Assembly (NCBI GenBank): GCA_030428385.1
Contig: JAUIDY010000066.1
Location: 1-34,366, forward strand
DNA from: Rhodothermia bacterium
GTDB lineage: Bacteria; Bacteroidota; Rhodothermia; Rhodothermales; JAAAOL01
DNA: 34,366 nucleotides
Direction of reading: 5' to 3'
Below the pieces are notes generated by a model. That model saw nothing but the letters and a program-made list of their open reading frames with translations, was not told the origin of the DNA and searched no databases. A program made the position numbers and the translations under genes. Within the stretch, counting starts at the first letter, position 1. Every line of letters starts with the position of its first letter. This document shows positions 1-34,366 of this stretch, piece by piece.

Positions 1-152
1 ACCTTCTTCAAACCGTCTGCGGCAACATGGTTTTTCCAACCCTTAATTGGCATTTGTATCAGTGATCAATCAAATCCGTTCGCAACGAATGCAGGCATCA
101 AGTCGATATGATTTGGCAAAGGCAATAAAAACAAACCTATTACTTGAATTGA
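1..152. other. Window-edge segment upstream of hsdR, possible tail of an upstream gene
   Basis: A plus-strand frame is open from base 1 to a TGA at 109-111 and could be the last 36 codons of a gene that starts outside the window. The short peptide has no motif I recognise. hsdR is normally preceded by hsdM and hsdS, so the tail of one of these, or of an accessory gene, could lie here, but the peptide does not show it. No promoter or terminator is clear. Confidence 0.2.
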
Positions 153-161
153 GTGGTGAAG

Positions 162-3140
162 ATGGCATTCAACGAAGCCAACACCGTCGAAGCGTACCTG
201 TGTGACCTGCTCGCTGCGCCATCGGCGGGGGTGGCGGCAGACCCGGCGGCGGCGTATCCGAAGATCGGGCTGAACCCACGCGGCACGGGCTGGCACTACC
301 TCGCGCCGGGCGACCTGGCACGCCGCCCGCAGGACGTGTTCGTCGAGGCCCAGGTCCGTGCCGCGCTCCTGCGCCTCAACCCCGAAATCGCCGCCCGCCC
401 CGACCGCGCCGACGAAGTCCTCTACAAGCTCCGCGCCCTGGTGCTCTCCGTCCGCGCCGACGGCCTCATCAAAGCCAACGAGGCGTTCACCGAATGGCTG
501 CGCGGCGAAAAGACCATGCCGTTCGGCCCCAACCACCGCCACACCCCCGTCCGCCTGATCGACTTCGGCGACCTGTCGCAGAACCAGTACGTCGTCACCC
601 AGCAATACACCTTCCGCGCCGGAGCCGCCGAGCGCCGCGCCGACCTCGTGCTGCTCGTCAACGGCTTTCCGCTCGTCCTCCTCGAAGCCAAAACGCCCGT
701 CCGCCAGGCCGTCAGTTGGGTAGACGGAGCCGACCAGATCCACACCGACTACGAGCGGCACGTCCCCGAGCTTTTCGCCTGCAACGTGTTCAGCGTCGCC
801 ACCGAGGGCAAAGACCTGCGCTACGGAGCCATCCGCACCCCCATCGAAAAGTGGGGACCGTGGCGCACCGACGACCGCCCGCCCACCGGCACCCTCGCCG
901 AACTCAAAGCCGCCGCCACCTCGCTCCTGCGTCCGTCGGTGGTGCTCGACATCCTCGCCCACTTCACCCTCTTCGCCACCGACAAGAAAAAGCGCCGCCA
1001 CAAGATCGTCTGCCGCTACCAGCAATACGACGCCGCCAACGCGCTGGTGCGGCGCGTGCTGGACGGACACCCGCGCAAGGGCCTGATCTGGCATTTTCAA
1101 GGCTCTGGCAAATCGCTCCTCATGGTGTTCGCCGCCCAGAAGATGCGCCTCGAACCCGCGCTGCGCAATCCCACCGTGCTCATCGTTGTAGACCGCATTG
1201 ACCTCGACGCCCAGATCAGCGCCACCTTCCACGCCACCGACATCCCGAACCTCGTCAAAGCCACCACCCGCAAGCGGCTCGAACGGCTGTTGGCGCAGGA
1301 CAGCCGCAAGATCATCATCACCACCATCTTCAAGTTTGGCGAGGCCGACGGCGTGCTCAACGACCGCGCCAACATCATCGTCCTCGTCGATGAAGCGCAC
1401 CGCACGCAAGAAGGCAACCTCGGCATCAAGATGCGGGCCGCGCTGCCGAATGCGTTCCTCTTCGGCCTCACCGGCACGCCCATCAACCGCCGCGACCGCA
1501 ACACCTTCTACGCCTTCGGGGCCGAAGAAGACGCGGGCGGCTACATGAACCGCTACAGCTTCGACGCCTCCATCCGCGACGGGGCTACGCTGCCGCTGCA
1601 CTTCGAGCCGCGCCTGCTCGACCTCCACATCGACAAAGCCGCCATCGACGAAGCCTACGCCGACCTCACCGGCGGCCTCTCCGACCTCGACAAAGACACC
1701 CTGGCACGCGCCGCGTCCAAGATGGCCGTGCTCGTCAAAGTCCCCGAGCGCATCGACAAGATCTGCGCCGACATCGCCCGCCACTTCCGCACCAAGGTAG
1801 CTCCGAACGGCTTCAAGGCGATGGTTGTCACCTTCGACCAGGAAAGCTGCCTGCTCTACAAAGCCGCCCTCGACACCCACCTCGGCGAAGACGCCGTGGA
1901 CGTGGTGATCTCCGTTTCGGGAAAGGAACGCGAGGACGAGCGCTACAAGCCCTACAAACGCACCCGCGACGACGAAGAAAAGCTGCTCGACCGTTTCCGC
2001 GACGCCAACGACCCGTTGCAAGTCCTTGTCGTCACCGCCAAGCTACTCCCCGGCTTCGATGCGCCCATCCTCCAGACGATGTACCTCGACAAGCCGATGC
2101 GGGACCACACGCTGCTCCAGGCCATCTGCCGCACCAACCGCACCTACGGCGAAAAGAAAACACACGGCCTCATCGTCGATTACCTCGGAGCCTTCGACGA
2201 CGTAGCGCAGGCCCTCACCTTCGACGAAGAAGGCTTCCGGCGCGTCGTGTCCAACATCGAAGCGCTCAAAGCCAAGTTGCCCGGTGCTATGCAAAAGTGC
2301 CTGGCCTACTTCGCCGGTGTAGACCGCAGCGTGGGTGGCTACGAGGGCCTCATCGCGGCACAAGATTGCCTGCCTAACAACACCGTCCGCGATGCCTTTG
2401 CGGAAGACTACAGCTATCTCAGCAAGCTCTGGGAAGCCATCTCGCCCGATCCCCTCCTGATGCCCTACGAGACCGATTACCGCTGGCTCTCGCAGGTCTA
2501 TGTCTCCGTGCAGCCCACCACCGGCACGGGCAAGCTGCTGTGGCACGCTCTCGGAGCCAAAACCATCGAACTCATCCACCAGAACGTCCACGTTGACGCC
2601 ATCCACGACGACCTCGAAAAGATCGTCCTCGACGCCGAACTCATCGAAGCCGTTCTCGGCACCCCCGATCCCAACACCAAGGCCAAAGAGATTCAGATAA
2701 AGATCGCCCGGCGGCTACGCGGGCACATGGACAACCCGCGCTTTAAAGCCCTCTCCGAACGCCTCGAATCGCTCAAGGAACGCCACGAGCAAGGCCAACT
2801 GCACAGCATTGAGTTCCTCAAGCACCTGCTCGACCTCGCCCGCGACCTCGTAGAAGCCGAACGGAACACCCCGCCAGAAGAAGACGAAGACCGGGGCAAA
2901 GCTGCCCTCACCGAACTTTTCGAGGAAGTCCGCTCCGAAGAAACACCCGTTGTCGTCCAGCGCGTCGTGGCCGACATCGATGAAATCGTGCGCCTCGTTC
3001 GCTTCCCCGGCTGGCAAGACACCAGCGCAGGCGAACGCGAGGTGCGCAAGGCCCTGCGCAAAACCCTCTTCAAGTACAAGCTGCACCAAGACGCCGAGCT
3101 TTTCGAAAAGGCGTACGGCTACATCCGGCAATACTATTGA
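162..3140 (+). CDS. hsdR: Type I restriction enzyme, R subunit (HsdR)
   Basis: This is the restriction and translocation subunit of a type I restriction-modification complex, which cleaves unmodified DNA after ATP-driven translocation. Numbered from the GTG at 153, the N-terminal PD-(D/E)xK nuclease shows D164 and E178-A-K180. The SF2 motor follows with a GSGKS Walker A loop at 317-321, a DEAH box at 413-416, and a late helicase motif containing QAICRTNRTYGEKK near residue 655. The C-terminal 250 residues are the helical part that contacts the methylase core. About 992 residues is normal for the family. I prefer ATG 162 over the two GTG codons at 153 and 156; all are in frame. No hsdM or hsdS lies downstream, so they would have to be upstream of the window or elsewhere. 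The gene is markedly GC-rich, which creates a long antisense frame that is not a gene. Confidence 0.95.
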   Translation: MAFNEANTVEAYLCDLLAAPSAGVAADPAAAYPKIGLNPRGTGWHYLAPGDLARRPQDVFVEAQVRAALLRLNPEIAARPDRADEVLYKLRALVLSVRADGLIKANEAFTEWLRGEKTMPFGPNHRHTPVRLIDFGDLSQNQYVVTQQYTFRAGAAERRADLVLLVNGFPLVLLEAKTPVRQAVSWVDGADQIHTDYERHVPELFACNVFSVATEGKDLRYGAIRTPIEKWGPWRTDDRPPTGTLAELKAAATSLLRPSVVLDILAHFTLFATDKKKRRHKIVCRYQQYDAANALVRRVLDGHPRKGLIWHFQGSGKSLLMVFAAQKMRLEPALRNPTVLIVVDRIDLDAQISATFHATDIPNLVKATTRKRLERLLAQDSRKIIITTIFKFGEADGVLNDRANIIVLVDEAHRTQEGNLGIKMRAALPNAFLFGLTGTPINRRDRNTFYAFGAEEDAGGYMNRYSFDASIRDGATLPLHFEPRLLDLHIDKAAIDEAYADLTGGLSDLDKDTLARAASKMAVLVKVPERIDKICADIARHFRTKVAPNGFKAMVVTFDQESCLLYKAALDTHLGEDAVDVVISVSGKEREDERYKPYKRTRDDEEKLLDRFRDANDPLQVLVVTAKLLPGFDAPILQTMYLDKPMRDHTLLQAICRTNRTYGEKKTHGLIVDYLGAFDDVAQALTFDEEGFRRVVSNIEALKAKLPGAMQKCLAYFAGVDRSVGGYEGLIAAQDCLPNNTVRDAFAEDYSYLSKLWEAISPDPLLMPYETDYRWLSQVYVSVQPTTGTGKLLWHALGAKTIELIHQNVHVDAIHDDLEKIVLDAELIEAVLGTPDPNTKAKEIQIKIARRLRGHMDNPRFKALSERLESLKERHEQGQLHSIEFLKHLLDLARDLVEAERNTPPEEDEDRGKAALTELFEEVRSEETPVVVQRVVADIDEIVRLVRFPGWQDTSAGEREVRKALRKTLFKYKLHQDAELFEKAYGYIRQYY

Positions 3141-3282
3141 GGCGGCATGGAATAGAGAAGGATTGACATTTGAAGGGACTGACCGTGTTAGAAATATCCT
3201 GTTGAGGTTATGAAGTTGAGCTTCATGTGTCTAAAAAGATAACTCCTCCCTGTTTTTGCTCATCACGCCAACGAGGTGACGG

Positions 3283-3921
3283 GTGCCTAATGAAAGAGAA
3301 CGCCTCCAGCGGCTAAAGACAGCCGTCCAGCAAGCCTGCGAGCGAGGTGAACACGGTTTAGAAATCGAGATGATCGTTTGGCCCATGGCTGCCGGAGACG
3401 TTGGACATACGGCGCTGCGCATCGGAGATCTTCTGCTTGGATATTATCCCACCGATATCAATGGAGATGGGCGGTACACGTCCAAGGACCTGAGCAGCAG
3501 CCCTGGCAGCCTTCATGTTGACACAATAGCCGAGGCCATGCAGATTTACCGAGGCCAGAACATCTGCGTGCTCTCGCTCAACATCGACTGTGAAACGGTC
3601 CTCTGCCTTATCGACTGGTACCTTGCGTTGCTCGGAAATCTAGGAACCTACAGCCTGCTATCCCGCAATTGCACAACCATACCTGCGGATGCCATGTCAC
3701 ATTGTGGATTAGACCTAACGGCAACCTTCGATTATCCTGCATCAGACTATGGAAATCTGGTGCTGGCTACGCCCGGTAATGTCTCCATCGTTGAGGCAGG
3801 CATATGCACCCATACCGTGCGACTCGATCATCAAAGTGTCATCTCCCCGAACAACATGAAAGACCGCTTAAAGGACAAACCGTTCGTGGATAGTATAAAG
3901 GAAGAGGTAGTGGGACAATGA
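3283..3921 (+). CDS. Predicted permuted papain-fold (NlpC/P60/DUF4105-like) protein with a dockerin-like calcium loop
   Basis: I do not recognise this 212-aa protein at family level. A His in GHTALR (H42) comes before a Cys in SRNCTT (C130). That order and those contexts match circularly permuted papain-fold proteins such as the LRAT and DUF4105 types, which act as thiol peptidases, amidases or acyltransferases. Between them, residues D58-D69 spell DINGDGRYTSKD, an almost perfect dockerin/EF-hand calcium loop with D1, N3, D5, G6 and D12. No signal peptide or membrane segment is visible. An in-frame stop at 3277 makes GTG 3283 the first possible start; GAGGTG lies just before it at short spacing. 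The stop overlaps the next gene by ATGA, so the two are translationally coupled. GC content is clearly lower than in hsdR. The fold call is inference from motifs only. Confidence 0.55.
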   Translation: MPNERERLQRLKTAVQQACERGEHGLEIEMIVWPMAAGDVGHTALRIGDLLLGYYPTDINGDGRYTSKDLSSSPGSLHVDTIAEAMQIYRGQNICVLSLNIDCETVLCLIDWYLALLGNLGTYSLLSRNCTTIPADAMSHCGLDLTATFDYPASDYGNLVLATPGNVSIVEAGICTHTVRLDHQSVISPNNMKDRLKDKPFVDSIKEEVVGQ

Positions 3922-4511
3922 ACTATGCAAACCCGTATTTCCCTGTGGGTCTCCATGCCTCTGTACAGACGACCCACCTTCAGCGACGGACGGCCATTGA
4001 ACTCAGCCAGGCAGCCGATGCGGCTCCTACGGTTACGTTTAAACGCCTCATTAATGAGAGGACCGTGCTACTGGATGATGGGCGTCGCGTATACTTGCGT
4101 TTCTTGCAGCGCCCTCAAAAGGAGAAGCGACCGTCACGTAAGCGAATCAACCTGATTACCAAAGCTCTTCGCGGTATTTCGGCAAAGCTGGTGAATGTTC
4201 GCATCGTTGGAACAGGGATACAAGGTGACCTTGCATTCGAGATCACGCACCCTGCCTTGCTCCCTCAGTTGGGCCTCCCTGACCAACAGGTTCTGGCTTC
4301 CATTGTTGAAAATTATGTTTCGCTAGGAATGGCACTGGTAGGCTTTGGTTTTGCAGAAATAGACGCAGATACCAAAACCACGGATCGGATAGCGCAGCAC
4401 CACTTGAGATTACTTAGAGCAATCCAAGCCGATGCACAAACTGCAAGGACCGGCATGTGGGCTGCTCCAGGTCTTAGCGCGGCCTTATTGAGAAAACTGG
4501 TCAGTCCTTAA
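3918..4511 (+). CDS. Staphylococcal nuclease (SNase)-like fold protein, probably catalytically altered
   Basis: The 197-aa product resembles an SNase/thermonuclease OB-fold domain. A strand pair around VLLDDGRRVYLRFLQ (about residues 50-65) stands where nucleases have VRLxGIDAPE. A middle strand pair around VNVRIVGTGIQGDLAFEI is followed by a helix with SLGMALVGFGFAEID, and the C-terminal LRAIQADAQTARTGMW matches the family ending AExxARxxxxGLW. The arginine expected in the dRYGR turn is replaced by IQG, and no clear catalytic Glu is visible, so nuclease activity is doubtful. It overlaps the papain-like gene by ATGA and surely belongs to the same transcript. No signal peptide. The pairing of a thiol-hydrolase fold with a degenerate SNase fold is not one I know. 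The assignment rests on pattern recognition alone. Confidence 0.5.
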   Translation: MNYANPYFPVGLHASVQTTHLQRRTAIELSQAADAAPTVTFKRLINERTVLLDDGRRVYLRFLQRPQKEKRPSRKRINLITKALRGISAKLVNVRIVGTGIQGDLAFEITHPALLPQLGLPDQQVLASIVENYVSLGMALVGFGFAEIDADTKTTDRIAQHHLRLLRAIQADAQTARTGMWAAPGLSAALLRKLVSP

Positions 4512-4576
4512 TTCTCTCAATACGCAGAACTCAACCCATAACTGCCCACAATACCTGTACACCTACCTGTATACAT

Positions 4577-4624
4577 GCGAAAAACAAAAGCGCCTAAGTC
4601 TTTATCTACAAAAGACTTAGGCGC
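4577..4624 (-). terminator. Rho-independent terminator of tRNA-Leu(CAA)
   Basis: A perfect 14-bp stem (4590-4603 with 4611-4624) encloses a 7-base loop. On the minus strand it is followed by TTTTGTTTTTC (4579-4589). It starts 10 bases after the 3' end of the tRNA. Read on the plus strand it could also stop transcripts from the SNase-like gene, but the T-tract favours the minus strand. Confidence 0.9.
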
Positions 4625-4634
4625 ACTACTTTCG

Positions 4635-4719
4635 TACCTAGGGTGGGACTCGAACCCACACTCCCTTAACAGGAACCGGATTTTGAGTCCGGCGCGTCTA
4701 CCAATTCCGCCACCCAGGC
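4635..4719 (-). tRNA. tRNA-Leu, anticodon CAA
   Basis: The minus strand folds as a class II tRNA. The acceptor arms are GCCTGGG and CCTAGGT with two G-U pairs, and the discriminator is A. The anticodon stem CCGGA/TCCGG carries loop CTCAAAA, giving CAA, which reads UUG. A variable arm and GTTCGAGTC in the T loop are present. CCA is not encoded. Its 3' end faces the restriction and papain/SNase genes. Confidence 0.95.
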
Positions 4720-4729
4720 ATCGGGGCAT

Positions 4730-4760
4730 CAAGTTTAGCCGTCACGGGCTGCTTTGTCAA
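4730..4760 (-). promoter_or_regulatory. Bacteroidota-type promoter for tRNA-Leu(CAA)
   Basis: On the minus strand TTG (4758-4760, within TTGACA) is followed by 20 bases and then TAAACTTG (4730-4737). This matches the Bacteroidota -33 TTTG / -7 TAnnTTTG pattern with one mismatch in the -7 box. It ends about ten bases before the tRNA 5' end. The same layout precedes tRNA-Lys. Confidence 0.6.
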
Positions 4761-4813
4761 CGGCGAAGCTTTTTTCTCCGGCAATCAACCCTCTTCGTCC
4801 GCCCACGTTTCCG

Positions 4814-5440
4814 CTAACTGTCTAAAAACATCGGGTCGTCGGGATGATCAACGGCGAGTTCGGCCGGGTCATAGTCTTCGTCCAGTATCTCGATATCCTC
4901 CTGCACCGCCGGGTCGAACAACATCCCCGTACACAAGCACATCTTTTTATTTGTGCGTGACAGCACGTCGTAGTTCGGGCAACTCTGGCACCCCGACCAG
5001 AACACATCATCCTGCGTCAACTCTGAAAACGTAACCGGGCGGTACCCCAACGCCGAGTTAATTTTCATGACGGCCAGGCTGGTCGTAATTCCAAAAAGCT
5101 TCGCCTCCGGGTATTTTTTACGGGAGAGTTTAAACGCCTGCTCTTTGATGCGACGCGCAAGACCCATCTTGCGGAAATCGGGAGCAACAATCAGCCCAGA
5201 GTTGGCAACGTACTTGTGGTGGGACCAGGTCTCGATGTAGCAAAAACCCGCCACCGTGTCTTCATGCAACGCAATAACCGCTTTCCCCTGGCGCATTTTT
5301 GTGCGAACGTATTCGGGGTCTCGCTTGGCAATACCGGTTCCGCGAATGCGGGCGGCCGACTCGATCAGTTCACAAATAGCCTCGGCATGTGGAAAATGCT
5401 CGGGGCCTGCCACGGTGATGAGGATGTCCTTCGGATTCAT
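4814..5440 (-). CDS. GNAT N-acetyltransferase of the Bacteroidota arginine-cluster type
   Basis: A GNAT acyl-CoA transferase of about 208 residues. The core includes VANSGLIVAPDFRKMGLARRI, with an acetyl-CoA pyrophosphate-loop-like RKMGLA segment. The C-terminal part carries GCQSCPNYD and, further on, MCLCTGML, giving four cysteines in CxxC and CxC spacing. From memory, close relatives sit next to argG in Bacteroidota arginine operons and are suspected N-acyl-glutamate synthases; here no arg gene is adjacent. The tail after residue 180 is very acidic. The frame opens further to an ATG at 5479, but family proteins begin near the ATG at 5440 (MNPKDILITV), so I use that. It follows the M20 peptidase gene on the same strand. 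Confidence 0.8.
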   Translation of the reverse strand: MNPKDILITVAGPEHFPHAEAICELIESAARIRGTGIAKRDPEYVRTKMRQGKAVIALHEDTVAGFCYIETWSHHKYVANSGLIVAPDFRKMGLARRIKEQAFKLSRKKYPEAKLFGITTSLAVMKINSALGYRPVTFSELTQDDVFWSGCQSCPNYDVLSRTNKKMCLCTGMLFDPAVQEDIEILDEDYDPAELAVDHPDDPMFLDS

Positions 5441-5514
5441 GCCTTCAATGGTGCAGATGCACAACTGCCTGATGGGCATGATCCATCAAATCACATGCCA
5501 TCGGCGGCACCCGG

Positions 5515-6879
5515 TTACGAAGCATACCGCTTCATGAAGCGAATGATGGCCTCGGTCCCCTCCCGGTAGCGATCCAACCCAAAGTGTTCATTGGGAGAAT
5601 GAATCGCGTCGGAGTTGAGTCCGAAACCCATCAACACGCTGTCCAAACCAAGAAGCCGCTTAAAATCTGCAACCACCGGGATAGATCCCCCCTCCCGTGT
5701 AAAAAACGGGGTTTTGCCATAAACCGCCTCCATCGCTTCGGCCGCCGCCTGCATCGCCGGGTGACTCGTATCAACGATCACCCCGTGCCCCCCGTGCAGG
5801 TCGCGGAAGGTTAATTGCATCGTCGAGGGGGTGTTTTCCTCGAAATACTGCCGGAGCTTGTCGGTGATTTCGTGGGGCGTCTGATCGGGCACAAGGCGGC
5901 ACGAGATCTTGGCACTTGCCTTGGACGGAAGCACCGTTTTCGCCCCCACACCCGTGTACCCACTCCAGAGCCCGTTCACCTCGCAGGTGGGCCGGGCACT
6001 GATGGCCTCGCGAATGCTATAGCCTGCCTCCGTGCGCGCGTCTTTTAATCCAATGGCTGCTTTCCAGGCCTCGGCGTCGAACGGCAACTGACGAAACGTC
6101 TCACGTTCGTCCTCGGTCAGGAGACGGACGTTGTCGTAGAATCCGGGAACGGTGATGTGGTGGTTTTCGTCGTGAAGCCCGGCAAGGAGTGTGGCGAGGG
6201 CACTCGCGGGATTATGCACCGCCCCGCCATATGTGCCCGAATGCAGGTCGCGGTTGGGGCCAGTGAGGGTCACTTCTACATACGCCAGCCCGCGTAAGCC
6301 ATAGGTGATCGACGGAACGCCGGGAGCAAACATCGAGGTATCGCAGATCAACACCACGTCGGCATCCAGCCGGTCTTTCCATGCTTCAATGAAGGGCACC
6401 AGATGGCTCGATCCGCACTCTTCTTCGCCTTCGATGATAAACTTGAGGTTTACCGGCAACGCCTCGCCCGATGCCAGATAGGAGGCAGCGGCATTCACCG
6501 GCATCATCAGTTGTCCCTTGTCGTCGCACGTACCTCGTCCGTACAGGGTGCCGTTCTTGCGTGTGGGCTCAAACGGTGGCGTGTCCCACAGTTCAAGCGG
6601 GTCGGGCGGCTGCACGTCGTAATGCCCGTAGATGAGCAGCGTCGGGCGACTTTCGTCCACGGTATGCTCAGCAAAAACAATTGGATGCCCTGCGGTGGGC
6701 ACTGCCTCAACATGCGCGATACCAATGCTTGTTAAATAGTCGACGAGCCAGTTGGCGGCACGCTGCACGTCGGCCGCATAGGCATCATCGGTGCTGATGG
6801 ATGGGATACGAAGGAGGTCTTCCAGGTGACCGACAAATGCTTCATGGTGCGCCTGGGCATAGTCAAGGGCTTGTTGCAT
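5515..6879 (-). CDS. M20-family metallopeptidase (dipeptidase, CNDP/DapE/ArgE type)
   Basis: A 454-residue zinc hydrolase for dipeptides or N-acyl amino acids. GHYDVQPP near residue 86 gives the first metal His and catalytic Asp. GRGTCDDKGQ supplies the bridging Asp, and EGEEECGSS supplies the catalytic general-base Glu and a metal Glu. The lid/dimerisation domain with DLHSGTYGG sits in the middle, and the last metal His is in SDAIHSPNEHF near the end. Length and motif order fit the broad dipeptidase branch of M20. No signal peptide, so probably cytoplasmic. The GNAT gene follows directly on the same strand. Substrate cannot be told; an arginine-pathway deacylase role is possible given the neighbour, but the sequence looks more like the general dipeptidases. 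Confidence 0.9.
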   Translation of the reverse strand: MQQALDYAQAHHEAFVGHLEDLLRIPSISTDDAYAADVQRAANWLVDYLTSIGIAHVEAVPTAGHPIVFAEHTVDESRPTLLIYGHYDVQPPDPLELWDTPPFEPTRKNGTLYGRGTCDDKGQLMMPVNAAASYLASGEALPVNLKFIIEGEEECGSSHLVPFIEAWKDRLDADVVLICDTSMFAPGVPSITYGLRGLAYVEVTLTGPNRDLHSGTYGGAVHNPASALATLLAGLHDENHHITVPGFYDNVRLLTEDERETFRQLPFDAEAWKAAIGLKDARTEAGYSIREAISARPTCEVNGLWSGYTGVGAKTVLPSKASAKISCRLVPDQTPHEITDKLRQYFEENTPSTMQLTFRDLHGGHGVIVDTSHPAMQAAAEAMEAVYGKTPFFTREGGSIPVVADFKRLLGLDSVLMGFGLNSDAIHSPNEHFGLDRYREGTEAIIRFMKRYAS

Positions 6880-7090
6880 GGATTATCTGGGCGTTGAGAT
6901 CGAATTGAATAAGCTATGGTTTGAAAACGTGACACGAGCGTAGCGACTGACGCCAGTAAACGTAAACGTGTCTCCCAGCGGGTGGATCTAGCAATAAGAA
7001 GAGGCAACGCTACACAACCAGTCCCACATTTTTTGTCTCCCTCCTAACCAATCTGGCACCCTCACGTTTCACGTCTTCACGATTCACGCC
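6880..7090. other. Intergenic spacer with short degenerate TTCACG repeats
   Basis: No gene is visible. Bases 7063-7088 hold four imperfect CACG-containing units (cacgtttcacgtcttcacg and onward), a simple-sequence tract. I see no convincing promoter or terminator. Confidence 0.4.
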
Positions 7091-7609
7091 CTACAACTCA
7101 CTTTCATCGCGCCATTGGCGGAGTTGCCACGCGGCAGCGGTGTCGGGGCGGGCTAGAAGAAAGTTAACGTTGCCGTCGGTCCGAAACACGTCGGAGCCTT
7201 CGAGGGAGATGGTGAGGTTAAACGAACGAATCACCCGCGACTGCAAGCCGGCGTCCAACACATCCTGCGAAATAATCTGGTTCCAGTTGAGCCGAATCAG
7301 GTTGGCATTTTGAAACAGCCGCCGCGTTGATTCCAGTTCCTGCCCAAAATTCCACTGCCGCTCAATCTGGGTGTCGAAGTCGTAATACTGGAACACAAAC
7401 GCCGAGTCGAGCAGGGGCTCATAAAGTGAGGCATCGCGCAGTTCGTAGGCATTGCGGAAGTTCGTAAAAAAACCCTCAATCGTCGTCGGGTCGCCCAGCA
7501 AGTCCCCAAACGGATCGCCTTCCTCCAGCGCGGGCGCAAACGGATTACACGCGGCCACAACCAGCGTCATGCTGAGCAACAAGGTGAGGGGGACGTGGGA
7601 GGTGGTCAT
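7091..7609 (-). CDS. Lipoprotein with predicted NTF2/SnoaL-like fold (paralogue of the next gene)
   Basis: A 172-aa protein with a lipoprotein signal ending VVAAC (Cys21). The mature part looks like an NTF2-like cone: a helical start (IEGFFTNFRNAYELRDASLYEPLLD) is followed by beta strands ending in WQLRQWRDE. The upstream neighbour at 7759-8337 has the same architecture and the same kind of ending (WHLQHWRDQ), so the two are likely tandem paralogues. No catalytic residues can be named. Likely anchored in the outer membrane facing the periplasm. Function unknown. Confidence 0.75.
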   Translation of the reverse strand: MTTSHVPLTLLLSMTLVVAACNPFAPALEEGDPFGDLLGDPTTIEGFFTNFRNAYELRDASLYEPLLDSAFVFQYYDFDTQIERQWNFGQELESTRRLFQNANLIRLNWNQIISQDVLDAGLQSRVIRSFNLTISLEGSDVFRTDGNVNFLLARPDTAAAWQLRQWRDESEL

Positions 7610-7682
7610 GGGCGATGCGGTCAGTTGCGAGCTTCGCTCGCGTCAAATACAGGCTGCACCTGCGTCATTTATGGTCATCGAC

Positions 7683-7714
7683 CTATCGGCGTTTCTTCCT
7701 ATCGGCATTTCTTC
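7683..7714. repeat. Tandem pair of 16-bp repeats
   Basis: CTATCGGCGTTTCTTC at 7683-7698 is followed at once by CTATCGGCATTTCTTC at 7699-7714, one mismatch. It lies between the two lipoprotein genes. A small hairpin, GCGAGC-TTC-GCTCGC, lies close by at about 7626-7640. Confidence 0.6.
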
Positions 7715-7758
7715 GACTCCATTCAATTTCCCTACCCTCAAACCGCTTCCCCCTTCCC

Positions 7759-8337
7759 TCACTGCACAAACTCCGCTTTTAAGTCGCTCCATGAGGCGCT
7801 GGATCCGAGTTCCTGATCGCGCCAGTGTTGCAGGTGCCACAACCCGTCGGTGTCGGGTTCAATCTGCCAGAGCAACCGTCCTTGCACACTATCGGGCGCG
7901 TCGGGGCGGCGGTGCTGGACCACCAGCAAATAGGTGGCCTCCAGCACGTAGCGGTCTTCGGCAATTTCTTCGACGGTGTCGGAGAGCCGGAGTTCGCGGA
8001 TTTGTCCCGCCTGCGCGGCTTCGACGAGGGTGGTAAAATAGCTCACTTCTTCAGAGCGGCTCCAGTTGGGCCAGAGCGCCGGGGTCCCGGCCAACGCCAA
8101 CGCCGTGGGCTCAAACACCATGTCTTCGGCCAGGGAGCGGCGGTAATTCTGAGTGTTGAGTTCGGCAATGGCGTTGCGCAGGTTTTCAACAACGAGGTCG
8201 GGCGCATCAGGCTGAACATAGGTACCCGCCTCCGTGTTAGGCGGCTCGGGGTCGCGGGGGTCAAACACCCCACAGCCAGCCAAAACCAGCAGCAGCGCCA
8301 GCCACCCCGCCGACCTATATGGTCGCAAACGAACCAT
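7759..8337 (-). CDS. Lipoprotein with predicted NTF2/SnoaL-like fold
   Basis: A 192-aa lipoprotein starting MVRLRPYRSAG, with a lipobox LVLAGC at about residue 20. The mature domain begins with a long helical stretch (LVVENLRNAIAELNTQNYRRS) and ends in strands with LLWQIEPDTDGLWHLQHW, as in small NTF2-like proteins. It is similar in plan to the following gene at 7091-7609. The open frame extends to 8424, but that would run into ispH; the ATG at 8337 begins 5 bases after the ispH stop and gives a proper signal peptide. Probably cotranscribed with ispH. Function unknown. Confidence 0.8.
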   Translation of the reverse strand: MVRLRPYRSAGWLALLLVLAGCGVFDPRDPEPPNTEAGTYVQPDAPDLVVENLRNAIAELNTQNYRRSLAEDMVFEPTALALAGTPALWPNWSRSEEVSYFTTLVEAAQAGQIRELRLSDTVEEIAEDRYVLEATYLLVVQHRRPDAPDSVQGRLLWQIEPDTDGLWHLQHWRDQELGSSASWSDLKAEFVQ

Positions 8338-8342
8338 GCTGC

Positions 8343-9590
8343 TTAACCCGCCTCTACTTCGGCAAACGGCGCGAGGGCGTCCTCGGTGGAGCGGGCATCG
8401 GGGAACCACCCCACAAGGGTGCAAATCACGTCATCCAGCAAGGCATCGGGGCAGGACGCCCCGGCGTTAATCAGCACGTCCACCGGCCGCTTGGCAGGCA
8501 ACCAGTCGTCGGTTTCGTGCAAGGTCTGCGTGGGGTAATCGAAGTGACGAATCCGGGTAGGCGACACCATTTCTTCCGCGCCTTTGATAAAATACGTCGG
8601 CATCACCGCCTCGCACAGTTCCACCAGGTGGCTGGTATTGGAGGAGTTGTAGCCCCCCACCACAATCGCCAGATCCGCGCCGTCGGCAATAAGGGCCTGG
8701 GTGGCTTGTTGATTTTCGTGGGTGGCGTAGCACAGCGTATCGCTGGTATCGGCGAAATGCGCGGCGAGGTTGGCTTCGCCGTACCGATCGCGCATGGCTT
8801 GCTGGAGCAGGTCAGCGATGGCCTGGGTCTCGGTGGCAAGCATGGTGGTCTGGTTCACCACCCCGATGCGTTGGAGGTCACGGTCCGGATCAAAACCGTG
8901 GCTGTAGCGATCCGCAAAGTGTTCATAAAATGAGGCTGCGTCGGCGGTACCACGAATCACCGCTGCCAGGTCATGGGCTTCCTCCAGGTTGCGAACCACC
9001 ACCACGGGCGAGGCTTCTTTGGCATGCGAAAACGTGGCTTGGGTCTCTTCATGATAGCGCTTGCCATGTACCACAATGGTGTAGTCTTTGCGCCCCAGCT
9101 GCTCACTCCGTCGCCACACCTTTTTGACAAACGGACAGGTGGTGTCATACGTGCGCGTATCGATGCCCCGGGCCGCGAGTTCGGCTTGCACTTCGAGCGT
9201 CGCCCCAAAGGCCGGAATGATGACAAGGTCGTCCGGATGCAGGGCATCAAACGGGATCAGTTGCTCTCCGGTAGTGGTCCGCAAAAACCGGATGCCGCGT
9301 GCCTGCAGGTCATTGTTAACATGCGGGTTATGAATCATTTCGGACAGCAGAAAGATACGCTGGTCCGCCGCCTTGCCGGGGTGTTCCTCCAGGGCGCGGT
9401 AGGCAATCTCGATGGCATTTTCCACGCCGTAACAAAATCCAAAGTGCCGCCCGATCTTGAACCGGATCGGGCCAAAATCTAGCACCGAGGGTGACAGGTC
9501 TTTTTTACGTGGGTCCATGATACGGCGTGCCTGCTTAACCGATGCAATGATGGGACTCCGGTAAAAAAGAGGAACGTCAAACTGCCGCAT
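8343..9590 (-). CDS. ispH: 4-hydroxy-3-methylbut-2-enyl diphosphate reductase (IspH), long form
   Basis: The last enzyme of the MEP isoprenoid pathway, a 4Fe-4S reductase making IPP and DMAPP. The three cluster cysteines are in HFGFCYGVENA, DTTCPFVKKVW and GASCPDALLDD. Substrate-binding His and Glu lie in HGKRYHEETQATFS and EMIHNP. At about 415 residues it is the long form known from cyanobacteria and Bacteroidota, with an N-terminal FDVPLFYRSPIIASVKQ stretch and an insertion in the middle. The frame opens to 9716 inside the upstream kinase gene, but the 42 extra residues are not expected for IspH; I take the ATG at 9590. The kinase gene ends 113 bases upstream and a lipoprotein gene follows after 5 bases. 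Confidence 0.92.
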   Translation of the reverse strand: MRQFDVPLFYRSPIIASVKQARRIMDPRKKDLSPSVLDFGPIRFKIGRHFGFCYGVENAIEIAYRALEEHPGKAADQRIFLLSEMIHNPHVNNDLQARGIRFLRTTTGEQLIPFDALHPDDLVIIPAFGATLEVQAELAARGIDTRTYDTTCPFVKKVWRRSEQLGRKDYTIVVHGKRYHEETQATFSHAKEASPVVVVRNLEEAHDLAAVIRGTADAASFYEHFADRYSHGFDPDRDLQRIGVVNQTTMLATETQAIADLLQQAMRDRYGEANLAAHFADTSDTLCYATHENQQATQALIADGADLAIVVGGYNSSNTSHLVELCEAVMPTYFIKGAEEMVSPTRIRHFDYPTQTLHETDDWLPAKRPVDVLINAGASCPDALLDDVICTLVGWFPDARSTEDALAPFAEVEAG

Positions 9591-9703
9591 ATAAGGAATG
9601 AGGTGATGAGCGGAGGCGAACAGGAGCATCAGAACGCTTTCTTCCGTCGTGGTGATGCCACTGCCAAAAAACACAATTTGTAACGCCGCATCAGAAGGCA
9701 GGT

Positions 9704-11950
9704 TCAGTCTTCCCAAATTGCCCTATCTCCTTGCAAACGCTCGACTTGACCTGCGCTCTGTGACAATCCTGCATTGGGGGAAAGTGGTAAAAAGACGGTA
9801 AACACCGCCCCTTCATCGGGAATGCTGTCCACGGTGATTTCGCCCTCCATGCGCCGGACCATCTCCAGGGCAATGGACAGGCCCAGCCCTGCTCCTTCGA
9901 GTGTCTGGTTATAGGTACGGGGCTCCTGGGTGAAGGGTTTAAAGAGATGGGGCACAAAACCGGGTGCAATGCCGGGTCCGGTGTCGCGCACCGCAATGGC
10001 GCAGGCCGGAATCCCTGAGAGCGAGGCCTCGTAGGCCCGCACCGTGACGCCTCCTTTGTTGGTGAACTTGACGGCGTTGGAGAGCACATTGAGCAGCACC
10101 TGCCGCAGGCGGTCGGCATCGGCCTGAACGAGCAACGTAGGTGGCGAAATATCGACGGTGAGGGTCAGCTTTTTTTGCCGAACCACCGGATGCACCGACG
10201 CGACCACTTCATGCACCAATGCCTGTACTTCTACCGGTGCCAGGTCAAAAGAGAACGAGTTGGTTTCCACCCGAGCGGCATCCAACACATCGTTTACGAG
10301 CCGGAGCAGGCGATTGGCGTTGTCCTGTATGGCTTCGAGGAATTCATCCGCCGGGGGGGCGTCTTCCTCTTGCAAAAGCCGTGTGTAGCCCAAAATAGAC
10401 GCCAGGGGCGACCGCAACTCGTGGCTTACGGCAGAGAGAAACTGGCTCTTGGCGCGGTTGGCAGCCTGGGCAGCCTGCGCGGTCTCCCGCAGTTCTTCGG
10501 TCTGGCGGTGGACCTCCATTTTGAACAGTTCTGCATTTTGCCGAGCGAGGTCTTCGTTATGGGCATTGCGCCGGGCTACCGCATAACACTGCACCAGGAT
10601 AAAAAGCAAAAACCCATACCCGACCACGTACATGCCGGCCCCCGTAATCCACCCAGCCGCATACCACACATCATGCAGCCCCGTCACAAATACGGGCACA
10701 AAACCAGCGATCAAGATACGCCCCAGGGGTTGCTGGCTCCATAACCCCACGCCCATCACACCGATACTGATCACCAGGAACAGGGGCACCATCCACCGAG
10801 CCGCCCAAATCAAGTAGGAGGTGAAGAGGGGCTGGTTAAACAGGGAGAGAGTGAGCAGTAAAAACGCGGTGCTCAACACCGCGACCAGGACCCACGTCAG
10901 TCCTCTGCGGACGCGGCGAGAAATTTCGCGAGGAGCAATGCGTTTGCCACGCCGGTGCAACACCAGATCGGAGGGTGGCCGGAAGCGATACCCCGCGATG
11001 GTGACGGGCGCAAACAAACGCGGCAAAAACGACCACAACAGCAACCCCAACAGCCCGATCATGGAAAAAAACGTCACTGCCTCCAGCAAGATGCGGGTCT
11101 CGAATGTGGTGGCTTCTGGGAAAAAATATTCAAACACCCCGGCCACAGCCAACGAACGCAGCGCCATCACCGCCGAAAGCAATGCAATCACCAGGCTTTG
11201 CACATCTGCCCGGTACCACATCCAGCTCAGCAGGAAATAAACCACGATGAGCAGATAAAACCCCAGTTGAACCGAAAGGGAGATGGTTCGCTTCAGGGCT
11301 TGATCCTGATACACCGGGGCTACGCCGAGTTGAATACGGTTAAACGCCCCACCATTGAGGTAGTCGTGGTTGGCTATTTTCCACGTGAGTACCAGGCTGG
11401 TATCGGCGGGCAGATGAAACGTTGTGGGTGCCCGGCTGCGGACAGTGGTTTCGGGCGTCAGGCCCGGACGTCCGCTGGAAGCGATGAGTTGTGGCGACCG
11501 CCCGGCCCGCGCCACATACAACATATGGGCATTGTTGGTGTGCTGGATGTACCCTACCAGCGGAGGCAGTTCCGGCGGAAGCCGCAGATGCAACCGGTAA
11601 TACACCAACCCCTCATCGGGAAAACCTTGCTCCTTGAAGTTGTCGCTGATATCAACCCGTCGCCAATGCGCATCGTCGTAGTTATAGTCGGCAAAGCGGG
11701 CGCTGTCTGAGCCCGCAACCGCCCGCCATTCTCCCGCCAGCGCCACCACTTCCGTCAGCACCTGGTCATCAATAGGCAAGACCCCGTTGAGGGCCCGTAC
11801 GGAAGCGGGATTGGACGGGACACACCCGCCGAACACGAGCAGCAAACACACCCCTCCCAGCCACCAGAATGTTCGTGCACGCCACGGCGTCTGGCAGGTA
11901 GGCGCTTCCCGGTGCGCAGCATTTTCTCTATGCAGCCAAGTCCATTTCAA
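9704..11950 (-). CDS. Membrane histidine kinase with 7TMR-DISM sensor and a lipobox-like N-terminus
   Basis: A 748-aa sensor kinase. After a charged start comes a hydrophobic stretch ending VFGGC (Cys43), resembling a lipoprotein signal. A periplasmic all-beta domain (about 60-215) fits the 7TMR-DISM extracellular jellyroll. Seven hydrophobic segments (about 225-455), a short coiled coil (470-500), and the HisKA domain follow with phosphoacceptor H510 in SHELRSPLAS. The HATPase domain has NVLSNAVKFT, DTGPGIAPG and GAGLGLSIALEMV. No response regulator is adjacent, so it is an orphan kinase. The start is TTG: an in-frame TGA lies just upstream, there is no in-frame ATG before residue 130, and CAGGC precedes it by five bases. 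The lipobox may be coincidental. Confidence 0.85.
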   Translation of the reverse strand: MKWTWLHRENAAHREAPTCQTPWRARTFWWLGGVCLLLVFGGCVPSNPASVRALNGVLPIDDQVLTEVVALAGEWRAVAGSDSARFADYNYDDAHWRRVDISDNFKEQGFPDEGLVYYRLHLRLPPELPPLVGYIQHTNNAHMLYVARAGRSPQLIASSGRPGLTPETTVRSRAPTTFHLPADTSLVLTWKIANHDYLNGGAFNRIQLGVAPVYQDQALKRTISLSVQLGFYLLIVVYFLLSWMWYRADVQSLVIALLSAVMALRSLAVAGVFEYFFPEATTFETRILLEAVTFFSMIGLLGLLLWSFLPRLFAPVTIAGYRFRPPSDLVLHRRGKRIAPREISRRVRRGLTWVLVAVLSTAFLLLTLSLFNQPLFTSYLIWAARWMVPLFLVISIGVMGVGLWSQQPLGRILIAGFVPVFVTGLHDVWYAAGWITGAGMYVVGYGFLLFILVQCYAVARRNAHNEDLARQNAELFKMEVHRQTEELRETAQAAQAANRAKSQFLSAVSHELRSPLASILGYTRLLQEEDAPPADEFLEAIQDNANRLLRLVNDVLDAARVETNSFSFDLAPVEVQALVHEVVASVHPVVRQKKLTLTVDISPPTLLVQADADRLRQVLLNVLSNAVKFTNKGGVTVRAYEASLSGIPACAIAVRDTGPGIAPGFVPHLFKPFTQEPRTYNQTLEGAGLGLSIALEMVRRMEGEITVDSIPDEGAVFTVFLPLSPNAGLSQSAGQVERLQGDRAIWED

Positions 11951-12010
11951 GAGTGCCTGTCATCCCATAATGCAACCCTTGCTAATGTAAGGCACCGCTG
12001 GCACATTCTC

Positions 12011-13141
12011 TCATAATCGCTGGCTAATCCGCGGGACTTGCTCCTTCATCCATGATGAATAGCGGTTTTCCTGAATGGCCAACCGGGCTTCCTGCATGAG
12101 CCACAAGTAAAACGAAAGGTTTTGCAAGGAGGCCAGTTGCAACCCCAACACTTCGTTGGCCTTAAATAAATGGCGGAGATAAGCCTTGCTAAACTGCTGG
12201 GACGCATAGCGCGGAAGCCCGGGATCAAGCGGCGACAGATCATCGGCCCACTTCCGATTGCGAATGTTGATAATGCCCTGGGTGGTAAACAGCATGCCAT
12301 TGCGCCCATTGCGCGTCGGCATCACACAATCGAACATATCGATGCCACGGGCAATGTTTTCGAGCAGGTTGGCAGGCGTGCCGACGCCCATCAGGTAGCG
12401 CGGCTTGTTTTCCGGCAATACCTCGGTGCATACCTCCACGGTGGCATACATCTGTTCCGCTTCTTCACCCACCGAAAGCCCGCCAATGGCGTAGCCGGGG
12501 AAGTCCATCTCCACCAAACGCCGCGCCGACTCCCGGCGGACCTCGGGATACACGACGCCTTGCACAATGGCGAACAGGGCCTGGCTGTGCCCATACCGTG
12601 CCTCGGTTTCTTCAAACCGCGTCTTGCAGCGGGCCGCCCACCGCATCGTCAATTCGTTCGACTCCCGCGCATACGCCGCCGTAGAATCCCCCGGCGGGCA
12701 TTCGTCCAGCACCATCATGATGTCGCTCCCAATGGCCCGCTGGATGTCGACTACCGATTCGGGCGAGAAGAAGTGATACGACCCATCGATGTGACTCTGG
12801 AACCGTACGCCTTCTTCCGAGAGCTCCCGCAATTCGGCCAGCGAAAAGACCTGAAAGCCACCGGAGTCGGTAAGGATGGGTCCCTCCCAGTTCATAAAAC
12901 GATGCAAGCCGCCCGCCTTTTCCAACAGGTCGGTGCCGGGACGCAGGTACAGATGGTACGTGTTCCCCAGGATAATTTGCGCCTGCACATCCGACACCAA
13001 CTCGCGAGGCTGCACCGCCTTCACGCTGCCTACCGTTCCCACCGGCATAAAGATCGGCGTTTCCAGTACCCCGTGGGCTGTCTCTAAACGGGCAGCACGC
13101 GCGCGGGTGTCGGGGCATTGGTGTTCGAGGGCAAAGCGCAT
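12011..13141 (-). CDS. tgt: tRNA-guanine transglycosylase lacking the canonical zinc ligands
   Basis: Exchanges guanine for a queuosine precursor at position 34 of GUN tRNAs. The 376-aa product has PIFMPVGTVGSVKAV, LTDSGGFQVFSL with the general acid/base Asp, and GIDMFDCVMPTRNGRNG with the nucleophile Asp. In the usual zinc motif CxCxxC the aligned stretch reads DPGLPRYASQQFSKAYLRHL, so the three cysteines are L, R and S; the downstream ligand His of the usual IHNL is Q in SLQNL. Loss of the cysteines is, from memory, shared by Bacteroidota Tgt proteins. I use ATG 13141; the open frame continues upstream through a heptanucleotide repeat, encoding a low-complexity PHSPFPI leader that is unlikely to be real. 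Confidence 0.93.
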   Translation of the reverse strand: MRFALEHQCPDTRARAARLETAHGVLETPIFMPVGTVGSVKAVQPRELVSDVQAQIILGNTYHLYLRPGTDLLEKAGGLHRFMNWEGPILTDSGGFQVFSLAELRELSEEGVRFQSHIDGSYHFFSPESVVDIQRAIGSDIMMVLDECPPGDSTAAYARESNELTMRWAARCKTRFEETEARYGHSQALFAIVQGVVYPEVRRESARRLVEMDFPGYAIGGLSVGEEAEQMYATVEVCTEVLPENKPRYLMGVGTPANLLENIARGIDMFDCVMPTRNGRNGMLFTTQGIINIRNRKWADDLSPLDPGLPRYASQQFSKAYLRHLFKANEVLGLQLASLQNLSFYLWLMQEARLAIQENRYSSWMKEQVPRISQRL

Positions 13142-13146
13142 ACAGA

Positions 13147-13188
13147 TGGGGAATGGGGAATGGGGAATGGGGAATGGGGAATGGGGAA
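13147..13188. repeat. Six perfect tandem copies of the 7-bp unit TGGGGAA, directly before tgt
   Basis: Six identical units followed by a partial seventh (tgga). The tract ends 5 bases before the tgt start codon on the minus strand, where a ribosome binding site should be; the transcript reads as TTCCCCA repeats. The unit length is not a multiple of three, so copy-number change would shift any frame running through it. Confidence 0.9.
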
Positions 13189-13287
13189 TGGAAGTTAGGT
13201 TCCTGTCCCACGATGTCAACCCAAAGAGAGATGAAATACGCCCCGTCTTCCCCGATGGAACAGTTCCCCACCACAAAGTGGTTCGCT

Positions 13288-13905
13288 TCAAGCCGCCGAC
13301 GATGCTGGCTGCCCCGAACGGGCACGGCGCGGAAGTCTTGCTTCGAGCGCTTCTACAAAGCCGGGGCGTTCTTCGGCAGGCAGTCCCAGGACGACGGGTC
13401 CCGCCGTGGTTTTTAGCAACACGAGGGCTGCGTTGGGCCGGTTTACGAAGGCCTTCGTCTGGGCATACCGCCGCCAGTGCTGATGAAACTCCTTCGCCGA
13501 AAGCACAGCCACTGCCTGCACCGACGCATAGGCAACCTGGTGCCGGGTGTTACCGCGCTGGAGGTCCAAGGCTTCGGGCCCCTGTTTCAGGACAATGGGC
13601 GGTGAAAAACCAACCACCGCTCCAAGAAGAAACACGCTCCACCCCACCAGTTGGCTGATCCAAAACACCACAGCAACGACACCTCGCGGGTTGGCGAGGA
13701 CAGCGGGTTTGACAAAAACCCATGCGATGTACTGCGCCAACACCAACACCAGTGCCCCACCCATCAGAAGCAGCAGGAGAAACGCTTCCGCTCGCCGTTC
13801 ATCGCCCAGCCGATGCTGAAGCCAGCGCCCCAATAACGAATAGCGGGGTGAGAAATGGCGAGGAACGTAGTAGGTATGCTTCACGAAGCAGGTGCTTTTT
13901 GACAC
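13288..13905 (-). CDS. Membrane protein with predicted bacterial PH-like domain
   Basis: A 205-aa protein of unknown function. Residues 1-35 are basic and cytoplasmic. Two hydrophobic segments follow (about 40-62 and 75-105). The soluble part (about 108-195) alternates strands and ends in a helix (ERPGFVEALEARLPRRA), which fits the small PH-like domains found after two membrane helices in many bacterial proteins. The only start before the first membrane segment is GTG, at 13905 or 13882. It lies between the MCE gene (13973) and tgt on the same strand. No function can be assigned. Confidence 0.6.
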   Translation of the reverse strand: MSKSTCFVKHTYYVPRHFSPRYSLLGRWLQHRLGDERRAEAFLLLLLMGGALVLVLAQYIAWVFVKPAVLANPRGVVAVVFWISQLVGWSVFLLGAVVGFSPPIVLKQGPEALDLQRGNTRHQVAYASVQAVAVLSAKEFHQHWRRYAQTKAFVNRPNAALVLLKTTAGPVVLGLPAEERPGFVEALEARLPRRARSGQPASSAA

Positions 13906-13972
13906 CGGTAAGACGCTTTACAAATCGCTGCGCCTGTTGGTGCTACCGCGTGCGGTTTCGTTTCACGCGCCG

Positions 13973-15157
13973 TTAATTTTCCTCAGGGGCAGGCTCCTCC
14001 TGGGTCGCATCGGCCGTCGCCTCATTCGGCGGCTCCTCCCCATCGGAGGTAGGCCCCGGTGGGGAAGCCGAGTCCGAAGACATCGTGTCGTCCCCCTGTT
14101 GCAACGACGCTTCTCGTGCGTCCAGCGCCTCCGACTGTGCTTGCAGGCGCGCTTCCCAGTTGACGAGTTCCAGTTGCTGGGCTTGCAGATTCCGGTAACT
14201 CGCTTCGATGGCCCGTTCGCGCACCTCAAATGGCGCGGCCTCCATATACCCTCGCTCCTCGAAATACCGCTTAAAGATCCAGTTGTGCTTCGCGGCCTCC
14301 ATCAGTTCCGTAAAGCGGTAGGCCCCCAACACGCCCCAGTTGGTCAGGTTTTCCGCGTTGGTGGTGATGGCACGCAGGTCCGTAGAAATGCCCTGAAGCG
14401 TATCCGAGGTGGCCAGTAGTTGGTTGTACAACTGCGGATCGTTCAACATCAGCGCCAGGGTGCCATCCCCCTGATCCACCTTTGCCAGAATCGACTGAAC
14501 CCCTTCGGTGGCTTCTCCCGCGAGTTCGACCAATGCCTCGGCATCGCGGCCCAGGTTGTCCATGAGTTGCTGCACCTCATCGGCGGTGGTGAGCATAGTC
14601 GTATACAGGGCCGGGTCGTAGATGATTTTACCCAGCGTTCCTTCGCCGTTGCGCACATCAATCATGATCTGCTCGAACGACGTGGCCGCCTCGGCAAAGC
14701 GCTGCACCGACTCCACCGCCCGGTCCGAAATCTCAAACACGTCAAAGGGATCCACGCCGACGATATAATCCCCTTCCTCGATGGGTTCCAGCGCCGCCGC
14801 CGATGCCGTCGTGGGGTTGACGAGCACCACAATCATGCTTCCCACCAACCCGTCGCTCTTGATTTGCGCCTGGGTGTTGGCATGCACCAGATGCTGGGCT
14901 CCTTTGCGGATCGCCATCGTCACCTCAATCTTTCCACCCACCGCCGAGGGCAAACTCACACTTTCCACACGCCCCACGTTCACGCCCTGAAACTGCACCG
15001 ACGCCCCGGTTTGCAACCCTGATACCTGGTCATAGCGGGCCTTCACAAAAAAGGTGTCGCTGAAAAGAAAGGATCGGTTTGCCAGCGCAAAAAGCACCAC
15101 AACAAACAACGCCAACCCGGCCATTACCAGCAACCCAACCCTGGCTTGACGTGACAT
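13973..15157 (-). CDS. MCE/MlaD-family substrate-binding protein of a phospholipid transporter
   Basis: A 394-aa protein with one N-terminal membrane anchor (residues 8-28) and an MCE domain (about 36-115) starting FFVKARYDQVSGLQTGASVQ and containing FQGVNVGRVESV. This is the periplasmic ring component of lipid transporters that move phospholipids between the membranes. A helical middle (150-300) and a long charged coiled coil (305-345) follow, then an acidic Ser/Pro/Glu tail of about 45 residues, probably disordered. The ATPase gene at 15331 is just upstream, separated by 173 bases with no clear gene. No MlaE-type permease is in the window. Confidence 0.88.
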   Translation of the reverse strand: MSRQARVGLLVMAGLALFVVVLFALANRSFLFSDTFFVKARYDQVSGLQTGASVQFQGVNVGRVESVSLPSAVGGKIEVTMAIRKGAQHLVHANTQAQIKSDGLVGSMIVVLVNPTTASAAALEPIEEGDYIVGVDPFDVFEISDRAVESVQRFAEAATSFEQIMIDVRNGEGTLGKIIYDPALYTTMLTTADEVQQLMDNLGRDAEALVELAGEATEGVQSILAKVDQGDGTLALMLNDPQLYNQLLATSDTLQGISTDLRAITTNAENLTNWGVLGAYRFTELMEAAKHNWIFKRYFEERGYMEAAPFEVRERAIEASYRNLQAQQLELVNWEARLQAQSEALDAREASLQQGDDTMSSDSASPPGPTSDGEEPPNEATADATQEEPAPEEN

Positions 15158-15330
15158 ATGCGCGTGGGATTGTCGATGGTCTGAGACGAACGGAAACCAA
15201 CAGCCGGAGCAAGCCCTCTCCGTTGGTGATTCGTTTCAACAGGCGGCCTGCCACAAAGTTGCGCAGGCGATGCCAAGGAATAGGCCCACCCGATGGCAAC
15301 AAGATGTCGATGCTGATACTCGCACCGGGT

Positions 15331-16110
15331 TCAGGTACCCTCAAAAAATTCTTGCAAAACAGGGTCGGGGGTGGTGCGCAACTCTGCTAAAGAACCACTG
15401 GCGACGATGCGGCCGTGGTGCAGAAAATGCGCCCGGTCGGTGATGATTTTGGCACACAACAGATCGTGGGTGATGGTGACCGACGAGATGCCCCGCTCAT
15501 CGCGCAGCCGGACGATCAACTCTGCCACCGTCCGCACCGAAACGGGATCGAGTCCGGTAGTGGGTTCATCGTAGAACATAACCTGCGGCTGCAAAATAAT
15601 GGACCGGGCCAGCCCGATGCGCTTGCGCTGCCCCCCAGACAGTTCGGCGGGATAGCTGGAGGCTTTGTCGGCCAGGTTTACCCATGCCAGCGTCTCCTCG
15701 ATCCGTTCCTTGCGTTCGGCAGCCGAAAGGTCGGTGTGGCGGTGCAGGAAAAACTCCATGTTTTCGAACACGGTCATGGAGTCGAACAGCGCCCCGCCCT
15801 GAAACAGGTACCCTGCGGAAAGCCGCACCCGGTCAAGCGCGTCGTCATCCAGTTGATCGACGCGGTGCCCCAGCAGCCACACCTCGCCCTGGTCGGGCTT
15901 CAGCAAACCCACGATGTGTTTGATTAGCACACTTTTACCTGAACCTGAGCCGCCCATAACGACGGCCGAGGTTCCTTTTTGTACTTCCAGGTTTACACCC
16001 CGTAGCACCGCCTTCGGCCCAAAGCTTTTATGCACATCCCGCAGCGCAATGATTGTCTCATCGGACGGCGCATGGCTCGCGCGTGTGGGGTTGGTGGCTT
16101 CAATTTCCAT
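15331..16110 (-). CDS. ABC transporter ATPase, MlaF/Mkl type
   Basis: A 259-aa cytoplasmic ATPase. Walker A is GGSGSGKS near residue 54, the Q loop is YLFQGGALFDSM, the signature is LSGGQRKRIGLAR, and Walker B is VMFYDEPTTGLDP. ITHDL gives the switch His. FQGGALFDSMTVFENM is characteristic of ATPases for MCE lipid transporters. It precedes the MlaD-like gene on the same strand, so both should serve the same transporter. The N-terminal 20 residues are a polar extension and a later start is possible. Confidence 0.9.
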   Translation of the reverse strand: MEIEATNPTRASHAPSDETIIALRDVHKSFGPKAVLRGVNLEVQKGTSAVVMGGSGSGKSVLIKHIVGLLKPDQGEVWLLGHRVDQLDDDALDRVRLSAGYLFQGGALFDSMTVFENMEFFLHRHTDLSAAERKERIEETLAWVNLADKASSYPAELSGGQRKRIGLARSIILQPQVMFYDEPTTGLDPVSVRTVAELIVRLRDERGISSVTITHDLLCAKIITDRAHFLHHGRIVASGSLAELRTTPDPVLQEFFEGT

Positions 16111-16173
16111 CGTGTTTGCAGAGACGCCCCGTTGGTCTGGCGTCGAACAGCCAGCTGCACGGAGCGTCCTTTT

Positions 16174-17034
16174 TTAGCCCGTTTCTTTGTTTGGGGGTGT
16201 GGTTACAAAAGCCGTTTTGTCCATCACGACAAACGCTTCGGCCGCATATACGTCGGCACCGGTCGTTGCGCTTAACCGTTGGCCGGTCTCCAGGTTGCGC
16301 GCATGGGCGCGTTCGTAAAATTCGCGGGGATCATTCCCGGCCACGGGCGGCGCATGCATCTGCCCACGATGCCGCTTGATGGCAAGAATTTTCATCTCCA
16401 AGTCGGCAGGCCGCAGTGGCAGAAACACATCGGCCTCGTCGATGCCCCACTCCTGCCAGGCTCCCCGGTACAGCCAAGCGGTGAGCGGAGGCGCATACCG
16501 GGCGGCGGCCTGCTGCACGGCCAGAAAACACTGTTCGTGAGTGCCATGTGGATCCTGGAGGTCGGCTGCCACAAAAATGTGGTGCGGCTGGACCTCGTCT
16601 AATAACGCATACACGATCGCCACATCGGCATCGGTGAGAGGGGCATTGCCCCCCAGAGTATAAAACGGAAGCCGCAGTTGCCGGGCATTTTCGGCAAGCA
16701 TGCCATACACCATAATGGCCGACAGCGCCTCCGACCACCGGATGGCTATTTTCATTTCGCTCACGTCGTCATACGCGAGGCCCAAGGTTTGCAAAAAAAG
16801 CTGGTGCCGTTCAATATCGGCAGCCGACACGCCGCGCTCCCCCGTGGTCATATAGGCGACCATAACGGTGTTGCCGTTGTTAAATAATGCCTGCAACATC
16901 CCGCCCATCGAAATCACGTCGTCGTCGGGGTGAGGGCTAAAAACGATGACCCGTTCGCCCCGTGGCAAATCGGCTGGCGTGGCGAGGCGCTGGAGCAACG
17001 TGGAAGCAGAACGTACGGGTCCAGGTGTTCCCAA
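16174..17034 (-). CDS. PIG-L/LmbE-family N-acetylglucosaminyl-type deacetylase
   Basis: A 286-aa zinc deacetylase of the LmbE/PIG-L family, which removes acetyl groups from GlcNAc-containing substrates. The metal motif is FSPHPDDDVISMGG (about residues 33-46), with the third ligand in QDPHGTHEQC. No ATG or GTG precedes that motif. A TTG at 17034 preceded by GAGG (17041-17044) at 6-base spacing is a convincing start. nagB ends 24 bases upstream. In some Bacteroidota a NagB domain and a PIG-L domain are fused in one chain; here they are separate adjacent genes in different frames. Joint action on amino sugars is likely; the exact substrate is unknown. Confidence 0.85.
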   Translation of the reverse strand: MGTPGPVRSASTLLQRLATPADLPRGERVIVFSPHPDDDVISMGGMLQALFNNGNTVMVAYMTTGERGVSAADIERHQLFLQTLGLAYDDVSEMKIAIRWSEALSAIMVYGMLAENARQLRLPFYTLGGNAPLTDADVAIVYALLDEVQPHHIFVAADLQDPHGTHEQCFLAVQQAAARYAPPLTAWLYRGAWQEWGIDEADVFLPLRPADLEMKILAIKRHRGQMHAPPVAGNDPREFYERAHARNLETGQRLSATTGADVYAAEAFVVMDKTAFVTTPPNKETG

Positions 17035-17057
17035 AATAATCCTCGGCGACTGATTGT

Positions 17058-17825
17058 TTAGGCGGTTTCGTGATTCAGAACCTGCGCAGCCGCTTCATCC
17101 AGCAAAACGCAAACCGCAGGATGTGACTGGAGGAAAGACGCAGGTACCGTAACATCCGGGGTCATCGTAAGGGCCTGATGGATGATGTCGGCCTTGTGTG
17201 CCCCGGTCGCCATCAGGATAATTTCGCGGGCATCGAGCATCGTCCCCACACCCATCGAGATCGCTTCTCGGGGCACGGCGGCATCCATAAAATCGGCCAA
17301 CGCATCGGTCCGGGTGGTGGCACCAAGTTGCACCCGGCGGGTCCGTGTCTCGGGCCCGGCGCCGGGTTCGTTAAACCCGATGTGGCCGTTGCGCCCAATC
17401 CCAAGAAGCACCACGTCCAGCCCGCCATGTTTCTGGATCTGCTGCTCATACCACCGGGCATGGTCTGCTACCTTGTCATCGTCTACCGTTCCATCGGGGA
17501 TATGGATGTGCGCCGGAGGAATGCTGACGTGATCGAACAGGTGGTGATGCATAAACCGATGGTAACTATGCGGACTGTCGGCAGGCATTGGGTAATACTC
17601 GTCGAGGTTAAACGTGACGACGTGCGAAAAGTCGAGGCTGCCTTCTCGATGCAGGTGCACCAGGTGGTGATACACCCCGATGGGCGTTTTCCCCGTTGGC
17701 AACCCCAGCACACAGGGCTGCCCAGCCTCCCGGCTTTCGTTGATACGGGCCACCAACCGTTGCGTGACCGCCGCGGCGACGGCGTGCGCATCGGGTAGCA
17801 CAATAACCTGTGGCTTACCGGACAT
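17058..17825 (-). CDS. nagB: Glucosamine-6-phosphate deaminase-like protein (NagB family)
   Basis: Converts glucosamine 6-phosphate to fructose 6-phosphate and ammonia in the classical family. The 255-aa product has the phosphate loop LGLPTGKTPIGVY, the catalytic Asp in TFNLDEYYPM, and the active-site loop GIGRNGHIGFNEP with ring-opening His and Glu. In E. coli NagB that loop reads GxGxDGHIAFNEP; the Asp (D141) is Asn here. That may mean a changed mechanism or substrate. The open frame starts at a TTG (17849), but ATG 17825 gives the usual N-terminus. It leads a unit with the PIG-L gene, divergent from the lytS-type kinase. Confidence 0.88.
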   Translation of the reverse strand: MSGKPQVIVLPDAHAVAAAVTQRLVARINESREAGQPCVLGLPTGKTPIGVYHHLVHLHREGSLDFSHVVTFNLDEYYPMPADSPHSYHRFMHHHLFDHVSIPPAHIHIPDGTVDDDKVADHARWYEQQIQKHGGLDVVLLGIGRNGHIGFNEPGAGPETRTRRVQLGATTRTDALADFMDAAVPREAISMGVGTMLDAREIILMATGAHKADIIHQALTMTPDVTVPASFLQSHPAVCVLLDEAAAQVLNHETA

Positions 17826-18096
17826 ACGCGGTGTGTGGGCTAAAAACAATGGGATTTAATCTAAAAAACATACCCGATCAGAGCATCGCCGACTCACCTT
17901 TTGCGCGAAAGAAACACTTCACGTACAGCCTCCCAGGTAAATCCACGATTTCAACAAGCAGTCCAAGCACCTGTTTCGTAAGCTCTTCGGGCGTTCTTCT
18001 TCCGCGCCTTTTGTGATGAATGGCACGAGCCTGTGTTGAACGGCACCCTCTCTGTGCAAGCGACAGCGCCGTTGCCTACCTTAACGCGTAGGATAA

Positions 18097-18112
18097 GCCA
18101 ATCAAGATTGGC
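18097..18112. promoter_or_regulatory. Perfect 16-bp palindrome just before the LytS-type kinase start
   Basis: GCCAATCAAGATTGGC has two 7-base arms around AA and ends 7 bases before the ATG at 18120. It could be an operator or an RNA hairpin masking the ribosome site. No other copy was seen. Confidence 0.4.
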
Positions 18113-18119
18113 ATTGGTC

Positions 18120-19328
18120 ATGAACGTTCCTACTTCCTCTGTTTCGGAAACCTCTACGATGGGGTCCTCTGCTGTTCCGGCTCCACTCACGCCGCGCTGG
18201 CGATGGACGGAAGGGGCCCTTATTGTACTTTTCTGGAGCCTTATTGCCGTGCTTTCCATCGCACAGCACGCCTTCGACACCCGCTCTGGTTCCCCACGGT
18301 CCTTTCAGGAAGGCGAGATCCTGCACACCTTTTTGGAGTTCGCCGTCTGGGCCATCCTCACCCCCGGCATCTTCTGGATGAGCTACCATTTTACCCCGAA
18401 GCGAATCGGTTGGCTGCGCACTATCCTGCTTTATGTCCTCGTTGGGGTTGCCGTGACCATGACGGTCGAGTTCATTGAACATTTTCTCTGGAACACCCTG
18501 GTTCCTTCCAGACGCCCACGCCCGATGTCCATCGCCTTTATGCTGCGGCGGTTTCATTTTATGGGCGATCTGTCCCTGTATGGCGTCTTGCTCATTGCCG
18601 GCTTTGCCCGCGTGTATTTCCTGCGCTATCACGAGAACCAGCAGGAAGCCATTCGCCTCCGCATGGAAGCCTCACAGTTGCAGGCCCACCTCGCCGATGC
18701 CCGCCTGCGCACCCTGCGGATGCAAATTAACCCGCACTTCCTCTTTAATACCCTCCATATTATTTCGGACAACTTCGAAAGCAACCCGCGCAACGCCCGG
18801 CGGATGATCGCGCGGCTGAGCGAGATTTTGCGGTATACCTTTCAAGAGTCGGAAGCCCCGGAGGTAACCCTGGCGCAAGAGCTTCAGTTTATCAACGGGT
18901 ACCTGGATATCCAGCGGTTCCGTTTCGAAGACAACCTGGTGGTTACCCAGGACATTGCCCCTGATGTTCGTGATGCCCTGATTCCCAACCTGATCCTGCA
19001 ACCACTGGTTGAAAACGCCATCAAGCATGGCGTGAGCCAGCACGCGGGCGTGGGCCACCTGGAACTGCGGGCCTGGCACGAAGCGGACACCCTGTACCTG
19101 AGGGTGCAGGATAATGGACCAGGGCTTTCCTCGGCCCCGCAAAACCGTACGTCCTTGCCGTCAAACGGCGTGGGCCTGCAAAACACCCGCGAACGCCTCC
19201 AGGGGCTTTATGGAACCAACCAGGCCCTGGTCCTCGAATCGCTTCCGGAGGGCGGCCTTGCGGTTACCGTGTCCCTGCCTTATCACACCCGATCCGATTT
19301 TAAAGTACATGCTGTGGAGGAAGCCTGA
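18120..19328 (+). CDS. LytS-family membrane histidine kinase
   Basis: A 402-aa sensor kinase. Residues 30-175 contain four hydrophobic segments without a recognisable sensor domain. A His_kinase domain of the LytS/YehU class follows, with H206 in NPHFLFNTLHII, and an HATPase end with NLILQPLVENAIKHGV, VQDNGPG and NGVGLQNTRERLQ. The frame opens at a GTG at 18033, but ATG 18120 gives a normal short cytoplasmic leader before the first membrane helix. The LytTR regulator begins 5 bases after the stop, so the two form a two-component pair. Signal unknown. Confidence 0.9.
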   Translation: MNVPTSSVSETSTMGSSAVPAPLTPRWRWTEGALIVLFWSLIAVLSIAQHAFDTRSGSPRSFQEGEILHTFLEFAVWAILTPGIFWMSYHFTPKRIGWLRTILLYVLVGVAVTMTVEFIEHFLWNTLVPSRRPRPMSIAFMLRRFHFMGDLSLYGVLLIAGFARVYFLRYHENQQEAIRLRMEASQLQAHLADARLRTLRMQINPHFLFNTLHIISDNFESNPRNARRMIARLSEILRYTFQESEAPEVTLAQELQFINGYLDIQRFRFEDNLVVTQDIAPDVRDALIPNLILQPLVENAIKHGVSQHAGVGHLELRAWHEADTLYLRVQDNGPGLSSAPQNRTSLPSNGVGLQNTRERLQGLYGTNQALVLESLPEGGLAVTVSLPYHTRSDFKVHAVEEA

Positions 19329-19333
19329 CGGTT

Positions 19334-20149
19334 ATGGCTGCTGCCCCCAACATCCGCGTCCTTATTGCCGACGACGAACCTGGTGCCCGGCGACGGCTTG
19401 AGCGGCTGCTGAAAACCGCCCCCGACGTAGACGTGGTGGGTCAGGTAGGCTCTGGCGAAGCCGCGGTCCAAGCCATCCGACAACAAAAACCCGACCTCGT
19501 CTTTCTCGATGTCCAAATGCCCGGCCTTACCGGCATCGATGTGGTGAAAGCCGTAGGCCCCGATGCCATGCCTCCCGTCGTCTTTGTGACAGCGTATGAC
19601 CAGTACGCGGTAAAAGCCTTTGACCTTGCGGCGATTGACTATCTCTTGAAGCCTTTTGACGACGAGCGTTTTGAGCAAGCCCTCGCCCGTTCGCGGGCCT
19701 ACCTGAGCCGATCTTCAACCGACACCCTCCAAGACCGGCTACGGACCCTGTTACAAGCCCTGGAGACTCCCGAACCGGTCGCATCGACGCCGTATCTGGA
19801 ACGTATTGCCGTCGAAAAGCGCGGCCAGCTTCAGATCATCCCGCTCGACACCATTTCCTATTTCTCAGCCAGCGGGAATTATGTATACCTACATGTGGGC
19901 GAGGAAAAACTGCTTATTCGGGAGCAGATGCAGCGCCTGGAAGAACATCTCCCGCCCGACCGTTTTTTCCGGATCCATCGTAGCTATATCGTGAGGCTCG
20001 AAGAAATTGCTACCCTGGTGTACAGTGCAGGAGGGGAATACAAAGTTCGGCTGTCCAATGGAGAAGTGATCAAGGCGAGCCGTTCTCGCTGGGGAACGCT
20101 GGCGCAGCGGCTGGGCATTCAGACCTCTCATTGGGACGACAATTCATAG
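19334..20149 (+). CDS. LytTR-family response regulator
   Basis: A 271-aa DNA-binding regulator. The receiver domain (residues 7-122) has the acidic pair D13-D14, phosphoacceptor D59 in LVFLDVQMPG, the switch Thr in FVTAYD, and Lys in LLKPFDD. A linker is followed by a LytTR domain (about 158-262) containing ISYFSASGNYVYLH and FFRIHRSYIV. It follows its kinase with a 5-base gap. LytTR proteins usually bind short direct repeats upstream of export or cell-surface genes; the target here is not evident. Confidence 0.93.
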   Translation: MAAAPNIRVLIADDEPGARRRLERLLKTAPDVDVVGQVGSGEAAVQAIRQQKPDLVFLDVQMPGLTGIDVVKAVGPDAMPPVVFVTAYDQYAVKAFDLAAIDYLLKPFDDERFEQALARSRAYLSRSSTDTLQDRLRTLLQALETPEPVASTPYLERIAVEKRGQLQIIPLDTISYFSASGNYVYLHVGEEKLLIREQMQRLEEHLPPDRFFRIHRSYIVRLEEIATLVYSAGGEYKVRLSNGEVIKASRSRWGTLAQRLGIQTSHWDDNS

Positions 20150-20210
20150 CCCTTCTTCAACGGAGGGTTTAACCCATACCATTTCCGAGAAAATGTGGTG
20201 CATGGGGAAC

Positions 20211-20330
20211 GTGTCATGCTAAATCATGTCCTGAACTTGATTCAGGATCTTTCAGCATCCCTTCCTCCCCAGCGTCGAGACCCCGATACGAATGCATTGA
20301 CTGAAGAAATAAACAAGTTCGGGATGACAC
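20211..20330. repeat. 120-bp REP/MITE-like element
   Basis: The segment begins GTGTCATGC and ends GGGATGACAC, giving 7-base terminal inverted repeats GTGTCAT/ATGACAC. Inside the left end TCCTGAA (20229-20235) and TTCAGGA (20241-20247) form a hairpin flanked by ATGCT/AGCAT. The right end, reversed, reads GTCATCCCGAACTTGTTT, the same family as the left. Elements with the core GTCATCCTGAACTTG are, from memory, scattered in many genomes of this group. It has no coding capacity. Confidence 0.55.
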
Positions 20331-20693
20331 TTCCTTCAACTTAGCACCTCGTTTTTCAGAACTGGTATCAGAGGTGACGTTCTACCGCCCCGTGCACCAG
20401 GTGCGACTCCAGACAAAGACGCAGGAAACGATACCGGGGCTGGCAAGCATCGCTCTCGCGTTGTGCTCTTCTCCCCCTCCGCGCGGTCAGTAGTCCTTCA
20501 TCGCCGTGCACAAAGGGCTGCAACGTGAATGATAACCCTGCAACGAGAGGCACGAGCATACCAAGAGGTTGCTGGTGCCCTGCTTTTTCTGGTCAACGCC
20601 AACGATGCATGGAAGGCCATTAAGAAACCATCATCATCTCATTTCCTGCTGCCACCGGTAACGTTTGCGCTTGAACTTTGGCAAAGACATGCC

Positions 20694-20737
20694 TTATTAT
20701 CCTATATCTGCGATAAGCGATAATATTCTCATAATAA
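20694..20737. promoter_or_regulatory. Probable ArsR operator/promoter region
   Basis: An AT-rich block directly before arsR. TTATTAT (20694-20700) and ATAATAA (20731-20737) form an outer inverted repeat. Inside lie GCGATAAGCGATAA, a direct repeat, and an imperfect dyad with outer ATAT on both sides. ArsR proteins typically bind such dyads over their own promoter. The exact -10/-35 cannot be placed. Confidence 0.45.
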
Positions 20738-20746
20738 CCTGCCTCC

Positions 20747-21082
20747 ATGCTTGCCAAGATCGACGTTTTTGAACCTCGCCTCGCTGCGCTTGCTGAACTC
20801 GGAAAGGCCCTGTCTCATCCAGCCCGTATTGCCATTCTTGAGCTTCTGGCTGAACGTGAGCAGTGCATTTGCGGGGAGTTGGTTGATGAACTTCCCCTTG
20901 CACAAGCTTCTGTCTCCCGCCACCTCAAAGCCTTGAAGGAAGCCGGTCTGATTAAAGGCGAAATCGATGGGCCACGTACCTGCTACTGCCTCAACAAAGA
21001 GGCCTTATCAGCCCTGCACGAACAGTTCTCAGGGCTATTCACCTCGCTTCTGCAAGCTCCACCGTGTGACGATTGCTGCTAG
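20747..21082 (+). CDS. arsR: ArsR-family arsenite-responsive repressor
   Basis: A 111-aa winged-helix repressor. The recognition helix region is [20 protein letters not shown]40 and C42 (EQCICGEL) lie in the helix where classical ArsR binds As(III) or Sb(III), and the protein ends CDDCC, offering further thiolates. It is the first gene of the arsenic operon and probably controls it from the dyad just upstream. Metal release on arsenite binding is family knowledge; the third ligand here is uncertain. Confidence 0.92.
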
Positions 21083-21112
21083 CGTATTCCCTCACATCAC
21101 CTTCCCACTACC

Positions 21113-21520
21113 ATGCAACGCCTTTTAATCCTTTTCCTTGCGCTTTTTCTTGCAGGCTGCGCCTCTTCCAATGTGCCCGAAAGCGAGCGCACGCGCACCC
21201 TCGATGCGTCCAGCGATCAGGTATTTGATGCCACGGTAAGTTATCTGCAAAATGCGGGCTATGAAATCAGCGACCAGTTTAAACCGACGGTCTCACTGCC
21301 AGAAGGCGAGATTACAACCGCAGTTCATGGAGAGGGCAATATGGGAGAAAAGATAGCCTGTATCTTACGCCCCACCGAAAGCGGGGCGACGAAAGTATCG
21401 GTGCACGTCACAGCCCTTACTAAGAATCTCGAAGGGGCATGGGTGCCCGCTCGGAAAGATAAAAACACCCTTGCCCAACGACACCGCGAAGTCCTGCGCG
21501 GCATTGAAGACCTGCTATAA
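21113..21520 (+). CDS. Small lipoprotein of unknown function within the ars operon
   Basis: A 135-aa lipoprotein with signal ending LFLAGC (Cys16). The mature part (about 115 residues) shows mixed alpha/beta content beginning LDASSDQVFDATVSYLQNAGY. There is a single mature cysteine in EKIACILR. No family recognised. Its stop TAA is followed immediately by the aquaporin ATG with no spacer, so it is firmly part of the operon. A role in arsenic handling at the envelope is only inference from position. Confidence 0.75.
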   Translation: MQRLLILFLALFLAGCASSNVPESERTRTLDASSDQVFDATVSYLQNAGYEISDQFKPTVSLPEGEITTAVHGEGNMGEKIACILRPTESGATKVSVHVTALTKNLEGAWVPARKDKNTLAQRHREVLRGIEDLL

Positions 21521-22186
21521 ATGAATACCAACGTACCCGTTCTGCGTACCTACCTTGCCGAAGCCGTCGGCACCTTTGCCCTTGTCTTCGCCGGAACTGG
21601 CGCTATTGTGATCAACGACCTTTCCGGCGGCGTAATTTCCCATGTTGGTATTGCGCTCACCTTCGGCCTTGTGGTGCTGGCCGTGATTTATGCCATTGGG
21701 GAGGTGTCCGGTGCGCATATCAACCCCGCTGTGACGCTTGGCTTTTGGGCCTCGGGGCGTTTCCCCGCCAAGCATGTGGCCCCGTACATCGTCAGTCAAA
21801 GCCTCGGGGCTCTGCTGGCAAGTGTGCTTTTATGGGCGCTCTTTCCTGCTCATGAATCGCTTGGGGCTACGGTGCCCGCCGGAGCAGCCGGGCAGAGCTT
21901 TGTGCTTGAGGTCGTGCTGACGTTCCTTTTGATGTTCGTCATCTTGTGCGTCGCCATCGGCGCGAAAGAGCAAGGGATGATGGCAGGCACGGCTATTGGA
22001 GCCACCGTGGGCCTGGAGGCCCTGTTTGCAGGCCCAATCAGCGGAGCCTCGATGAATCCGGCCCGCTCGCTTGCTCCGGCGTTGGTGAGTCTTGAACTAT
22101 CGCAGCAGTGGATTTACGTTGCCGCCCCCGTTCTGGGTGCCCTCTTGGCGGTGGGCATGTATTGGGGTGTGTACGGCAAAGACTAG
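21521..22186 (+). CDS. Aquaporin/aquaglyceroporin (MIP family), AqpS-like by context
   Basis: A 221-aa channel with six membrane helices and the two half-helix motifs HINPAVT (NPA at 68-70) and SMNPARS (NPA at 179-181). It starts directly at the stop of the lipoprotein gene and is followed after 15 bases by arsC. No ArsB or Acr3 pump is present in the operon. In Sinorhizobium meliloti AqpS lets arsenite made by ArsC flow out down its gradient, so the same role is probable here. The pore selectivity residues were not assessed. Confidence 0.9.
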   Translation: MNTNVPVLRTYLAEAVGTFALVFAGTGAIVINDLSGGVISHVGIALTFGLVVLAVIYAIGEVSGAHINPAVTLGFWASGRFPAKHVAPYIVSQSLGALLASVLLWALFPAHESLGATVPAGAAGQSFVLEVVLTFLLMFVILCVAIGAKEQGMMAGTAIGATVGLEALFAGPISGASMNPARSLAPALVSLELSQQWIYVAAPVLGALLAVGMYWGVYGKD

Positions 22187-22204
22187 GAGACAAAGAGGCT
22201 TGTG

Positions 22205-22645
22205 ATGTCGAAGAAGACCGTTGTTTTTGTTTGTACCCATAATTCGGCCCGCTCCCAGATGGCCGAGGGCTTGCTGCGGCACTTGTACGGTGATCAGTTC
22301 GAGGTATACAGCGCCGGAATAGCAGCCTCACAGGTGAAGCCGATGGCGGTGGAAGTTATGGAAGAGATCGGGGTTGACATGTCCAGCCACACCTCGAAAG
22401 ACTTGTCCGCGCTGGAGGCCGTTCCGAAAGATTATGTGGTGACGGTGTGCGATGCCGCGCATGAGGCGTGCCCGTACGTGCCTGCCCGCATCCAACTTGT
22501 TCATAAAGGTTTTCCTCCTCCTTCTGCTGGTATGACAACTGAGGAAGAAAAGCGGGCCTCATTCCGCATGGTGCGCGATGCCATCAAGACCTGGCTAGAG
22601 AACGAGTTTGTCCCGATGACCAATCTCAAAAACACAACGCCCTGA
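22205..22645 (+). CDS. arsC: Arsenate reductase, low-molecular-weight phosphatase (thioredoxin-coupled) type
   Basis: Reduces arsenate to arsenite. The 146-aa product has the P-loop C10-T-H-N-S-A-R16-S and the cysteine pair C82/C89 in VTVCDAAHEACP, which matches the positions used by the Bacillus subtilis/S. aureus thioredoxin-linked ArsC. A GTG at 22202 is in frame, but AGAGG at 6-base spacing supports ATG 22205. It sits between the aquaporin and a phosphoesterase. Its product would be the substrate for the channel upstream. Confidence 0.95.
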   Translation: MSKKTVVFVCTHNSARSQMAEGLLRHLYGDQFEVYSAGIAASQVKPMAVEVMEEIGVDMSSHTSKDLSALEAVPKDYVVTVCDAAHEACPYVPARIQLVHKGFPPPSAGMTTEEEKRASFRMVRDAIKTWLENEFVPMTNLKNTTP

Positions 22646-22648
22646 CCG

Positions 22649-23437
22649 ATGGCAACGATTGCTTTTTTCAGTGACATTCACGGCAACCTTCCCGCGTTGG
22701 AAGCGGTGCTGGAGGACATGGATCAGCGTACACCGGATATGCGGTTTTGTCTGGGTGACCTGGTGGGGTATGCCCCGTGGCCGAATGAAGTAGCGACCCT
22801 GATTCGCAAGCGAGGCATTCCAACGCTTGCGGGGAACTATGACGAAGGGGTGGGGCTGAATTCGGATGATTGTGGCTGTGCTTACAAAACCAAAGAAGAC
22901 GAAGCACGCGGGGCACAGTCGATCGCCTTTACCAACGAGGTGGTCACGGACGAGACACGGGCCTATCTGCGCAGCCTCGCCCGTCATCTGCGGCTTGTTC
23001 ATGAAGCCCCCCGGACCCCCGGCGCCGTACCGCTCGAGGTGTTGATGGTGCATGGGAGCCCGCGCAAGGTCAACCAGTATCTCTTCGAGGATTTTCCCGA
23101 GCGCAGCATGCTTCGGATGATGGACGAAGCCCGGGCCGACGTGATGCTCTTCGGGCACACCCACAAGCCGTATCACAAGGTGATGGCCTACGCGGTGGAC
23201 GGTGAAACACGCCATCGCCACGCCATCAACATCGGCTCGGTGGGAAAACCCAAAGACGGTGACCCAAGGGCCTGCTATGCCCTTTTGCATCTGGCCAATG
23301 GCGCATCCGTGACGGATGCAGACAGTGTGCACGTTGACTTTATTCGGGTTGCTTACGACGTGGAGAAGGCCGCGCAGGCCGTCGAGGCAAGTCCACTTCC
23401 TGATGCCTTCGCCGACATGCTTCGCAACGCATACTAG
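22649..23437 (+). CDS. Metallophosphoesterase (calcineurin-like, YfcE-type) at the end of the ars operon
   Basis: A 262-aa phosphoesterase starting 4 bases after arsC. The metal motifs are SDIHGN near residue 8, GDLVGY, GNYDEG (Tyr in place of the usual His), VHGSPR, and FGHTHKP. A CGCAY sequence after the third motif (SDDCGCAYKTKED) is distinctive of one subfamily and might bind metal through the two cysteines. No signal peptide. Substrate unknown; phosphoesterases do occur in arsenic gene islands. Confidence 0.85.
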   Translation: MATIAFFSDIHGNLPALEAVLEDMDQRTPDMRFCLGDLVGYAPWPNEVATLIRKRGIPTLAGNYDEGVGLNSDDCGCAYKTKEDEARGAQSIAFTNEVVTDETRAYLRSLARHLRLVHEAPRTPGAVPLEVLMVHGSPRKVNQYLFEDFPERSMLRMMDEARADVMLFGHTHKPYHKVMAYAVDGETRHRHAINIGSVGKPKDGDPRACYALLHLANGASVTDADSVHVDFIRVAYDVEKAAQAVEASPLPDAFADMLRNAY

Positions 23438-23483
23438 CGGTATAACCAGAATCAGGGCCCAGGTATTTCGAAGATGAGCCCTC

Positions 23484-23566
23484 TCCCAAGCACGGGTGCG
23501 TCCACACAGCAGCTTGTCCTATACTCCGCCGCAGCCTTATCTCGTGCTCTTGGGATGCCTTTTTTG
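23484..23566 (+). terminator. Possible terminator of the ars operon
   Basis: TCCCAAGCACG (23484-23494) pairs with CGTGCTCTTGGGA (23543-23555) apart from a 2-base bulge. The loop is about 48 bases, and TGCCTTTTTTG follows. The long loop is unusual, so termination is plausible but unproven. Confidence 0.4.
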
Positions 23567-23670
23567 CTCATCTCTACGTTCAAAACAGTCGGCCGTTAAC
23601 CCCTTTTAGTCTTAATGAATGCACCATTAAACCAACGGTCTAGTCATTGAGGTGCTGACTGTTCAAAGGA

Positions 23671-25701
23671 CTAGCTTCCATTCCGAACCGGGAACCCCAT
23701 CTGCGCCCACACCAAAATGCCCTCATCAATGATGGCGGTGTTCTCGAATCCATGTCGTTTCAGCGTGCTTTGCACGCGCCCTGATGCAGCGTGCGGACAC
23801 GCACAATAGATGACAATGGGAGTCCCATCGTTTGGAATGTCGTCGATGAAGTTCTCCGGGTCCTCGTAGTAGGGCACTGGGAAGGAGCCCGGAATATGCA
23901 TTTGACGCCATGCCACTTCAGACCGGGCATCCATGATGATCATGCGCAGGCTGTCCTGCAAGGCTTGGTTCACCTGGGCGGAAGAGACATATTTGCCCTC
24001 TCTCAATTGGAAAACAGGTGCCTCGCTGTCGGGGTTGAGCACGTATTCCGCTGGTGTAGGGATCGACACGGTAATAGGCTCAGGGATGTCCCAGCCAGAG
24101 GCGCGGCTCCGCAAGAAGGCCGTCACGTCGTCCATGTCTTGACTGCTCAAACTATCTTTGAAGGCCATCATGGGCGTTCCATCGCGCCCTTCGGCGATGG
24201 CATACCGAAGGAAGTGATCGGTAGCGGTGGCAAGCAGCATGGGGTTCCCTAAGGCCGGGGCAGAGATCCCCTCTCCGTTTTCACCATGACAAACCGCACA
24301 GCTTTTTTCATAAACAGCAGCACCCTGGGCAATAGCGCCCAGCACCGGCTCTCTGGAGAGTGTGACCGGTTCTTCGACCTCCGCCATCTCGTACAAATAC
24401 TGTAGCAGCAATTCGATTTCGATATACTCCAAAGGCCCGCCCTGCGCATCTAAATACCCCGCCATCGCGGTATTGGCCCTTCCATATTGGATGGTATACC
24501 TCATAAAATTGGTATTCTGACTGGTGGCCAGCAGGGAATGCGAACGCAGCGAAGGCGCATTATCCGCCGCGTATCCCTCTCGGTTATCCCCATGGCACAG
24601 CGCACAATATTTCGTGTATAGCTCTCCGGCATACGCAATGGCCAGCGTGTCTAGCGGCTCCGCCATCGGGTTGAGCGTTCGGGCCATGACCCCTTGCGCT
24701 TCAGGCTCTTGCACAAACTCCAGTTGCACGCCAAAGGCGTAGTCCGGCAAGATGCTCAGCTGTTCATCTGTCTGCGTCAAAGCAGCGGAGGGCAGTTCCT
24801 CCTCCAGATACCGATACGTTGAGTCCAGATCTGCTACCTCAAACCTTAATGCAAACACGCCCTCGCCTCTGCGCGACAGAAAGTCGTTCAACGATGGATC
24901 AGCCTCCGCAGCGACTACGTGGAGCTCTTGGTGACGGGAAAGCCGATATCTGGCGGTCGTATCATGGTGCTCAATGACCTCAAATCCCAATTTTCCGAAT
25001 TCCTCATGGGCAGCTTCGAGGTCTCGAACGACGATTCGGATCGCCGCTATCCCCACTACGCCGTTGGGGTGTTTATTGAAGTTTCTGTTATAGGTGTAAT
25101 AGGTTCGCCAAGCATCGTTCGCCTCTGCGTAATTCAATCCGACATTTTCGATAAACCGGGGAAGATGGGCAGGGGGAGCAGCGGTATTGAAGTCAAGGCT
25201 CCTGCGAGTCGGGTCGCCATCATCCCGAGACCAGCCCTCTGGTGCTTGAGCGCTGCTGCGGTACGATCGAACCGAATCCACCTGGTACCCGCTTGCGGTA
25301 AGCGCCATCGCCGTGGAATCAACAGAAGAACTGGACAGCGCAAAAAGGCGAACCCCTTCGCCGGAGGCCAGAAAGGTGCGGATGAACGCAGGGGTAGAAT
25401 GCTTCAGTGAGTCATCTACGGCTAATAGCTCGAAGGCGGACATGTCGCCAAAAGCTATAGATGTGGTCATCGACCCCTCAAAAACCCCTGGCTCAGCGCT
25501 TCGATTAATGTTGAAGCCCAGGGTGTCGCTGAAGTAATTACGGGCCGCTTCTAGATCATTGACCATTAACGTGGCACTGTTAATGCCAATGCCTTGGCCG
25601 AGTAAAAAGGGCTTTTCAGACTCCTCTAACGGGCACCCGAGGAGCAAAATGCCCGACAAAAGTAAAATCGAAAGCAGTGATACGATCTTGTTGAGTTCCA
25701 T
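23671..25701 (-). CDS. Lipoprotein fusing two VOC domains, two cytochrome c domains and a rhodanese
   Basis: A 676-aa envelope protein. The N-terminus is a lipoprotein signal with LLLGC (Cys23). Two VOC/glyoxalase-like domains follow, at about 38-170 (LMVNDLEAARNYFSDTLGF) and 215-340 (IRIVVRDLEAAHEEFGKLGF). Two haem c domains follow: CALCH with C366, C369, H370, and CAVCH with C468, C471, H472. Candidate Met ligands are in NTAMAGY and TPMMAFKD. The C-terminus (about 580-676) is a rhodanese with the CxCP-type loop YCACPHAASGR (C633, C635). I use ATG 25701, which has AGGA at 8-base spacing; ATG 25722 would add seven residues. It is divergent from the DUF2231-like gene. The combination suggests redox or sulfur chemistry at the membrane surface, reaction unknown. 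Confidence 0.85.
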   Translation of the reverse strand: MELNKIVSLLSILLLSGILLLGCPLEESEKPFLLGQGIGINSATLMVNDLEAARNYFSDTLGFNINRSAEPGVFEGSMTTSIAFGDMSAFELLAVDDSLKHSTPAFIRTFLASGEGVRLFALSSSSVDSTAMALTASGYQVDSVRSYRSSAQAPEGWSRDDGDPTRRSLDFNTAAPPAHLPRFIENVGLNYAEANDAWRTYYTYNRNFNKHPNGVVGIAAIRIVVRDLEAAHEEFGKLGFEVIEHHDTTARYRLSRHQELHVVAAEADPSLNDFLSRRGEGVFALRFEVADLDSTYRYLEEELPSAALTQTDEQLSILPDYAFGVQLEFVQEPEAQGVMARTLNPMAEPLDTLAIAYAGELYTKYCALCHGDNREGYAADNAPSLRSHSLLATSQNTNFMRYTIQYGRANTAMAGYLDAQGGPLEYIEIELLLQYLYEMAEVEEPVTLSREPVLGAIAQGAAVYEKSCAVCHGENGEGISAPALGNPMLLATATDHFLRYAIAEGRDGTPMMAFKDSLSSQDMDDVTAFLRSRASGWDIPEPITVSIPTPAEYVLNPDSEAPVFQLREGKYVSSAQVNQALQDSLRMIIMDARSEVAWRQMHIPGSFPVPYYEDPENFIDDIPNDGTPIVIYCACPHAASGRVQSTLKRHGFENTAIIDEGILVWAQMGFPVRNGS

Positions 25702-25828
25702 GAGAACGGTCCTAGATGACATAGATAAAGCGTTGAAAAGACAAGCTTAATAACGTAGCGAAAGATGGGGGTGAGGCGTCCCATGGGGCTACGACCTCAC
25801 CGACAACAAGCTCCAGATTATTTAGTTC

Positions 25829-26316
25829 GTGTGGCTGACCACGTCCACGCCGTCACGCCATGTGCCAGTGGTGCTCACGCCCCTAGCCCTTGTCCTTCTG
25901 GGGCTCGGAGCGTGGCGCGTGCTGGGTCCAAGCCCGGAAGCTCGGCAGCCACCCTCACCGCCACCGGCCGATGCCTCATCCTCTTCAGTGTAATTATGGC
26001 CGGCGTGGCATACTTCTCCGGTCCACTCGTCTTCGAATCGCTAGAGACGGAGTTGGAAGCCGTTCGCGACCTCGTCGAGCTGCACGCCGTGCTCGGCAGG
26101 GCAGCCTTCTTCGGACTGGTCTTCCTCGCTATACCGACTATGTTTGCGATCTTCCGTGAGCTTGAGGATGAGCCACCGTCATGCTGGCTCAATGGCATAT
26201 TGATCGCCGGGACCGCGCTGCTGAGCTATCTCTTACTCTGGGCCGGGCACTACGGCGGAGCGATCCGCCGTCCGGAGATCGCCAACGCTCTCTCCTGGCT
26301 CTTCCCAATACTCTGA
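25829..26316 (+). pseudogene. DUF2231-like membrane protein gene, apparently frameshifted
   Basis: The 3' part encodes three hydrophobic segments containing MAGVAYFSGPLVFE, VELHAVLGRAAFFG and AGHYGGAIRRP, which resembles the DUF2231 family of small membrane proteins. Its frame runs on upstream to 25765, but there the residues are polar and unlike any start. The expected first helix appears in the next frame as RHVPVVLTPLALVLLGLGAW (from about 25856), in a frame opening at GTG 25829 and ending at TAA 25991-25993. The two readings join near 25930-25965, so one frameshift, real or from sequencing, breaks the gene. It lies divergent to the cytochrome fusion and ends 7 bases from the convergent isomerase-like gene. 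Confidence 0.5.
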
Positions 26317-26323
26317 TTGGGTT

Positions 26324-27256
26324 TTACCCTTCTCCGTATTCTTCTTGCAGTGCTGTGCGGACCCGTTCCAGCAGGGCTTTTGTGGCGCGGATGCCTTCCG
26401 GCTCCGATAGCTCTTGGCCCTCATACTCGATGCCCACGTACCCCCGATATCCGGCGTCGAGCACCAGGCGCATCATCCGCACATAATCTGTCTGTGTCTC
26501 GTCGCCGTCCGCATCGAAGACGTTCGATTTGGCGCTGACGGCTTTGGCATACGGCATCAACTCTTCGACGCCTTGATAGCGGTCGTACCATTCGTCTGCC
26601 CCGAGGCGGAAGTTGCCAAAATCGGGCAGTGTGCCGCAACCGGGATGATCGACCTGTGCCATCACACCTGCCAGCCACGCCCCATTAGAGGAAAGCCCGC
26701 CGTGGTTTTCCACGATGACACTGATCTCATGTTCGGCTCCATACTCCGTTAGGCGGCGCAAGCCGTCGGCGGCCAGCCGCATCTGCTCGTCATAGCTCAG
26801 GCTACTGTCGCTCTGAGCATTAACACGGATGGCGTGGCACCCGAGGAACGCCGCCGCCTCCACCCACTTGTGGTGGTTTTCGATGGCCTGCGTGCGCATC
26901 GCCTCGTCGGAAGCCCCGAGGTTGCCCTCGCGGTCGCACATGATCAGCAGACTCTGCACGCCCTCGCCATCGGCGCGGTTTTTCATCTCGGCGAGGTATG
27001 TGGTGTCGGTGGCCTTGTCGAAGAAAAAAACGTTGACATATTCGACCGCGTCGAGGCCGTAGTCTTGACGGGCCGTGCGGGCAAAGTCGAGGTTGTCTAG
27101 CTGCCTACCAAAGAGGGTGCGGTGAAGCGACCATTGCGCCAGCGAGATGCGAAAAAGGGGTTCATTAGCGGCGACGAGGTGCCGGGTGGGCATGCCAACC
27201 AGGGGGAGACTTGCGGCCGCAGCGGCGGCGTGCCGAAGGAAAGAACGACGGTTCAT
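26324..27256 (-). CDS. Tat-exported sugar phosphate isomerase/epimerase-like TIM barrel
   Basis: A 310-aa xylose isomerase-like TIM-barrel protein. The start [21 protein letters not shown] is a twin-arginine signal, which fixes the start at 27256 rather than the TTG or other codons further up. Likely metal or substrate residues lie in [14 protein letters not shown] and GIEYEG. Exported members of this family are common in Bacteroidota and Planctomycetes near sugar dehydrogenases; no dehydrogenase is next to it here. It is convergent with the DUF2231-like gene. Substrate unknown. Confidence 0.85.
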
Positions 27257-27661
27257 CATGGCATTGAGAGTCAAGCGTTTGCCGGAACGCCAAGGTAGCG
27301 CCGATGGCTGTCGAAAACAACCATTTGGCACCCTCGGCAAGCATGGGAAAATCCCCTGGATCGGCACAGCTACCCGCGACGACCCCGGTTTGCACCGACA
27401 GCACCACGACCCGTATCAAAAACTCACGCAGTGCCTTATTTCACACGGCACTTGTTCGTGCCAGCGTCCATTTACCCACCGCAGCATCGCCTCCCACCGC
27501 TGTTTCTTCACTTGCCAGGACGCCGCCGGGCGCGTTCTGCATCGCCACCAATCACAGAATCACCAGCGGCCATATCGTACGAGTTATAGCCCTCCCATAT
27601 CAGGTATCCGAGTAGTGGGAGTCGGCAGCGTGGCATTGTTGTGCAGTTGCAAAAAAACCAC
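27257..27661. other. Intergenic region between the TIM-barrel gene and the hydrolase gene
   Basis: About 405 bases with only weak overlapping frames in several phases and no recognisable domain. A run of seven T on the minus strand (about 27649-27655) follows the hydrolase stop and could belong to a terminator, but no strong stem was found. Confidence 0.4.
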
Positions 27662-29158
27662 TCAATCATACTCAAGAATAAACGCTGGGCCGCTCCGGTC
27701 TTTGAGACATTGTTCTGCATCTGTATCCAGCGTCGCGTGATCTCCAGCCGAAACGAAGTGGGCTGCGATACGCATGGCACAACCATCTCCACCCCAATCT
27801 TGAGTTGGCGTATGTCCGGCCGCACGAACTTCGACGACACGGCTGTTAGACAGTGTTGCTGCAGCTTGACGGGCCCACTTCGGAGGTGTTGCCGGATCAT
27901 ACTGCCCGGCAATCAGCAGAACGGGGACGCTGCTCTCAACGGGCGCTACTTCCCTCTGAGGCCGAACCGGAACAGCCCATTCATCGCATATCGAAGGCAC
28001 AACAACGGCAGACTCAAGACCGAATAGCGTCGATCCGGGAGAGGCTGCCTGAGACCGATCGGAATAGGGCAGCAACTCACTACACCAAACGGAGAGACGC
28101 ATGCCCCAAGCAAAACTTGACGGGCCGATTGATTCGGATACCAGGCCTTGAATTACGCTCGTGTCGCGGCGTGCAATGGAATCGAGGAGCCATGGAGCTT
28201 CTGCGATTGCAGTTGGTGAACTGGTTGAGACGAGAGTAGCTAGATCTGCACCTCGGAGCGCTATCGTGGTCAAGCCCGCCGTCTCGTCAATCGGAACGAT
28301 AACAGGAAACTCCTCAGCGGCTTTCAGTGCAGCATAAAACCGCGACCGAAGTTCAGGATAGGCGGCATTGCACGAAAGACTAGCCGCACAGTCTCGAAAG
28401 ACAAGCTCCAACGCTTGCTCCAGGTTGGCTGCACTCTCATCGTCATACCGAGCTTGCGGGGGGAGCACAGAGTCGAGTATTGATGCACGGACCGTGCCTG
28501 GATAGTCGCGCAAGACCGCCAGCGCGAGTCGAGTGCCGTAAGAGATTGAATAGAGAGTCCACTGATCGACGCCGAGGACGCTGCGCAGATCTTCGATGTC
28601 TGCTGCACTCACGGCCGTCGAATAGGCTGCATGGTCGACACCCTGTGCGTTCAATTTGGCCTTACAATCTGCTGCGGCCGCTCGCTGGGCGGCTATGCTC
28701 GCCTCTGCAAGGACAGAAAATTGATTGCCCGCACGCGCCGCACCAAATTCAGGGCAACGCAGCGCAGGTTGAGCGTAACCCGTTCCACGCTGACCGAAGA
28801 CGACGAAGTCTCTTTCAACGGTCCATGGATATGCGCCCGGGTATGCTGCGGCATTGAGAGCACTACTCCCGGGACCACCGGCAAGATACAGGACCGGTCC
28901 AGGCGCACCGTGTCCATTCTTCGCGTGAAGTACCACAACCGGAAGACGGATTGTAGGGCCGTCCTGAACTGCACGGTCCTCATAAACGACGAGGTACCCG
29001 GTTAGCGCACGGAACGCTGATGGAACTGCTACTGGAAAGTCGATCGAGTCGGGCTCAAAGCGCGGGACTTGACCCTCAGAACTCGAACCAGTGCTTTGCC
29101 CAACAGCCGGATAGCAACCAAACACAGCCAGAAGCACTGCGAAAAAGAGTCGAGCCAT
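27662..29158 (-). CDS. Secreted alpha/beta hydrolase (proline iminopeptidase/TAP-like, S33 group)
   Basis: A 498-aa exported hydrolase with signal MARLFFAVLLAVFGCYPAVGQ. The fold shows LAGGPGSS near the oxyanion strand and VFGQRGTGYAQP, where relatives usually have DQRGTG. The triad appears to be S206 in SISYGT, D421 in GQYDPATP and H449 in AAGHTPT. The elbow lacks the usual Gly two residues before the Ser (GxSYG). The C-terminal TAP-like segment is rich in paired cysteines (WCSELLP, SICDEWA, GDGCAMR), suggesting disulfides in the periplasm. ATG 29158 fits the signal peptide; the frame extends to 29212. Likely substrates are peptides or esters. Confidence 0.85.
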   Translation of the reverse strand: MARLFFAVLLAVFGCYPAVGQSTGSSSEGQVPRFEPDSIDFPVAVPSAFRALTGYLVVYEDRAVQDGPTIRLPVVVLHAKNGHGAPGPVLYLAGGPGSSALNAAAYPGAYPWTVERDFVVFGQRGTGYAQPALRCPEFGAARAGNQFSVLAEASIAAQRAAAADCKAKLNAQGVDHAAYSTAVSAADIEDLRSVLGVDQWTLYSISYGTRLALAVLRDYPGTVRASILDSVLPPQARYDDESAANLEQALELVFRDCAASLSCNAAYPELRSRFYAALKAAEEFPVIVPIDETAGLTTIALRGADLATLVSTSSPTAIAEAPWLLDSIARRDTSVIQGLVSESIGPSSFAWGMRLSVWCSELLPYSDRSQAASPGSTLFGLESAVVVPSICDEWAVPVRPQREVAPVESSVPVLLIAGQYDPATPPKWARQAAATLSNSRVVEVRAAGHTPTQDWGGDGCAMRIAAHFVSAGDHATLDTDAEQCLKDRSGPAFILEYD

Positions 29159-29320
29159 ATCCGCGCCGATCAAATAGAAGAGAAGAAAAAGTCGCCGCTC
29201 ACACAACTGCAAAACGGCACGGTCATCACCGGCGCAGTATTACCGCTGCGACAGGGGCAAATTACGGAAGGGGCGGTGCGGCGGCAACCCACCAAACTGT
29301 GCAGCGCATAGCCACCCTCG

Positions 29321-29795
29321 CTACAAGAAAGGCCGCCGCACGCTTGGCCGCCAATGAATCACAGATCTCCTTTCCTTCCCGATGGGCTGTCTGGAGAATC
29401 GGGAATACAGGATCAGGCCGACGAGAACGAGGAGCAGCAACGCAATGATCGTGATCTGGAAAAGCGCGAGAGATGTGGTTTCGGCGAGTTGCAGTTGGTT
29501 GGGCTCGTTCGGACCCAGCAGCCGGTTCATCTGAAGGAAAGCCAGATGGGATCCCATGCAGGCGCAGACGCTACCGCTAGCCATGCGCAGGCATTGCTGG
29601 AAACCTCCGATAAGGAGCAGATCATGGAGAAGACCCGGATCCGGACTGATCCGCCGATTCTGACTTCTATATCGAGGACATACTTCAGGACCGAGAGGAG
29701 AATCACGGGCATCACGAGGAAAGCTATCGTCGTCAGGATGGTGGCCAGCCATTTCCTGTAGCAACTGCTGATCCTGTGTTGATTGCGAAACCCCG
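29321..29795 (-). pseudogene. Possible frameshifted two-helix membrane protein
   Basis: On the minus strand one frame encodes KWLATILTTIAFLVMPVILL followed by SVLKYVLDIEVRIGGS and stops at 29527. The next frame contains SLALFQITIIALLLLVLVGL followed by a basic tail, ending at 29321. Each part alone looks like half of a small membrane protein. A shift between about 29655 and 29530 would join them. No homologue recognised, and both could be chance. Confidence 0.3.
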
Positions 29796-29897
29796 CTCAG
29801 CCATGAGGGAGACGGGATAGACGTGCAGAACATGCAAGGATAGCATGATCGAGCAGCATCCCCAAGAAGGGAGCAAATGCGGATGATTTGTTGTACC

Positions 29898-29938
29898 AAA
29901 AAAAATAAACCCTTGCAAATCAATGACCTGCAAGGGTT
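29898..29938 (-). terminator. Rho-independent terminator of the tRNA-Lys/tRNA-Leu operon
   Basis: AACCCTTGCA (29908-29917) pairs perfectly with TGCAAGGGTT (29929-29938) over an 11-base loop, and on the minus strand TATTTTTTTT follows. It starts six bases after the 3' end of tRNA-Leu(GAG). Confidence 0.9.
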
Positions 29939-29943
29939 CAACG

Positions 29944-30027
29944 TGCCCGGGACTGGACTCGAACCAGCACGCCCGGAAGGGCACCGCCCCCTCAAGACGG
30001 CGCGTCTACCAATTCCGCCACCCGGGC
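29944..30027 (-). tRNA. tRNA-Leu, anticodon GAG
   Basis: Class II tRNA with acceptor arms GCCCGGG/CCCGGGC and discriminator A. The anticodon stem CCGTC/GGCGG has one G-U pair and loop TTGAGGG, giving GAG, which reads CUC and CUU. A long variable arm (TGCCCTTCCGGGCG) is present. CCA is not encoded. It is the second tRNA of a two-gene operon. Confidence 0.95.
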
Positions 30028-30049
30028 AGGGTGTGTATGCTAAAGCGTG

Positions 30050-30122
30050 TGATCCCGGCAGGGCTCGAACCTGCGACCCTCTGATTAAAAGTCAGATGCT
30101 CTGCCAGCTGAGCTACGGGATC
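30050..30122 (-). tRNA. tRNA-Lys, anticodon TTT
   Basis: A 73-base cloverleaf with acceptor GATCCCG/CGGGATC, anticodon stem TCTGA/TCAGA and loop CTTTTAA, giving TTT. The T loop is GTTCGAGCC. The discriminator is A and CCA is not encoded. tRNA-Leu(GAG) follows 22 bases later. Confidence 0.96.
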
Positions 30123-30151
30123 AAAGGCCCTTCCTGTTTTGGGAAGGACAG

Positions 30152-30182
30152 CAAAGATAGGGTGACCCATCCTACGGCGCAA
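30152..30182 (-). promoter_or_regulatory. Bacteroidota-type promoter of the tRNA-Lys/tRNA-Leu operon
   Basis: On the minus strand TTG (30180-30182) is followed by 20 bases and then TATCTTTG (30152-30159), an exact -7 TAnnTTTG box. A small hairpin CCTTCC/GGAAGG lies between it and the tRNA-Lys 5' end. Confidence 0.65.
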
Positions 30183-30370
30183 CCCGTTCGCTTTGAAGTA
30201 TTTGTGAGGGTAGGGATCGGCTTCTCGGTGTTCATAGACCCGTCTGGACCCTTTTTGATCTCTAGCACCGTAGCCTGAACAAGGGAAACCGTGGCGCTGG
30301 GTAATTCTTGTCCACTATTCCTCCCCCAAAGGGGCTGGCCTCCGATCTTGCTATACGGGTGGGTTAAGCG

Positions 30371-33300
30371 TTATTTCAGCAACACCATCTGGCCTGTACG
30401 GACGTGCTTCTTCCCGCTTGTCCAGGCGGTAATCCGATAGAAATAGGCTCCAGACGCCAGCGGCAAATCCTGAAGCTCAATCTTCTGGTTCACACCGGGA
30501 GCCATCCGCTTGGCTGGCATCCCATAAACCTGTTGGCCTCGAACGTCGAAGACGTCCACCGTGACATCAGCGGTTGCGGCAAGATCGAAGGTCAGCGTGG
30601 TGTGTTTGGAGAAAGGATTGGGGTAGTTGCCGTGTAAAACAAAGTCCTCATTCGGAAGCTCGGCTTCCTCGGTGGAAACCGGGATCCCGACATTTCCGCT
30701 GGCATCAAGGGATAACAGCACCAGCGCTGAGTCGGGACCGGCAGCGACTAGGGCCAGGGCCTCCCCAGCGGCGTCTGTCCAGTCGAATTGAAACACGTTT
30801 TGTCCAGCCACTTTGCCCATCGCATCGGTGCTCACTTCCATGTTGTAGAGACCGGGCGCGAGGGAGAAGTAGGCCGTTGCGGAATCGGCTGGCAGGTTTT
30901 CGGTAATGGTTTGCACCGGATTGCCAGTGTCGTCGAGGATGCGCAGGCTTAAGGGGGCGTCGGTAAGGGTGGTGTTGGCGATGAAAAACTCCACCTGCGA
31001 GGCGTCCTCGGCTTCAGTACGCGGGTCGGGTTTGACCAGGATTTTGCTGCTGTCGGCATCCACTTCCGTCAGGAACAGCGCAATGCGGGAGGGGAAAGCA
31101 GGCGTACCGTTTTCATCTTGATACACCAAATCAAGCGCAATCGAGTCAACGGGGTTGGACCTGTCCGGGTCGGCACCGTCCGTAATTTCAACCAGCGGAA
31201 ACGCCTGACCGATTGGAAAATCCTGGAAGGTAATCACATCGCCCACCTCCAGGTCATTGGCCACCAACACACTGTCGAGGTACACATCAATGGTTTCAGG
31301 AAGGCGTGTCGCTTTATCTCCTATATGCAGATCTTCTAGAGATAATATGCGGCCACGAAATATGCTGCCCTCGACGCTGGCATATGTCCCTGTCAATTCA
31401 ATATCAGTACGGGCAACAACTCCTTCATCTGAATTCACATACGCACTATTAAACAGATTTGAGCTTCTTGTGTAGAATACAAGATCGACGACAAAGGAGT
31501 CTTGCGAAGCAAGAGACGGTAAGTCCCATATAATGCTACCAGTATCATCTCTAAGAAAATCTGTAGGTGGGAGATAAAAACCTGATTCCGAATCACTAAA
31601 TATTCGTAAATCCCTTGTTGAAAATACATCACCTATTTTCACATTGGTTAAAGGTATCTCTCCCGTATTGGTTACAACGATTCGGAATGCAACCTGATCT
31701 CCAACCGTAAATTCGTCGACGAAGGCTGTCTTCTTAATCTCCACCATCGGCCTTGGATCTTCCTCGATAACCATGACCGCTCCAGAAAAGAAACCGGCTT
31801 GTGTGGTCTGGATGGCATTGTCCGTCGTGGTCAGGCTTGCGCTGTTTACCCCCAGACCCAGGTAGCAAAACAACGGCGCAGAATCGACGGCATTTGTATT
31901 CGCATTCTCAAGCGCAACGACTACTGGGCAGGTGTCCTCTGCTATTAACTGACCCGCTCCATCATCCGTCAGCGTCGATTTGCAAACGGTGGTTGTCAGT
32001 TGTTCGCCGAAGTCGCCTGCTAATGGATTAAGCGGCACCAACACGTCCAGGGTCTCTCCTAAACTATATCCTGAAATGGCATCCAAAAACTCGTCGTTGG
32101 CTGTGCCATAATAACTCAGGTAGGCCACCTCCATGGTTTCCAGGTTGCAGGCCGCCACCATGCCGTCGCTCAGGCCTCCCGCATACTCCGACTGGAACGC
32201 GCCTGCTGTCGTCGGAATGCCGCCATCCGTAATCCCTGACGCAATAACATAGTCACCGACCACCTCTACATCCGTAAAGCTATCACGACCGGGGCCGTCT
32301 GCGACACACCTGCCACTAATTGAATATTCAATATCATCATTTCCAATACTAAGGGCGATTTTTTGCAGTATCGCCGCGAATTCCAAATTTTCATTTACCA
32401 GATCGTCCGATTCCGTACTACCTGCGATATACAGGTTACCCTCCTGATCTACATCGAACCCACCTCCAAACTCGCTATCATTGCCCCCCAGATACGTGGA
32501 GTAGAGCAGCGTACTGCCATCGCTTGTTAACCTGGTGAGGATGAAATCGCTGTCGCCCTCTCGTGTCGATTGAAGGGCATTCGCGGTGGTTGGGTAATCA
32601 GGGGAACGGGAATAGCCAGCCAACCAGAGATCGCCCTCTGGTGCCAGATCGATGCCACCGGAAGAATACTCGCGGTCACTACCACCGAGGTAGGTCGAAA
32701 ATACCAACGCACCGTTCGCATCAAGTTTGGCAACCAGCAGATCTTGATCGCCCGCGATTTCGGCCTGCAAAGGATTTAGGGTGGGAAAATCACTCGAAAG
32801 CGTGCGGCCTAAGACATAGATGTTGTCCTCCTCATCCAGCACCAGCGCCTCTGCCCGGTCAGGCTCGCTACCTCCAAGGAAGGTTGAATAGAGGATCGCG
32901 CCCGTCGTGGGATCAAAGCGCATAATGAAGAAATCGTCGCCGCCAGCGGGTGCCCCCTGGGCGGCATTTTGGGTGGGAAAATCGGCGGAGTTGGTTCTGC
33001 CTCCCACAAACACATCACCGCTGCTTGAAACCACCAGGTCATTTACGCTGTCCGTGCCCGACCCGCCCAGGTACGAGGCAAAGGTGATCTCCGGGTCGAT
33101 GATGAGTGGAATCGCCGGGTCATACGCACCCACTTCAAATCCCACGGTGCCCGCTTCCAGACGAAACGCACCACTGACGGGTATGCGCTGCCCATTGATC
33201 GTCTGAAACAGCACCGGGGCCGACTCCACCAGTTCGCCCAGCACCGTCTGCGCCACCAGCGCCCCGTCATCGCGAAGGCGAAGTGATTCCACCCCGTCCA

Positions 33301-33850
33301 ACTGCATCTGAATCAACGACGGATCGGCTCCTGGGGCCACATGGAATTCCCGTTTCAGGCGTTCTTGCTGGCCCGTGTACATCATATCGATGCCGGGATA
33401 GAGATTCCGGTACTGAATGCCCTCGAACGTCGGCAAACCTGTTCGCCAGTCGGCGGCATCGGAACCCCGGTAGTAATTAACCACCCCCGGCAACGGTGCC
33501 ATCGGCTCAATGGCTGGCTCCGGCTGGGCATGGAGGAAGCGCAACGTCACCTCCGAGGCGATGTTTGGCTGATCCTCGGCGGTATGCGTGCGTCTGAACC
33601 GAATGGCCTGGGGGCCGAACAAAACCGTGTGTCCACCACCTTCGACATGAAAACGCACGGCGTCCTCCACCTGCCCTTGGTTTTCGATAAACAAAAGCGA
33701 CGAGGCCGGCTGGATAGCCGGTTGGACAGGCTGGTTAACCGGCATCACAGGGATGGACGGAGAAGCAGGTTGTTGGACAGCATCAGAGGTCAGATAGAGA
33801 AGGGCAGCAAGGGCGACCACCAAACAAACAGACGCGAAAAAACGACGCAT
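30371..33850 (-). CDS. Large secreted SBBP-repeat protein with type IX sorting domain
   Basis: A 1159-aa surface or secreted protein. A Sec signal starts MRRFFASVCLVVALAALLY; ATG 33850 is chosen because the longer frame to 33931 buries it. Domains: an N-terminal module with FIENQGQVEDAVRFH (about 50-225), as often found before SBBP repeats; SBBP beta-propeller-like repeats (about 250-480) with the recurring YSTYLGG/STFLGGS; a less regular part (510-690); a DUF11-like Ig domain with VAFRIVVTNTGEIPLTNV (about 695-820); a DUF4397-like part with IDVYLDSVLV (about 850-1000); and a sorting domain from NYPNPF (about 1075) to the end, with VDVFDVRGQ and GAYFYRI. Type IX machinery would move it across the outer membrane. 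Ligand unknown. Confidence 0.9.
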   Translation of the reverse strand: MRRFFASVCLVVALAALLYLTSDAVQQPASPSIPVMPVNQPVQPAIQPASSLLFIENQGQVEDAVRFHVEGGGHTVLFGPQAIRFRRTHTAEDQPNIASEVTLRFLHAQPEPAIEPMAPLPGVVNYYRGSDAADWRTGLPTFEGIQYRNLYPGIDMMYTGQQERLKREFHVAPGADPSLIQMQLDGVESLRLRDDGALVAQTVLGELVESAPVLFQTINGQRIPVSGAFRLEAGTVGFEVGAYDPAIPLIIDPEITFASYLGGSGTDSVNDLVVSSSGDVFVGGRTNSADFPTQNAAQGAPAGGDDFFIMRFDPTTGAILYSTFLGGSEPDRAEALVLDEEDNIYVLGRTLSSDFPTLNPLQAEIAGDQDLLVAKLDANGALVFSTYLGGSDREYSSGGIDLAPEGDLWLAGYSRSPDYPTTANALQSTREGDSDFILTRLTSDGSTLLYSTYLGGNDSEFGGGFDVDQEGNLYIAGSTESDDLVNENLEFAAILQKIALSIGNDDIEYSISGRCVADGPGRDSFTDVEVVGDYVIASGITDGGIPTTAGAFQSEYAGGLSDGMVAACNLETMEVAYLSYYGTANDEFLDAISGYSLGETLDVLVPLNPLAGDFGEQLTTTVCKSTLTDDGAGQLIAEDTCPVVVALENANTNAVDSAPLFCYLGLGVNSASLTTTDNAIQTTQAGFFSGAVMVIEEDPRPMVEIKKTAFVDEFTVGDQVAFRIVVTNTGEIPLTNVKIGDVFSTRDLRIFSDSESGFYLPPTDFLRDDTGSIIWDLPSLASQDSFVVDLVFYTRSSNLFNSAYVNSDEGVVARTDIELTGTYASVEGSIFRGRILSLEDLHIGDKATRLPETIDVYLDSVLVANDLEVGDVITFQDFPIGQAFPLVEITDGADPDRSNPVDSIALDLVYQDENGTPAFPSRIALFLTEVDADSSKILVKPDPRTEAEDASQVEFFIANTTLTDAPLSLRILDDTGNPVQTITENLPADSATAYFSLAPGLYNMEVSTDAMGKVAGQNVFQFDWTDAAGEALALVAAGPDSALVLLSLDASGNVGIPVSTEEAELPNEDFVLHGNYPNPFSKHTTLTFDLAATADVTVDVFDVRGQQVYGMPAKRMAPGVNQKIELQDLPLASGAYFYRITAWTSGKKHVRTGQMVLLK

Positions 33851-34225
33851 ACACAAAACCCCAATAGGTTTATTCGGGCAGAGAACAGCAAGAGAAAGAC
33901 GCAAAACTGAATGACAGAAGGCTACTTTCATCCAGCGGGTCGATAGGCTTAGTAAGAATACGGTTAAGGAGCCCCTTTTACAAGCAAGCGGAGCCTGTCA
34001 GCGAAATCCTAAATCTGGGGCCTGGAGAACGACGCTTGCTTGCGCCCTCTCTGCTCCCTTCCACTTTAGCCCGGCACGGATTGGCACCATGGGGCTTTGT
34101 GAGGACCTCTCCCTTGCCCCATCCTCAACCGCCTATTATTTTCGCAACGATTGTATTATCATGGCGTTGCCCCCCGTTCTAGCAGATGATTGTCTCCTAA
34201 CCATTGGATTGTATCGTTTAGCCTT
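33851..34225. other. Divergent intergenic region before the SBBP protein and the peptide transporter
   Basis: About 375 bases holding the promoters of two divergent genes. I could not place a clear -33/-7 pair for either. No small gene, RNA or repeat is evident. Confidence 0.4.

Positions 34226-34366
<141 letters not shown>

Follow-up and report, generated by a model that had tools for sequence, protein, structure and literature searches.

The gene described here, on the minus strand at positions 23671-25701 of the window (the whole stretch of 34,366 nucleotides that was analysed), encodes a lipoprotein in which two VOC domains, two cytochrome c domains and a rhodanese domain follow one another in a single chain, and this five-domain architecture is real, rare and conserved. 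Membership of the gene in a zinc-starvation regulon is well supported in relatives of the window genome, and the protein probably helps these bacteria to cope with too little zinc, as a redox component not described before. This link provides the first biological context for the family and was missed by an earlier, sequence-only reading of the window. Domains and zinc context together narrow the reaction, and we tentatively propose, with confidence somewhat short of even, that the protein acts during zinc starvation as a lipid-anchored envelope thiol/persulfide (sulfur) oxidoreductase whose electrons would be drained through its two haems.

The coding frame is a single minus-strand ORF without internal stop (23671-25722, 683 aa); the strand is absent from the sequence-only reading. 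Translation almost certainly starts at Met8 (25701) rather than at 25722, as judged from the ortholog alignment, in which L034, L041 and other orthologs start exactly there; this matches the start coordinate given earlier and yields a protein of 676 aa. Residue numbers refer to the 683-aa ORF, in which the previously highlighted Cys633 becomes Cys640. By its sequence the protein is a bacterial lipoprotein with a signal peptide (25633-25701) that ends in the lipobox LLGC at Cys30, the signal being judged by the hydrophobic stretch and the alignment of this cysteine. There follow VOC domain 1 (residues 46-196, 25135-25587; PF13468/PF00903) and VOC domain 2 (residues 222-340, 24703-25059; PF13669/PF00903 and Foldseek), the latter directly preceded by an HPNG motif (218-221). 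The cytochrome c domains (residues 359-451, 24370-24648, and 463-541, 24100-24336) carry CALCH (373-377) with the putative axial Met420 and CAVCH (475-479) with the putative axial Met518, and the rhodanese domain (residues 577-680, 23683-23994) contains the active-site loop C640-A-C642-P-H-A-A-S-x-R (23776-23805). All these features lie on the minus strand. In profile searches every domain scored above its Pfam gathering score (Glyoxalase_3 at residues 51-242, 6.6e-14; Glyoxalase in two stretches corresponding to VOC1 and VOC2, 7.1e-12; Cytochrom_C in two stretches, 2.5e-16; Rhodanese PF00581 at residues 586-674, 1.1e-12), and sequence matches in the PDB were to CcoP-type cytochromes, cytochromes c552/c6 and rhodaneses. 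The domain assignments of the sequence-only reading were thus borne out, and the failure of profile searches to support the VOC or rhodanese domains, which it had named as evidence against itself, did not occur. Profile searches of the immediate neighbours (a metallophosphatase, an LMW phosphatase, an aquaporin and an AP_endonuc_2 family protein) gave no hint to function. Elsewhere in the window, a DUF7948/SBBP protein of 1186 aa is encoded at positions 30371-33931; its C-terminal sorting domain is of the type IX secretion type.

The five-domain order recurs in 16 full-length orthologs besides the window protein, at 51-74% identity. They come from an isolate and MAGs, and their hosts comprise Roseivirga, other Cyclobacteriaceae/Flammeovirgaceae, Algoriphagus sediminis, Balneolaceae and two relatives from the window genome's own order (G008 and G030); one further ortholog (L040) is cut by a contig end. 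Since these independent proteins share one order, the fusion is not a product of chance or assembly, and an assembly or frameshift artefact, to which we assign practically no probability, is excluded; the uninterrupted five-domain frame reported earlier is therefore genuine. A decayed copy of the gene, in pieces and with a stop, is present in G796 (L066:8676-9469).

The family is sparsely distributed, with the gene in about 5 of 394 genomes in a sample of the phylum and an intact copy in 6 of 390 genomes from the order of a Roseivirga genome. Searches of the 394 genomes with the two halves of the protein detected no half-architecture of either the cytochrome-rhodanese or the VOC-cytochrome type, and what they returned were five-domain proteins at full length, matches of the single-domain type and one tandem VOC that stands alone. 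A distant stand-alone tandem-VOC lipoprotein (L195:1231-2367, G1040), 27% identical to the VOC unit and retaining the first-strand His (GLDHV), is possibly related to the ancestor of the N-terminal half. The sequence-only reading had considered the combination to be without known precedent, and could have been contradicted by an architecture that was common and already characterised; it is rare, and the papers searched contained no description of the protein. It had also suggested Rhodothermales genomes as the place to search for the same architecture; two same-order relatives do carry it, and the family extends to Cytophagales and Balneolaceae. In a maximum-likelihood tree the window copy groups with Cytophagales and Balneolaceae copies, apart from those of its own order in G008 and G030, with 100/100 support for the separating branch; horizontal transfer of the whole five-domain gene is therefore probable. 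The GC3 of the window gene (0.62) is only slightly below that of most neighbours (0.63-0.73). A plasmid collection gave no match.

Invariant in 17 orthologs are the lipobox Cys30, both CxxCH motifs (CALCH and CAVCH, as noticed earlier) and the candidate axial ligands Met420 and Met518, so that each class-I c-type cytochrome domain has a CxxCH with a downstream Met and hence a putative haem site. The same holds for C640, C642, P643, H644, S647, D598, R600, W605 and E667 of the rhodanese domain, including the CxCP loop. The residues after the lipobox, where an outer-surface export signal would lie, are acidic in some orthologs but not in others. Compared with the haem and rhodanese sites, the VOC half is less well conserved. 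In an alignment to methylmalonyl-CoA epimerase, the first-strand His of VOC1 (position 49) is replaced by S/N/G/Q/R/D in the orthologs, the second His (position 126) by L/M with His in only 2 of 17 (L036 and L037), and the first His of VOC2 (position 227) by A/G/S/V; the window protein has His at none of the three. Because these ligands are replaced, the VOC domains do not contain ordinary VOC metal sites, which weakens the earlier suggestion that they handle metal-chelated substrates as metal enzymes; most simply, the pair would be a binding platform. The VOC fold itself is well supported: a model of the VOC unit (pLDDT 89.8, pTM 0.89) matched the tandem-VOC structure 3p8a (TM 0.60/0.72) as well as HPPD and hydroxymandelate synthase (HMS; TM about 0.6) in Foldseek, while the full-length model (pLDDT 61) is too poor to judge the geometry between the haems and Cys640.

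The zinc connection emerged from the surroundings of the orthologs, whose neighbours are mostly unrelated from locus to locus, several of them being zinc genes. Of the 18 ortholog loci, 9 have the gene immediately downstream of the palindrome ATGCAAY-N3-RTTGCAT or within or beside operons of zinc-island genes, namely those for ZigA/COG0523, DUF1826, a TonB receptor, a FecCD importer, MerC and GTP cyclohydrolase I. In G008 (L046), a TonB receptor, DUF1826, a COG0523/ZigA-type protein, COG0523, the five-domain protein and YeiB/DUF418 are encoded in that order on one strand as a tight operon with intergenic gaps of 49, 21, 63, 12 and -40 bp, followed by Peripla_BP_2, FecCD and ABC genes. L037 contains a ZigA-like COG0523 gene, three Peripla_BP_2-type genes, FecCD and ABC genes, the five-domain gene and then phosphatases. 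In L062 a two-mismatch box is followed by MerC, then GTP cyclohydrolase I and, in third place, the five-domain gene; a COG0523 gene and one for an LCIB-type carbonic anhydrase lie a short way upstream. L040, too, has homologs of these MerC and cyclohydrolase genes close to the five-domain gene, with a box of one mismatch ahead of them. This composition agrees with that of the Zur regulons of proteobacteria, for which Haas et al. (PMC2770081) describe COG0523, DUF1826, outer-membrane receptors and zinc-independent paralogs. Phosphatases of the purple acid, e(P4) and 5'-nucleotidase types also occur near the five-domain gene (L037:12039-16827; L039:6409-9777; L040:1655-2992), and a PhoX gene stands behind a perfect box at L088:4810-6522. 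The phosphatases at the box or beside the five-domain gene may belong to the zinc response.

The palindrome precedes the start codon by 29-80 bp in L033 and L039 (no mismatch), L041 and L061 (one) and L035 (two). This amounts to a direct box in 5 of 17 orthologs, four of them at one mismatch or fewer where shuffling predicts 0.007, a count that is partly circular in that the box was first noticed in these promoters, and its zinc meaning rests on other genes. In the cultured Algoriphagus sediminis C2-7 the five-domain gene stands behind a perfect box, ATGCAACAAAATTGCAT. No box was found upstream of L034, L036, L038, L047, L048 or L063-L065. The Cytophagales host genomes contain 5-17 copies of the palindrome each, compared with 0-4 matches to a reversed control, and loci fetched by protein similarity held 9 sites in 334 kb, all of them intergenic, against 0-1 in shuffles. 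Among 65 box-adjacent genes scanned were 8 for ABC ATPases, 7 for MerC and 6 of the Fur family, together with ZIP and PhoX genes; Fur-family regulators (L089, L098), DUF418, DUF1826 and COG0523 operons, a TonB receptor and ABC importers also lie beside the box. Because the palindrome also stands in front of genes for Fur-family regulators, for MerC, for a ZIP transporter and for PhoX, we regard it as very likely a Zur box, and probably that of Cytophagales; the papers searched described no Zur box for Bacteroidota and no such box for Cytophagales. The box-linked regulator is a putative Zur, named so by context; L089:6228-6644 has Zur as its best NCBIfam match at 45.7 bits against a cut-off of 167, and the other box-linked Fur-family proteins match PerR/Fur models, all below cut-off. 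The box accompanies the Fur-family gene, MerC, DUF1826, DUF418, PhoX and ABC/TonB genes at L089:6053-9063, L098:5358-6008 and L088:2631-10837.

It should be noted that the window gene has no box between -250 and +40, the best match there having four mismatches, and that the three one-mismatch matches per strand in its genome do not lie at this gene. No other palindrome common to the window promoter and the zinc genes of G000 and G008 was convincing. The window genome does carry a zinc island on contig C61 (L165:1-19901), with ZigA (616 against a curated cut-off of 600), a second COG0523 gene, importer parts, a TonB-receptor-like protein and genes related to the box-linked ABC genes; a single Fur-family protein was found in this genome, and it resembles Fur, not Zur. 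Zinc control of the window copy is what we infer from the relatives.

For an exported lipoprotein that combines a CxC rhodanese with two His/Met haems, oxidation of a thiol, a persulfide or sulfide would be a fitting activity. We envisage that the protein is exported, lipid-anchored and made during zinc starvation, and that its VOC pair would serve as a metal-free platform for a small ligand, such as a thiol or a sulfur-containing chelator. Cys640 of the rhodanese could take up sulfane sulfur from the bound ligand or form a mixed disulfide with it, Cys642 would resolve this intermediate, and the respiratory chain would receive the electrons by way of both haems. Zinc is bound strongly by thiolates and by sulfide; for this reason their oxidation at the envelope would free bound Zn2+, which co-encoded TonB/FecCD/ZIP/MerC systems could import, and such a release would account for the zinc-starvation control. 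The Zur regulons known so far are made up of importers, of metal chaperones and of zinc-free enzymes that stand in for zinc enzymes. A haem/cysteine envelope oxidoreductase under zinc control, if the proposal holds, would be a new kind of Zur regulon component, and would link the supply of zinc with respiration and with sulfur chemistry. A more specific version, which we consider improbable, is that the lipoprotein scavenges zinc oxidatively, oxidising thiolate or sulfide ligands to make zinc available for uptake, with the respiratory chain as sink; if true, this would be the equivalent for zinc of redox-assisted iron uptake.

The same zinc context might be read differently, with haem and cysteine chemistry replacing a zinc-dependent envelope enzyme in the manner of the zinc-independent paralogs of Zur regulons. 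PhoX, purple acid phosphatase, e(P4) and 5'-nucleotidase, families that are not known as PhoA-type zinc enzymes, are box-linked or clustered, as are GTP cyclohydrolase I and the LCIB-type carbonic anhydrase, and these neighbours would suit a zinc-sparing role, as would the lost VOC ligands. A substitute for a core enzyme should, however, be commoner than this rare gene, and no zinc enzyme whose reaction would obviously match is known to us, which leaves this explanation unlikely, if worth keeping in mind. Periplasmic oxidation of sulfide, thiosulfate or thiols, for detoxification or energy, with the zinc context incidental or reflecting sulfide-zinc chemistry, seems to us a distant prospect. 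A rhodanese with two c-haems would be a natural composition for it, the zinc signal is absent in half of the orthologs, and the five-domain gene is followed by a DsrE-family gene in L036 and by a gamma-glutamyltranspeptidase gene in L033; yet no Sox-, Sqr- or Tsd-like neighbour was seen among the genes scanned, and five direct boxes and three zinc operons can hardly be incidental. More doubtful still is a role in metallophore handling, in which TonB/FecCD systems would import a zinc chelate for the VOC pair to bind and the cytochrome-rhodanese part would modify the chelator. VOC proteins without a catalytic metal can be binding proteins, those of the bleomycin-resistance type bind metal chelates and could serve as a model, and a TonB receptor and FecCD importers are co-operonic in L046 and L037, but no chelator-synthesis genes were recognised and the importer is not a neighbour in most orthologs.

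With Glyoxalase_3 (PF13468) tandem-VOC proteins such as 3p8a and with HPPD/hydroxymandelate synthase, the best fold matches of its VOC unit, the five-domain protein shares two VOC domains per chain and an HPNG before the second; it differs from them in being fused to cytochromes and a rhodanese and in lacking His metal ligands, and it has in common with the VOC metalloenzymes glyoxalase I, MMCE and HPPD the fold without those ligands. Its pair of CxxCH domains, in both of which a Met is conserved, recalls diheme class-I cytochromes of the CcoP and QcrC type (best PDB match CcoP 3mk7); the similarity to CcoP is at domain level only (NCBIfam ccoP 51 bits, cut-off 180), and, unlike CcoP and QcrC, the protein is lipid-anchored and carries VOC and rhodanese domains. 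As in single-domain rhodaneses, there is a rhodanese profile with conserved D598-A-R600, W605 and an active-site-loop Cys, whereas the loop reads CACPHAAS instead of the canonical C-x-x-G-x-R/S and the domain is fused to a diheme cytochrome. Finally, although the five-domain protein is not among the Zur regulon members named in PMC2770081, where no rhodanese is mentioned, its gene resembles those of the Zur regulon islands described there in that, in relatives, it belongs to operons of this kind or has the same box upstream.
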